Below are positions 1 through 64,000 of a stretch of 64,000 bases of DNA, one piece after another (the stretch's first letter is position 1; each line of letters opens with the position of its first letter). The position numbers were made by a program, and so were the translations under genes. Location: the NCBI RefSeq assembly GCF_006376615.1, contig NZ_VEXQ01000017.1:1-64000 (forward strand), written 5' to 3'. The notes under the pieces are model-generated. The model was given only the letters and a program-made list of their open reading frames with translations, was not told the origin of the DNA and did not search any database. The DNA is from Buttiauxella sp. B2. Lineage in GTDB: Bacteria; Pseudomonadota; Gammaproteobacteria; Enterobacterales; Enterobacteriaceae.

Positions 1-1
1 T

Positions 2-77
2 TGGTGGGGCGTGCAGGATTCGAACCTGCGACCAATTGATTAAAAGTCAACTGCTCTACCAACTGAGCTAACGCCCC
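2..77 (-). tRNA. lysT: tRNA-Lys (anticodon UUU)
   Basis: A complete 76-nt tRNA on the minus strand including an encoded CCA end (complement of positions 2-4). The anticodon loop reads CUUUUAA with anticodon UUU, and the T-loop GGTTCGAATCC and D-arm AGCTCAGTTGGTAGAGC are canonical. It lies downstream of cpoB, where E. coli has its lysT-valT-lysW tRNA cluster; only this one gene is visible before the window edge. Acceptor-stem pair 4:69 is G-C here, whereas I recall U-A in E. coli tRNA-Lys. Confidence 0.97.
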
Positions 78-199
78 ATTTTCGTGTCGCTTTCAGGCTG
101 TTTGATATCCCTTGGCAACGGCGGCATATATTACTGATTTAAGATTTTGACGCAACAAGAATTTCGATCCAGATCACTCAACTGCTTGCGTTTCGCACA

Positions 200-233
200 G
201 CCTGACCGGAAAAACAGCAATATCTGGTCAGGC
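200..233 (-). terminator. hairpin downstream of cpoB
   Basis: The inverted repeat GCCTGACC (200-207) / GGTCAGGC (226-233) lies just past the cpoB stop codon in the direction of transcription. There is no strong T-run after it, so it may be a 3'-end stabilising hairpin rather than an intrinsic terminator. Confidence 0.4.
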
Positions 234-241
234 AGCGAACA

Positions 242-1036
242 TTACATTGCATTCAGACGTTTTTGTGCCTGTTTTGCACCATCGGTATTTGGGAACTGTT
301 TGATCACTTGTTGATACACAGCTTTCGCTTTTGCAGTATCGCCTTTGTCTTGCATGATCACACCGACTTTAAACATTGCGTCCGGGGCCTTAGGTGATTT
401 CGGGAAATTTTTCACCACAGAGGCAAAATAAAACGCCGCATCATCCTTTTTCCCTTTGTTGTAATTCAACTGCCCCAGCCAGTAATTGGCATTTGGCTGG
501 TAAGTTGAATCGGGGTATTTCTTAACAAAACTCTGAAATGCAGCAATGGCTTCGTCCTGACGGGACTTATCCTGCACCATGGCAATAGCGGCATTGTAGT
601 CGCTGTTAGCGTCACCGCCTTGCGTAGGCGCTGCTGCCGGTCCATTTGCTGCCGCACCCGCGTCAGGTGAAGCTGTAGCAGCTACACCTTGATCGGTACT
701 ACCAGCCGCTTGTCCTGCCGCAGCACCGCTGCCGAGGCTGTCTATCTGCAATAAAATTTGCTTCTGGCGTTCAACGACCTGATTCAATTGGTATTGGTTT
801 TCCTGAATTTGACCACGCAGGGAATCAATATCATTTTGATTATCAGAGAGTTGTTGCTGGAGTTGGGTTAAAAGTTGACTATGAGCGTTAGAAATACGCT
901 CGAGTTGGGTGACACGGTCTTCGACCGAGCCTGAGCCGACACTACTGATTGGCGCCTGAGCAGTAGCGGCCCAGGGGGCCGCTATGCCAACCAGTAACGA
1001 CAGACTCAACAAGTGATGTCTGAGGTTACTGTTCAT
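242..1036 (-). CDS. cpoB: CpoB (YbgF), cell division coordinator, periplasmic TPR protein
   Basis: Periplasmic protein that coordinates peptidoglycan synthesis by PBP1B-LpoB with outer-membrane constriction by Tol-Pal. The 264-aa product has an N-terminal signal peptide with a likely cleavage after AQA at residue 28. A Gln/Leu-rich coiled coil (about 38-105, the trimerisation segment in E. coli) follows, then an Ala/Gly-rich linker and C-terminal TPR repeats (about 145-260, with YWLGQLNYNKGKKDDA and similar helices). It is the last gene of the tol-pal cluster, 9 bp after pal. Length matches E. coli CpoB. Role by homology; confident. Confidence 0.96.
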   Translation of the reverse strand: MNSNLRHHLLSLSLLVGIAAPWAATAQAPISSVGSGSVEDRVTQLERISNAHSQLLTQLQQQLSDNQNDIDSLRGQIQENQYQLNQVVERQKQILLQIDSLGSGAAAGQAAGSTDQGVAATASPDAGAAANGPAAAPTQGGDANSDYNAAIAMVQDKSRQDEAIAAFQSFVKKYPDSTYQPNANYWLGQLNYNKGKKDDAAFYFASVVKNFPKSPKAPDAMFKVGVIMQDKGDTAKAKAVYQQVIKQFPNTDGAKQAQKRLNAM

Positions 1037-1045
1037 GCAGTTCTC

Positions 1046-1579
<534 letters not shown>

Positions 1580-1593
1580 TTAATATTTTATTA

Positions 1594-2886
1594 TCACAGA
1601 TACGGCGACCAGGCAGGGAATTTAACCTGACCATCGGTTGCCGGAAGACGCGCTTTGAAACGCCCATCTGTTGAGACCAGATTCAGCACAGATCCCATCC
1701 CCTGAGAAGAGCTGTAGATTACCATCGTGCCGTTAGGTGCCAGACTTGGCGTTTCATCCAGGAACGTTGACGATAAAGTTTGTACGCCACCCGCTACCAG
1801 ATCCTGTTTGGCGATGTGTTGTTGCCCACCATTGGAGCTCACCATCACCATAAACTTACCATCGGAACTCACATCGGAATCCTGGTTCTGAGAACCTTCC
1901 CAAGAAATACGTTGTGGAGCACCGCCATTTACATTCACTTTATAAATCTGTGGACGGCCAGCCTGATCGGAGGTGTAAGCCAGGTTTTGGCTGTCCGGGA
2001 ACCAGGTTGGTTCAGTATTGTTACTGCGACCATCAGTTACCTGACGAATCTGACCAGAACCAATGTCCATCACATACAGATTCAGGCTACCGGTTTTCGA
2101 CAATGCGAAGGCCAGTTTGCTGCCATCTGGAGAGAACGCTGGAGCCCCGTTATGACGTGGGAATGAAGCTACCTGACGCACTGCGCCATTCGCCAGAGTC
2201 TGGATGACCAGCGCTGAACGACCACTTTCAAACGTTACATATGCCAGCTTGCTACCGTCTGGAGACCAGGCTGGTGACATTAACGGCTGAGGAGAACGGT
2301 GAACCACAAACTGGTTGTAGCCATCGTAATCAGACACGCGCAGTTCATATGGGAACTGGCCGCCGTTAGTCTGTACTACGTAAGCGATACGAGTACGGAA
2401 TGCACCTTTGATACCAGCCAGTTTTTCAAACACTTCGTCGCTTGCGGTATGACCAGCATAGCGAAGCCATTGTTTGTTCACTTTGTAGGAGTTTTGTGCC
2501 AGCACAGTACCAGGCGCGCCAGAGGTATCAACCAACTGATAAGCCACGGTATAGCTACCATCACCGTTTGGCGTGACTTGGCCAACAACGACAGCGTCAA
2601 TCCCCAGGGCGGTCCACGCGGCCGGTTGCACTTCCTGAGCGGAGCCAGGTTGCTGCGGTAAACGTGAACGATCTAATGGATTGAATTTGCCACTGTTACG
2701 TAAATCAGCAGCAACGATGCCACCAATATCTTCCGGTGCAGCACCTGGGCCTGCCCATTTGAACGGCGCTACACCAATTGGACGTGCTGAATCCACCCCT
2801 TGGGTGATTTCAATACGAACTTCTGCGTGCAGCACTGCTGCCCACAGCATTAAGAAACTTAATGCTACTCGAAATGCCTGCTTCAT
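1594..2886 (-). CDS. tolB: TolB, periplasmic beta-propeller of the Tol-Pal system
   Basis: Periplasmic partner of Pal and TolA. I use the internal Met at 2886 ([10 protein letters not shown]) rather than an upstream in-frame ATG at 2910, because it gives the standard 430 aa and places the signal peptide (cleavage after LHA, residue 21) directly at the N-terminus. The mature N-terminus EVRIEITQ is the TolA-interacting arm. A Rossmann-like domain and a six-bladed beta-propeller follow, with repeated [22 protein letters not shown] blades in the C-terminal half. Also used as a colicin translocator in E. coli. Confidence 0.97.
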
Positions 2887-3017
2887 CATATCTCCCTTAT
2901 CTGGACCCAAAGCCCGCGATAATTTAGCAGAATGTTAACAAACTCAAATACACAAAACTACCAAAACCCTGCGACTCAGCCTGGTTAGTTTTCCCCTCTT
3001 TCGAAAGGAAAATTTTA

Positions 3018-4274
3018 CTATGGCTTAAAGTCGATAGGGGCGTTTTTGAAAACTTCATAAACGTCCTGACTTGGCGGCTTCGGAATCTTAGCCAGACGCG
3101 CTGCCGCGATGGCAGCCTGACACAGAGCCGGGTCGCCACCTTCTGATTTGATATCAAGCAACATTCCATCAGGTGCCAATTTCACACGCAATGAACAAGT
3201 CTTACCAGCAAATGAAGGATCGTTGTAGAACTTACTTTCAATTGCCGCTTTTATCTGACCTGCGTAGCCATTGATTTCGGCACCAGAAGCGCCATTATTT
3301 TTATTATTCCCTTTCCCGGCGGCAGCTGCGCTATCTCCTTTCGCTCCTGCACCAGTTTTCGGTGCATTCTTACCCGAGCTCAAATCGCCAAACAGGTCGT
3401 CAACACCAGCAGCAGCTGCTTTATCAGCTGCTGCCTTTTTCTTAGCATCCGCTGCCGCTTTCTTATCAGCGGCACCTTTTGCAGCAGCTTTATCAGCCGC
3501 AGCTTTTTCAGAAGCCGCTTTTTCCGCAGCAGCAGTTGCTGCAGCTTCTTTTTTAGCAGCTTCTGCGGCAGCTTTCTTCTCAGCATCTGCGGCTTTCTTA
3601 GCAGCAGCATCTGCGGTTTTCTTCTCAGCTTCTTGCTCAGATTTTTTCGCAGCAGCCGCCGCTGCAGCTACTGCTTTTTTCTCTGCATCAGCAGCTTTTT
3701 TAGCCGCTTCTTCAGTCGCTTTCTTCTGTGCATCCGCTTGCGCTTTCTTCGCAGCCTCTTCCGCAGCCTTAGCCTGAGCATCAGCTTGAGATTTTGCCTG
3801 AGCATCCGCTTGAGCTTTAGCGTCCGCTTTGGCTTTCGCCGCAGCCGCTTCAGCTTGCTTTTGTTGCTCCTGCGCTTCTTTAGCCGCTTCTTGCGCTTGT
3901 TTCTGCTGATCTGCTTGCTGCTTCGCTTGTTCCTGCGCTTCGAGGCGTTCTTTCTCCAGTTGCTTCAGACGCTGTTGTTCAGCAGCCTGTTTTTCCTGGA
4001 GTTCTTCGGCCTGTTGTTGCGCTTGTTTCTCGCGTTGTTCTGTCGCACGTTTACTGCTCGCCTGCTGTTGTTGCTGACGATTATATTGCTGCACAACAGC
4101 ACCTGGGTCGACCATGACCGCGTCAATAGCCGAACCCCCACCGCCACCAGCGCTGGCGTCGATGTGCTCGTCAAACGAACTCCAAATCAGGATTGCAATC
4201 AAGATGATATGCAGGATCACTGAGACGATTATCGCGCGCTTGAGCTTATCGTTTTCTGTGGTTGCCTTTGACAC
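3018..4274 (-). CDS. tolA: TolA, inner-membrane to outer-membrane spanning protein
   Basis: Couples proton-motive force from TolQR to Pal/TolB at the outer membrane. The 418-aa protein has one N-terminal membrane helix (about 14-34) with Ser18 and His22, the conserved SHLS-type contact to TolQR. A very long Ala/Lys/Glu/Gln-rich helical domain II (about 50-300) has many KKAADAEKKA-type repeats. The globular C-terminal domain III (about 315-418) contains Cys pairs (KTCSLRV, DPALCQAA) forming the known disulfide. The repeat-rich middle explains the low-complexity DNA here. It lies 28 bp after tolR. Confidence 0.97.
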   Translation of the reverse strand: MSKATTENDKLKRAIIVSVILHIILIAILIWSSFDEHIDASAGGGGGSAIDAVMVDPGAVVQQYNRQQQQQASSKRATEQREKQAQQQAEELQEKQAAEQQRLKQLEKERLEAQEQAKQQADQQKQAQEAAKEAQEQQKQAEAAAAKAKADAKAQADAQAKSQADAQAKAAEEAAKKAQADAQKKATEEAAKKAADAEKKAVAAAAAAAKKSEQEAEKKTADAAAKKAADAEKKAAAEAAKKEAAATAAAEKAASEKAAADKAAAKGAADKKAAADAKKKAAADKAAAAGVDDLFGDLSSGKNAPKTGAGAKGDSAAAAGKGNNKNNGASGAEINGYAGQIKAAIESKFYNDPSFAGKTCSLRVKLAPDGMLLDIKSEGGDPALCQAAIAAARLAKIPKPPSQDVYEVFKNAPIDFKP

Positions 4275-4302
4275 TATCGGTTCCCAAATATAGCGAGATG
4301 GA

Positions 4303-4734
4303 TCAGATTGGCTGCGTCATCAAACCGACGGATTTAACACCTGCACTGTGCAGCATGTTAAGTGCTTTGATAATTTCCTCATAAGGAACATCTTTAGCAC
4401 CCCCGATCAAAAAGACCGTTTTCGGATTTGCTTGTAAACGACGCTGTGCTTCCGCAATAACCTGTTCAGATGGCAACTGGTCCATACGATCCTTCTCAAC
4501 CACCACGCTGTACTGCCCTACCCCGGACACTTCAATAATGACCGGTGGCTCATCGTTGCTACTTACCGTTTGCGAATCTGTCGCATCCGGTAAATCAACC
4601 TCAACGCTTTGCGTAATGATGGGTGCCGTTGCCATAAAAATAAGCAACAGAACCAACAATACGTCCAGCAAAGGCACGATGTTAATTTCTGACTTTAATT
4701 CTCGACGACCACGTCCCCGTCCACGTCTGGCCAT
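4303..4734 (-). CDS. tolR: TolR, proton-channel subunit
   Basis: ExbD-family inner-membrane protein that forms the proton channel with TolQ. The 143-aa product has an Arg-rich cytoplasmic start (MARRGRGRGRR) and a single membrane helix containing the essential Asp in LLDVLLVLLLIFMATAPI (residue 24, equivalent to E. coli Asp23). A periplasmic domain follows that sequesters peptidoglycan binding until activation. The gene lies 10 bp downstream of tolQ in the same transcription unit. Confidence 0.97.
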   Translation of the reverse strand: MARRGRGRGRRELKSEINIVPLLDVLLVLLLIFMATAPIITQSVEVDLPDATDSQTVSSNDEPPVIIEVSGVGQYSVVVEKDRMDQLPSEQVIAEAQRRLQANPKTVFLIGGAKDVPYEEIIKALNMLHSAGVKSVGLMTQPI

Positions 4735-4744
4735 GACTTACCCC

Positions 4745-5832
<1,088 letters not shown>

Positions 5833-5864
5833 TTTACATCCCGGTAATGCAATTAAACGTTGCT

Positions 5865-5893
5865 ACTATACGCAAGAGGATGGGGGTTGGGAA
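5865..5893 (-). promoter_or_regulatory. candidate sigma-70 promoter of ybgC-tol-pal
   Basis: On the minus strand, -10 TATAGT (complement of 5865-5870) lies 17 bp from a -35-like TTCCCA (complement of 5888-5893, 4 of 6 matches). It sits about 33 bp upstream of the ybgC start. Inferred from sequence only. Confidence 0.45.
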
Positions 5894-5916
5894 TGGGTTG
5901 CATTAAACGTTAGGTA

Positions 5917-5950
5917 AATATTTATAGGCTTGTTAAAGCCCATAAATATT
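5917..5950 (-). terminator. hairpin after ybgE, end of the cyd operon
   Basis: The near-perfect inverted repeat AATATTTAT.GGCTT / AAGCC.ATAAATATT (14 pairs, one mismatch, GTTA loop) lies between ybgE and the ybgC promoter. Its AT-rich lower stem could supply the U-tract on either strand, so it probably separates the cyd and tol transcription units. Confidence 0.6.
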
Positions 5951-5978
5951 ATGTAAAAATTTTAAGGCTAAAGAAGCA

Positions 5979-6272
5979 TCAGAGGAAGAAAATAGCCAGC
6001 CCTGCTAGCAGGACTAATTGCGCGGGTAACGGGCTAAAAACGCCCTGCCACAGCATCTTGCGAGGGCGAAAGCCCACGCCATGTATTACACCTGTACATA
6101 CAGCCCACATCAGCAAGAAACCATGCCAGATAGCCAGCTCACTGGTTTTTGCAGCAAAGCGGGACGGGTCCCAAAACATACACCCGGCCAGGATTAATGC
6201 CATGATCAAGGAAAGAGCCCTTAAAGGGCTCTTATCCATTACCGCATACAGCTTTGCGATAATTGCTTCCAT
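5979..6272 (-). CDS. ybgE: YbgE, cyd operon membrane protein
   Basis: A 97-aa inner-membrane protein with three predicted hydrophobic helices (about 17-32, 48-66, 78-96), always found with cydAB in enteric bacteria. Its molecular function is not established; an accessory role in cytochrome bd assembly or membrane integration is inferred from context. Its ATG overlaps the cydX stop codon by one base (TAATG), so the two are probably translationally coupled. Confidence 0.93.
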   Translation of the reverse strand: MEAIIAKLYAVMDKSPLRALSLIMALILAGCMFWDPSRFAAKTSELAIWHGFLLMWAVCTGVIHGVGFRPRKMLWQGVFSPLPAQLVLLAGLAIFFL

Positions 6273-6385
6273 TAATGTTCTTCTTTACCGGCTTTAGCTG
6301 CTTCAACGTGCTCAAGCGCAAGCGCAGTAATAATGCCAAACGCACAGGCAAGAAGCGTCCCCAGAATCCATGCAAAGTACCACAT
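6272..6385 (-). CDS. cydX: CydX, small subunit of cytochrome bd-I
   Basis: A 37-aa single-pass membrane protein beginning MWYFAWILGTLLAC and ending with a charged tail (EHVEAAKAGKEEH). It matches E. coli CydX in length, start and order. CydX is required for full activity and heme stability of the bd-I oxidase. It lies 14 bp downstream of cydB, with a GGAGC ribosome-binding site, and overlaps ybgE by one base. It is easily missed because of its size. Confidence 0.96.
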   Translation of the reverse strand: MWYFAWILGTLLACAFGIITALALEHVEAAKAGKEEH

Positions 6386-6399
6386 AATCAGCTCCTTAC

Positions 6400-7539
6400 T
6401 TAGTACAGAGAGTGGGTGTTGCTTTCGATATGTTCTTTAGTGATTCGACCGAACATTTTCCAGTAACACCAAGTGGTGTAGATAAGAATGATCGGTACAA
6501 ATACCGCAGCAACATAGGTCATCACATTCAATGTCAACTGGCTGGATGTTGCATCCCACATGGTAAGGCTTGCGTTCAACATGGTGCTAGAAGGCATCAC
6601 GAACGGGAACATCGCCACACCGGCAGTCAGAATGACACAAGCCAGAGTCAGTGAGGAGAACACAAATGCCATCGCGCCTTTCTCAAGACGAGACATCAGC
6701 ACAGTCAGCAAAGGCAGAACCACACCCAGAGTTGGGATGAGCCACAGAATTGGCATATTGTTGAAATTCACCATCCAGGCACCAGCCTGACGCGCAACTT
6801 CTTTAGTCAGCGGATTAGATGCTGCGTGGTGATTCAATTCTGAAGTCACAACGTAGCCATCAATACCGTAAATGACCCAAACACCAGCAAGTGCAAAGCA
6901 CACCATCATCACCAGAGCTGCGATTTGTGCCGCAGCTTTGGCACGCAGGTGAAGTTCACCCACGGTACGCATTTGCAAGTATGTTGCACCCTGAGCAAGA
7001 ATCATTGAGACGCTAACAATACCAGCCAACAGGCCAAACGGATTCAGCAACTGGAAGAAGTTACCGGTGTAGTACAGACGCAGATAGTCATCAACATGGA
7101 AAGGCACGCCTTGCAACAGGTTGCCGAACGCCACACCAATCACCAACGGTGGCACGAAGCTACCGATGAAAATGCCCCAGTCCCACATGTTGCGCCAGCG
7201 CATGTCTTCAATCTTCGAACGGTAATCAAAACCGACTGGACGGAAGAACAAAGAAGCCAACACCAGAATCATTGCTACATAGAAGCCGGAGAACGCAGCT
7301 GCGTAAACCATTGGCCAGGCAGCAAACAACGCACCACCCGCAGTAATGAGCCACACTTGGTTGCCATCCCAGTGAGGAGCGATGGAATTCACCATAATGC
7401 GGCGTTCAACGTCAGTTTTGCCAATGATGCGTGACAACATACCCACGCCCATATCAAAACCATCGGTGACTGCAAAACCAATCAGCAGAATGCCAACCAG
7501 CAGCCACCAGATAAAACGCAATACTTCATAATCGATCAT
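6400..7539 (-). CDS. cydB: CydB, cytochrome bd-I ubiquinol oxidase subunit II
   Basis: Subunit II of the high-affinity quinol oxidase that reduces O2 to water under low oxygen. The 379-aa protein matches E. coli in length. Its series of hydrophobic helices begins MIDYEVLRFIWWLLVGILLIGFAVTDGFDMG, with the DGFD motif (Asp29 region) implicated in the proton pathway and heme environment. It lies 15 bp downstream of cydA. Confidence 0.98.
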   Translation of the reverse strand: MIDYEVLRFIWWLLVGILLIGFAVTDGFDMGVGMLSRIIGKTDVERRIMVNSIAPHWDGNQVWLITAGGALFAAWPMVYAAAFSGFYVAMILVLASLFFRPVGFDYRSKIEDMRWRNMWDWGIFIGSFVPPLVIGVAFGNLLQGVPFHVDDYLRLYYTGNFFQLLNPFGLLAGIVSVSMILAQGATYLQMRTVGELHLRAKAAAQIAALVMMVCFALAGVWVIYGIDGYVVTSELNHHAASNPLTKEVARQAGAWMVNFNNMPILWLIPTLGVVLPLLTVLMSRLEKGAMAFVFSSLTLACVILTAGVAMFPFVMPSSTMLNASLTMWDATSSQLTLNVMTYVAAVFVPIILIYTTWCYWKMFGRITKEHIESNTHSLY

Positions 7540-7554
7540 TTGACGACTCCTGTC

Positions 7555-9123
7555 TTAGCGTGCCGGCTGAGAGGCCACATTGGACTGCTCAAAGTGATAG
7601 CGACCTGTTTTCAGACTGCTCGGCCCAAGGCGAGCAAATTTGAACATCAGGAACAGCTCCGCCACCATAAACAGCGTGTAAAGGCCGCAAATCAGTACCA
7701 TGGAGAAGATCAAATCGCCCACGGTCAGAGAGGAGTTGGCCACGGCCGTTGGCAGTACCTCACCAACAGCCCACGGTTGACGACCGTATTCAGCAACGAA
7801 CCAGCCAGATTCAATCGCAATCCATGGCAGCGGAATACCATAGAGCGCCGCGCGTAGCAGCCATGTCTTCGTACCGATAGCGTTTCGTGTCACGGTCCAG
7901 AAGGAAGCTGCGATGATAAACAGCATCAAGAAGCCACAACCCACCATGATACGGAATGCGAAGTACAGTGGAGCAACGCGTGGAATAGAGTCTTTAGTTG
8001 CTTGCTGAATTTGCTCTTCCGTCGCGTCAGCAACGTTCGGGGTATAACGTTTCAACAGTAAACCGTAGCCCAGATCTTTCTTGATGGCATTGAAGTCATC
8101 ACGGACAGCCTGGTCTTTAGAACCTGCACGTAACTGCTCCAGCAGGCTATAAGCCTTCATGCCGTTACGAATACGTTCTTCGTGTTGCACCATCAGGTCT
8201 TTCAGACCAATAACCTGCTTATCCACAGAGCGAGTAGCGATGATGCCAAGCGCATATGGGATCTGGATCGCATAGCTATTTTCTTGCTTTTCCTGATTTG
8301 GAATACCAAACAGCGTAAAGGCTGCTGGAGCCGGTTGAGTTTCCCACTCGGCTTCAATAGCGGCCAGCTTGGTTTTCTGCACGTCACCCATTTCGTAACC
8401 GGATTCATCACCCAGCACAATTACAGACAGGATTGCCGCCATACCGAAGCTTGCAGCGATTGCAAAAGAGCGCTTCGCAAACGCGACGTCACGGCCTTTA
8501 AGCAGGTAGTAGGAGCTGATACCAAGGATGAACATCGCGCCACACACATAGCCAGAAGCCACGGTGTGAACGAATTTCACCTGAGCAACAGGGTTAAGCA
8601 CCAGCTCGGAGAAGCTAACCATCTCCATACGCATGGTTTCGAAGTTGAAGTCGGCAGCAATCGGGTTCTGCATCCAGCCGTTCGCCACCAGAATCCACAA
8701 CGCAGAAAGGTTGGAGCCAAGTGCCACCAGCCAGGTTACCGCCATGTGTTGAACTTTACCGAGGCGATCCCAGCCGAAGAAGAACAGACCTACAAAGGTG
8801 GATTCAAGGAAGAATGCCATCAAGCCTTCGATGGCCAGAGGGGCACCAAAAATGTCACCCACGTAGTGTGAGTAGTAAGACCAGTTTGTACCGAACTGGA
8901 ACTCCATGGTTAAACCAGTGGCCACACCCAAAGCAAAGTTGATACCAAACAACTTGCCCCAGAACTTGGTCATATCTTTATAAATTTGCTTACCTGACAG
9001 AACGTATACCGTTTCCATGATGGCCAACAAGAACGCCATACCGAGCGTTAGTGGCACAAACAGAAAGTGGTACATCGCGGTCAAGGCAAACTGTAAGCGC
9101 GACAGTTCGACAATATCAAACAT
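7555..9123 (-). CDS. cydA: CydA, cytochrome bd-I ubiquinol oxidase subunit I
   Basis: Catalytic subunit carrying hemes b558, b595 and d; it oxidises ubiquinol on its periplasmic Q-loop. The 522-aa length equals E. coli. His19 ([14 protein letters not shown]) is the b595 ligand; His186 lies in the [10 protein letters not shown] segment. The Q-loop between helices 6 and 7 (around [20 protein letters not shown]) is the long form typical of bd-I. First gene of cydABX-ybgE; two FNR-like sites lie upstream. Confidence 0.98.
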
Positions 9124-9411
9124 CTTGACTCCTTGCTCTTCGCATGAAGACTCCGACCGTGGTTAACCGAAAGGAAAACCACAACGCATGCCCTAATACA
9201 AAAACATTAGCTTCCAAACTTCATCTCCTCGTCATTTTATTTACATGTAACGAAAAAAGATGAAAGGTTACAAACACGTTAATAAAAACCAAAAATAATC
9301 CGCAAATATATTACCCTGCAATTTCCCTACAATAAACAGGTAATTGCTTAGAGTTATTTACGTTTCTCGACAGTGATCAATTTATAGCGAAAATGTCACC
9401 ATCCAGCCAGT

Positions 9412-9425
9412 TTGATCTGCAACAA
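9412..9425. promoter_or_regulatory. FNR-like site upstream of cydA (proximal)
   Basis: TTGAT-CTGC-AACAA matches the FNR consensus TTGATnnnnATCAA at 9 of 10 positions. It lies 52 bp from a second match at 9464. E. coli cydAB is repressed by FNR from two sites about 52 bp apart around the main promoter, so the spacing supports function. Confidence 0.5.
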
Positions 9426-9463
9426 TTTACGCTCTTTCGCATACCACTTGCTAGTTTTACATA

Positions 9464-9477
9464 TTGATCTAGCGCAA
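9464..9477. promoter_or_regulatory. FNR-like site upstream of cydA (distal)
   Basis: TTGAT-CTAG-CGCAA has one perfect FNR half-site and a second half-site with two mismatches. Its value lies mainly in being exactly 52 bp from the better site at 9412. Confidence 0.42.
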
Positions 9478-9792
9478 CTTATTTGGTGATTGTTAATTTA
9501 GTTTCTCATTGCAGTGAATGGTGAATTTGTTGTTAACAGTATGTTTTACAAAAAGCTCGCTCGTTAATACAAGAATGATAACTATAAACAAAAGCTATTT
9601 ATTTGAAGCATGATTCAAAAATTAAATCCCAGCCCCTTAGTCGTTGCTTGTATTAATCACTTCGCGGTATTTCTTAGGTTTATTTCATTTCCAACCTGTA
9701 ATTAACAAATAATTTACTTATGAATTGATTTAATTTAACAAATCATTGTTTTTGATAAGGTTAGCTATGCCCTGTGCTGTGCGTAAAAACAG

Positions 9793-9812
9793 AAAACTCA
9801 CATAAAAGTGAG
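9793..9812 (-). terminator. weak secondary terminator after sucD
   Basis: The short hairpin CTCAC (9797-9801) / GTGAG (9808-9812) is followed on the minus strand by TTTT and further T-rich sequence. It could back up the strong terminator at 10021-10045. The stem is only 5 bp. Confidence 0.35.
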
Positions 9813-10020
9813 CCTTAAAGAAGAGACTAAAACTATCTGGAGAGCTACGGCGCAAGGCACAGCCGTTAACAGACGCAGAATTGCAGCACATCACGATCGA
9901 CAGTCTTTTGAGGCCACTGAGCAAACATCCTACTGAAGGCATCGTAAGCACGCTAAATGCCCCTGCCGTCTCACCAGCAGTCAATTTTGCTACATCACAT
10001 CAAATGGGACTACCTGGAAC

Positions 10021-10045
10021 AAAAAAGGCCACTCAAAGAGTGGCC
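10021..10045 (-). terminator. intrinsic terminator of sdhCDAB-sucABCD
   Basis: A perfect 8-bp stem GGCCACTC (10027-10034) / GAGTGGCC (10038-10045) with a 3-nt loop is followed on the minus strand by six Ts. It ends the operon 31 bp beyond the sucD stop and forms the 3' end of the candidate SdhX sRNA. Confidence 0.9.
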
Positions 10046-10083
10046 AACCATGTCGAACATTTATTATTAGTTCTAATTACTGA
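10021..10083 (-). ncRNA. sdhX: candidate SdhX sRNA (3' end of the sdh-suc mRNA)
   Basis: In E. coli the 3' UTR of sucD is processed into SdhX (RybD), an Hfq-dependent sRNA that represses ackA. Here the same position carries a short AU-rich stretch ending in a strong terminator hairpin with six Us, the expected Hfq-binding end. It contains TCGACATGG (complement of 10048-10056), an exact 9-nt complement of the ackA initiation region CCATGTCGA at 50116-50124. The 5' processing site is not visible, so the start is approximate. Confidence 0.6.
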
Positions 10084-10949
10084 GGCAAAATAGATTTCAG
10101 GGCTACACCGATGTCAGCCAGGCTGCGAACGGTTTTCACGCCTGCGGCTTCCAGCGCTGCAAATTTCTCATCCGCAGTACCTTTACCACCGGCAATGATG
10201 GCACCTGCGTGGCCCATACGCTTACCTTTAGGCGCAGTCACACCCGCGATATAACCCACTACCGGCTTGGTCACATGCTCTTTGATGTAAGCGGCTGCTT
10301 CTTCTTCTGCGCTACCACCGATCTCACCGATCATGACAATCGCTTCAGTTTTCGGATCTTCCTGGAACATCTTCAGAATATCGATAAAGTTAGAACCAGG
10401 AATTGGGTCACCGCCGATACCTACGCAAGTAGACTGGCCCAGACCGATATCAGTAGTCTGTTTAACTGCTTCATACGTCAGCGTGCCAGAACGGGAAACG
10501 ATACCCACTTTACCTGGCAGGTGAATATGGCCAGGCATGATGCCGATTTTGCACTCGCCTGGGGTGATGACGCCTGGGCAGTTTGGCCCAATCATGCGCA
10601 CGCCAGCTTCGTCCAGTTTCACTTTCACTGTCAGCATATCCAGCGTTGGGATGCCTTCGGTGATAGTGATAATCAGCTTAATGCCAGCATCGATTGCTTC
10701 CAGAATAGAATCTTTGCAGAACGGTGCTGGAACGTAGATAACAGACGCTGTTGCGCCAGTCGCTTCTACCGCTTCGCGCACGGTGTTAAATACTGGCAGA
10801 CCCAAATGCTCGGTGCCACCTTTGCCTGGCGTAACACCGCCAACCATTTGCGTACCGTATGCAATCGCCTGCTCGGAGTGGAAAGTCCCCTGGCTGCCGG
10901 TGAAACCCTGGCAAATCACCTTGGTGTTTTTATCGATCAAAATGGACAT
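10077..10949 (-). CDS. sucD: SucD, succinyl-CoA synthetase alpha subunit
   Basis: Catalyses the substrate-level phosphorylation step succinyl-CoA + ADP + Pi to succinate + CoA + ATP with SucC. The 290-aa protein has an N-terminal CoA-binding Rossmann domain ([16 protein letters not shown]) and the active-site phosphohistidine motif [11 protein letters not shown] near residue 247. It overlaps sucC by one base (TAATG at 10949). Last gene of sdhCDAB-sucABCD. Confidence 0.98.
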
Positions 10950-12115
10950 TATTTCCCCTCCACGGCAGCAACAACCTGCTGTGCTGCATCCGTCAGACTT
11001 TTCGCTGCAATAATATTCAGGCCACTATCTGCCAGTTTCTTCGCACCCAGTTCCGCGTTGTTACCTTCCAGACGGACAACCACTGGAACGTTAACACCCA
11101 CTTCTGCCACTGCTCCGATGATGCCGTCTGCGATAAGGTCGCAGCGCACAATACCGCCGAAGATGTTAACCAGAACGGCTTTCACTTTGTCGTCAGACAG
11201 AATGATTTTGAATGCTTCAGTTACGCGTTCTTTAGTTGCACCGCCGCCAACATCCAGGAAGTTTGCTGGTTCGCCGCCGTGCAGTTTAACGATGTCCATG
11301 GTGCCCATTGCCAGGCCCGCACCGTTAACCATGCAACCGATATTGCCATCAAGAGCAACGTAGTTCAGTTCCCACTGTGCAGCCTGAGATTCACGCGCAT
11401 CTTCCTGGCTTGGGTCACGCATTTCGCGCAGCTCTGGCTGGCGGAACAATGCGTTGCCGTCGGCACCCAGTTTGCCATCAAGGCATACCAGATCACCCTG
11501 CTTAGTGATAACCAGCGGGTTGATTTCGATCAGTGCCAGGTCGCGATCCAGGAAAATGTTCGCCAGACCCATAAAGATTTTGGTGAACTGCTGAACCTGT
11601 TTACCTTCCAGACCCAGTTTGAACGCTAGTTCACGTCCCTGGTAAGGCATTGGGCCTGCCAGTGGATCAATCGCCACTTTGTGGATAAGGTGCGGGGTTT
11701 CTTCCGCAACTTTTTCAATTTCTACGCCACCTTCGGTGGACGCCATAAACACTACGCGACGGGAGCTACGATCAACCACCGCGCCAAGATACAGTTCTTT
11801 GTCGATGTCAGTCGCGGCTTCTACCAGAATCTGGTGAACCGGCTGGCCATTCGCATCTGTTTGGTACGTTACCAGGCGTTTGCCCAGCCAGTGTTCAGCA
11901 AAAGCACGGATGTCTTCTTTGCTGTGTACCACTTTCACGCCGCCCGCTTTACCGCGACCACCGGCATGAACCTGACATTTTACTACCCACGGACCTGCAC
12001 CAATTTTGGATGCCGCTTCTTCCGCTTCACGCGGGGTGTTGCAGGCGTAACCGACAGGTGCCGGTAGGCCATATCGAGCAAATAACTGTTTCGCCTGATA
12101 CTCGTGTAAGTTCAT
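10949..12115 (-). CDS. sucC: SucC, succinyl-CoA synthetase beta subunit
   Basis: Nucleotide-binding subunit with an ATP-grasp domain. The 388-aa length is standard. Visible motifs include the N-terminal [20 protein letters not shown], the ATP-grasp strand [19 protein letters not shown], and the C-terminal CoA-ligase domain with [17 protein letters not shown]. It lies 94 bp downstream of sucB, the largest internal gap in the suc half of the operon. Confidence 0.98.
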
Positions 12116-12209
12116 GAGTTCTATCCATTAAGACTAAGGAGCATTGACGCTCAGGGTACTTATTTTGCCGCCATCAGCGATGATGGCGGCCGTAAGGTAG
12201 AGATTAGTA

Positions 12210-13436
12210 CTACACGTCCAGCAGTAGACGCGTTGGGTCTTCGAGCAATTCTTTGATTGCTACCAGATAACCCACTGATTCGCGACCATCGATCAGACGG
12301 TGATCGTAAGACAGTGCCAGATACATCATTGGCAAAATCTCAACTTTACCGTCAACTGCCATTGGCCTGTCTTTAATGGCATGCATACCGAGGATCGCGC
12401 TCTGTGGCGGGTTGATAATCGGGGTAGACATCAGGGAACCGAACACACCACCGTTAGTGATAGTGAAGTTACCGCCGATCAAGTCTTCAACAGTCAGTTT
12501 GCCGTCACGACCTTTCACAGCCAGTTCTTTGATGCGTTTTTCGATGTCAGCCATACCGAGGGTATCAACATCACGCAGCACTGGTGTTACCAAGCCACGC
12601 GGAGTGGAAACCGCGATACTAACGTCGAAATAGTTGTGATAAACCACGTCTTCGCCATCAATAGAAGCATTCACTTCTGGGTAGCGTTTCAACGCTTCAA
12701 CAACCGCTTTGATGTAGAAGGACATGAAGCCCAGACGTACACCGTGGCGTTTTTCGAAAGATTCACCGTACTGCTTACGCAGTTCCATGATTGGCTTCAT
12801 GTTCACTTCGTTAAACGTAGTGAGCATCGCGGTAGAGTTTTTCGCTTCCAGTAGACGCTCAGCAACGCGTTTGCGCAGGCGAGTCATCGGAACGCGTTTT
12901 TCGCTACGGCCAGCCAGTGGAGCTACCGATGCTTTAGTTTCTTCTGCAGCTTTCGCTTTAGTTGGTTGAGCGGATTTAGCCTCAGTCAGATGCTTATCAA
13001 CATCTTCACGGGTGATACGGCCGCCGACACCACTGCCTTTAATGGCATTAGCATCCAGAGAATGTTCTGCAATCAGGCGGCGAATCGCCGGGCTGAGTGC
13101 GTCATTGCTCTGTTCTTCCAAAGAAGCCTGCTGGCGTTGTGCCGGAGTAGACTCTTTGCTTTCTGCTTTCGCTGATGTCTCTTTACCTGAGCTGTTGCCT
13201 TCACGCAGGCGACCCAGGATTTGACGAGAAGTTACCGTAGTCCCTTCATCTTCCAGTACAGCATCAAGAATACCATCCGCCGACGCCGGTACTTCCAGTA
13301 CCACTTTGTCAGTTTCGATTTCCACCAGCACTTCGTCACGGGTCACTGTGTCGCCCGGTTTTTTATGCCAGGTTGCAACAGTCGCATCGGCAACGGACTC
13401 AGGCAGGTCAGGAACTAGAATATCTACGCTACTCAT
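12210..13436 (-). CDS. sucB: SucB, dihydrolipoyl succinyltransferase (E2 of 2-oxoglutarate dehydrogenase)
   Basis: E2 core of the 2-oxoglutarate dehydrogenase complex. The 408-aa protein has one lipoyl domain (1-77) with lipoyl-Lys44 in [11 protein letters not shown]. After a linker comes a peripheral subunit-binding domain (about 115-150, [22 protein letters not shown]), then the catalytic domain (about 175-408) with the active-site [14 protein letters not shown]. It lies 14 bp after sucA. Confidence 0.98.
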
Positions 13437-13450
13437 TTTTTATCCTTTAA

Positions 13451-16258
13451 TTAATCGACGTTCAGCGCGTCATTAACCAGATCTTGCTGCTGTTTCTGGT
13501 GAACGGACAAGTACCCTACCGCAGGTGATGCGGAGGCTGGACGACCTGCATAACGCAGACCTGATCCAAATGGAACTACTTCACGGAAATGATGCTGACT
13601 GCAATACCATGCGCCTTGGTTAAGCGGCTCTTCCTGGCACCAAACAAAATCATGTACGTGAGCAAATGGTTTTAATGCTTCCTGCATCGCCTGATGCGGG
13701 AACGGATACAACTGTTCGATGCGCACAATCGCCACATCTTTTTGGTCGTTCTTGCGACGCTGCTCCAGCAAATCGTAATAAACTTTACCAGAGCACATTA
13801 CGACACGTTTCACGCCAGCCGGATCCAGCTCGTCCACTTCGCCAATCGCAGGCAGGAAGGTACCGTTAGCCAGTTCATCCATGGTGGAGACTGCCAGTGG
13901 GTGACGCAACAGGGATTTCGGTGACATGACGACCAGCGGACGACGCATACCCCGCAGCGCCTGGCGACGCAGCATGTGGTAAACCTGCGCCGGAGTAGAA
14001 GGCACACAAACCTGCATGTTCTGCTCAGCACACAGCTGGAGGTAACGCTCAAGACGCGCCGAGGAGTGCTCTGGGCCCTGACCTTCGTAACCATGCGGCA
14101 GCAGCATAACCAGGCCACACATACGGCCCCATTTCTGCTCACCGGAGCTGATGAACTGGTCGATAACAACCTGAGCACCGTTGGCGAAATCGCCAAACTG
14201 AGCTTCCCAGATGGTCAGCGTACGCGGTTCAGCAGTGGCATAACCGTATTCGAATGCCAGAACAGCTTCTTCAGAGAGTACGGAGTCCCAAACTTTGAAC
14301 TCGCCCTGGCTGTTGTGCACGTGTTGCAAAGGCGTGTAAGTCGAACCGTTGGTCTGGTTGTGAATCACAGCATGACGGTGGAAGAACGTACCACGGCCCA
14401 CATCTTCACCAGACAAACGGACAGAAACACCTTCATCAACCAGCGTGGCGTACGCCAGGTTTTCTGCTGCACCCCAGTCGAATTTCTTCGCACCGTTCGC
14501 CATTTCCATACGGTCACTGTAGATTTTCGCTACGCGAGACTGCAATTCAACGGTATCAGGTGCGCTGCTGATGCGTTTTGCCAGTTCTTGCAAACGCTTC
14601 ATCTCTACTTTGTTCGGGTAGCTCTCATCCCACTCATGGTTGAGGTACGGCGACCAGGTAAAGGAATGCATGTTCATTGGACGGTACTCTTCCACCACGC
14701 ACTCACCAGCATCCAGCGCATCGCGATAGAGGTTCACCATTTCGGTGGCATCTTCCAGCGTGGCCAGTTTTTCCTGATCCAGACGGTCAGCATAAATTTT
14801 GCGTGGCGTCGGGTGTTTTTTGATTTTCTGGTACATCACTGGCTGAGTTGCACTTGGCTCATCAGCTTCGTTATGACCATGGCGACGGTAGCAAACCAAG
14901 TCGATAAACACGTCGCGCTTAAAGGTGTTACGGAAATCCAATGCCAGACGGGTAACAAACGCTACCGCTTCCGGGTCATCTGCATTCACGTGGAAAATCG
15001 GTGCCATCACCATTTTGCCGATATCGGTACAGTATGGTGTGGAGCGTGCATCCAGCGGGTTGGAGGTGGTGAAACCAATCTGGTTGTTGATAACGATACG
15101 AACCGTACCGCCCACTTCGTAACCACGCGCTTTGGACATGTTCAGGGTTTCCTGAACCACACCCTGGCCTGCAACTGCTGCATCACCGTGAATGGTGATT
15201 GGCAGGACCTGGTTGCTACCTGGTTTATCAAGACGATCCAAACGAGCACGTACAGAACCGATAACCACCGGGCTTACAATTTCGAGGTGCGACGGGTTAA
15301 ACGCCAGCGCCAGGTGAACCAGGCCGCCTTCGGTTTCGACGTCTGATGAGAAGCCCATGTGGTACTTCACATCACCCGTACCGAGGTGTTCTTTATGTTT
15401 ACCCGCGAATTCGTCGAACAACTCCTGCGGTTTTTTACCCAGGACGTTGATCAGTACGTTCAGACGGCCACGGTGAGCCATGCCCAGAACCACTTCACGT
15501 GTGCCGCTCTTGCCCGCATGGCGGATCATTTCTTTGAGCATTGGCACCAGTGCATCACCGCCTTCCAGCGAGAAGCGTTTCGCGCCCGGGAATTTCGCAC
15601 CCAGGTAACGCTCAAGGCCTTCTGCTGCAGTCAACTCTTGCAGGAAGCGTTTTTTCTCAGCGTGGGTGAACGTCGAGTGCCCCACCACCGATTCAATGCG
15701 CTGCTGAATCCAGCGTTTTTCTTCGGTGTTGGTGATGTGCATATATTCCGCACCGATCGAACCGCCGTAAGTCTGCTTCAGTGCATCAATCAGGTCAGCA
15801 AGCTTCATGGTTTCTTTGCCGCCGGCAAAAGAACCCACATTGAAAGTTTCCTGAAGATCAGCATCGGTCAGATTATGGAATGCCGGGTCAAGATCGGGAA
15901 CCGCGTCCTGTTTCCACAAGCCAAGCGGGTCAAGATTTGCTACCTGATGGCCACGGAAACGCCATGCGTTGATAAGCTGCAACACTTTGACTTGCTTAAC
16001 GTCGGTGTCTGGGTCGGTAATTGCGGTGGAATAACGTGAGGCATCCTTCGCCAGACGACGGAAATAATCACGTGTTTTAGAATGGAATTGATCCGGTTTG
16101 GCCCCGGTTCCAGGTAATTGCTGGAACATTGAGCGCCAGTGCGCATCAACAGAGTCAGGATCGGTTAAGAAGTCTTCATAGAGCTGCTCTATCCAGGACT
16201 GGTTTGCACCTGCCAGGTAAGAGGAATCCAGCCAGGCTTTCATTTCGCCGTTCTGCAT
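13451..16258 (-). CDS. sucA: SucA, 2-oxoglutarate dehydrogenase E1
   Basis: Thiamine-diphosphate dependent decarboxylase of 935 aa that converts 2-oxoglutarate and succinylates lipoyl-SucB. The N-terminal segment (SSYLAGANQSWIEQLYEDFL) is the E2-binding helix; the ThDP site includes GMAHRGRLNVLINVLGKK and GDAAVAGQGVVQETLNMS. The C-terminal half contains the transketolase-like pyrimidine domain (FFHRHAVIHNQ). It lies about 215 bp from sdhB, across a region with two hairpins. Confidence 0.98.
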   Translation of the reverse strand: MQNGEMKAWLDSSYLAGANQSWIEQLYEDFLTDPDSVDAHWRSMFQQLPGTGAKPDQFHSKTRDYFRRLAKDASRYSTAITDPDTDVKQVKVLQLINAWRFRGHQVANLDPLGLWKQDAVPDLDPAFHNLTDADLQETFNVGSFAGGKETMKLADLIDALKQTYGGSIGAEYMHITNTEEKRWIQQRIESVVGHSTFTHAEKKRFLQELTAAEGLERYLGAKFPGAKRFSLEGGDALVPMLKEMIRHAGKSGTREVVLGMAHRGRLNVLINVLGKKPQELFDEFAGKHKEHLGTGDVKYHMGFSSDVETEGGLVHLALAFNPSHLEIVSPVVIGSVRARLDRLDKPGSNQVLPITIHGDAAVAGQGVVQETLNMSKARGYEVGGTVRIVINNQIGFTTSNPLDARSTPYCTDIGKMVMAPIFHVNADDPEAVAFVTRLALDFRNTFKRDVFIDLVCYRRHGHNEADEPSATQPVMYQKIKKHPTPRKIYADRLDQEKLATLEDATEMVNLYRDALDAGECVVEEYRPMNMHSFTWSPYLNHEWDESYPNKVEMKRLQELAKRISSAPDTVELQSRVAKIYSDRMEMANGAKKFDWGAAENLAYATLVDEGVSVRLSGEDVGRGTFFHRHAVIHNQTNGSTYTPLQHVHNSQGEFKVWDSVLSEEAVLAFEYGYATAEPRTLTIWEAQFGDFANGAQVVIDQFISSGEQKWGRMCGLVMLLPHGYEGQGPEHSSARLERYLQLCAEQNMQVCVPSTPAQVYHMLRRQALRGMRRPLVVMSPKSLLRHPLAVSTMDELANGTFLPAIGEVDELDPAGVKRVVMCSGKVYYDLLEQRRKNDQKDVAIVRIEQLYPFPHQAMQEALKPFAHVHDFVWCQEEPLNQGAWYCSQHHFREVVPFGSGLRYAGRPASASPAVGYLSVHQKQQQDLVNDALNVD

Positions 16259-16376
16259 CGTGATCCCTTAAGCATTTATATGCTTATTTCGCCGTGAATA
16301 ACTATTGCGTACACGTATGGTACGCATTACCGGGGTTCACAACTACGAGCCATTTACCTTTTCAGGCGGCCCGCGA

Positions 16377-16436
16377 AGGAACCTTTAAAAACTGTCGCTA
16401 TACAAGATGGTATAGGGCAGTTTTTAAAGGTTTCCT
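16377..16436 (-). repeat. long imperfect hairpin between sdhB and sucA
   Basis: The arms AGGAACCTTTAAAAACTG..CTATAC and GTATAG..CAGTTTTTAAAGGTTTCCT form about 22 pairs with one internal loop and one bulge. In the transcript this would fold strongly between the sdh and suc halves of the operon. It could be an RNase processing or stabilising element or a partial terminator; the sequence does not decide. Confidence 0.75.
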
Positions 16437-16440
16437 GCAA

Positions 16441-16469
16441 TTCCCCCTCTCTTATATAGAGAAGGGGAA
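16441..16469. repeat. CCCTCT-rich palindrome in the sdhB-sucA gap
   Basis: TTCCCCCTCTCT (16441-16452) pairs with AGAGAAGGGGAA (16458-16469) with one mismatch. It lies immediately after the sdhB stop in the transcription direction. One of four CCCTC-type intergenic palindromes in the window. Confidence 0.65.
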
Positions 16470-16474
16470 CAACA

Positions 16475-17191
16475 TTAGGCACTCTTTTGCAGCAGCATCG
16501 ACTTAATGTGACCGATGGCTTTCGTCGGGTTTAGCCCCTTAGGACAAACACTGACGCAATTCATAATGCTGTGACAGCGGAATACACTGAAAGCATCACT
16601 GATACCGTCAAGACGACTGGCGGTTTCAGTATCACGGCTGTCAATCAAGAAACGGTACGCAGCCAGTAGACCTGCCGGGCCGATAAACTTATCCGGGTTC
16701 CACCAGAATGATGGACAGGAAGTCGAGCAACAAGCGCAAAGAATACACTCGTACAGACCATCCAGTTTTTCACGCTGCTCGGGCATTTGTAAATGTTCGC
16801 GAGCCGGCGGATTTTGCCCATTATTCAACAGGTAAGGTTTAATCTTCTCATATTGAGCATAGAATTGCCCCATGTCCACCACCAGATCGCGTACAACCGG
16901 TAATCCAGGTAGCGGACGGATAACAATCTTCTGCTTTCCATTACCCAACGCCGAGATTGGTGTGATACAAGCCAGGCCGTTTTTACCGTTCATGTTCACA
17001 CCATCGGAGCCACAAACCCCTTCACGGCAGGAACGACGAAACGAGAGCGTCGGATCTTTTTCTTTCAGTTGCATCAGCGCGTCTAGCAACATCATGTCGC
17101 GCCCTTCTTCCCCTTCCAGGGTGTACTCCTGCATACGCGGAGCATCGTCAACATCCGGGTTGTAGCGATAAATAGAGAATTCGAGTTTCAT
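16475..17191 (-). CDS. sdhB: SdhB, succinate dehydrogenase iron-sulfur subunit
   Basis: Transfers electrons from SdhA FAD to ubiquinone. The start is set at the second of two adjacent Mets (MKLEFSIYRYNPD), giving the usual 238 aa. The [2Fe-2S] domain shows SCREGVCGSDG; the [4Fe-4S] and [3Fe-4S] clusters are bound by CILCACCSTSCPS and CHSIMNCVSVCPKG. It lies 15 bp downstream of sdhA. Confidence 0.98.
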   Translation of the reverse strand: MKLEFSIYRYNPDVDDAPRMQEYTLEGEEGRDMMLLDALMQLKEKDPTLSFRRSCREGVCGSDGVNMNGKNGLACITPISALGNGKQKIVIRPLPGLPVVRDLVVDMGQFYAQYEKIKPYLLNNGQNPPAREHLQMPEQREKLDGLYECILCACCSTSCPSFWWNPDKFIGPAGLLAAYRFLIDSRDTETASRLDGISDAFSVFRCHSIMNCVSVCPKGLNPTKAIGHIKSMLLQKSA

Positions 17192-17206
17192 CACTTTGCT
17201 CCGCTA

Positions 17207-18973
17207 TTAATAAGTACGCACTTTCGGCGGGAATGCCGGACGCAGTTTCGGCTGCATGTTCACCTCACGGCGAGTCATGCTTTCCGACTCAGGCAGATAC
17301 AGGCTGTGGCACAACCAGTTTGCATCGTCACGGTCCGGATAGTCGAAGCGGCTATGCGCGCCACGGCTTTCGGTGCGGAAGTTAGCGGAAACAGCAGTAG
17401 CAAAAGCGGTTTCCATCAAGTTATCAAGCTCCAGGCACTCAACACGCTGGGTGTTGAACTCGCTTGAAGTATCATCCAGACGGGCATTTTTCAGGCGTTC
17501 GCGGATTTGTTTCAGTTGCTCAAGGCCTTCCGCCATGGCTTCACCTTCACGGAATACCGAGAAGTTATGCTGCATGCATTCCTGAAGCGCTTTGCGGATT
17601 TGTACTGGGTCTTCACCATTACGGTTACCATTCCAGCGATTCATTCGCTCCAGAGCGGCGTTGATGTTGTCTTCGCTCGCGTCACGCAGTTCGCCCTGCT
17701 CGGTAATTGACTCCAGCAGATGCAGACCCGCAGCGCGACCAAAGACCACCAGGTCCAACAGCGAGTTGCCGCCCAGACGGTTTGCACCGTGAACGGATAC
17801 GCAGGCAATTTCACCTACCGCAAACAGACCAGGAATCACCACATCTTCGCCCTGCTCGTTCACCGTCAGTGCCTGGCCGGTTACTTTGGTCGGGATCCCG
17901 CCCATCATATAGTGGCAAGTTGGGATAACGGGAATCGGCTCTTTAATTGGGTCGGCGTGAGCAAAGGTACGAGACAGCTCGAGGATACCCGGCAGACGGG
18001 ATTCAAGAACTTCTTTGCCCAGATGGTCGAGTTTCAGCTTAACATGCGGGCCCCATGGGCCATCGCAACCACGGCCTTCACGGATTTCAATCATGATGGA
18101 ACGTGCAACTACATCACGGCCCGCCAGGTCTTTCGCGTTTGGCGCATAGCGCTCCATGAAACGCTCGCCGTGTTTGTTCAGCAGATAACCACCTTCACCA
18201 CGACAACCTTCTGTTACCAGTACACCCGCACCAGCGATGCCGGTTGGGTGGAACTGCCACATCTCCATGTCCTGCACCGGAACACCGGCACGCAGCGCCA
18301 TGCCAACACCGTCGCCGGTATTAATGTGGGCGTTAGTGGTGGACTGATAAATACGGCCTGCACCGCCAGTAGCCAGAATGGTCGCTTTCGCTTTGAAGTA
18401 CACCACTTCACCGGTTTCGATACACAGCGCGGTACAACCGACCACTGCGCCATCATCGTTTTTAACCAGATCGAGCGCGTACCACTCAGAGAAAATCGTG
18501 GTTTTGTTTTTCAGGTTTTGTTGATAAAGGGTGTGCAACAGGGCGTGACCGGTACGGTCAGCAGCTGCCGCAGTACGTGCCGCTTGCTCGCCACCGAAGT
18601 TCTTCGACTGGCCGCCAAACGGACGCTGGTAAATAGTGCCATCATCAAGACGGGAGAACGGCAGCCCCATATGCTCCAGTTCCAGAATCGCTTCCGGGCC
18701 GGTTTTACACATATATTCAATGGCGTCCTGGTCACCGATATAGTCGGAACCTTTTACCGTGTCATACATATGCCATTCCCAGTTGTCTTCGTGGGTATTA
18801 CCTAGCGCTACAGTAATACCACCCTGCGCAGACACAGTATGGGAACGGGTTGGGAAAACTTTAGACAGCAAGGCGCAAGTCTGGCCACCTTGTGAAATTT
18901 GCAGTGCGGCGCGCATACCTGCACCACCAGCACCGATGACAACTGCATCAAACTCTCTGACTGGTAAACTCAT
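17207..18973 (-). CDS. sdhA: SdhA, succinate dehydrogenase flavoprotein
   Basis: Oxidises succinate to fumarate with covalent FAD. I start at 18973 ([14 protein letters not shown]), giving the standard 588 aa, rather than an in-frame ATG four codons upstream that lies inside sdhD. The dinucleotide-binding motif [13 protein letters not shown] is followed by His45 in [11 protein letters not shown], the FAD attachment residue. The active-site region [21 protein letters not shown] is intact. The start overlaps the sdhD stop by one base. Confidence 0.97.
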
Positions 18974-19320
18974 TACACACCCCACACCACGACGAATCCA
19001 TAAATGACGTAAACCAGCAATGCAACAACAATCAGAAGTTGCAGCCCAAGGCGAATCGCCACTGGTTTAACGTAGTCGGTCAACACCTGCCACATGCCAA
19101 TCCAGGCATGGATCAAAATCGAGAACAATGTCAGCAGGGTGAATACTTTGGTGAAGGCTGAGGCAAAGAAGCCACTCCAGACCTCATAGGTTAAAACGCC
19201 AGAAGTGGCGAAGAACCCAATCATATAGATGATGTACAGGGTAATTACGATGGCGGAGGCACGAACTAGCAAGTAGTCATGCACGCCATTGCGCCCTAAT
19301 GCGGAGGCATTGCTTACCAT
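18973..19320 (-). CDS. sdhD: SdhD, succinate dehydrogenase membrane anchor
   Basis: Hydrophobic anchor of 115 aa that, with SdhC, binds heme b556 and ubiquinone. The open frame extends upstream through sdhC, but [20 protein letters not shown] at 19320 is the true start by family length. Three membrane helices are evident. His71 ([17 protein letters not shown]) is the heme ligand and Tyr83 lies in the quinone site. It overlaps sdhC by 7 bp and sdhA by 1 bp. Confidence 0.96.
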
Positions 19321-19703
19321 ACGAGGACTCCTGCGAGAATTGAAAGCACGACAGTAATAGCAAATGAAATCATCGCGGATCGTTTGCCCGCTATCAGGGT
19401 TTCTTCCAACAAACCGCTGTCCATCATGATGTGGCGAATACCCACAACAACGTGATATGCCAGCGCGGTGAGGATGCCCCACATAATGAATTTAACAAAG
19501 AAGCCGCTCATTATTGATGAAGCAACGAGGAAGCCTTCTGGGGATGAGAGTGATTGACCCAACAACCAAAGTAGGATGCCAACAGCCACAAAGGTGATCA
19601 CGCCGGATACACGATGGAGGATGGAAGCAATTGCAGTGACGGGGAACCTCATTGTTGTTAAATCGAGGTTTACAGGTCTTTGTTTTTTCGCATTTTTTAT
19701 CAT
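19314..19703 (-). CDS. sdhC: SdhC, succinate dehydrogenase cytochrome b556 subunit
   Basis: Membrane anchor of 129 aa starting [15 protein letters not shown]. An ATG five codons upstream (19718) would extend it, but the shorter form matches E. coli. Three helices are present; [12 protein letters not shown] holds the quinone-site Ser/Arg and HVVVGIRH carries the heme-ligand His84. First gene of sdhCDAB-sucABCD. In E. coli this mRNA start is the target of RyhB, Spot 42 and RybB; I did not map those sites here. Confidence 0.96.
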
Positions 19704-19880
19704 GAATAGCGCCCACATGCTGTTCTTATAGTTTCCTTCCTCCGGGTCTGCAGGCGGGGTCAGACAGCGTGAACTTTCTATAACTGTGCGTCATGCAAAA
19801 ACAGCTACATCCAGATGCCAAAAGACTGGCTACAACGCTGGGTGGCTCCCGGTGGCAGGGTATTCCGGAGACCTGGCGGC

Positions 19881-19909
19881 AGTATAGGCGCTTCACAAAT
19901 TCATTACAA
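19881..19909 (-). promoter_or_regulatory. sdhC sigma-70 promoter
   Basis: On the minus strand, -35 TTGTAA (complement of 19904-19909), a 17-bp spacer and -10 TATACT (complement of 19881-19886). Transcription would start near 19874, giving a leader of about 170 nt before sdhC. The -10 context CCTATACTGCCGCCAG resembles what I recall of the E. coli sdh promoter. Confidence 0.75.
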
Positions 19910-20020
19910 TTAACCTACATATAGTTTGAAGGGTTTTGCTCGGAACAGTGAGCAGGATCACGATAACAACATTACTTTAAATTTTAATCATCTGATTTGA
20001 CAAAAGTTAAACATTATTGT

Positions 20021-20049
20021 TACAAACGAAACCAGAAAAGCCGTATAAT
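20021..20049 (+). promoter_or_regulatory. candidate distal gltA promoter
   Basis: A perfect -10 TATAAT at 20044-20049 lies 17 bp from a weak -35 TACAAA (20021-20026). The start would be about 305 nt before the gltA ATG, which fits the long leader known for the distal E. coli gltA promoter. Confidence 0.55.
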
Positions 20050-20362
20050 TCGCAAAAGTTATAGGGTCAGCCTTTCACCTGAGAATAAGTTATGTAACAG
20101 TGTGTCGGTATTGACCCGGTTAATTAGGACAGTTATTAGTGGTACACAGGTTTGAATGATATGGACTGCTAACACCCTGATTTGTTGATTTTTCGCCTGC
20201 GTGGCATAAGTTACCTGCAAGCGCCCATCGCTCTGTACCCCGGCTTTTGCATAATCAAAACAGAGCAGCGAGCCAAATAAAAAACTGGTAACGGTCACGG
20301 TTGGTTTGTATGCAAATCAGGTATCCGGCAGTCTTATGAATAAGGCGCTAAGGAGACCGTAA

Positions 20363-21649
20363 ATGTCTGATAAAAAAGCAACTCTCACCTACAATGGTGA
20401 TGATGCTCTGGAACTGGATGTGCTAAAAGGCACGCTAGGCCAGGATGTAATTGATATCCGTAGTCTTGGTTCTAAAGGGGTGTTTACTTTTGATCCGGGT
20501 TTCACCTCAACGGCATCATGTGAATCAAAAATCACCTTTATCGACGGTGATGAAGGCATCTTGTTGCACCGTGGTTTCCCAATCGATCAGCTGGCGACCC
20601 ACTCCAATTATCTCGAAGTCTGTTACATCCTGCTAAACGGCGAAAAACCGACTCAGGCACAATACGAAGAATTCAAAACTACCGTCACCCGTCACACCAT
20701 GATCCACGAGCAAATTACCCGTTTGTTCCACGGTTTCCGTCGTGACTCCCACCCGATGGCTGTAATGTGCGGCGTGACCGGTGCGCTGGCGGCGTTTTAT
20801 CATGACTCCATGGACGTGAATAACCCGCGCCATCGTGAGATTGCAGCGTTCCGTCTGCTGTCCAAAATGCCTACCATGGCCGCGATGTGTTACAAGTATT
20901 CCATTGGTCAGCCTTTTGTTTATCCGCGCAACGATCTGTCCTACTCAGGTAACTTCCTGAACATGATGTTCTCCACTCCGTGTGAGAAATACGAAGTTAA
21001 CCCGATTCTGGAACGTGCAATGGACCGTATTCTGATCCTGCACGCAGACCACGAGCAAAACGCTTCAACCTCAACTGTACGTACCGCAGGTTCTTCTGGT
21101 GCTAACCCATTCGCTTGTATCGCAGCCGGTATCGCATCCCTTTGGGGACCTGCACACGGTGGTGCTAACGAAGCCGCACTGAAGATGCTGGAAGAAATCA
21201 GCAGCGTTGAACACATTCCGGAATTCATCCGTCGTGCGAAAGACAAGAATGACTCTTTCCGCCTGATGGGCTTTGGCCATCGCGTATACAAAAATTACGA
21301 TCCGCGTGCCACTGTAATGCGTGAAACCTGCCATGAAGTGCTGAAAGAGCTGAACCTGAAAGATAACAGTCTGCTGGAAGTGGCGATGGAACTTGAGCAC
21401 ATTGCGCTCAACGACCCATACTTCATCGAGAAGAAACTCTATCCGAACGTGGACTTCTACTCCGGTATCATTCTGAAAGCGATGGGTATTCCTTCTTCCA
21501 TGTTTACCGTTATCTTCGCGATGGCGCGTACCGTTGGTTGGATTGCACACTGGAACGAAATGCACGACGACGGCATCAAAATTGCCCGTCCACGTCAGTT
21601 GTACACTGGCTACGAACAGCGTGATTTCAAATCTGATTTGAAGAAATAA
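20363..21649 (+). CDS. gltA: GltA, type II citrate synthase
   Basis: Condenses acetyl-CoA and oxaloacetate to citrate; hexameric and NADH-inhibited in enteric bacteria. The 428-aa product has the small N-terminal domain typical of the allosteric type II enzyme. The catalytic elements are [14 protein letters not shown] (with the His), [13 protein letters not shown] (catalytic His) and the Asp region VDFYSGIIL. It is one of the few plus-strand genes in the first half of the window and diverges from sdhC. Confidence 0.98.
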
Positions 21650-21665
21650 GTTCGATGCTGGAAAC

Positions 21666-21693
21666 AAAAACGCGCTCAAAGGCGCGTTTTTTT
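21666..21693 (+). terminator. gltA intrinsic terminator
   Basis: The GC stem CGCGC / GCGCG with flanking A- and T-runs (AAAAACGCGCTCAAAGGCGC then T7) lies 17 bp after the gltA stop. The flanking A-tract would also let it work on the minus strand for the pxp transcript. Confidence 0.9.
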
Positions 21694-21697
21694 ATGG

Positions 21698-21791
21698 TCA
21701 AAACTGCCAGCACGGACACCAGTAAAAGACCGTGATGAGAGCATCGTTTTTTCAATCGTGCCGCTCGCCTAATTTCGGGTTCTTCTGGCAT
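21698..21791 (-). pseudogene. nei: nei remnant (endonuclease VIII), internally deleted
   Basis: Directly after pxpC, read on the minus strand, MPEEPEIRRAA matches the Nei N-terminus (catalytic Pro2 and Glu3). After two extra bases comes IEKTMLSSR, and after a 1-base deletion FYWCPCWQF and a stop. I recall the E. coli Nei C-terminus as [20 protein letters not shown]. So both ends of nei survive, joined across a deletion of roughly 230 codons, and the zinc-finger end is mutated (CPGC to CPCW). It cannot make a glycosylase. Confidence 0.85.
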
Positions 21792-21808
21792 CATTTCCCC
21801 CCTGAAAA

Positions 21809-22741
21809 TCAATCTTCGTTATTAAGCCGCCAGGCCAGTTGTTCGAGATAAATTTGTTGCTCTCGACGTGCTTTAAGCGCTTCTTCCAGTGTGCACTGCA
21901 CGAAATGTATCGGTTCCCCGAGGCGTAACTGCGCCAGGTTAAACATATCAGCTTCGATAACACAGGCGATTCTTGGATACCCACCGGTGGTCTGGGCATC
22001 ATTCATCAACACGATGGGTTGCCCATTGTGCGGCACCTGCACCACACCTGGCAGCAATCCATGCGATAACAATTCGCGGTCTGTGGTGCGCTCCAGCCGT
22101 TGCCCCTGCAAGCGGTAACCCATGCGGTTACTTTGCGGGCTTAACTGCCATGGCAAGCGCCAAAATGCTTCTTGTGAAGTATGGGTAAACTCGTGATATT
22201 CAGGGCCTGCGAGTGCACGTATACGATTTCCCCACAACAACTGCTTCACACCACGCGCTTCACGGAAACGTCGTGTAGTAGGCAGTAGAGGAATTTCATC
22301 ACCATCTTTAACTAAACGCCCTTCAAGCCCACCAACCTGTGCTTTTAAATCGGTACTATACGAACCCATTACTTCAGGAACATCTAACCCACCCGCGACG
22401 GCAAGGTAACTGCGCATACCGCGGTCGGGCGATTTAAGCTGCAGTTTCTGCCCCGCTTTCACCGGCAATCTCCAGCCAGTCCAGACTGCGCGCCCATCCA
22501 GCTCGGCGTGACAGCCCGCTCCTGTTAATGCAAACCAGCCGTCTTGGGTAAATTCCACCACACAATGACCCAACGTGATTTCTAACGCGGCGCTATCAGG
22601 AGCATTTCCCACTAGCAGATTGGCAGTTTGCAAAGCGGGTGCATCAAGCGCACCACAACGGCTAACGCCCAACTGCCGGTAGCCATAACGCCCAGTATCC
22701 TGCACTGACATGTGCATCCCGGCACGAATAATTTTCAGCAC
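21809..22741 (-). CDS. pxpC: PxpC, 5-oxoprolinase subunit C
   Basis: With PxpA and PxpB it cleaves 5-oxoproline to glutamate using ATP. The 310-aa protein is a full-length KipA-type (biotin-dependent carboxylase-like) subunit. Markers include [20 protein letters not shown], the [22 protein letters not shown] strand region and [11 protein letters not shown]. It overlaps pxpB by 7 bp. The pxpA gene expected next, between pxpC and nei, is absent; only 17 bases separate pxpC from the nei remnant. Confidence 0.95.
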
Positions 22742-23391
22742 ACGCCCTCCTTTTGAGGCACAAAACGGACGGTATCACCCGGCGTCAATAATGTTGGCAT
22801 TTCATCTGTTGGATTGAATAACTTCACGGAGGTCTGACCGATAAGTTGCCAGCCGCCAGGGGTTTCCAGAGGATAAATGCCTGTCTGGGTACCGCCGATA
22901 CCCACTGAGCCTGCCGGAACCAGTAACCGAGGCTCTGCGCGGCGCGGCGTGGCAAGCGCGGGGGCAAGCCCTCCAAGATAAGCAAAACCCGGCTGGAATC
23001 CGAGGAAGTAAACCACGTAATCAACCGAGGTGTGTTGCTCCACCACCTGATTTGCCGATAAGCCGCAATGCTCAGCAACTTCCAATAAATCCGGCCCGAA
23101 GCTACCACCATAAATGACCGGAATCTCAATGCGGCGGGACTCAGGAATGATGGCCTCACTCTCCTCCCACCAGCGCTGAATCAATTCGATTCCATCCAAC
23201 GCCAGATTCTGCGGCTCGCGCAAAACCACGGTGATGTTATTCATTCCCGGAATCACCTCCGCAACAGAAGTCGAGTCCAACAGCCGTTGAGTTAGCCCCC
23301 AAATCCGCTGCTGGCTTTCCAACGATAAAGGTGGTTCCAGTTCAAGAACCACTGCGCTTTCACCTAACAGATAACACCGCGCTCTTTGCAC
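22735..23391 (-). CDS. pxpB: PxpB, 5-oxoprolinase subunit B
   Basis: KipI-type (cyclophilin-like) subunit of the bacterial 5-oxoprolinase, 218 aa, standard length. The conserved [16 protein letters not shown] and the C-terminal [22 protein letters not shown] are intact. Codes in one unit with ybgI upstream (20-bp gap) and pxpC downstream (7-bp overlap). With no local pxpA, whether it still acts in 5-oxoproline disposal depends on a copy elsewhere. Confidence 0.95.
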
Positions 23392-23411
23392 TTTTACTCC
23401 TCGCTCTTAGG

Positions 23412-24155
23412 TTATGCCGGGTTCGGAATATCGATAAAAGTCACATCTAAATCCGTTTCGCTGTTCAACCAATCACTCAACGCCTGAATGCCACCACGTT
23501 CGGTGGCGTGATGCCCTGCGGCATAAAAATGCAGGCCTTGTTCGCGGGCAGAATGTATGGTTTGTTCTGAGACTTCGCCGGTAATGAACGCATCAACACC
23601 AAAACGCGCTGCGCTATCAATAAAGCTTTGTCCACCACCAGTACACCAGGCCACACGACGAATCTGTTCAGGGCCAGTATCACCACACCACAACGGTGTA
23701 CGGCCAAGACGCATCTCAATCCATGAAGCCAGCTCTACACCTGAAAGCGGCGTTGGGAACTCGCCCCACAGCACCAGAGGTTCAATTTCACCTTTGGTTT
23801 CAATCCCCAGCAACGCACCAAGTTGCGCGTTATTGCCAAGCTGTGGATGTGCATCGAGCGGTAAATGCCAGCCAAACAAATTGATATCGTTGCTGAGTAG
23901 CGCTTTCAGACGGTTGCGCTTCATGCCGCGAATTACCTGAGATTCACCTTTCCAAAAATAACCGTGGTGAACAATCACCGCATCCGCTTGCTGGAGCACA
24001 GCTTCGTCAATCAATGCCTGGCTTGCCGTAACCCCCGTAACGATTTTGCGGATATCCTCGCGCCCTTCAACCTGCAAACCATTTGGCGCATAGTCGCTGA
24101 TCGCGGCGCTGTTAAGTTTCTCGTTAATCAGGCGTTCCAGCTCGCTATTTTTCAT
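23412..24155 (-). CDS. ybgI: YbgI, Nif3/GTP cyclohydrolase I type 2 family metal protein
   Basis: NIF3-family dinuclear metal protein of 247 aa. I start at MKNSELERLINEKLNS (24155), the family length, not an ATG 75 bases upstream inside phr. Metal-site motifs VHHGYFWKGE and NLFGWHLPLDAHPQLGNN near the middle and AGHHATERGGIQAL near the C-terminus are intact. The biochemical role is uncertain; involvement in repair or metal delivery has been suggested. The start overlaps the end of phr by 11 bp, suggesting coupling. E. coli has dtpD between these two genes. Confidence 0.93.
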   Translation of the reverse strand: MKNSELERLINEKLNSAAISDYAPNGLQVEGREDIRKIVTGVTASQALIDEAVLQQADAVIVHHGYFWKGESQVIRGMKRNRLKALLSNDINLFGWHLPLDAHPQLGNNAQLGALLGIETKGEIEPLVLWGEFPTPLSGVELASWIEMRLGRTPLWCGDTGPEQIRRVAWCTGGGQSFIDSAARFGVDAFITGEVSEQTIHSAREQGLHFYAAGHHATERGGIQALSDWLNSETDLDVTFIDIPNPA

Positions 24156-25584
24156 GTTCATTCTCTTCAGGTTTACGGGCCACTTCATAAGCGGCGAGTG
24201 TCGCGATACGTGCTTGTTTATGGTCAACAATTGGCTGCGGATAGTCCAGTGTCAGTTGCTGTTTTTCAGCCCAAACCCACGGGGTTTGAATGTATTTATC
24301 AGGTACAACGGCCAGTTCTGGCAACCACTGGCGTATAAACTCCCCTTTTCCATCAAACCGTTCGCCCTGAGTCGTCGGGTTGAAGATACGAAAATAAGGT
24401 GCGGCATCGGTGCCTGTTGAAGCCGCCCACTGCCATCCGCCATTGTTTGCGGCCAGGTCGCCATCAATCAGTTGTGACATAAAATAGCGTTCACCCTGCC
24501 GCCAGTCGATCAATAAGTCCTTGACCAAAAAACTAGCCACTACCATGCGTAGGCGGTTGTGCATCCAGCCGGTGGTGTGTAGCTGGCGCATCGCCGCATC
24601 CACAATCGGAAAACCGGTTTGGCCTTGTTGCCAGGCAATAAACTGCTGTTCATCTTGTCGCCAGATGACGTTATCTGTCCAAGGGATAAACGGTTGATGG
24701 CGGCAAAGTTTCGGGTAAGCCACCAGCAAATGGCGGTAAAATTCACGCCAGATAAGCTCGTTTAACCAGACTGCACCCTTGCCACCATCCAGAGCCTGTG
24801 GATGTTCTTTTAGTAAACGATGTAAGCACTGACGCGGCGACAGCACACCGATTGCAAGATAAGCCGATAGGCGGCTTGTGCCGTCAACTGCGGGGAAATC
24901 ACGCTGCTGCTCATATTCCACCACGGCCTGGCGACAAAATTGGCGCAATTGCTTAATTGCCTGCTGCTCACCAATGGGGAATAAATTTAGATCTACCGGC
25001 TGGCGGGGATAATCAAATTCGCTGATATTTTCTGAGTCAAAAAGTGTGACTTCTCGCGCTTTGGGTGGCGCAACGCATTCAGGCAAGCCTTCGCGAAGCC
25101 GTTTGATAAACGCTTTGCTAAACGGCGTAAACACTTTGTACATTTCGTGGTTACCGGTGATTACGCTTCCCGGCGGCAACAAAACACTGTCATCAAAACC
25201 CTGACAAACCACTTCGTAAACCAACGAACTTTCTACGGCTGCATCACGCTGACGTTCGTTAAGTTCGTATTGATAGTTGTAAAACAGCGCATCAACGCAC
25301 TGCTTTTCACAGAAGATTTTCAGGTATTTGACAGTGTCATCAAAGTCATCAACTTGCGGAATGAACAGCTCAATGCCCCGCAACGCGAGTGCGCTATGCA
25401 GGCTTTGCAAATGCTGCCAGATAAATTCTGCCTGACGTGCAGACATGCCATGCTGCCGCCATTGTTGTGGGGTTACGATGTAAAGACCAATAACTTTGGC
25501 TTCAGGGTCACGACACGCTGCAGCCAGCGCCAGGTTGTCATTGGCCCGTAAATCATTGCGAAACCAGACTAAATGCGTGGCCAT
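24145..25584 (-). CDS. phr: Phr, deoxyribodipyrimidine photolyase
   Basis: Class I CPD photolyase, 479 aa (E. coli 472). An N-terminal alpha/beta antenna domain (MATHLVWFRNDLRANDNLAL) binds methenyltetrahydrofolate. The C-terminal helical FAD domain has GTSRLSAYLAIGVLSPRQCLHRL, WLNELIWREFYRHLL and the conserved GFPIVDAAMRQLHTTGWMHNRLRMV and GDLAANNGGWQWAASTGTDA. The Trp electron-transfer residues are in these segments. It is followed 11 bp inside by ybgI and preceded by ybgA with a 12-bp gap. Confidence 0.97.
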   Translation of the reverse strand: MATHLVWFRNDLRANDNLALAAACRDPEAKVIGLYIVTPQQWRQHGMSARQAEFIWQHLQSLHSALALRGIELFIPQVDDFDDTVKYLKIFCEKQCVDALFYNYQYELNERQRDAAVESSLVYEVVCQGFDDSVLLPPGSVITGNHEMYKVFTPFSKAFIKRLREGLPECVAPPKAREVTLFDSENISEFDYPRQPVDLNLFPIGEQQAIKQLRQFCRQAVVEYEQQRDFPAVDGTSRLSAYLAIGVLSPRQCLHRLLKEHPQALDGGKGAVWLNELIWREFYRHLLVAYPKLCRHQPFIPWTDNVIWRQDEQQFIAWQQGQTGFPIVDAAMRQLHTTGWMHNRLRMVVASFLVKDLLIDWRQGERYFMSQLIDGDLAANNGGWQWAASTGTDAAPYFRIFNPTTQGERFDGKGEFIRQWLPELAVVPDKYIQTPWVWAEKQQLTLDYPQPIVDHKQARIATLAAYEVARKPEENEHEK

Positions 25585-25596
25585 ACCACTCCATAA

Positions 25597-26553
25597 TTAA
25601 TTGCCGTAACGCAAACGCAACGCTTCGGGATAAGGCTCAAAGTAGCGCTGCTGTGCCAGATAAGCGTCAGGATATTCTGCCATATAATGTTTTAACAAGG
25701 TGATGGGAGCCAGTAAAGGTTGAGTGCCCTGACGATACTTGTCGATAAGCCCCGACAGCTCCTGCCGCTGGCGAGTATTAAGCTGGCGGCGGAAGTATCC
25801 TTGCACGTGCATCAACACGTTGGTGTGATTGCGACGCGTGGCCTGGTGTTCAAGCAAAGACATGAGCCGCAAGCGGTATGCAACGAAAAAGTCATCCAGT
25901 GAGTTCCATTCTTCGACATCTGCTACGAAACGGCCTAATTCCCGATACTGCGGCTGCGAATGTGCCAATAACAATAATTTGTAACGGCTGTGGAAACTGA
26001 TAAGCCCGCCTCTTGTCAGGCCGGATTGGCGCAATTTATTGAGTTCATAAAGCGTATAAATTCTCTCAACAAAATTCTCGCGAATTGCAGGATCGTACAA
26101 ACGTCCGTCCTCTTCGACGGGCAACCACGGCAACTGGCGCTTCAATTCAGCGGTAAATATCCCAGTGCCGCTTTTACGGTTATTGCTTCCTTTTGCTTCG
26201 TAAACCCGGACTCGTTCCATGCCGCAACTCGGCGATTTGGCACAAACAATATAGCCACAAAGGTGTTCAAGCCCAGCAACACGACGTGAGGAAAACTGCT
26301 GCATGTCCTGCGTTAAATCACCCTCATGGTGGTTGCTATAGCGCAGTGCAATTTCGCCGTCATCGAGTTTAACAAGACGCAGTGCGGGCCTTGGTGTGGG
26401 TAAACCAATCGCCATTTCAGGACAAATCGGCTCAAAGTGAACCCAGGGAGCCAGTTCATTTACTGCAAACGCCAACCGTTTATGCCCACCATCAAAACGG
26501 ACATTTTCGCCGAGTAAGCAAGCACTGATGCCGATTGGAATTTTGTCGCTCAT
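25597..26553 (-). CDS. ybgA: YbgA, DUF523-DUF1722 two-domain protein
   Basis: A 318-aa protein. The N-terminal half (1-150) is DUF523 (MSDKIPIGISACLLGENVRFDGG, SPSCG at the Cys motif), the family that includes the 2-thiouracil desulfurase TudS. The C-terminal half (about 190-310) is DUF1722 (YKLLLLAHSQPQYRELGRFVADV, HVQGYFRRQLNTRQRQELSGLIDKYR). E. coli K-12 YbgA is a 169-aa DUF1722-only protein, so this is the longer, probably ancestral form. It heads the ybgA-phr-ybgI-pxpB-pxpC run. The exact function is not established. Confidence 0.9.
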   Translation of the reverse strand: MSDKIPIGISACLLGENVRFDGGHKRLAFAVNELAPWVHFEPICPEMAIGLPTPRPALRLVKLDDGEIALRYSNHHEGDLTQDMQQFSSRRVAGLEHLCGYIVCAKSPSCGMERVRVYEAKGSNNRKSGTGIFTAELKRQLPWLPVEEDGRLYDPAIRENFVERIYTLYELNKLRQSGLTRGGLISFHSRYKLLLLAHSQPQYRELGRFVADVEEWNSLDDFFVAYRLRLMSLLEHQATRRNHTNVLMHVQGYFRRQLNTRQRQELSGLIDKYRQGTQPLLAPITLLKHYMAEYPDAYLAQQRYFEPYPEALRLRYGN

Positions 26554-26605
26554 AACTTGCCCCCTTTAGAATCTTCACATCTAAGTGTAGCAAGCCTTAG
26601 AAACT

Positions 26606-26635
26606 AAAAAGGCTACCCGATTAGGTAGCCTTTTT
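26606..26635. terminator. bidirectional terminator between nuoN and ybgA
   Basis: AAAAAGGCTACC, a 6-nt loop and GGTAGCCTTTTT form a 7-bp GC stem plus a 5-bp A/T stem. It ends the 15-kb nuo operon 18 bp beyond nuoN on the minus strand. It lies exactly at the junction of two chromosome regions that are far apart in E. coli. Confidence 0.92.
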
Positions 26636-26652
26636 GCTTAATGATGATGTGT

Positions 26653-28110
26653 TTACATCATCGGTGTTGCCATTCGCACCAAAGTGATGAGCGGTTGAGG
26701 GTAAACACCCAGCAGCAGAACCAGCACAGCGGAGATCAGTACGACAACGCCGCCAGCGGTGAATGCCCAGTTAGTTGGTGCATCACGGTTAGGCTGTTGC
26801 GGAGCGTTCAGGTACAAACTGACTGTCACTCGCAGGTAGTAGTAAAGACCAATCGCACTACCCAATACCACAGCACCGGTCAGCCACCACAGGTGAGACT
26901 GAACACCAACTGCAATGATGTAGAACTTACCGATGAAGCCCAACGTCATTGGGATACCGGCCAGTGACAACATCATCACCGTCATAACGGCAGACAGAAT
27001 CGGCTTGTGCCAGAACAGACCACGGTAAGAATACAGAGAATCTGCATCCGGGCCACGGTATGGGCTGGACATTAGGCTAACCACGCCAAACGCACCCAGG
27101 CTGCTGAACAGATAACCGGCCAGATACACGCCAACGGATTCCATCGACATATCGCCGCTTTGCAGCGCAATCAAAGCCACCAGCAAATAACCGAGGTGTG
27201 AGATAGACGAGTAACCAAGCAGACGCTTGATGTTGGTCTGGCTCAACGCCATCAGGTTACCGAAGATGATGGAGAGGAAAGCGATAATGCCCAGCACTAC
27301 GCGAACGGCTTCGCTATCGCCGACTGGCGCATAGAGGAACAAACGCATCACCACACCAAAGATGGCGATTTTGCTGGCGGTTGCCAGGAAAGTGGAAACC
27401 GGAGCCGGAGCACCCTGGTAAACATCTGGCGTCCAAAGGTGGAACGGAACCAATGACAGTTTAAAGCCGAGGCCAACAATCATCAGACCCAGACCTGCCA
27501 GCAGCAACGGCTCGTGCAGCATGTTGTCTGCCAGACTCTTGCCGAGGCTAACAAACGACAGGTCGCCAGATTCTGCATACACCAGCGCCATACCGAACAG
27601 CAAGAATGAAGATGCTGCGGCAGACAGAATAGTGTATTTGATACTGGCTTCCAGAGATCGTTTCTGACGGAAAGCGTAACCAATCAAACCGAATAACGGC
27701 AGAGAAATCAGCTCAATACCAAGGAACAATGCTGCCAGGTGGTTGGCGTTTGCCAGCAGAATACCACCCAGTGCCGCAATCAGCACCAGCAGGTAAAACT
27801 CTTCGCGGTTGTCGGTGTAACCCTGCAGCCACGGATAAGCAAACGTACAGGTCGCGAGGCTTGCCAGCAGAACCAGCCCGGTATAGAGCATCGCATAGCC
27901 ATCAACGCGCATCAGCGGCGTGACATCCATGGCGCCAACCTGGCCGACAAACCAAAGTGAAACCAGCGCGGCGTTAAGGCCGACAACAGCCAGTGTTGCA
28001 TTGACAAAATGGTCGCGTCGCCACGCTATGGAGAGCATCACAACCACCACCGTCAATCCGACGACGAGCAGCGGTAGCAGCGCGATCAATTGTTGAGGAG
28101 TTATAGTCAT
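26653..28110 (-). CDS. nuoN: NuoN, complex I subunit N
   Basis: Antiporter-like proton-pumping membrane subunit of NADH:ubiquinone oxidoreductase, 485 aa with about 14 helices. Conserved Glu and Lys residues of the pump occur in the helix regions [17 protein letters not shown] and [29 protein letters not shown]. Last gene of nuoA-N, 6 bp after nuoM. Confidence 0.98.
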
Positions 28111-28116
28111 GGCGAA

Positions 28117-29646
28117 TTACGGCCTTGTAGTTGGAATTGAACTGGTAAACCACTGCTGAATATTGCTCATCGCGGCATGCGAAGTATCCAGAATTGGCTG
28201 CGGGTAGAAGCCCAACAGGACTAACAACACCACCAGCAACAGGATGATAAAGAACTCGCGCAGCGACATGCCAGCCAGTTGTTTATCACTGATTTCGCTT
28301 TTTGCTTTACCGAAGTAAGCACGATGAATCATCGCCAGAGAATAAACAGAGGCAAAGACCAGGCCGAAGGTAGAAATAATGGTGATCATTGGCACGACAT
28401 GGTAGCTGCCAAACAGAATCATGAATTCGCCAACGAAGTTACCGGTACCTGGCATACCCAGAGTTGCCACCGCAAAGAATAACGACAGACCCGGCAGCCA
28501 TTTAATTTTGTTCCACAGACCACCCATCAGACGCATATCACGTGTGTGCAAGCGCTCATAAATCTGACCACAGATGATGAACATACCTGCCGCAGAAAGG
28601 CCGTGAGCAATCATCTGAATCACCGCGCCCTGATAAGCCAGTTGGCTGCCGGTATAAATGGCAATCAGCACGAAGCCCATGTGGGACACTGAGGTGTAAG
28701 CAATCAGACGTTTGATATCAGTTTGTGCGAACGCCATCCACGCGCCGTAGAAGATGCCGATAACACCCAGCCACATGGCGATTGGTGCAAACTCAGCAGA
28801 AGCTTCTGGGAACAGTGGCAGCGCAAAGCGCAGCATGCCGTAAGCGGCCGTTTTCAGCAAGATACCTGCGAGGTCAACGGAACCTGCTGTTGGTGCCTGT
28901 GAGTGCGCATCTGGCAACCAACCGTGTAATGGAACCACTGGCATTTTCACGGCAAACGCAATGAAGAAGCCCAACATCAACAACCACTGAACGTTGTGGG
29001 ACATCGGGGTTTTCAGCAACAGTTCGTAGTTGAACGTCCAGACGCCGGTTGCGTTGTAGTGCACGAACACCAGGCCAAGAATCGCAATCAGCATCACCAG
29101 GCCGCTTGCCTGGGTATAGATGAAGAACTTGGTTGCTGCGGTAATACGCGTCTTCCCGTCGGAGGCTTTATGGCCCCAGAGTGCAATAAGGAAGTACATC
29201 GGTACCAGCATCATTTCCCAGAAGAAGAAGAACAGGAACATGTCGATGGCAAGGAACACGCCGATAACGCCACCGAGGATCCACATCAGGTTGAGGTGGA
29301 AGAAGCCCTGATATTTTTCAATTTCATTCCAGGAACAAAGAACCGCTAGCACACCGAGCAGACCGGTCAATACGACCATCAGCAGCGACAGGCCATCCAG
29401 AGCGAGGTGGATTTCAATCCCAAAACGAGGGATCCACGGCAAAACAAATTCAGACTGCCACTGCGGCAAACCAGCGGCTTGCGTCAGAGTGTAGCCACCC
29501 TGCAACCACAGTTGCAGCGAGAGCGCTAGTGTCAGTCCCATCGTTACCAGCGCAATCCAACGCGGCACTTTTACGCCGAAGCGTTCGGTTTGCCAGCAGA
29601 AGAAGCCGCCAATAAAGGGGATGAGTATCAGCCAGGGTAATAGCAT
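28117..29646 (-). CDS. nuoM: NuoM, complex I subunit M
   Basis: Antiporter-like subunit of 509 aa in the membrane arm. FFFWEMMLVPMYFLIALWGH carries the conserved pump Glu (Glu144 in E. coli), and VPLHGWLPDAHSQAPTAGSVDLAGILLKTAAYG the conserved His/Lys helix. Length matches E. coli. It is separated from nuoL by 79 bp containing a small palindrome. Confidence 0.98.
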   Translation of the reverse strand: MLLPWLILIPFIGGFFCWQTERFGVKVPRWIALVTMGLTLALSLQLWLQGGYTLTQAAGLPQWQSEFVLPWIPRFGIEIHLALDGLSLLMVVLTGLLGVLAVLCSWNEIEKYQGFFHLNLMWILGGVIGVFLAIDMFLFFFFWEMMLVPMYFLIALWGHKASDGKTRITAATKFFIYTQASGLVMLIAILGLVFVHYNATGVWTFNYELLLKTPMSHNVQWLLMLGFFIAFAVKMPVVPLHGWLPDAHSQAPTAGSVDLAGILLKTAAYGMLRFALPLFPEASAEFAPIAMWLGVIGIFYGAWMAFAQTDIKRLIAYTSVSHMGFVLIAIYTGSQLAYQGAVIQMIAHGLSAAGMFIICGQIYERLHTRDMRLMGGLWNKIKWLPGLSLFFAVATLGMPGTGNFVGEFMILFGSYHVVPMITIISTFGLVFASVYSLAMIHRAYFGKAKSEISDKQLAGMSLREFFIILLLVVLLVLLGFYPQPILDTSHAAMSNIQQWFTSSIPTTRP

Positions 29647-29691
29647 GGCATTTGTGTCCCTAAGTCAAAATAAACCAAAACATCACTCACT

Positions 29692-29718
29692 TTCCCTCCC
29701 CTTTGCGAGAGGAGGGAA
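29692..29718. repeat. CCCTCC palindrome in the nuoL-nuoM gap
   Basis: TTCCCTCC (29692-29699) pairs with GGAGGGAA (29711-29718) within a 79-bp intercistronic gap. There is no T-run, so it is more likely a processing or stabilising element. It belongs to the same palindrome type as 16441, 46116 and 62798. Confidence 0.6.
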
Positions 29719-29725
29719 TGTTGAA

Positions 29726-31567
29726 TTAGCGCAAGACCAGCAGCAGAGCCAGAATGACAACCGCACCGATGCTCATTGACGCCACATACCAACGTAAATA
29801 ACCGTTCTCACTCATCACCAAGCCACGACCTGCAAGGCGTGAAAGAACTGCTGGAATGTTCATCAGTGAATTCAACGGATCGCGCTTAATCAACCAGGCG
29901 ATACCCAAGAATGGCTTAACAAAGATTTTATCGTACAGCCAATCGAAGCCCCAGGCATGGAACCACCAGGTACCGAAGAAACGGCCCGGTGCGCTGTTCG
30001 CAATGGCAGTCACCAGAGTACGTTTACCCAGCCACAGCCATGCTGCAATCAGGATGCCTGCAATAGCAACAACGCCCGAGGTAATCTCAAGAGTCAGCAC
30101 GCTACCATGTGCAAGTTCTGCCGTTGCAGGCAGAACGCCTGCCAGTGGTGGAACAATCATTGCGCCCACGAAAGTGGACAGCACCAGCAGCACAATCAGC
30201 GGCAGGTTGTGAGTAATGCCTTTAAGTGCATGAGCATGGATCTGCTCTTTACCGTGGAAGACGATGAAAATCATACGGAAGGTATACAGTGAAGTCATAA
30301 ACGCACCGACCAAACCTGCAACCATCAAATTCATATGACCGTTCGCCATCGCACCGGCGAGAATCTCATCTTTACTGAAGAAGCCTGCGGTAATGAGTGG
30401 CAACGCAGACAACGCAGCACCACCAACCAGGAAGCAGATATACACCAGCGGAATGGACTTACGCAGACCACCCATTTTGAAGATGTTTTGCTCGTGGTGG
30501 CAGGCAAGAATCACCGAACCCGATGACAGGAACAGCAACGCTTTAAAGAAGGCGTGTGTCATCAGGTGGAAAATCGCCGCATCCCACGCTTGTACGCCCA
30601 GCGCCAGGAACATGTAGCCAATCTGACTCATGGTCGAGTATGCCAGCACACGCTTGATATCGGTTTGAACAAGGGCTGCAAAGCCCGCCATGACCAATGT
30701 CACCGCACCTACGATGCCCACTAAATGCAGCACTTCAGGCGTCAGTAGGAACAAACCATGGGTACGCGCAATCAAGTAGACACCAGCGGTTACCATGGTG
30801 GCCGCGTGAATCAGCGCTGAAACTGGCGTTGGGCCAGCCATTGCGTCCGCAAGCCAGGTTTGCAATGGCAACTGTGCAGATTTACCAACCGCACCGCCTA
30901 ACAGCATCAGGGTTGCCCACATCAGCATCTGGTTACCCGCAGCAAAGTGCTGTGGTGCCAGTTCAACCATTTCGCGGAAGTTAAGCGTACCCAGTTCGTT
31001 GTAGAGAATGAACAGTGCGAAAGCGAGGAACACATCGCCAACACGGGTCACGACAAACGCTTTCATCGCAGCTGCACCGTTCTTCGGATCGGTGTAGTAG
31101 AAACCAATCAGCAAATACGAGCACAGACCCACGCCTTCCCAACCGAGATACATCAGCAGCAAGTTATCGCCAAGTACCAGTACGACCATGCTTGCAATAA
31201 ACAGGTTGGTGTATGCGAAGAAGCGGGAATAGCCCTCTTCCCCACGCATATACCATGAAGCATACATGTGGATGAGGAAACCTACGCCTGTGACCACAGA
31301 CAACATGGTCAGAGACAAACCGTCGAGGATCAGATTGAAGCCGATGTTGAAATCGCCAACCGACATCCACGTCCACAGCGGTTGGGTAAAGGCCTCTCTT
31401 CCGTTATTGAAGAAATCAACCCCGACAATCGCGGTAACCAACGCAGCAAGGCCAATCGAGCCAACACCAACCGTTGCAGAAAGATTCTCTGACCAACGAC
31501 CACGAGAAAACGCCAACAATAAAAAGCCAATAAAAGGCAACAGAATGGTTAACCAGAGAAGGTTCAT
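29726..31567 (-). CDS. nuoL: NuoL, complex I subunit L
   Basis: Largest antiporter-like subunit, 613 aa. It has the core pump helices ([20 protein letters not shown] with the pump Glu; [33 protein letters not shown]). The long C-terminal amphipathic helix (HL) and final membrane helix clamp the membrane arm. It overlaps nuoK by 4 bp (ATGA). Confidence 0.98.
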
Positions 31568-31866
31568 CCACGCATCTCACTTACTGAATCGATATTCAGG
31601 CTCTGGCGACGACGATGGAGCTGCAGTAACAGTGCGAGGCCAATACTGGCTTCGGCGGCAGCTAAGCTAATCGCGAGTATATACATCACCTGGCCGTCAG
31701 GCTGGCCCCAATAACTGCCAGCGACCACAAACGCGAGGGCCGCAGCGTTAATCATCACTTCCAGGCTAATCAGCATGAAAAGCAGGTTGCGGCGAATAAC
31801 CAACCCCGTCAGCCCCAGCACGAACAAAATGGCAGCGAGGATAAGTCCATGTTGCAGCGGAATCAT
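31564..31866 (-). CDS. nuoK: NuoK, complex I subunit K
   Basis: MrpC-like membrane subunit, 100 aa, three helices. Conserved Glu36 ([19 protein letters not shown]) and Glu72 ([15 protein letters not shown]) of the E-channel are present. Overlaps nuoJ and nuoL by 4 bp each. Confidence 0.98.
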
Positions 31867-32420
31867 ACGTGCTCCTCCGATTTTCTTTTCGCTACTGCGT
31901 CAGCCTGACGGTTGCTCAGCACTTCACCCTGACGGTCTTCACGACCGAGGTGGAATGCAACAACCAGGCCCGCAAGCAGCAACATTGAAGCTAATTCCAC
32001 TGCCAGAACGTATGGTCCAAACAGCGCGATACCCACCTGTTTTGCACTCACGGAAGTACCGTCGATACCTTGGTCATTCAGACCCTGAATCGCGTACACC
32101 AGCACAGCAAGCAGGATGGCTGACAAAATGCCAGGGCCAATCCACAACTGCGGTTTCAGCCATTGACGCTCTTGCTCAACGACTGCACCACCAAGGTTGA
32201 GCATCATTACCACAAAGACGAACAACACCATGATGGCGCCGGCGTAGACGATAATCTCAAGCGCTGCGGCAAAATAAGCACCCAGGGCAAAGAACACCCC
32301 AGAGATAGCCAACAGTGAGATGATCAAATACAGCAAGGCATGCACCGGGTTGGTATGCGTGATCACCCGCAGGGTGGTCCCAACCGCGATGATTGCGCAA
32401 ATATAAAAAGCGAATTCCAT
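31863..32420 (-). CDS. nuoJ: NuoJ, complex I subunit J
   Basis: Membrane subunit of 185 aa with five helices; third-helix segment [23 protein letters not shown] includes the pi-bulge Tyr/Gly region important for coupling. The C-terminal tail is charged and probably cytoplasmic. It is 12 bp after nuoI. Confidence 0.98.
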
Positions 32421-32432
32421 TGCCTTGCTCCT

Positions 32433-32975
32433 TTAAGGTAATAGGCCTTTGACGTCGATAGGCTTGGCTTCGTTTTCCGCTTCGCCCTTATCTTTGCCGT
32501 CGATTGCCATACCTGCCATCCGGTAGAAGTTATATTCCGGGTATTTGCCCGGACCGGAGATCAGCAGGTCCTCTTTTTCGTACACCAAATCCTGGCGCTT
32601 AAACTCACCCAGTTCGAAATCTGGTGTGAGCTGAATTGCCGTGGTTGGGCACGCTTCTTCGCACAGGCCACAGAAAATACAGCGCGAGAAGTTGATGCGG
32701 AAGAACTCTGGATACCAGCGGCCATCTTTCGTTTCTGCTTTTTGCAAAGAGATACAGGCTACCGGGCAGGCTACCGCACACAGGTTACAGGCTACGCAGC
32801 GCTCTTCTCCGTCCGGATCGCGGGTTAACACGATGCGGCCACGGTAGCGCGGCGGTAAATAAACAGGTTCTTCCGGATACATCTGCGTTTCGCGTTTGGC
32901 AAACGCGTGCAGACCGATCATCCAGATACTGCGTACCTGGGTGCCGAAACCAACCGCTAACTCTTTCAATGTCAT
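32433..32975 (-). CDS. nuoI: NuoI, complex I iron-sulfur subunit I
   Basis: Holds clusters N6a and N6b, passing electrons to N2 in NuoB. The start is set at [19 protein letters not shown] (32975), giving the usual 180 aa; the open frame runs 27 codons further into the nuoH end. Two ferredoxin-type motifs are clear: [15 protein letters not shown] and [12 protein letters not shown]. Confidence 0.97.
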
Positions 32976-32989
32976 GGTTTTTTCACCCC

Positions 32990-33967
32990 TTATGGTGCCT
33001 GATAGAGAATGACCGCGGCGGTCACCAACAAATTGACCAGTGTCAACGGCAGGCATATTTTCCAGCCAAACGACATCACCTGGTCATAACGCGGACGAGG
33101 CAATGCAGCACGGATCAAAATGAACATCATCATGAAGAACGCGGTTTTCAGCGCGAACCAGATGAACGGAGGTAACCACGGGCCATGCCAGCCACCAAAG
33201 AACAGGGTCACAATCAGGGCTGACACTGTCACGATACCGATGTATTCACCGACGAAGAACAGGCCAAACTTCATGCCTGAGTATTCGATGTGATAGCCAT
33301 CAGCCAGCTCTTGCTCTGCTTCTGGTTGGTCAAACGGGTGACGGTGACAAACCGCAACACCGGCAATGGCAAAGGTAATAAAACCAAAGAATTGTGGAAT
33401 CACGTTCCACAGATTTGCTTGGTTATCAACGATATCGCCCATATTGAACGATCCCGCCTGTGCCACTACGCCCATAAGGGATAAACCGAGGAACACTTCG
33501 TAGCTAAGTGTTTGCGCAGAAGCACGCATCGCACCCAACAGCGAGTATTTGTTGTTACTTGACCAGCCAGCGAACAACACAGCGTAAACCGTGAGGCCTG
33601 CCAGCATCAGGAAGAACAAAATACCAATGTTCAGGTCAGCAACCACCCAGCTTGGGCTGACTGGCACAATCGCAAAGGCCAGCAGTAGCGAAGTGAAGGC
33701 AATCATCGGTGCCAGGGTAAAGATGACACGGTCTGCAAAACGCGGAGTCCAGTCTTCTTTAAAGAACATCTTGATCATGTCGGCGACTAACTGGAGCGAA
33801 CCGCCCCAGCCAACACGGTTCGGTCCATAACGGTTCTGGAATAGCCCCAGTAAACGACGCTCACCAAAACTCATGAACGCGCCACATGTCACCACAACCA
33901 GCAGGATTACGACCGCTTTGAGAATGCTCAGCAGAATGTCGATAACATCCGGTGTTAACCAACTCAT
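32990..33967 (-). CDS. nuoH: NuoH, complex I subunit H
   Basis: Membrane subunit of 325 aa forming the quinone-chamber floor. The [39 protein letters not shown] signature, with its charged loop, and the [25 protein letters not shown] loop with conserved acidic residues are intact. It overlaps nuoG by 4 bp. Confidence 0.98.
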
Positions 33968-36687
33968 TGGCCAGCCTCCTGGAGATTTTCAAGACGAGCA
34001 CCCGCCAGTACCGGAGCAATGCCAGGCATCCCCATCGGTAAACCAACCTGCCCTGCTACCAGCCCTTCAGAAAGTTGCAGCGGTAGACTCAACGTCTGGC
34101 CTTCATAGCTGAACGAAATCAGGCTACCCGCGTTAACGCCCAGTTTTGCAGCATCTGTAGGGTTCAACTTGATGTACGGCTCTGCCATACGGCTCTGGAA
34201 GATTGGCGAACGCTGTGACATTTCGTCGCTGCCAAACAGATGGTAGTAAGGCGCAATACGCCATTTCCCTTCTTCTGCCTGGAACGTCTCCGGCACAGAG
34301 TCAAAGTAATCAATGCCTGTTTCCGACGCTTCAATCAGACGCACACCCGGATCGCCGTGACGCAGTTTGCCACCCACTTCGGCCTGGAATTTGTTCCACG
34401 CCTGTGGTGAGTTCCAGCCTGGTGCCCATGCGAATGGAATTTGCTGACGATTTGCCGACGGACTATTGTTCCCTTCCATAGAGAAGGCAAACATAGTGTC
34501 TTTATCCTGAGGTTGACGCGGTTCATGCACGCTGATGTTAGCGCGCATTGCAGTACGACCACTGGAACGGATTGGTGAACGCGACAGTTTCTGACCACGA
34601 ATACGGAAGCTGGCATCAGGTGCCGCATCTTTAATTCCGGCCAATTGTGGCAGCGCTTGTACACAGGCATCGATAACATGGTCGAGCTGCGTCCAGTCCA
34701 CTTCACGGCTTTCAACTGTGCTGTGCAGGGAATGCAGCCAACGCCAGCTTTCCAGCATCACAATCGAGTTGTCGTAGTAAGCAGGGTCATAAACCTGGAA
34801 GAAACGCTGCGCACGGCCTTCGTTGTTAATCACCGTGCCGTCACTCTCGGCAAAACTTGCAGTGGAAAGCACCAGATGGGCTTTATCCATAATCGCCGTG
34901 CGCTGATGGTCGATAACCATGACCAGCGGAGCTTTGCTTAATGCTGCATCAACGCGGGCCGCAGAAGCATGGCGATGCAGATCGTTTTCCAGCACGACTA
35001 CTGCATCGGCAGCACCGCTTTCTAGTTCACTCAACGCATCTTCCAGCGTGCCACCGCCAATCAGACCAAGACCGACGCTGTTAACCGCGCGGGCAACCAT
35101 GGTAATACCGACATCAGCACCACGACCTTTCAGCGCTTTAGCAACGTTTGCTGCTGCCTGAATGACCGCTTCGCTACCGGCGTTAGTACCGGAAATGATC
35201 AATGGCTTCTTCGCACCCGCCAGCGCTTGCACAATCACATCGACTTTATTCTTCAGGTCGCGATTGAGTTCAACAGCTGGGGAGTTGCTGTCCAGCGCGT
35301 TTGCAATCGCAAAGCCCAGACGCGCCTGATCTTCAACTGGCGCACAGTAAGTCCATGCGGCGATGTCGTCCAAACGAGTGCTGTCGATATTGGTGACAAA
35401 CAGCGGATGTTTAGCATGCTGACCAATGTTCAGGATCGCCGCAATCTGCCAGTCAGCCACTTTTTGGGCTGCTGCCATTTCACGTGATTTACCTTTCACC
35501 GCCTGACGCACAGCCAGTGCAACGCGCGCACCGGTTTGTGTAATGTCTTCGCCGAGCACCAACACCGCATCGTAAGTTTCGATTTCACGCAGTGCCGGGG
35601 TATGAATGCCACTTTCTTGCAGCACTTTCAGCATCAGTTGCAGACGCGCTTGTTCACCCGTTGCAATGCCGGTGTAGAAGTTGTCCGCACCAACGAGCTC
35701 ACGCAACGCGAAGTTGCTTTCAACGCTAGCACGTGGGGAACCGATACCGATCACTTTCTTCGACTGACGCAGAATATCTGCCGCACCCTGCATCGCTTGT
35801 TCAGCGTTCAGGGTTATCAGATCGTCTCCGCGACGTTGAATCGGCTGGCGTGGCCTATCTTTCAGGTTCACGTAGCCATAACCAAAGCGGCCACGGTCGC
35901 ACAGGAAGTAGTGGTTTACGGTGCCGTTGTAGCGGTTTTCAATGCGACGCAATTCACCATAGCGCTCACCAGGGCTTGTGTTACAGCCGATGCTGCACTG
36001 CTGGCAAATGCTTGGTGCGAACTGCATGTCCCACTTACGGTTGTAACGCTCGGAGTGAGTTTTGTCAGTGAAAACACCGGTCGGACAGATTTCTACCAGG
36101 TTACCGGAGAATTCGCTCTCCAGTGTGCCATCTTCAGTACGACCGAAGTAGACGTTGTCATGAGCGCCATAGACGCCCAAATCCGTACCGTCGGCATAAT
36201 CTTTGTAGTAACGCACACAACGGTAACAGGCGATACAGCGGTTCATTTCGTGAGAGATGAACGGACCGAGGTCCTGATTACGGTGAGTACGTTTGGTGAA
36301 GCGATAGCGACGGAAGCTATGGCCGGTCATAACCGTCATATCTTGCAGGTGGCAGTTGCCGCCTTCTTCACAGACCGGGCAGTCATGTGGGTGGTTGGTC
36401 ATCAACCATTCCACTACGCTTTCGCGGAACTCTTTTGCTTCGCTGTCATCAATAGAGATGAACGTTCCGTCAGCGGCAGGTGTCATACATGACATCACCA
36501 GACGACCACGAAGATCTTCTGCGTTCTGATATTGCTTCACCGCGCACTGGCGGCAAGCACCGACGCTACCAAGCGCCGGGTGCCAGCAAAAATAAGGAAT
36601 ATCGAGGCCGAGAGACAGACATGCTTGTAGCAGGTTGTCTGACCCGTTTACCTCATATTCTTTGCCGTCTACATGAATCGTAGCCAT
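33964..36687 (-). CDS. nuoG: NuoG, complex I subunit G
   Basis: Largest peripheral-arm subunit, 907 aa when started at [15 protein letters not shown] (36687); an in-frame ATG three codons upstream exists. The N-terminal [2Fe-2S] ([15 protein letters not shown]), the His-ligated N5 cluster region ([15 protein letters not shown]), N4 ([11 protein letters not shown]...CPTGVF) and the extra N7 cluster (CQQCSIGC) typical of E. coli-type NuoG are all visible. A molybdopterin-oxidoreductase-like domain without cofactor follows. Confidence 0.97.
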
Positions 36688-36751
36688 AGTCAGCATGCTT
36701 CCAGTTAATTATAAAATGTTCTTACCTGCACCTTTATTAACGGTGCAGATA

Positions 36752-38092
36752 TCACCAGCGCGCTTTTAGCAAGTTCGGCTGAATGCCACTAATGGCACGA
36801 GTGTTACCGAAATCTTGTTTGGCAATTCCTGCTTCAAATTCTTCGCGGAAATATTTAATCGCACTCTGCAATGGCTCAACCGCACCTGGCGCATGCGCAC
36901 AGAAGGTTTTACCCGGCCCAAGGAAACGACACAGTTGCTCAAGTGTCTCGATATCCCCAGGTTGCCCTTCGCCACGCTCCAGCGCGCGCAGAATTTTCAC
37001 ACTCCACGGCAGACCGTCACGGCACGGTGTACACCAGCCGCAAGACTCGCGAGAAAAGAACTCTTCCAGGTTGCGGACTAGCGGAACCATACCAATTTCG
37101 TGGTCAACCGCCATTGCCAGCGCTGTGCCCAGACGGCTACCTGCTTTACCAATGCTTTCGAATTCCATTGGCAGATCAAGGTGTGATTCAGTCAGGAAAT
37201 CGGTCCCTGCCCCACCCGGCTGCCAGGCTTTGAATTTCAGTCCATCTCGCATACCACCAGCGTAATCTTCAAGGATTTCACGTGCAGTAGTACCGAACGG
37301 CAATTCCCAAACGCCAGGGTTTTTAACGCGTCCAGAGAAGCCCATCAGCTTAGTACCAGCATCTTTACTGGTAGAAATGCCCTGGTACCACTCCACGCCA
37401 TCCGCCAGAATCGCCGGTACGTTACACAGCGTTTCGACGTTGTTTACGCAAGTTGGTTTGCCCCATACGCCGCTTGATGCAGGGAATGGTGGTTTAGAAC
37501 GTGGGTTCGCACGGCGACCTTCCAGGGAGTTAATCAATGCAGTTTCTTCACCGCAGATATAACGCCCAGCGCCGGTATGCACGATCAGTTCAAAATCAAA
37601 ACCAGAACCCAGAATGTTTTTGCCAAGCAAACCAGCTTCGGTCGCTTCAGCAATCGCACGGCGCAGATGCACTGCTGCTTCGATGTATTCGCCACGCAGG
37701 AAGATATAGCCGCGATACGCTTTCAGCGCGAAAGCAGAAATCAACATGCCTTCAACCAGCAAATGAGGCAATTGCTCCATCAGCAAGCGGTCTTTATAAG
37801 TGCCTGGCTCCATTTCATCGGCGTTACACAGCAGGTAACGGATGTTCATGGATTCGTCTTTTGGCATCAAACTCCACTTCAACCCCGTGGAGAAACCTGC
37901 ACCGCCACGCCCTTTCAGGCCAGCGTCTTTAACTCGGCTAACGACTTCATCTGGTGCGAGGCCAGTGAGAGCCAGACGCGCACCTTCGTAGCCGTTTTTG
38001 CTGCGATATTCATCCAGCCAAACCGGTTGTTTGTCATCACGCAACCGCCATGTCAGCGGATGGGTTTCGGCAGTACGAATAATGGTTTTCAT
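36752..38092 (-). CDS. nuoF: NuoF, complex I NADH-binding subunit
   Basis: Oxidises NADH with FMN and passes electrons to cluster N3; 446 aa. The NADH/FMN glycine-rich segment [17 protein letters not shown] and [14 protein letters not shown] are present, and the N3 ligands lie in [12 protein letters not shown] plus a downstream Cys (FCAHAPGA). Overlaps nuoE by 4 bp. Confidence 0.98.
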
Positions 38093-38589
38093 TTGTACTG
38101 CTCCAGCAAATCAGGGATCGCTTCCGGCGTCAGATAACTGTGAGTATCCTCATCAATCATCATGGTCGGCCCTTTGTCGCAGTTGCCCAGACAGCAAGTT
38201 GGCAACAGGGTAAAGCGACCATCAAACGTGGTCTGGCCTGGTTTGATGTCCAGTTTTGCTTCGATAGCTGACTGAATGCCCTGATAGCCCGTAATGTGGC
38301 AAACCACGCTATCGCAATAGCGGATAACATGGCGGCCTACTGGCTGGCGGAAAATCTGGCTATAGAAAGTAGCAACACCTTCTACGTCACTTGCTGGAAT
38401 GCCAAGAACATCAGCAATGGCGGAAATGGCACCGTCCGGCACCCAGCCACGCTCTTTCTGAACGATTTTCAGCGCTTCAATAGACACTGCGCGAGCATCT
38501 TCGTAATGGTGTAATTCATGCTCAATCGCTTCACGCTCAGCCGTACTCAGCTCAAAAGCTTCAGCCTGGGGTTGTTGTTTATCGTGCAT
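38089..38589 (-). CDS. nuoE: NuoE, complex I [2Fe-2S] subunit
   Basis: Thioredoxin-fold ferredoxin subunit carrying N1a; 166 aa. Ligand cysteines appear in [12 protein letters not shown] and [12 protein letters not shown]. Forms the NADH dehydrogenase module with NuoF and NuoG. It lies 2 bp after nuoCD. Confidence 0.98.
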
Positions 38590-38591
38590 AG

Positions 38592-40391
38592 TTAGCGATC
38601 CACATCAGACATTACAAAATCGATACTACCCAGATAGACAATCAGGTCAGAAACCAGGCTGCCGCGAATCGCCGACGGGATTTGCTGCAAATGCGCAAAG
38701 CTCGGGGTACGGATGCGGGTACGGTAGCTCATGGTGCTGCCGTCGCTGGTCAGGTAGTAACTGTTAATCCCTTTCGTCGCCTCAATCATCTGGAAAGATT
38801 CGTTGGCCGGCATGACCGGACCCCACGACACTTGCAGGAAGTGAGTGATCAGGGTTTCGATATGTTGCAGCGTGCGCTCTTTCGGCGGCGGCGTTGTCAG
38901 CGGATGATCGGCTTTGAACGGGCCAGCAGGCATATTTTTCAGGCACTGCTCAAGAATGCGCAAGCTCTGGCGCAATTCTTCAACTTTCAACATTACGCGG
39001 GTGTAGCAGTCACTGATGCCGCCACCGACCGGAATTTCGAAGTCGAAGTTTTCATAGCCAGAATATGGACGTGCCTTACGGATATCGAAGTCGACACCGG
39101 TTGCACGCAAGCCAGCACCGGTGGTACCCCACTCCAGCGCTTCTTTCTTACCATAAGCAGCAACGCCCTGAGAACGACCTTTCAGGATTGTGTTGCGCAG
39201 AGCCGCTTTCTCGTAGGAATCCAGACGTTTTGGCATCCAATCGAGGAACTCTTTAAGCAGACGTTCCCAACCATTTGGCAAGTCATGCGCAACACCACCG
39301 ATACGGAACCAGGCTGGGTGCATACGGAAACCAGTAATCGCTTCCACCAGATCGTAGATTTTCTGACGGTCTGTAAAGGCGAAGAACACCGGAGTCATTG
39401 CGCCCACATCTTGAATAAACGTGGAGATGTAAAGCAAATGGCTGTTAATACGGAACAGTTCAGACAGCATGACGCGGATAACGTCAACACGTTCTGGAAC
39501 CTTGATACCCGCCAGTTTTTCAACCGCTAACACATATGGCATTTCGTTTACGCAACCGCCGAGATATTCGATACGATCGGTGTACGGAATGTAGCTGTGC
39601 CAGGACTGACGCTCACCCATTTTTTCAGCACCACGGTGGTGGTAACCGATGTCCGGTACGCAATCGACAATTTCTTCACCATCGAGTTGCAAGACAATAC
39701 GGAATGCTCCGTGCGCGGATGGGTGGTTTGGACCTAAGTTCAGGAACATGAAATCTTCATGCTCGCCGCTGCGCTTCATGCCCCACTCTTCAGGCTTGAA
39801 GGTCAACGCTTCCATCTCGAGGTCTTCTTTCTGTTTGGTCAATTCAAACGGATCGAACTCGGTGGCACGCGCCGGGTAATCTTTACGCAGCGGATGGCCT
39901 TCCCACGTTGATGGCATCATGATGCGCGTCAGGTGCGGGTGACCATTGAAGGTGATGCCAAACATTTCCCAGGTTTCACGCTCATACCAGTTAGCGTTCG
40001 GGAAAATCTTGGTAACCGTTGGCACATTCAGATCGTTTTCAGACAGCGCCACCTTGAGCATGATATCGCGGTTGCGATCGATGGAAATCAGGTGGTAGAA
40101 AACGGAAAAATCCGCGGCCGGTAAACCGTCGCGGTGAGTACGAAGACGCTCATCCATACCATGCAGGTCAAACAACATGACGTATGGTTTGGGTAGTCTT
40201 TTCAGGAAATCGACAACTTCCAGTAGTTGTTCGCGCTTAACCCAGACGACCGGGACACCGGTACGGGTTGGCTGAACAGTAAAGGCATCCGGCCCAAAAC
40301 GGTTACGCAGTTCACCAATCACCGGGTCATCTAGATGGTCACGGGTTTTCCAGGCTTCCTGGTTGGCATCTTGCGCGGTTAAATCGGTCAT
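38592..40391 (-). CDS. nuoC: NuoCD, fused complex I subunits C and D
   Basis: Fusion of the 30-kDa (C, about 1-190) and 49-kDa (D, about 200-599) subunits, characteristic of enteric bacteria. I choose the ATG at 40391 ([14 protein letters not shown]) because a GGTGAG ribosome-binding site precedes it, while the ATG at 40403 has none; this gives 599 aa. The quinone-site loop [21 protein letters not shown] (His/Tyr region) and the C-terminal [13 protein letters not shown] are intact. Confidence 0.96.
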
Positions 40392-40492
40392 AATTCTCAC
40401 CATTGCAAATGGTACTGTGGTGACTGTCAGCAGTGGCTTCGCGCTAGTATTATTAATATGCGAAGTAAACTCACACTGCCCACAGGCGCAAA

Positions 40493-41167
40493 TTAAATCT
40501 CGTCTGGCGTCCGCAAATTGGTGACAGCAATACGCTCGCCACGTTTACGCTCACGCTCTGATTGCATGTTGGCGCGATATACACCCTGATCGCCAACCAC
40601 CCAAGACAGTGGACGACGTTCTTTACCAATAGATTCTTGCAGCAGCATCAATGCCTGCATGTAAGCTTCAGGGCGCGGTGGGCAACCAGGTATATAAACA
40701 TCTACCGGCAGGAATTTATCCACGCCTTGCACCACGGAGTAGATGTCGTACATGCCACCGGAGTTGGCGCAGGCACCCATCGAGATAACCCATTTTGGCT
40801 CAAGCATTTGGTCATAAAGGCGCTGGATGACGGGAGCCATTTTGGTAAAGCAGGTTCCTGCAATAACCATTAAGTCGGCCTGGCGCGGAGAAGCACGCAG
40901 TACTTCGGCACCAAAACGTGCCACGTCATGTACGGCGGTAAACGAGGTCACCATCTCAACGTAGCAGCAAGAAAGGCCAAAGTTATAAGGCCAAATTGAG
41001 TTTTTACGCCCCCAATTCACCATATCGTGCATGGCATGTTCGAGCTTGCCCATGTACACACTACGGTTGATTTCTTGATCAAGAGGATCGGTTACGATCT
41101 CCTGTTTTTGCAGGGGGTAACGGTCGTTCTCACCGTTGGGGTCTATGCGGGTGAGCGTATAGTCCAT
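40493..41167 (-). CDS. nuoB: NuoB, complex I subunit B (cluster N2)
   Basis: Carries N2, the last cluster before ubiquinone; 224 aa. The tandem Cys motif GLSCCYVEM, together with [10 protein letters not shown] and [11 protein letters not shown], supplies the four ligands. It lies 15 bp after nuoA and 101 bp before nuoCD, the largest internal gap in this operon. Confidence 0.98.
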
Positions 41168-41182
41168 CTTAATGCCTCGCTG

Positions 41183-41629
41183 TTACTGCGTATGACGGTT
41201 AGTGAGACTGTCGGTTTCCGGGTTGATTTGGGCGCGGCGCGAACGCGCAGGAGTCCAATCAAGCGCGCCAATGCGCACCAGATACACCAGGCCTGCCAGT
41301 AGCACTAAAATGAAAATTGCGGCCTCGACGAAGCCTACCCATCCGCTTTCACGGATAGAGACTGACCACGCATAGAGATACAAGGCTTCCACATCGAAAA
41401 TAACGAAGAACATGGCTACCAGGTAAAACTTGGCGGAAAGACGTAAGCGCGCTGTACCAACTGAGTCGATACCTGACTCGAAGGGAGTGTTTTTGTGCCG
41501 ACCCTTAGCTCTCCCGCCAAGGAACCAGGCCCCGAGTAGCATTACGCAACACAGGCCTATGGCAACAATAAGAAAGACTGCGAACGCCCAATGGTGAGCG
41601 ATAACTTCAGTGGATGTTGACATACTCAT
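41183..41629 (-). CDS. nuoA: NuoA, complex I subunit A
   Basis: Membrane subunit of 148 aa with three helices. [42 protein letters not shown] carries the flexible loop and the acidic residues near the quinone channel. First gene of nuoA-N; the start [16 protein letters not shown] matches E. coli exactly. Confidence 0.98.
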
Positions 41630-42173
41630 TGCTTACTCATCAAAAGTGGCGCCAAAGTCACTGCTCTTGCTGGCAGATGAACACCACATCGATTCATGGG
41701 GAGGAACAATAAACCTTACAATAACTGCCGGAATCAAAACTTTACCAGCAAATTGATGGGGTTTTTTACTCCTTTCTATAACCTTTTGTCAACTTTAACA
41801 AAAGTATCCACACATTAATTTACATGAGTCCAACTTCATTAACATTAAATGCGCTAAAAGCTGGTAACGTGGCGTTACTAACTCGTTTTTAATGAAGGTG
41901 AATCGTGTCCGTTAAGGAGGAAAAAAATAATTACTGTTCTATTTTGGCAGGAAATCTCAACTATTCATCCCCCCTATAGGGAGTATTTTCTTGATCTGAG
42001 ACACGCTTTTGTTAATCCATCTCAAAAACAGACAACATTGCAGCGTATTTTTTAACAATTCGATGGTAATTGAGTCGTAGGAATTACGTAGATGGCAGGA
42101 AGAAAGGGAAGTGCAAAGCTGGTTGTTTTAAAACATGTTTTTACAAACTAGCAATAAACATATCTTGCAGTGA
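41630..42173. promoter_or_regulatory. nuo operon upstream region
   Basis: About 540 bp between nuoA and the lrhA terminator, no gene supported. On the minus strand a perfect -35 TTGACA (complement of 41787-41792) lies about 160 bp upstream of nuoA, but no good -10 follows at 16-18 bp, so the start is unresolved. A small palindromic patch CCCCCCTATAGGGAG is at 41970-41984. In E. coli this region binds ArcA, NarL, FNR and IHF and LrhA. Confidence 0.5.
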
Positions 42174-42220
42174 TTAAAAAACAAGCCATTGAGATGAAAA
42201 ATGACCTCAATGACCTGTTT
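42174..42220 (-). terminator. lrhA terminator
   Basis: ACAAGCCATTGAG and CTCAATGACCTGT form a 13-bp arm with two mismatches, followed on the minus strand by six Ts. It lies about 40 bp after the lrhA stop. Confidence 0.65.
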
Positions 42221-42257
42221 TCGAATTTCATATTTTGTTACTAACAAAGCCTAATCT

Positions 42258-43193
42258 TTAGTCAAAATCCCGTTCCATTAGCACCGTATCATCACCTTCA
42301 TCAGATGAAGCTACGTAACGGTACGGATTTGGGTTGGATTCGAGCGCACTAAAGATAGCCTGGGCCAAATCGTTCGTGGTTTGCAGATTACGGCACAGTA
42401 GATATTCGGTATCCGGCATAACCGGTAATCCGTCAGCGCTACCCAACACGCGCAGCTCAGGACTCATCATTTCAACTGGACGAGCAGTAACACCCAAGCC
42501 CGCTTTCACTGCAGCACGCACCGCTGAAAGCGTCGAAGCAACATACGCAATGCGCCACGGAATACGCGCTGCATTTAAATGCTCAAGCATCATATCCCGA
42601 TAAGGGCTTGGATCATCGAGCATCACTAAAGGTACGGTTTCACCTTTCTGGAAGACATAATCTGCAGCGCAGTACCATAAAGTCGGCGAAGTACGCAAAG
42701 CAATGGATTCAAAATGCGCGGGTTTAGCCGTCGTGACAACTAAATCAACTTCCTGCTGATTTAGCATTTCAATCATGAACGGGTTACGTTTGACACGCAC
42801 ATCCAATGCAAGCTTTGGATAGACCGAACTTATCCTATTAAGCAGAAATGGCAGGATGGTATCCGCGGTTTCATCAGATGCACCGATAGTGAGTACACCC
42901 TGCAAATTACTAAACATTAGTGAGGTACAGGCTTCATCATTAAAACGCAGAATTTTTCGCGCATAACCCAAAAGCTGAATACCATGCTCTGTCAGAAGCT
43001 TATTACGGCCATGACGGGCAAAAAGCTCTTTCCCAACTAACTGTTCAAGACGCTGCATCTGCTGGCTAACAGCCGATTGAGTACGGCAAACCGCAACTGC
43101 TGCTGCCGCAAAAGTGTTCAAATCTGCTACGGCAACAAAAGTCCTTAGCAGATCGAGGTCGAGATTAAGTATCGGACGATTTGCGTTAATCAT
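42258..43193 (-). CDS. lrhA: LrhA, LysR-type regulator (HexA/PecT family)
   Basis: Regulator of flagella (flhDC), fimbriae and RpoS level in E. coli; 311 aa. The N-terminal winged HTH (about 14-72: [40 protein letters not shown]) is followed by the effector-binding domain. It diverges from alaA and sits upstream of nuo, as in E. coli, and is preceded by a long AT-rich region. Confidence 0.97.
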
Positions 43194-44203
43194 AATTTTT
43201 TCACTAGTAGGTTGCTCTTACGAGTCTGCCTTAGTTTTATTGCTGTGATTTATCAAAAAGATAAAGCAATTCCCTTTTACAGAACGTCTCCCGAAGGATT
43301 GCACCGTCATCCTGACAGTCGTTCTGACTTTTTATTTTTAATGCACCTCGCCGGTGTGATCCAATAATGTTAATCACGTATTCCGGGGGATATTATACTG
43401 ATGTAAACAACATACAAACATTCGTCTTATCGTACTAGTCACTTAAATTAAAACTAAGTAATTATTGTAAATTCACTTCAACACTGAGTTTTATTTATTC
43501 AACTTATCTCAACAACGAGCGTATCTGCGATGAAAACCTTCTTTCAGCCACTCTGTTGTGTGGGCAATTAACACAACCAAACGACCATACATCAACCCAC
43601 AACAAAACATAGAGTTGCGTAATATTTATCAAAAAACATCTACCATTTTCAGTAGGATATCTTACCGCAAATCTCATCAGCTCATAACTTTTCTTGCGAA
43701 TTATCTGATCTCATTCTCTTTTTTTAATTCATTCTTCAACAGGTTATTCACAAAAACCGCTGATGTCATATCAGGTAAATGAGAAGAAAGTTAACTCTTT
43801 TCGATGTTTATATTAATCACATGCAGAGTTACTTTTATATACATATTATTAACTCACACTAATGCACTCCTTTTAATTTCACGCATGAATATTCAATTTC
43901 CCTTAACTATTACTCAATTTAATTCGCAATTAGATCAGCAGCACCTACTACAGCCACCATATCGCAACAGTTAATTAAATTACAAAAATCAAATTTACAT
44001 GCATTTTTTATTGACATAAAAACAATTATCAACATATAGCTCTGAAATAAGACTATTCATTCGCTTTTACCACCTTATCAACAATTGAAAGATAAATTAG
44101 AGATAGGCCCCTCGACAACCTTCAAATCTGGGCGTAGCAGGAGTACATTGTTGCCTGGTTGCTTCCACGGCAGGAAGTGGCGCTAACATTTAAGGTCAGG
44201 TTC
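43194..44203. other. AT-rich 1-kb lrhA-alaA intergenic region
   Basis: About one kilobase without a convincing gene. Base composition falls well below the neighbours, most strongly at 43440-44060. The lrhA promoter and a long lrhA leader must lie in the right-hand minus strand part, and an alaA promoter candidate at 44011-44040. A 74-codon frame at 43558-43782 starts without a clear ribosome-binding site and has no recognisable family; I do not call it. H-NS binding is a plausible inference. Confidence 0.55.
44011..44040 (+). promoter_or_regulatory. candidate alaA promoter
   Basis: Perfect -35 TTGACA at 44011-44016 and -10-like TATAGC at 44035-44040 with 18-bp spacing. The leader would be about 155 nt before the alaA ATG at 44204. 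Confidence 0.45.
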
Positions 44204-45418
44204 ATGTCCCCTATCGAAAAATCCAGCAAACTTGATAACGTCTGTTATGACATCCGTGGCCCAGTACTCAAAGAGGCGAAACGTCTTGAAGAAGAAGGGA
44301 ATAAAGTCCTCAAGCTGAATATTGGCAACCCTGCGCCATTTGGTTTTGATGCCCCGGATGAGATTCTTGTCGATGTGATTCGTAATCTTCCAACTGCTCA
44401 GGGTTACTGCGACTCGAAAGGGCTCTACACCGCACGCAAAGCCATCATGCAGCACTATCAGGCACGTGAAATGCGGGATGTGACGGTTGAAGACATCTAC
44501 ATTGGCAACGGTGTTTCTGAGCTTATCGTCCAATCAATGCAAGCGTTGCTGAACAGCGGTGACGAGATGTTGGTTCCGGCTCCAGATTATCCTTTATGGA
44601 CTGCCGCGGTTTCGCTTTCCAGCGGTAAAGCTGTTCACTATTTATGTGATGAGTCAGCAGGCTGGTTCCCGGACCTTGATGATATTCGCGCTAAAATCAC
44701 GCCGCGTACTCGCGGTATCGTGATTATTAACCCGAACAATCCAACAGGTGCGGTTTACTCTAAAGAGCTGCTATTAGAAGTAGTAGAAATCGCCCGCCAG
44801 CATAATTTGATTATTTTTGCTGATGAAATCTACGACAAGATTCTTTATGACGCTGCACAACACCATTCAATCGCGGCACTAGCACCTGATTTGCTGACTG
44901 TTACTTTTAATGGCTTATCCAAAACTTACCGTGTTGCTGGCTTCCGCCAGGGCTGGATGGTGTTGAACGGGCCGAAAAAGCATGCAAAAGGTTATATTGA
45001 AGGGCTGGAGATGCTGGCGTCGATGCGTTTGTGTGCCAACGTTCCTGCCCAGCATGCAATTCAGACAGCGTTGGGTGGCTATCAAAGCATCAGTGAGTTC
45101 ATTGCTCCTGGTGGACGTCTGTACGAGCAACGCAATCGCGCATGGGAACTCATTAACGATATTCCTGGTGTGTCATGTGTGAAACCACAGGGGGCGCTGT
45201 ATATGTTCCCAAAAATTGACGCCAAACGCTTTAATATCCACGACGACCAAAAAATGGTGCTGGATTTCTTACTGCAAGAAAAAGTTCTGCTGGTTCAAGG
45301 AACTGCATTTAACTGGCCGTGGCCTGATCACGTACGTATTGTAACCCTGCCTCGTGTTGATGAGCTGGAGATGGCCATCAATAAATTTGGCCGTTTCCTC
45401 GGACATTACCACCAGTAA
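44204..45418 (+). CDS. alaA: AlaA, glutamate-pyruvate aminotransferase
   Basis: PLP-dependent class I aminotransferase making alanine from pyruvate and glutamate. I start at MSPIEKSSKLDNVCYDIRG (44204), with GGTCAGG upstream, giving 404 aa; a 15-codon upstream extension is unlikely. PLP-site motifs: INPNNPTGAVYSKE, DEIYDKILYD, and the lysine in FNGLSKTYRVAGFRQGW. It is plus-strand and followed 78 bp later by yfbR. Confidence 0.96.
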   Translation: MSPIEKSSKLDNVCYDIRGPVLKEAKRLEEEGNKVLKLNIGNPAPFGFDAPDEILVDVIRNLPTAQGYCDSKGLYTARKAIMQHYQAREMRDVTVEDIYIGNGVSELIVQSMQALLNSGDEMLVPAPDYPLWTAAVSLSSGKAVHYLCDESAGWFPDLDDIRAKITPRTRGIVIINPNNPTGAVYSKELLLEVVEIARQHNLIIFADEIYDKILYDAAQHHSIAALAPDLLTVTFNGLSKTYRVAGFRQGWMVLNGPKKHAKGYIEGLEMLASMRLCANVPAQHAIQTALGGYQSISEFIAPGGRLYEQRNRAWELINDIPGVSCVKPQGALYMFPKIDAKRFNIHDDQKMVLDFLLQEKVLLVQGTAFNWPWPDHVRIVTLPRVDELEMAINKFGRFLGHYHQ

Positions 45419-45496
45419 CCCTCGCGGGGGAGATGTTTGCATCTTCCCCCGACTCGCCGCACAATGGTTTTCTTTGCTTACGCACCGAGTGAACCT

Positions 45497-46096
45497 ATGA
45501 GCCAGAGCCATTTTTTTGCCCACCTTTCACGTCTCAAACTAATTAATCGCTGGCCGCTGATGCGTAATGTGCGTACCGAGAATGTTTCGGAGCATAGTCT
45601 GCAAGTCGCTATGGTGGCTCATGCATTAGCGGTGATTAAGAACCGTAAATTTAATGGACAAATTAATGCCGAACACGTTGCATTACTGGCGATGTATCAC
45701 GATGCCAGCGAAGTGTTGACGGGTGATTTGCCTACCCCGGTGAAGTATTTCAATTCGCAAATAGCCCACGAATATAAAGCCATTGAGAAAATCGCTCAGC
45801 AAAAGCTCATCGATATGGTGCCGGAAGAGTTACGCGATATCTGGGCGCCACTTATCGATGAACATCAAAGCAGCGATGAAGAAAGAGCCATTGTTAAACA
45901 GGCTGATGCATTGTGCGCCTATCTGAAATGTCTGGAAGAACTCTCCGCTGGAAACAATGAGTTTTTGCTGGCAAAAAGCCGGCTAGAGAAAACACTGGCG
46001 GACCGCCACAGCGAAGAAATGGACTATTTCATGAATGTTTTTGTGCCAAGCTTCCAGCTCTCACTAGACGAGATTAGCCAGGATTCTCCGCTTTAA
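45497..46096 (+). CDS. yfbR: YfbR, 5'-deoxynucleotidase
   Basis: HD-domain phosphohydrolase that dephosphorylates deoxyribonucleoside 5'-monophosphates. I start at [19 protein letters not shown] (45497), giving 199 aa, the E. coli length. HD-site residues are in [17 protein letters not shown] (His), [16 protein letters not shown] (His-Asp) and [12 protein letters not shown] (Asp). Cotranscription with alaA is possible. Confidence 0.95.
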
Positions 46097-46115
46097 GTGT
46101 AGTTTTTTGATACTG

Positions 46116-46139
46116 GGCTCCCTCCCTTTTTAGGGAGGG
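46116..46139. repeat. CCCTCCC palindrome, yfbR-yfbS junction
   Basis: CTCCCTCCCT and AGGGAGGG around a T4-5 loop lie between convergent yfbR and yfbS. It may act as a shared transcription end, although the T-run is in the loop. Same motif class as the repeats at 16441, 29692 and 62798. Confidence 0.6.
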
Positions 46140-46149
46140 TGAAAAACGA

Positions 46150-47982
46150 TTAAAACGGAAATAACATCGGCACCATCACCACGCTCACCACCATTACAAT
46201 CACGGTAAACGGCACACCCATTTTCACAAAATCACTGAATTTATAATTCCCCGGCCCCAGAACCAGCGTGTTTACAGGGGACGATACTGGCGTCATAAAT
46301 GCTGCTGATGCGGCCAATGCCACAATCATAGCGAACGGGTAAGGCGAAACACCCATTGATTTTGCTGCAGCCAGCGCGATAGGTGCCATTAAAACGGCTG
46401 TCGCGGTATTTGAGATAAACAAACCAATCGCAGCGCACATCACAAACAGGCAAATCAGCATAAAATGCGGGCCGTAACCGCCCCCCATATGCATTAAGCC
46501 ATTAACGATTAAATCCACACCACCAGTTTTTTGCAGCGCAAGTGCGAATGGCATCATGCCAACAATCAAAATAATGCTTGGCCAATGCACTGCTTTATAT
46601 GCGCTTTCCATATCAATGCAGCGAAATTTCCCCATCAGCAAACAGGCAATGATTGCGGCAATGGTATTAGGAATTTCGTCGGTCAGCATTAGTGCAACCA
46701 TCAACGCCAGGCAAAATATTGCGTGCGGTGCCTGGCTATGCGCCGGGGATGCTTCGCCCTCTTCCACTGGCAAATTTAGCACCAGAAAATCGCGGCCTTT
46801 CATCTGCAACTGGCTAATCAGTTTCCAGTCACCGACCACCAGCAAAATATCGCCGAGCTGCAACGATTCATCGACCAGCAGCCCTTCCATTGCTTCACCA
46901 TTACGGCGTAGCCCTACGATATTCAGACCATAACGAGTACGGAAACCTATTTCGCGTATTGTTTGCCCAAGCAGCTCTGAATCTGGAATGAGAGAAACTT
47001 CAGCCATGCCAACATCAAGCGCCTGGTCTGAGAAATATTCGCCGCGCAGTATCATTGGCTCGAGCCTCTGCTCGCTACAAAACTCACGCAGATCGACTTC
47101 GGATGCGGACATATCAATCAGCAAAACATCGTGCGCACGGAACTCAGTGACGCCGGTAACGTTAACGATAACCCGTCGGAATTTACGCCATCGTTCAAGG
47201 CCGATGACGTTTGCGCCATAGCGCTCACGCAATTTTAAATCATCAAGACGATGGCCCACCATCGGTGAACCAGGGCGAATGGCGAGACGACGCGCACGGC
47301 CAGTGAGCCGATAGTCTTTAATCAAATCGCGAAAAGTACGGCGTCGCCAATCATGTTTCCCGTCGTCTTTGTCCTGCCCTTTTAATGCAAAGCGCGCGAT
47401 AAGCATGTAGCCAATACCCAGCAGTAAAATCACCAGGCCAATCGGCGTAACGCTAAAGAAGTGGAAACCCTGTAATCCTTCGCGCAACAATTCACTGTTC
47501 ACCACCAGGTTTGGCGGTGTAGCGACTAACGTCATCATGCCGCTAATCAATCCAGCAAAACTCAGGGGCATCATTAAGCGTGAAGGAGACGTTTTCATGC
47601 GCATGGAAACGCTGAGAACCACCGGGATAAATATTGCGACCACGCCAGTCGAGCTCATAAAAGCGCCCAGCCCCGCGACCGTTAGCATCAGCATAACCAA
47701 CATTTTGGTTTCACTGCTGCCAGCGACATCCACCAGCCAGGAGCCCATTTTTGAGGCAACACCAGTGCGCACAAGGCCATCGCCTATAATAAAAAGCGCA
47801 GCAATCAGAATAACGTTGGGATCGCTAAAGCCAGAAAAAGCTTCGCTAAGAGTAAGTGTTTTGCTAAGAACAAAAGCAATAATGACAAGTAAAGCAATCG
47901 CATCCATGCGTATTTTTCCAGTGGCAAATAGCACCACCGCAATCGCTAATAACGATAAAACCCAAATAAGTTCCGAGTTCAA
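46150..47982 (-). CDS. yfbS: YfbS, SLC13-like transporter with TrkA-C domains
   Basis: A 610-aa inner-membrane protein. Two groups of hydrophobic helices (about 5-190 and 420-605) have the ion-transporter-superfamily/SLC13 look, with [20 protein letters not shown] and [17 protein letters not shown] as paired hairpin motifs. They flank a cytosolic region with two RCK/TrkA-C domains (about 225-390). Substrate is not established; a dicarboxylate or sulfate carrier is inferred. Confidence 0.93.
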
Positions 47983-48024
47983 AACAAATCCTTATGAGTT
48001 GCCTCAGGGGTTAAAATAATGGCA

Positions 48025-48050
48025 TAAAAAAGCCCCACTATCGCGGGGCT
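48025..48050 (-). terminator. terminator after hxpA
   Basis: AGCCCC (48031-48036) / GGGGCT (48045-48050) stem followed on the minus strand by six Ts, 11 bp past the hxpA stop. It separates hxpA from yfbS. Confidence 0.88.
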
Positions 48051-48061
48051 AAATCATGTGT

Positions 48062-48721
48062 TTAGTGTTTTCTAAGCACTTCAACTGTACCATCAGGCAA
48101 CTTTTGCACCAGCAATTCGGTCAACGAATGCAGCGCATAATCGACATGCTCAAGGCGCGGCGTATCAGCCGGAGCATTAACCGCAATAACATGGCAGCCT
48201 GCAGCAAGGCCAGACAGTACGCCCGCAGGGGCATCTTCCACAACTACGCATTCTTCAGGTTCCAGGCCTAACAATTGCGCACCAAGCAAGTAGGCATCAG
48301 GTTCTGGTTTCCCACGAGCAACACGTTCAGCAGTGACAAGCACTTCTGGTTCTGGCAATCCACCTGCTGCACGGCGAGCCGAAGCTACAGGTAGTGAACC
48401 CGAAGTCACAATAGCCCAGGGAATGCCCGCTTCGTTCAGATGAGTCAATAACTCCACGGCACCTGGCAAGGCGATAATCCCGTCAGTGTCCGCAGACTCG
48501 ATTTTTTCGAGACGTAAAAACTCCAGTTGGATCTCTTCCTCAGAAGCACCAGCCATAAAGTGGCGTAACGAAGTGATCGCCTGTTTGCCATGAATGAAGC
48601 CTAAGACTTCTTGTGGCGAAATATCGAATCGCTTTGCCCAGTTAATCCATGCACGCTCAACGGCTGGCAGGGAGTCAACCAGAGTCCCATCCAAATCAAA
48701 CAAGAAACCTTTGCACTTCAC
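48062..48721 (-). CDS. hxpA: HxpA (YfbT), HAD sugar phosphatase
   Basis: HAD-superfamily hexitol/sugar phosphatase, 219 aa. I choose the GTG start at 48721 (V/MKCKGFLFDLDGTLVDS), preceded by GGGAG, over an ATG at 48742 that lies inside yfbU. HAD motifs: DLDGT (nucleophile Asp), VTSGS (motif II), KPEPDAY (Lys) and VVEDAPAG (motif IV). The stop of yfbU precedes the start by 13 bp. Confidence 0.93.
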   Translation of the reverse strand: MKCKGFLFDLDGTLVDSLPAVERAWINWAKRFDISPQEVLGFIHGKQAITSLRHFMAGASEEEIQLEFLRLEKIESADTDGIIALPGAVELLTHLNEAGIPWAIVTSGSLPVASARRAAGGLPEPEVLVTAERVARGKPEPDAYLLGAQLLGLEPEECVVVEDAPAGVLSGLAAGCHVIAVNAPADTPRLEHVDYALHSLTELLVQKLPDGTVEVLRKH

Positions 48722-48734
48722 TACGCTTCTCCCT

Positions 48735-49274
<540 letters not shown>

Positions 49275-49326
49275 TTAAGTCCTGCTAAACAGTATGCCTT
49301 CCTTTATATGCGTAACCGCAGGGCAA

Positions 49327-49782
49327 TTACAAATCATCCAGAAAAGTTTTATCCAACTGTTTGAACGCACGTTTAAGCACTTCGGCCAGAGCCTGATAAT
49401 CGGGTTTGCCTTCGAGTGGCGCTAACGCCTGCCCTGCGTCTTGTAATTTACCGCGAACTTCGTAGAACCAACTGAGTATTGAAGGTGGTAACGGCGTTAC
49501 GGAACGTTTACCTAACCACCACAGCCCTTGCATTGGCAAACTACAAGCGAATAAAGCGGTTGCTACAGCTGGGCCAAGCTGGCCGCCAAGCGCAATTTGC
49601 CAGGTCAGCGTGAACACAGCAAGCGGGGGCATAAAGCGGATAGCAAAACGCGTGGCACGGATGACACGGTTCTCAACGAAGACAGGCGCAAGGCGTTTAT
49701 CGACAGGCCAGGTCTTCGAATAGTGTTGTCCACGGCTGAACATGCTAAACCAGCTTGCGTGGCTATTTAAGGGTGTCGACAT
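49327..49782 (-). CDS. yfbV: YfbV, terminus macrodomain-linked membrane protein
   Basis: UPF0208 inner-membrane protein of 151 aa with two hydrophobic helices (about 50-70 and 72-92). In E. coli it limits long-range contacts of the Ter macrodomain with its flanks. Its job is inferred from family; the sequence only shows membrane segments and a cytosolic C-terminus. It diverges from ackA. Confidence 0.92.
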
Positions 49783-50117
49783 GGCTTTACCTCAACTTCA
49801 CATATAAAAAATAAAATTTTTGTGCAATATAACAACTCTAAATTACATGGTTCAAAATATTTTGTCTTTGACCGTCGCATTCAGGTATCCTGTGCCGGCC
49901 TTGACGGCCGTAGAAGGGAAACCGCAGGTTGTCAAATTTTTGCTCAGTTCGCTATTGCCGGAAAATCACGCAATATGGCGTAAACTCTAGAGTATTTATT
50001 CGTCATGCCAAATAAACGCTTCTGGCATGACGTTAATCATAAATGTCTGTCTCATCATGCGCTACGCTGAGAGACTAAATGACGTTTTTTTAGCCACGTA
50101 TAAAAGTAGGTACTTCC
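49783..50117. promoter_or_regulatory. yfbV-ackA divergent region
   Basis: A 335-bp divergent gap. It has a perfect 10-bp inverted repeat CGTCATGCCA (50001-50010) / TGGCATGACG (50023-50032), about 85 bp upstream of ackA. The last 60 bp (AGCCACGTA, GGTACTTCC before ATG) closely resemble E. coli. No clear -35/-10 pair could be fixed. Confidence 0.55.
50001..50032. repeat. perfect inverted repeat upstream of ackA
   Basis: Arms CGTCATGCCA and TGGCATGACG are perfect 10-bp complements with a 12-nt loop. It may be an operator or, if transcribed, a leader hairpin before ackA. Confidence 0.7.
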
Positions 50118-50124
50118 ATGTCGA
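50116..50124 (+). promoter_or_regulatory. predicted SdhX pairing site at the ackA start codon
   Basis: CCATGTCGA covers the ackA ATG and is the exact reverse complement of TCGACATGG in the candidate SdhX sRNA at 10048-10056. In E. coli SdhX represses ackA translation, so pairing here would occlude initiation. Confidence 0.6.
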
Positions 50125-51320
50125 GTAAGCTAGTACTGGTTCTGAACTGCGGTAGCTCTTCACTGAAATTCGCAATTATTGATGCTGTGAACGGTGATGA
50201 GTACCTCTCTGGTTTAGCCGAATGTTTCCATCTTCCTGAAGCACGTATCAAGTGGAAAATGGATGGCGGTAAACAAGAAGCGGCTTTGGGTGCAGGCGCC
50301 GCTCACAGCGAAGCTCTGAACTTTATGGTTAATACCATTTTGGCACAAAAACCTGAATTGTCCGAGCAACTGACCGCTATCGGTCACCGTATCGTTCACG
50401 GCGGCGAGAAGTACACAAGCTCCGTTGTTATCGACGAGACCGTGATTCAGGGTATCAAAGATTCTGCTTCTTTTGCACCGTTGCATAACCCGGCGCACCT
50501 GATCGGTATCGCTGAAGCACTGAAGTCCTTCCCTAAACTGGCTGATAAAAACGTTGCTGTGTTTGACACCGCGTTCCACCAGACCATGCCAGAAGAATCT
50601 TATCTCTATGCTCTGCCGTACAAATTGTACAAAGAGCACGGCGTTCGTCGCTACGGCGCACACGGCACCAGCCACTTCTACGTGACTCAAGAAGCCGCGA
50701 AAATGCTGAACAAGCCAGTGGAAGAAGTGAACATCATCACTTGCCACTTGGGCAACGGCGGTTCTGTTTCTGCAATCCGTAACGGCAAGTGTGTTGACAC
50801 CTCTATGGGTCTAACTCCGCTGGAAGGTCTGGTCATGGGCACCCGCTCTGGTGACATCGATCCAGCGATTATCTTCCACCTACATGACTCTTTGGGCATG
50901 AGTGTTGATGACATCAACAAAATGCTGACCAAAGAATCTGGCCTGTTGGGTCTGACTGAAGTCACCAGCGACTGCCGTTATGTTGAAGACAACTACACGA
51001 CTAAAGAAGATGCTAAACGTGCTATGGATGTGTTCTGCCACCGTCTGGCTAAATACATCGGCTCTTACACTGCGCTGATGGATGGTCGTCTGGACGCAGT
51101 TGTGTTCACCGGTGGTATCGGCGAAAACGCAGCAATGGTACGCGAGCTGTCTCTGGGCAAACTGGGTGTTCTGGGCTTCGAAGTTGACCACGAACGCAAC
51201 CTGGCTGCGCGCTTTGGTAAATCAGGCTTCATCAACAAAGAGGGTACCCGTGCTGCGGTGGTCATTCCGACCAACGAAGAACTGGTTATCGCTCAGGATG
51301 CGTCTCGCCTGACCGCTTGA
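50118..51320 (+). CDS. ackA: AckA, acetate kinase
   Basis: Interconverts acetyl phosphate and acetate with ATP; 400 aa. ASKHA-fold motifs: [13 protein letters not shown] at the N-terminus, [29 protein letters not shown], and [11 protein letters not shown] near the C-terminus. It forms an operon with pta (81-bp gap with a hairpin). The start codon region CCATGTCGA is fully complementary to the SdhX-like RNA from the end of the sdh-suc operon. Confidence 0.98.
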
Positions 51321-51328
51321 TTCTCCTT

Positions 51329-51356
51329 ACCGCCAGCCTTCGCTGGCGGTGTTGTT
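51329..51356 (+). terminator. ackA-pta intercistronic hairpin
   Basis: ACCGCCAGC-CTTC-GCTGGCGGT is a perfect 9-bp stem followed by a short T-rich tract (GTTGTTTT). It probably gives partial termination or stabilises the ackA mRNA, allowing higher AckA than Pta. Confidence 0.8.
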
Positions 51357-51401
51357 TTCTGAGTCTCACAAGCCATGCTTGTGCAACAAAGAGGTTATAC
51401 C

Positions 51402-53543
51402 GTGTCTCGTACTATTATGTTGATCCCTACCGGAACCAGCGTCGGCCTGACCAGCGTCAGCCTTGGTGTTATCCGTGCTATGGAACAAAAAGGCGTTCGC
51501 CTTAGCGTTTTCAAACCTATCGCCCAACCGCGTACCGGTGACGATACTCCAGATCAAACCACCAGCATTGTGCGTGTAAACACCAGCATCCCTACTGCTG
51601 AGCCGCTGCACATGGCACACGTTGAGTCACTGCTGTCCAGTAACCAACAAGACGTGCTGATGGAAGAGATCATCGCCAACTTCCATAACAGCAGCAAAGA
51701 CGCTGAAGTGGTACTGGTTGAAGGTCTGGTCCCGACTCGTAAGCATCAGTTTGCGCAGTCTCTGAACTACGAAATTGCTAAAACGCTGAACGCTGAAATC
51801 GTCTTTGTTATGTCTCTGGGTAACAACTCCCCAGAGCAGATGAAAGAGCGTATCGAACTGGCTCGTAGCAGCTTCGGTGGCAGCAAAAATACCAACATCA
51901 CTGGCGTTATCATTAACAAACTGAATGCCCCAGTTGATGAGCAAGGTCGTACTCGCCCAGACCTGTCCGAGATTTTCGATGACTCCACTAAAGCGAGCAT
52001 CGCAAACATCGATCCTAAAGAACTGTTTGCTGACAGCCCGCTGCCAGTTCTGGGTTGTGTGCCGTGGAGTTTCGATCTGATCGCAACTCGCGCAATTGAT
52101 ATGGCGCGTCACCTGAACGCAACCATCATCAACGAAGGCGACATCAAAACTCGTCGCGTGAAATCTGTTACCTTCTGTGCGCGCAGTATTCCGCACATGC
52201 TGGAACACTTCCGCCCAGGTTCTCTGCTGGTCACTTCCGCAGACCGCCCAGACGTGCTGGTTGCAGCGTGCCTGGCCGCAATGAACGGCGTTGATATCGG
52301 TGCCGTTTTGCTGACCGGTGGTTACGAAATGGACCCACGCGTGAGCAAACTGTGTGAGCGTGCATTCGCAACGGGCCTGCCGTTGTTCATGGTTGATACC
52401 AACACCTGGCAGACTTCCCTGAGCCTGCAAAGCTTCAACCTGGAAGTTCCAACTGACGACCATCAGCGTATCGAGAAAGTGCAGGAATATGTGGCAAGCC
52501 ACATTGATGCAAACTGGATTGAATCCCTGACTGCAACGTCCGAGCGCAGCCGTCGTCTGTCTCCTCCAGCCTTCCGTTATCAGCTCACTGAGCTGGCACG
52601 TAAAGCCGGCAAACGTGTTGTACTGCCAGAAGGCGAAGAGCCGCGTACTGTTAAAGCAGCCGCGATTTGTGCTGAACGTGGTATCGCAACTTGCGTACTG
52701 TTGGGTAACCCGGATGAAATCACCCGTGTTGCAGCAGCGCAAGGCGTTGAGTTGAGCGCAGGCATCGAAATCGTCGATCCAGAAGTGGTTCGCGAGAGCT
52801 ACGTTGCGCGTCTGGTTGAGCTGCGTAAGAGTAAAGGCATGACCGAAGCCGTTGCTCGCGAGCAACTGGAAGATAACGTTGTGCTGGGCACTCTGATGCT
52901 TGAGCAAGACGAAGTTGACGGGCTGGTTTCCGGTGCTGTTCACACCACCGCAAACACCATTCGTCCTCCGTTGCAGCTTATCAAAACAGCACCTGGTAGC
53001 TCTCTGGTTTCTTCTGTGTTCTTCATGCTGCTGCCTGAACAAGTTTATGTTTACGGTGACTGTGCGATTAACCCAGACCCAACTGCTGAGCAACTGGCAG
53101 AAATCGCTATTCAGTCTGCGGATTCCGCTGCTGCATTCGGTATCGATCCACGTGTTGCGATGCTGTCCTACTCCACCGGTACTTCTGGTGCAGGTAGCGA
53201 CGTTGAGAAAGTACGCGAAGCTACGCGTATTGCTCAGGAAAAACGTCCTGACCTGGTCATAGACGGTCCGTTGCAGTACGACGCCGCAGTTATGGCCGAT
53301 GTTGCCAAATCCAAAGCGCCAAACTCACCGGTTGCGGGTCGCGCTACCGTGTTCATCTTCCCAGACCTGAACACCGGTAACACCACCTATAAAGCGGTAC
53401 AGCGCTCTGCCGATCTGATCTCCATCGGGCCAATGCTGCAAGGTATGCGTAAACCCGTTAACGACCTGTCTCGTGGCGCACTGGTTGACGATATCGTTTA
53501 CACCATCGCTCTAACTGCGATTCAGTCTGCTCAGCAAGAGTAA
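51402..53543 (+). CDS. pta: Pta, phosphate acetyltransferase
   Basis: Makes acetyl phosphate from acetyl-CoA; 713 aa from a GTG start at 51402 ([20 protein letters not shown]). GAGGT lies 7 bp upstream, and an ATG at 51375 is not conserved. It has the long enteric architecture: P-loop-like N-terminal domain (1-220), DRTGG regulatory domain (about 225-330) and C-terminal catalytic PTA domain (about 390-713) with [19 protein letters not shown]. Confidence 0.97.
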
Positions 53544-53560
53544 GTCTTTCTGAGAAACAA

Positions 53561-53590
53561 AAAGGCCGCATTAATATGCGGCCTTTTTTA
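53561..53590 (+). terminator. pta terminator (bidirectional)
   Basis: AAAAGGCCGCAT-TAAT-ATGCGGCCTTTTTT: GC-rich stem with A and T tails on both sides, 18 bp after pta. It may also terminate the converging yfcD transcript. Confidence 0.92.
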
Positions 53591-53685
53591 TAATTGGTGT
53601 TTTTGTCACAGTCAAAAACATTCAAAAATTTGCTATTTGGATGTTCACTGATTAACAATCAAAACATAACCAACTGATAAATAAA

Positions 53686-54231
53686 TTATTCCGCAGCAGC
53701 AGTATGCTGGGATTCATTTTTAGCGTTGCGGGTCATCCACAGCGCCAATGCTTTCAGAGAGTCTGGCGTAAAGTCGTCACAACGCGCGGTTATTTCTTCC
53801 GGCGACATCCAACACACTTCGCTCACTTCTTCTTCCTGCAATGCAAACGGGCCATGAGAAACGCAGCTAAACAAGCTTCCCCAAACGCGACAGTTGGCAT
53901 CTTCAAAGTAGAACTGACCATGCTCGGCAAATGGTACCCCCGCAATACCCAGCTCTTCTTCAGCCTCACGGCGAGCGGAGTCCAGCAATTGCTCGTCGGC
54001 CTGAACCACACCGCCTGCAGTAGCATCTAACATGCCTGGCATAAAATCTTTGGTTTCAGTACGGCGTTGCACCAAAATCTTACCCATACCATCGTGTACG
54101 ACGATGTAGGTTGCGCGATGTCTTAAGCGCTGCGCACGCATTTGCTCACGGCTTGACTGCGCGATTACTTCATTGTCTTCATTAACAATGTCTACCCATT
54201 CCATGCCAACAACATGACTCTGTTCCACCAT
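53686..54231 (-). CDS. yfcD: YfcD, Nudix hydrolase
   Basis: Nudix-family hydrolase of 181 aa with an IPP-isomerase-like N-terminal domain. The Nudix box [24 protein letters not shown] fits GX5EX7REUXEEXGU; substrate unknown. Start [21 protein letters not shown] has a weak AAGG site. It faces pta directly; E. coli has yfcC between them. Confidence 0.95.
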
Positions 54232-54289
54232 CGGGGAAACCTTATTTCAGGGCGCTCTTTGGCGCGTTATCGGTTTAACTCACGGTAAG

Positions 54290-54841
54290 TTACGGGGTAA
54301 TCTCAACCTGTGCAATAACCCCATCGTTATTCAGTGCGTGAATGCTCAGAACACCGTCGTTTAGCATGCCATAACTCGCTTCAAATCCACCTTTGGGGAT
54401 GCTCACCGAGCCTGGATTAAAGAGATAAACCATATCTTGCTTTTCGGCCAATGGGATATGGGTATGACCAAAAACCAGAACGTCGTTTTCTGCCAGCGGA
54501 GGCAATTTATCAGGATTGTAGAGATGCCCATGCGTCACGAATAAGCGCTGGTCATCCATCAGTATCTGCTGCCAGGGAGCCGTTATTGGAAAATGGAGCA
54601 GCATCTGGTCAACTTCACTGTCACAGTTACCACGTACCGCAATAATCTTGTCTGCAATACTGTTAAACCGCTCTGCAACCGCACCTGGATTGTAACCTGC
54701 CGGGAGCGCATTGCGTGGCCCGTGATTGAGCACATCACCCAGTAATATCAGCCATTTCGCGCCACTCCGCTCAAAATGTGCCAATACCTGCTCAGTAGCT
54801 GGCAGCGAACCATGAATATCTGAGGCAAACATCAGCTTCAT
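54290..54841 (-). CDS. yfcE: YfcE, manganese-dependent phosphodiesterase
   Basis: Metallophosphoesterase of 183 aa (calcineurin-like). Metal-site motifs: MFASDIHGSLPA, LLGDVLNHGPRN, VRGNCDSEVD, VTHGHLYNPD and FGHTHIPL are in the proper order. In E. coli it acts in vitro on phosphodiester model substrates; the natural substrate is not known. It is 58 bp upstream of yfcD. Confidence 0.95.
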   Translation of the reverse strand: MKLMFASDIHGSLPATEQVLAHFERSGAKWLILLGDVLNHGPRNALPAGYNPGAVAERFNSIADKIIAVRGNCDSEVDQMLLHFPITAPWQQILMDDQRLFVTHGHLYNPDKLPPLAENDVLVFGHTHIPLAEKQDMVYLFNPGSVSIPKGGFEASYGMLNDGVLSIHALNNDGVIAQVEITP

Positions 54842-54897
54842 AAAACCCTATTCCTGTTAATGATAAGCGGAATTATCATAGCGAATTATGGTGCTAA

Positions 54898-55569
<672 letters not shown>

Positions 55570-55693
55570 TTATTGAAGATATAGCGAAAAATCGTGACTG
55601 TCACTTGAGCAAAACTCATCTACAAAGCAAGTTTTTCAAAAAGTCTATACTCCATAGGTTTACGAAAAATACGCCTATCAGGATGGGAATGAC

Positions 55694-56323
55694 ATGATTG
55701 ACCTTTACTATGCACCGACACCAAACGGCCATAAAATCACGCTGTTTCTGGAAGAAGCCGGTTTGGACTACGCCCTTCATCGTATTGATATTGGCAAAGG
55801 AGATCAGTTTCAGCCTGCCTTTTTGGCAATCTCCCCCAACAATAAAATTCCGGCGATTATCGACAGGCACCCTGCAGATGGCGGCGGCCCGCTGAGTTTG
55901 TTTGAATCAGGTGAAATCTTGCTTTATCTGGCAGAAAAAACAGGCATGTTGTTGAGCAAAGATCTGCGCGAGCGCGTCCACACGCTGCAATGGTTGTTCT
56001 GGCAAGTGGGAGGATTTGGCCCGATGCTTGGCCAGAATCACCACTTTAATCACTTTGCTCCGCAGCCTGTTCCGTATGCCATCGAGCGTTATCAGGTGGA
56101 AACACAGCGTTTATATAGCGTGCTCAACAAACAGCTGGAGAAAACCCCGTGGCTTGGCGGCAATGAATACAGTATTGCAGATATTGCGACCTACCCGTGG
56201 ACCGTTTCACATGAGCGTCAACGCATCAATCTGGCGAATTTCCCCGCTATTCAAAACTGGTTTGAGCGCATCCGTTCGCGTCCAGCAACTGAACGGGCTT
56301 ATGAACAAGCGCAAAAAAGCTGA
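55694..56323 (+). CDS. yfcG: YfcG, disulfide-bond oxidoreductase (Nu-class GST)
   Basis: A 209-aa GST-like protein. The active-site segment [21 protein letters not shown] has Thr9 and Asn11, the residues used by E. coli YfcG with two bound glutathiones. C-terminal domain [10 protein letters not shown] and the [12 protein letters not shown] end match the family. The product is slightly shorter than E. coli (215). It is preceded by a GGGAAT-like site and lies 92 bp upstream of folX. Confidence 0.95.
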
Positions 56324-56415
56324 CGCCTGTGCGCCCGATGTGGGCGCAATTTTTTTTCCTCATGCATTTTGGGTATAGTCTGGGACTGAAAATAACTACA
56401 TGGAGGAAACCTGCA

Positions 56416-56784
56416 ATGTCATCCCCACAACCAGACGCGATTATTAGAATCAAAAACTTACGCCTGCGTACTTTTATCGGTATCAAGGAAGAAGAGATCG
56501 CCAATCGCCAGGATATTGTTATTAACGTTACCATTCATTATCCGGCAGACAGAGCTCGCGCCAGCGAAGACATCAACGATGCGCTGAACTACCGCACCAT
56601 CACTAAAAAAATCATTCAGTTGGTTGAGAATAATCGCTTCTCTTTGTTGGAAAAATTAACTCAGGATGTGCTCGATATCGCATGCGACCATCCATGGGTA
56701 TCTTATGCTGAAGTAGAAATAGATAAACTTCATGCGCTGCGTTATGCCGACTCGGTATCAATGACAATGGGTTGGCGTAGGTAG
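56416..56784 (+). CDS. folX: FolX, dihydroneopterin triphosphate 2'-epimerase
   Basis: Epimerises 7,8-dihydroneopterin triphosphate to the dihydromonapterin form, in tetrahydromonapterin synthesis. FolB-like fold of 122 aa starting [22 protein letters not shown] (56416), with TGGAGGAAAC upstream. The conserved [28 protein letters not shown] helix and [15 protein letters not shown] are present. It is 22 bp before yfcH. Confidence 0.96.
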
Positions 56785-56806
56785 GCGCAAACGGCTGGAG
56801 ACGAGT

Positions 56807-57700
56807 ATGCGGATACTGATTACCGGCGGAACCGGGTTGATTGGCAGCCATCTGGTGCCACGTTTGTTGGAATTAGGGCACGATGTCACCGTGGTGACAA
56901 GAAACCCCGACAAGGCCCGTACACGACTTGATGCTAACGCCACACTATGGAAAGGGCTCGGTGAGCATCCCAATCTCGATGGATTTGACGCAGTTATTAA
57001 TCTGGCTGGCGAACCAATTGCAGACAAGCGTTGGACGGAGGCGCAAAAACAGCGCCTGTGCCAAAGCCGCTGGCAAATCACCGAACGTCTGGTCGAGATG
57101 TTTAAAGCCAGTCAGACGCCGCCATCAGTGCTCATTTCCGGATCAGCTGCCGGATATTACGGTGACCTCGGCGAAGTCGTCGTCAACGAAGATGAGCCAC
57201 CACATAACGAGTTTACCCATAAACTTTGCGCCCGCTGGGAGCAAATCGCCTGTGGTGCGCAAACTGAGCACACTCGTGTTTGCCTTTTGCGTACTGGTGT
57301 GGTGCTGGCTCCTAAAGGTGGGATTCTGGCAAAACTGTTGCCCATCTTCCGCTTAGGTCTTGGCGGGCCGATGGGTTCAGGTCGCCAGTATCTGGCATGG
57401 ATTCATATTGATGACATGGTCAACGGCATTCTCTGGCTGCTAAATAACGACCTGCGCGGGCCATTTAATATGGTTGCGCCCTATCCGGTCCGCAACGAAC
57501 AGTTCTCCCACGCGCTTGGGCAAGCGTTAAACCGCCCTGCGTTCATGCGTGCGCCAGCAACGGCTGTCAAAATGATGATGGGGGAATCTTCGGTGTTGGT
57601 ACTAGGTGGTCAGCGGGCATTGCCAAAACGGCTTGAAGAGTCAGGATTTGGCTTCCGTTGGTACGACCTGGAAGAAGCACTTGGGGATGTGGTTCGCTAG
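56807..57700 (+). CDS. yfcH: YfcH, SDR-family epimerase-like protein
   Basis: A 297-aa extended-SDR protein with an N-terminal NAD(P)-binding motif [45 protein letters not shown] and the C-terminal DUF1731 tail ([24 protein letters not shown]). Similar to animal SDR39U1. Substrate unknown; neighbour to folX in all enterics I know. Confidence 0.94.
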
Positions 57701-57708
57701 ATATATAC

Positions 57709-57738
57709 GTCCCGCCGCATTAAACGGCGGGACTTTTT
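57709..57738. terminator. bidirectional terminator between yfcH and hisP
   Basis: GTCCCGCCG-CATTAAA-CGGCGGGAC with T5 on the plus side. A shared end for convergent yfcH and the hisQMP transcript. Confidence 0.92.
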
Positions 57739-57739
57739 A

Positions 57740-58513
57740 TTACTTCAGCGATCCAGATAGGAACTGCTGCAAACGAGCGCTCTTAGGATTGCCAAACAGC
57801 TCTTCTGGCGTCCCTTCTTCTTCGATTAAGCCCTGATGCAGGAAAATCACATGATTTGACACGTGACGCGCAAAGTCCATCTCATGCGTGACCACCACCA
57901 TGGTTTTCCCCTCTTCGGCAAGCTTTTGCATAATACGCAGCACTTCACCCACCAACTCCGGATCTAGCGCAGAAGTTGGTTCATCAAACAGCAGTACCTC
58001 CGGTTCCATAGCAAGCGCACGAGCGATTGATACACGCTGCTGCTGGCCACCGGAAAGATGCACTGGATATTTAACCTGCTGACGTTCATCAATTCCCACT
58101 TTCTCCAGGTATTTAATTGCACGTTCTTTTGCTTCCAGTTTGCTCAAACCAAGCACCTGAATCGGTGCTTCCATGACGTTTTCCAGAACCGTCATGTGGC
58201 TCCACAAGTTAAAGTGCTGGAACACCATCGTCAGGCGAGTACGCAGCAAACGAAGCTGATTTTTATCGGCAACTTTTAGTTGCCCGTCAGTATCGCGCAC
58301 AAGGTTAATGTTCTGATTATTGACGACAATCGTCCCTTCACTCGGTTTTTCAAGGAAGTTAATGCAGCGCAAAAACGTACTTTTCCCGGAACCCGATGAA
58401 CCAATAATGCTTATCACATCGCCAGCATTGGCCTGTAAAGAAACGCCTTTAAGCACTTCATGTTGCCCGTAGCGCTTATGCAGGTCGGTAACGCTTAATT
58501 TTTTATCAGTCAT
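57740..58513 (-). CDS. hisP: HisP, histidine/lysine/arginine ABC transporter ATPase
   Basis: ATPase of the histidine permease, also used by the LAO-binding protein ArgT. I start at [16 protein letters not shown] (58513), 257 aa; an upstream ATG at 58549 lies inside hisM. Walker [10 protein letters not shown] (about 38-46), signature [15 protein letters not shown], Walker [13 protein letters not shown] and the H-loop VVTHEM are intact. Confidence 0.97.
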
Positions 58514-58523
58514 GATTGAACAC

Positions 58524-59240
58524 TCAATGTGTTGAGCTTGGTTTAACATGCTGCAACCAGCGTTGCTCAGCCTTGCGGAACAATCTAATCAGCACATAAG
58601 AAATACACAGGTACAACACCGCAGCGATACCGAAGGCGGTAAATGGCTGGTAGGTTGCGGAGTTGATATCACGGGCGATCTTCAGCAGATCCGGCACCGT
58701 GGCGGTAAACGCCAGCGCTGTGGAGTGCAGCATCAAAATGACTTCATTGCTGTACGCAGGCAGTGCAATTCGCAACGCCGAAGGCAAAATAATGCAACGG
58801 TACATTTTGAATGACGAGAAACCATAGGCACGGCCCGCTTCAATCTCACCATGCGGCACCGAACGAATCGCCCCAGCAAAGATTTCAGTGGTATAGGCGC
58901 AGGTATTTAGTGTCAAAGCCAGAACAGTACAGTTCAAACCGCTGCGGAAAAACTCGTTCAGCAGAACGGTGCCTTTTACCACTTCCAGCGTGTACATGCC
59001 GGAATAGAACACCAGCAACTGCACATAGAGCGGAGTACCACGGAAAATGTAGGTGAAAAGCCAGATTGGGAAGGCGATAAACTTGTTGCTCGATACGCGA
59101 CCAATGGCCAGAAACAGCGCCAGAATCCCGCCCATCACCACCGAGGAAATCAACAGCCACAGCGTGATGGCAACCCCGGTGAAGCGGTAACCGTCAGTCC
59201 ACAGCAGCGCTTTCCAGTATTCCTGAATAATTTCGATCAT
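58524..59240 (-). CDS. hisM: HisM, histidine permease membrane subunit
   Basis: Inner-membrane permease, 238 aa, about five helices. The EAA loop [28 protein letters not shown], which docks to HisP, is clear. Forms HisQMP2 with HisQ. Overlaps hisQ by 4 bp. Confidence 0.97.
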
Positions 59241-59923
59241 AGGTCTGCCCTCTTCACGCCAACAGAGTAACGGCGTTCAAGCCAGAGCAATACGCCATTC
59301 GATACCGTAGTAAAGAACAGGTAAATGATCCCAGCCACAATCGCAAAGTAGAACGGCTGCCAGGTGCTTTTTCCCGCCAGCTGCGTGGCTTTAACCACAT
59401 CTTCCAACCCTAACAAAGACACCAGTGCGGTGGCTTTTAAAATAACCTGCCAGTTGTTACCAATGCCTGGTAACGCGTAGCGCATCATTGCCGGGAAGAT
59501 AATACGGCGGAAAGTTTGCGAACCGGTAAAACCAAAAGCGGTTGCCGCCTCAATATGCCCAGTTGGCACGGCCATAAAAGCACCGCGGAAAGTTTCGGTA
59601 AAATAGGCACCGTAGATAAAACCGAGCGTAATGATACCAGCCACCATTGGGTCGATATCAAACTGCGCTGCACCAATAGAATCGGTTAACACATTGAGCG
59701 CCATTTGCAGGCCGTAGAAAATCAGCAGCATCAGCACCAGATCCGGCACGCCACGAATCAGCGTGGTGTAACCTTCAAATAATATGGCTAGCGGACGGTT
59801 TTTGGATAACTTAGCACCGGCTCCAGCCAGGCCAATAATAACGGCGAGGATAACGGAGCTTAGCGCCAGTTCCAGCGTGACGATCGCCCCTTTAAATATG
59901 ACTTCTGAAAAACCGTACAGCAT
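59237..59923 (-). CDS. hisQ: HisQ, histidine permease membrane subunit
   Basis: Second permease, 228 aa. Five helices and the EAA loop EAATAFGFTGSQTFRRIIFPAMMRYALPG. It is separated from hisJ by a hairpin that may lower membrane-component expression relative to the binding protein. Confidence 0.97.
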   Translation of the reverse strand: MLYGFSEVIFKGAIVTLELALSSVILAVIIGLAGAGAKLSKNRPLAILFEGYTTLIRGVPDLVLMLLIFYGLQMALNVLTDSIGAAQFDIDPMVAGIITLGFIYGAYFTETFRGAFMAVPTGHIEAATAFGFTGSQTFRRIIFPAMMRYALPGIGNNWQVILKATALVSLLGLEDVVKATQLAGKSTWQPFYFAIVAGIIYLFFTTVSNGVLLWLERRYSVGVKRADL

Positions 59924-59958
59924 GGTGCGTATCCTGTCGTCAGTGTTTGCACAAACTT

Positions 59959-59981
59959 AACCTGCCCGCTAAGGGCAGGTT
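59959..59981 (-). terminator. hisJ-hisQ intercistronic hairpin
   Basis: AACCTGCCC-GCTAA-GGGCAGGTT, perfect 9-bp stem with A/T flanks. In Salmonella a REP element in this gap stabilises upstream mRNA and reduces downstream genes; this simpler stem could do the same. Not REP-like in sequence. Confidence 0.75.
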
Positions 59982-59997
59982 TAACCACTGGTGACTT

Positions 59998-60780
59998 TTA
60001 ACCACCGTATACATTGAAATCGAAGTATTTCTTCGCAAGTTTCTCGTAGGTTCCGTCTTTACGCATTTCGGTAAACGCTTTGTTCAGCGCTTCACGTAAT
60101 TCGTTATCGTCTTTGCGCAGACCCATACCAGTGCCTACACCAAACAATTTGTCGTCTTTAACTGATGGGCCACCGAACTGGTAATCCTTACCCACTGGCT
60201 GTTTCAGGAAGCCTTCGCTGGCTGCCACTTCGTCCTGGAATGCGGCGTCAATACGGCCAGCAGTCAGGTCGGCGTAGATGGAGTCCTGGCCCTGGTAGGA
60301 AACAATTTCGATGCCTTTAGGCGCCCAGTGCTCATTACCATAGGTTTCTTGCGTAGTGCCTTGCAGCACACCGACACGTTTCCCTTTCAGAGACTGAAGG
60401 GTTGGCTGAATTGGGGAACCTTTCGCGACCACTAAACGGGAATCAGCCGCGTACAGTTTGTCGGTGAAGGCAATTTCTTGCTGGCGTTTTTCGGTGATGG
60501 AAAGTGACGACATAATTGCGTCGATTTTTTTCGCTTTCAACGAGGGGATCAGCGCATCCAGTGGGTTTTCCACGAAGGTACAGTTAGTTTCGATGCGTTT
60601 GCAGAGTTCTTTAGCTAAATCGATATCAAAACCGACTAATTCCCCTTGAGCATTCTTGGACTCAAACGGTGCATAAGTTGGATCAGTACCAATACGTAAA
60701 TTCTTAGGGATAGCGGCGAAAGCTGTGGAAACACTGGAAAATGCCAGTACCAAAGAAAGAGCGATGACCTGCTTGTTCAT
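59998..60780 (-). CDS. hisJ: HisJ, periplasmic histidine-binding protein
   Basis: Binding protein for L-histidine, 260 aa from [10 protein letters not shown] (60780); the frame extends upstream without support. Signal peptide of 22 residues (TAFA|AIPKN). The ligand-binding fold (SBP family 3) shows [26 protein letters not shown] with the Cys pair (Cys38/45 mature) and [16 protein letters not shown]. Its promoter is sigma-54 type. Confidence 0.97.
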
Positions 60781-60835
60781 AATTATCCTCGAATAGACTG
60801 TTTTTATACGCGATTGCTTTTTAACCGGATAAAAC

Positions 60836-60851
60836 TGCAGTTTCCATGCCA
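60836..60851 (-). promoter_or_regulatory. sigma-54 (RpoN) promoter of hisJ
   Basis: Read on the minus strand, TGGCATGGAAACTGCA: GG at -24 and GC at -12 with 10 bp between. Start near 60825, about 45 nt before hisJ. Almost the same sequence precedes argT. Nitrogen control (NtrC) of the his transport genes is known in Salmonella and E. coli. Confidence 0.75.
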
Positions 60852-60930
60852 GTTTATGCATACCTTTGGAACGTTTTTTCTGTACATTGACGCGCCAGGA
60901 TTGCACGTCACGATTACCTAAAAAACACCA

Positions 60931-60948
60931 TGCACCAAAGAGATGCAG
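60931..60948. promoter_or_regulatory. NtrC-like enhancer site 1 (hisJ)
   Basis: TGCACCAAAGAGATGCAG resembles the NtrC consensus TGCACC-N5-GGTGCA. It is 85-100 bp upstream of the hisJ sigma-54 promoter, typical for an enhancer. A copy with one mismatch is at 60982. Confidence 0.6.
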
Positions 60949-60981
60949 CCAACACACCATTTTAGTGCATTAGCAACTTTC

Positions 60982-60999
60982 TGCACCAAATAGATGCAG
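60982..60999. promoter_or_regulatory. NtrC-like enhancer site 2 (hisJ)
   Basis: TGCACCAAATAGATGCAG, direct repeat of the site at 60931 (17 of 18 identical), offset 51 bp, close to five helical turns, so both sites face the same side of DNA. Confidence 0.58.
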
Positions 61000-61028
61000 A
61001 AGGCTTTGACTAGATTGCAATTCTATTC

Positions 61029-61058
61029 AGCCCGGTTGAACCGGAGCATAACCGGGCT
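61029..61058 (-). terminator. argT downstream hairpin
   Basis: AGCCCGGTT and AACCGGGCT, perfect 9-bp arms with a 12-nt loop that itself contains CCGG. It is about 20 bp after argT. No strong T-run, so termination may be partial and argT-hisJ readthrough possible. Confidence 0.65.
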
Positions 61059-61076
61059 ACAGACTACGGGATAAAC

Positions 61077-61859
61077 TTATTCACCGTAAACATTAAAATC
61101 GAAGTACTTCTTAGCAAATTTGTCGTAAGTACCGTCTTTACGCATATCTGCCAGCGCTTTATCAAACGCCTCTTTCAGCTCAACGTCATCTTTTCTCAAG
61201 CCAATACCGGTGCCATCACCAAAGTACTGCTTGTTTTTCACAGATGGGCCAGCAAACGCATAGCCTTTACCGGCAGGCAGTTTGAGGAACCCTTCGCTTG
61301 CAGCAGTTTCATCCTGGAATGCTGCATCCAAACGGCCAGCTGCAAGGTCTGAATAGATCAGATCCTGGTTGGCATAAGCCACCACATCAATGCCTTTGGT
61401 GCGCCATTCGGCATTGGCGAATGATTCCTGCGTAGAACCTTGCAACACACCGATGTGCTTACCTTTAAGGGATTCAATCGTTGGTTGAATCGCAGAACCT
61501 TTTACCGCGATTAAGCGGGAATCAGCAGCGTACAGTTTGTCTGAGAAAGCAATTTCTTGTTGGCGCTTTTCGGTAATTGAAAGTGAAGAGATAATGCCGT
61601 CGATTTTTTTCGCTTTCAAAGACGGGATCAACGCATCAAAGTCACTGCCGACCCACGTGCATTTAGTATGAATGCGTTTACACAGCTCATTGCCGAGATC
61701 AATATCGAAACCAACAAAATCCCCTTTTGCATCTTTAGAAGAAAACGGCGCATATGTCGTGTCCGTACCAAGACGAATACTCTGCGGAAGTGCTGCGAAG
61801 ACGCTTGCTGTGGTACTCAAGCCGAGCAGTAATGACAGAGCGAGAACTTGCTTTTTCAT
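61077..61859 (-). CDS. argT: ArgT, lysine/arginine/ornithine-binding periplasmic protein
   Basis: Paralogue of HisJ, also 260 aa with a 22-residue signal peptide (SVFA|ALPQ). Feeds HisQMP with basic amino acids. Motifs [26 protein letters not shown] and [15 protein letters not shown]. Tandem arrangement with hisJ arose by old duplication and is shared by E. coli and Salmonella. Own sigma-54 promoter and CA-rich leader. Confidence 0.96.
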
Positions 61860-61889
61860 ACATAACCCTCAGGTTTACGGATCTTATTA

Positions 61890-61922
61890 TGTGTAATGTC
61901 GTGTTGTGTTTGTTTTGTGTTG
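61890..61922 (-). promoter_or_regulatory. CA-rich argT leader, probable GcvB sRNA target
   Basis: The minus-strand leader between the sigma-54 promoter and the argT start has an almost pure A/C run (CAACACAAAACAAACACAAC then ACGACATTACAC). In Salmonella GcvB binds C/A-rich elements in argT mRNA. The positions here fit. Confidence 0.6.
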
Positions 61923-61933
61923 CAATGCAGAGT

Positions 61934-61949
61934 TGCAGTTCTCATGCCA
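61934..61949 (-). promoter_or_regulatory. sigma-54 (RpoN) promoter of argT
   Basis: TGGCATGAGAACTGCA on the minus strand: GG and GC elements with 10-bp spacing. Start near 61923, leader about 64 nt. 14 of 16 bases match the hisJ promoter. Confidence 0.75.
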
Positions 61950-62096
61950 CTTTTCCTGCGTGAAAGAAAGTGTGTGGATTCATGTTAAAAAAAAGTTACA
62001 ACTCTGTCGCAGAATTGAAAGATAGCAGGTCTGGCCTGAGGGAAAAGCATTAACGGTGGAAAATAGCGGATAAATGTTCTGGAAGTGATCGAGGTT

Positions 62097-62122
62097 ACAA
62101 AATCGCCCCATAATGAGGCGAA
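62097..62122 (-). terminator. ubiX terminator
   Basis: TCGCCT..GGGCGA stem (6 bp including a G-T pair) followed by TTTTG on the minus strand, about 33 bp past ubiX. Confidence 0.6.
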
Positions 62123-62154
62123 AGGTTTTGTGATGCACCACACTAGCTCAGTGC

Positions 62155-62724
62155 TTATGCCCCATTCCAGCGGGTGAACAAGTCTTGCGGGAGCTCAATA
62201 TCAAACTGATCGAGCACCCGGTTCACCGTCTGGTCGATGATATCCTGCACGCTTGTCGGGCGATGATAAAACGCAGGCATAGGTGGCATTATCACCGCAC
62301 CCAGTTCAGCCGCCTGAGTCATCAAACGTAAATGACCAAGATGTAGCGGCGTCTCACGCACGCACAGAACCAAAGGGCGACGTTCTTTAAGCACCACATC
62401 TGCCGCACGGGTTAGCAACCCATCGGTATAGCTGTGAACAATGCCAGAAAGGGTTTTGATCGAGCAGGGTAATATCACCATGCCGTGCGTCTTAAAAGAG
62501 CCTGAGGAAAGAGTGGCGGCAATATCACGAGCATCATGAACCACATTAGCCAGTGCCTGTACTTCACGCAGGGAAAAATCGGTTTCTAACGCAAGGGTCT
62601 GTCGGGCAGCATTACTTAAGATGAGATGGGTTTCGATATCCGGTAATTGTTGCAGCACCTGAAGCAGTCGCACACCGTAAGTTGCGCCACTGGCACCTGA
62701 AATTCCAACAATTAACCGTTTCAT
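62155..62724 (-). CDS. ubiX: UbiX, flavin prenyltransferase
   Basis: Makes prenylated FMN for the decarboxylase UbiD in ubiquinone synthesis. 189 aa with the FMN-binding start MKRLIVGISGASGATYGVRLL and the conserved GMVILPCSIKTLSGIVHSYTDGLLTRAADVVLKERRPLVLCVRETPLH. Order argT-ubiX-purF is as in E. coli. Confidence 0.97.
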   Translation of the reverse strand: MKRLIVGISGASGATYGVRLLQVLQQLPDIETHLILSNAARQTLALETDFSLREVQALANVVHDARDIAATLSSGSFKTHGMVILPCSIKTLSGIVHSYTDGLLTRAADVVLKERRPLVLCVRETPLHLGHLRLMTQAAELGAVIMPPMPAFYHRPTSVQDIIDQTVNRVLDQFDIELPQDLFTRWNGA

Positions 62725-62797
62725 ATTTTACGCACGCCCAAAGAGTTTATCTGGGCTGACTTTGCCGCAAGATGGGCAGGGATGCAAGGAGAGATCC

Positions 62798-62864
62798 CTC
62801 ATCCCAGCCCTTTCCCCATAGGGGCGTGACTAGCCCCCTCCTTCAAGGAGAGGGTTAGGATGAG
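62798..62864. repeat. CTCATCC palindromic repeat, ubiX-purF gap
   Basis: A 67-bp imperfect palindrome: CTCATCCCAGCCCTTTCC against GGAGAGGGTTAGGATGAG (14 of 18 pair), with inner CCCC-ATA-GGGG and GGGGC/GCCCC stems. This looks like the CTCACCCTAACCCTCTCC intergenic repeats common in enteric and other gammaproteobacterial genomes. It is just beyond purF. Confidence 0.8.
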
Positions 62865-62871
62865 TATGCTT

Positions 62872-64000
62872 TTACCCTTCGTTGTGCATCTCTAAGTTTT
62901 CCACTTCGTTTTGACGCTGTATGGCTTGCGAATCGTCATTACGCAGTGACTCAAGATACTCAAGGTATTCGTGATCTACATCTTTGGTGACGTATATTCC
63001 ATTGAACACGGAGCACTCAAACTGAGTGATGTCTGGGTTCTCAATGCGAACGGCTTCAATCAGATCGTCCAGATTCTGGAAGATCAAAGCGTCGGCGCCG
63101 ATTAACTGGCGGATCTCGTCAACTTCACGACCATGAGCAATCAGTTCGTTTGCGCTTGGCATATCTATGCCATACACGTTCGGGAATCGAATTTCTGGTG
63201 CCGCTGACGCGAGGTAAACTTTTTTCGCACCGGCTTCACGCGCCATTTCGATAATCTGCTCAGAAGTCGTACCGCGCACGATGGAGTCATCCACCAGCAG
63301 TACGTTCTTATCGCGGAACTCAGCGCGGTTAGCGTTAAGTTTGCGACGCACAGACTTACGACGCAGCTGTTGGCCTGGCATGATGAAGGTACGGCCAACG
63401 TAGCGGTTTTTCACAAACCCCTGACGGTACGGTTTGTCGAGAATACGGGCGATTTCCAACGCGATATCACAGGAAGTCTCAGGAATCGGGATAACCACGT
63501 CGATGTCCAAATCTTCCCATTCACGGGCAATTTTCTCACCGAGCTTTTTACCCATCTCAACGCGGGCGCTGTAGACGGAAATTTTGTCGATGAAAGAGTC
63601 CGGACGCGCAAAGTAGACGTATTCGAACAGACAAGGATTGCTGGTTGGGTTGTCAGCACACTGGCGCGTGAACAACTGGCCTTTTTCGGTGATGTACACC
63701 GCTTCGCCCGGTGCGATATCACGCAGGAATTCGAATCCCAGCGTATCAAGCGCCACGCTTTCAGATGCCACCATGTACTCGGTGCGATCGTCGCCTAAAT
63801 CACGTTTGCCCATCACGAGCGGACGGATGCCGTTCGGGTCGCGGAAGGCGACCATACCATGGCCGATAATCATCGCAACACAGGCGTAAGCACCGCGGAT
63901 CTGGCGGTTAGTCGCAGCAATGGCAGCAAAAATATTATCGGCTTCCAGCGGATAGTTACGAAAGTTATCTAGCTCACTGGCAAAGATATTGAGCAAGATT
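62872..64000 (-). CDS. purF: PurF, amidophosphoribosyltransferase (partial, 5' end outside)
   Basis: First committed enzyme of purine synthesis: PRPP and glutamine to phosphoribosylamine. The window contains about the last 376 of roughly 505 residues; the N-terminal Cys nucleophile and part of the glutaminase domain lie beyond 64000. Visible are the end of the Ntn-type glutaminase domain ([25 protein letters not shown]) and the phosphoribosyltransferase domain with the PRPP motif [13 protein letters not shown]. It ends ENLEMHNEG. Confidence 0.97.

Follow-up and report, generated by a model that had tools for sequence, protein, structure and literature searches.

Introduction

Inversions that are symmetric about the origin and terminus of replication were reportedly recognised by Eisen et al. 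in 2000. One rearrangement known within the Enterobacteriaceae, the family of Buttiauxella, is the inner terminus inversion of K-12 (topA...pykF), presumably the classic E. coli/Salmonella inversion; it also spans the terminus, and it differs from the Buttiauxella event in breakpoints and lineage. For Yersinia, the accessible excerpts of a study of inversion histories (PMC2483231) describe breakpoints nearly equidistant from the origin, kept leading-strand orientation and balanced replichores. Similarly, the excerpts of a study of replication-associated inversions (PMC9584773) describe large inversions that are centred on the origin axis, are explained by fork breaks and often have repeats at their breakpoints. 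Finally, symmetric inter-replichore translocations (Khedkar and Seshasayee 2016, PMC4889656) form a class in which, as far as the accessible part of that paper goes, genes lie on the opposite replichore at a near-equal distance from the origin, with strand and dosage kept.

Here we analyse a window of 64,000 nucleotides, the whole stretch of DNA under study, from Buttiauxella sp. B2. Comparison with other Buttiauxella genomes and with outgroups makes it very probable that, on the Buttiauxella branch, two nested, near-symmetric, terminus-spanning inversions swapped two blocks between the replichores, with outer crossovers that traded terminators. Block 1 (ybgA...gltA...sdh-suc...tol...gal...modE-acrZ) would have been exchanged with block 2 (elaA-elaB-men...gyrA-rcs-ompC-ada-yojI-mgtE); each comprises some tens of genes. 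The event shares with each of the three described classes the features named above, apart from the repeats. The accessible part of PMC4889656 counts genes in genome pairs, whereas the Buttiauxella event can be followed at four junctions that are polarised by outgroups and found throughout the genus, with an exchange of terminators at the outer ones. In contrast to the symmetric inversions in the excerpts of PMC2483231, the two nested inversions would nearly cancel each other and leave a block swap, and no insertion sequence (IS) or long repeat was found at the seams. Breakpoint repeats of the kind that the excerpts of PMC9584773 describe were likewise not found at the Buttiauxella seams, although age may have eroded their traces. 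In titles and abstract openings of open-licence PubMed Central papers on Buttiauxella inversions or synteny, on terminators at breakpoints and on nested inter-replichore events, this event is not described. The class of inter-replichore translocations is already known; the new detail is that terminators changed hands and that every reciprocal seam is located.

Results

A gap of 99 bp divides the window into a part of block 1 and a flank that has not moved. The features are as follows.

1–26,553, minus strand: portion of block 1, with tRNA-Lys, cpoB...tolQ, cydAB, suc-sdh, gltA (plus strand), pxpCB, ybgI, phrB and ybgA
2–77: tRNA-Lys gene at the left end of the window
25,597–26,553, minus strand: ybgA, with DUF1722 and 2-thiouracil desulfurase domains, the origin-proximal end of block 1
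26,554–26,652, no strand, 99 bp: junction gap between the ybgA start and the nuoN stop; the probable crossover lies in its nuoN-proximal part, from the nuoN stop codon to the hairpin
26,606–26,635, minus strand: predicted terminator hairpin now serving nuoN, formerly that of ybfA; A5-GGCTACC ... GGTAGCC-T5 as read on the minus strand
26,653–28,110, minus strand: nuoN, last gene of the nuo operon, in its ancestral position; its downstream neighbour before the event was the elaA/rbn side
26,653–64,000, no strand: unmoved flank nuoN...purF

Most gene names in the window come from ORF translations recognised against the K-12 list, and those of the nuoN...purF flank from recognition without gene-by-gene alignment; the order from nuoN to pta looks K-12-like. 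In K-12, ybgA lies at 739.0 kb, lysT at 780.6 kb and nuoN at 2390.0 kb. The ybgA and nuoN loci are 1498 and 1493 kb from dnaA, which bears out the sequence-only reading that both endpoints are nearly equidistant from the origin. That reading also took ybgS for the ancestral neighbour of ybgA; the neighbour is in fact ybfA, on the kdp side, and the K-12 ybgS lies beyond the tRNA-Lys cluster. Block 1 has thus come from the kdp arm to the nuo arm, and its other end, modE-acrZ, sits on contig C2 of the same genome.

The contig that holds the window begins in the tRNA-Lys gene (1–77), the K-12 counterpart of which is a cluster of seven tRNA-Lys/Val genes, so this assembly break was likely caused by a repeat. 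The K-12 gene pxpA, for the third 5-oxoprolinase component, has no match in the window or in 23 Buttiauxella loci, 11 of which cover the pxpBC site; pxpB and pxpC themselves are present at 21,809–23,391 and in loci L114–L124. Endonuclease VIII (nei) has no match in the window, where the gltA-pxpC interval is 21,650–21,808, whereas each of the 11 other Buttiauxella genomes carries it in the pxpC-gltA interval.

The sequence-only reading had taken the gap between ybgA and nuoN for a rearrangement breakpoint, and the same junction recurs across the genus: in all 12 Buttiauxella genomes examined, nuoN stands beside ybgA-phrB, beside phrB alone or across one inserted gene from them. It directly adjoins ybgA-phrB in the genome of the window and in G009, G010 and G011, and in G008 a gene for a chemoreceptor of 595 aa (dCache-HAMP-MCP; L121, 8093–9880) lies between nuoN and ybgA. 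Seven genomes (G001–G007) lack ybgA at the seam and have phrB directly after nuoN; in these, a YbgA of 60–62% identity is encoded elsewhere, without phrB within 1.5 kb (L018–L020, L022–L024 and L026), perhaps because a distant homologue has replaced ybgA. Among 80 named loci around YbgA relatives, only two have nuoN within 5 kb, both from Buttiauxella. Most of them (68 of 80) have ybfA upstream within 5.5 kb, and ten have neither ybfA nor nuoN, three of these ten being cut by a contig end. A survey of the family covered 159 genomes, of which 135 had any match, and PhrB rows were read for 41; among the matches listed, PhrB lies within 5 kb of NuoN on the same contig in both Buttiauxella genomes and in none of the 39 others.

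The reciprocal junction, which had been named as a check, exists. We located kdpA in each genome and examined its surroundings; kdp-ybfA is joined to elaA/elaB-men in 12 of 12 Buttiauxella genomes, in the orientation that an inversion predicts. After ybfA follow elaA and elaB, or elaB alone (G002), and then menFDHBCE. In the genome of the window this junction lies on contig C23 (L125, 6604–7346). Pieces of yfbK remain between ybfA and elaA in G008, and the ybfA-elaA gap is about 1.9 kb in G003–G007. At the G003 seam (L128, 5437–7002) there is a sulfatase-family gene that resembles phosphoethanolamine transferases and scores below all NCBIfam cut-offs. A search of the 12 Buttiauxella genomes, run without a positive control, gave no match for rbn; a local search detected rbn near nuoN at four outgroup loci and at no Buttiauxella locus.

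Two further junctions mark the other ends of the blocks. In a search with four genes, ada and modA were found together on one contig in all 12 Buttiauxella genomes, with matches starting 3.4–6.9 kb apart, and lapC and modE on one contig in 11 of 12, 4–21 kb apart; in G003 the latter two are on two contigs. The outgroups have a different arrangement, with modE and modA 1.0–1.2 kb apart and lapC and ada 5–24 kb apart in six of six, so that they reveal the ancestral state of these sites. K-12 genes mapped onto the seams locate modE|lapC in G011 and ada|modA in both G011 and contig C23 of the genome of the window. At finer resolution, one inner break falls between acrZ and modA and the other between mgtE and lapC; in G011 the lapC flank carries a tRNA-Pro gene. 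In the K-12 stretch 2294–2343 kb, no mgtE was found beside yojI.

What lies between the blocks was analysed with ten markers and dif, placed in three near-complete Buttiauxella genomes of one or two contigs (G008, G009 and G011) and in two outgroups, with K-12 also compared. From the ybfA side, G008 and G011 read gyrA+ uvrB+ clpA+ rne- pykF- fumC+ fnr- dif+ topA- aspS- metG+. In Citrobacter sp. R56 and Cedecea davisae, the markers from uvrB to metG run in this order and on these strands, except for fnr/dif, and gyrA lies at the opposite end; compared with Citrobacter sp. R56, K-12 has topA...pykF inverted. The marker order of G008 and G011 is thus that of the outgroups with gyrA relocated: in these two genomes the interior has kept its orientation, and movement was confined to the end blocks. 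G009 is further rearranged: clpA adjoins metG, and the rest is inverted.

For the geometry of the exchange, break points were placed by hand from gene positions, and dnaA stands in for oriC. With these points, block 1 (ybgA...acrZ) measures 47 kb in each of G008, G009 and G011, block 2 (elaA...mgtE) measures 65, 35 and 53 kb, and the corresponding intervals at the ancestral sites of C. davisae are 41.2 and 42.5 kb. In the same three genomes, the outer points lie 1506/1441, 1324/1396 and 1499/1414 kb from dnaA, a difference of 65–85 kb, and 1069/1126, 881/1039 and 1048/1258 kb from dif. The asymmetry from dif is therefore 58, 158 and 210 kb, which is less symmetric than from dnaA. The replichores measure 2567/2574, 2206/2435 and 2547/2672 kb (ratio 0.91–1.00). 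With origin and terminus located by dnaA and dif, each block is on the other arm with its origin-to-terminus direction and its strand relative to replication kept, an outcome expected of two nested inversions across the terminus, so that gene dosage and strand should be nearly unchanged; the earlier proposal that both blocks stay on the leading strand agrees with these orientations. In the terms of symmetric inter-replichore translocation, both blocks have been exchanged, lie on opposite replichores at 1324–1506 and 1396–1441 kb from dnaA and keep their strand.

The hairpin at 26,606–26,635 was found by pattern and folds at -19.9 kcal/mol; it is absent from the output of a consensus terminator scanner. 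Dryocola and Enterobacter sp. R1(2018) are among the non-Buttiauxella outgroups with the most similar YbgA and NuoN, closeness being measured by protein identity and not by a tree. Both have a GGCTACC hairpin in the ybfA-ybgA spacer and one of the CCGCC type downstream of nuoN. In Buttiauxella, a GGCTAC stem stands behind nuoN in nine of 12 genomes; the other three, G001, G002 and G006, have the variant GGCTGCC. Behind ybfA, the CCGCC hairpin of the nuoN type is found in six of 12 (G000, the genome of the window, G001, G002 and G009–G011); G003–G008 have inserts or gene remnants there, with other hairpins in place of CCGCC. In the window and 23 Buttiauxella loci, a crude finder detected the GGCTACC stem at nine of 16 hairpin sites near junctions and at none of 16 elsewhere. 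A CCGCC-type terminator also occurs natively behind ybfA in several outgroups.

The spacers around the hairpins were compared by local alignment. The nuoN-ybgA spacer of the window scores 85, 84 and 58 against the ybfA-ybgA spacers of Dryocola, R1 and Enterobacteriaceae bacterium RIT693 (best of 500 shuffles 40, 38 and 37), and 15–19 against the nuoN downstream sequences of four outgroups. Conversely, the ybfA-elaA spacer of the same genome scores 52–67 against these four nuoN downstream sequences (best shuffles 32–40), 21 and 22 against the ybfA-ybgA spacers of Dryocola and R1, and 32, equal to the best shuffle, against that of RIT693. Its hairpin is identical to the nuoN hairpin of RIT693 at 31 of 31 positions. 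Spacer alignments and hairpin stems together would place the outer crossovers, on both arms, between stop codon and hairpin, with a resolution of about 25 bases after the stop codons. As these sequences show, nuoN and ybfA have traded predicted terminators: the hairpin that once followed ybfA now follows nuoN, and the one that once followed nuoN now follows ybfA. The old hairpins and their new counterparts have similar folding energies (-22.2 and -19.9 kcal/mol; -15.4 and -15.5 kcal/mol). The seam had been thought to sit on a strong terminator rather than on an IS or rRNA operon; it does lie at a terminator and has neither of the others, but the break is just upstream of the hairpin, and the terminators themselves changed places.

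Discussion

The arrangement of the four junctions suggests the following series of events. One pair of breaks, the outer one, would have fallen at ybfA|ybgA and on the nuoN|elaA side, in each case past the stop codon of ybfA or nuoN and ahead of the terminator of that gene, so that terminators would be exchanged and no gene broken. The inner pair would have fallen at acrZ|modA and on the mgtE|tRNA-Pro-lapC side. As a set of inversions, the swap takes no fewer than two nested ones; two, in whichever order, are the parsimonious reading of this result and not an observed series. The breaks may have been made or joined at two replication forks by illegitimate recombination; the similar origin distances of the outer points would fit breakage and rejoining there. 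Fork breakage with crosswise rejoining is an explanation offered for such rearrangements in the accessible parts of PMC4889656 and PMC9584773. We found no IS, rRNA operon or long repeat at the outer seams. No shared repeat was detected at E 0.05 in about 2 kb around each outer junction of the genome of the window, or between the two outer sites in Dryocola, C. davisae and R1. Among six comparisons of paired breakpoints, five gave nothing at E 0.05 and one, at an inner pair, gave a single 14-bp match with an E value of 0.016. Long homology was not found at any breakpoint, so these comparisons lend no support to recombination at IS or long repeats, although the event predates the genus and its traces may have eroded.

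A related possibility is that the outer inversion arose by recombination between similar inverted sequences at both sites, for instance terminator hairpins of the CCGCC type or palindromes resembling REP elements. Some outgroups have CCGCC-T7 terminators behind both ybfA and nuoN, and some Buttiauxella genomes have extra GC-rich palindromes behind nuoN, which we take to be REP-like. The CCGCC-type terminators behind ybfA in several outgroups would allow recombination inside similar hairpins, followed by loss. However, in all 12 junction sequences the segment from the nuoN stop codon to the hairpin lacks a CCGCC stretch, the only hairpin in the ybfA-ybgA spacers of Dryocola and R1 is the GGCTACC one, and the repeat searches at the outer sites point the same way, which makes this route doubtful. 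By comparison, next to nothing speaks for an assembly error or for a local move of block 1 by transposition. The assembly is a draft of 75 contigs, and the contig of the window starts in a tRNA gene; yet an identical junction lies within contigs of 11 other, independent assemblies, three of them of only one or two contigs, which excludes misassembly. One-way transposition of block 1 is ruled out by the reciprocal junctions.

One inversion across the terminus, with one end beside ybgA and the other beside nuoN, had been said to give exactly this junction, and it has much in its favour at the outer seams: the reciprocal junction and its orientation are precisely as predicted, and the loci are symmetric in K-12. 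It is nevertheless very unlikely to explain the present arrangement, since ada|modA (12 of 12 genomes) and lapC|modE (11 of 12) are additional junctions, and the interior from uvrB to metG has the outgroup orientation in G008 and G011, with gyrA and uvrB only 43–51 kb apart. As a full account it is ruled out by these inner junctions; it survives as the outer of two steps. Alternatively, both arms could have broken twice at near-opposite points in one episode and been rejoined crosswise without an intermediate inversion. The similar size of the two intervals in C. davisae, measured from hand-placed points, would suit such a concerted exchange, as would the fact that both pairs of junctions are common to the genus and that no genome with only one of the two inversions was found. 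We consider it unlikely: the blocks are less equal in Buttiauxella (47 versus 35–65 kb), symmetric inversions are frequent in bacteria according to the accessible parts of PMC2483231, PMC4889656 and PMC9584773, and G009 and the genome of the window have additional inter-replichore junctions. If it were true, opposite arm loci would have to be held together in an enterobacterium, for example at paired forks.

The swap is a genus-defining chromosomal marker for Buttiauxella and an inter-replichore translocation that can be resolved down to its four seams. The terminator exchange shows one way in which a megabase-scale rearrangement near major operons (nuo, sdh-suc, tol-pal, gyrA) can be tolerated: with crossovers just past the stop codons, each transcription unit received its terminator from the opposite arm. 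The case is also a warning that one junction and its reciprocal can mimic a simple inversion even though the overall result is an exchange of blocks.

Rearrangement has gone on within the genus. On contig C23 of the genome of the window (90.0–104.5 kb; L174 and L175), moaA is followed by dusC, which lie at 817 and 2229 kb in K-12, and this is another inter-replichore junction; it is not expected in G008 or G011 from their marker order. Together with clpA|metG in G009, it indicates that such inversions continued and that the orientation of the interior varies among members of the genus, so that the state at its stem rests on G008 and G011. The polarity of dif relative to dnaA flips too often to decide the parity of inversions: dif and dnaA point the same way in G009, C. 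davisae and K-12, but opposite ways in G008, G011 and Citrobacter R56, as well as in Pectobacterium, whose dif has two mismatches. Finally, the second contig of G008 carries a dif-like site with two mismatches (G008:C2, 91,482–91,509), and this contig is perhaps a plasmid or other second replicon.
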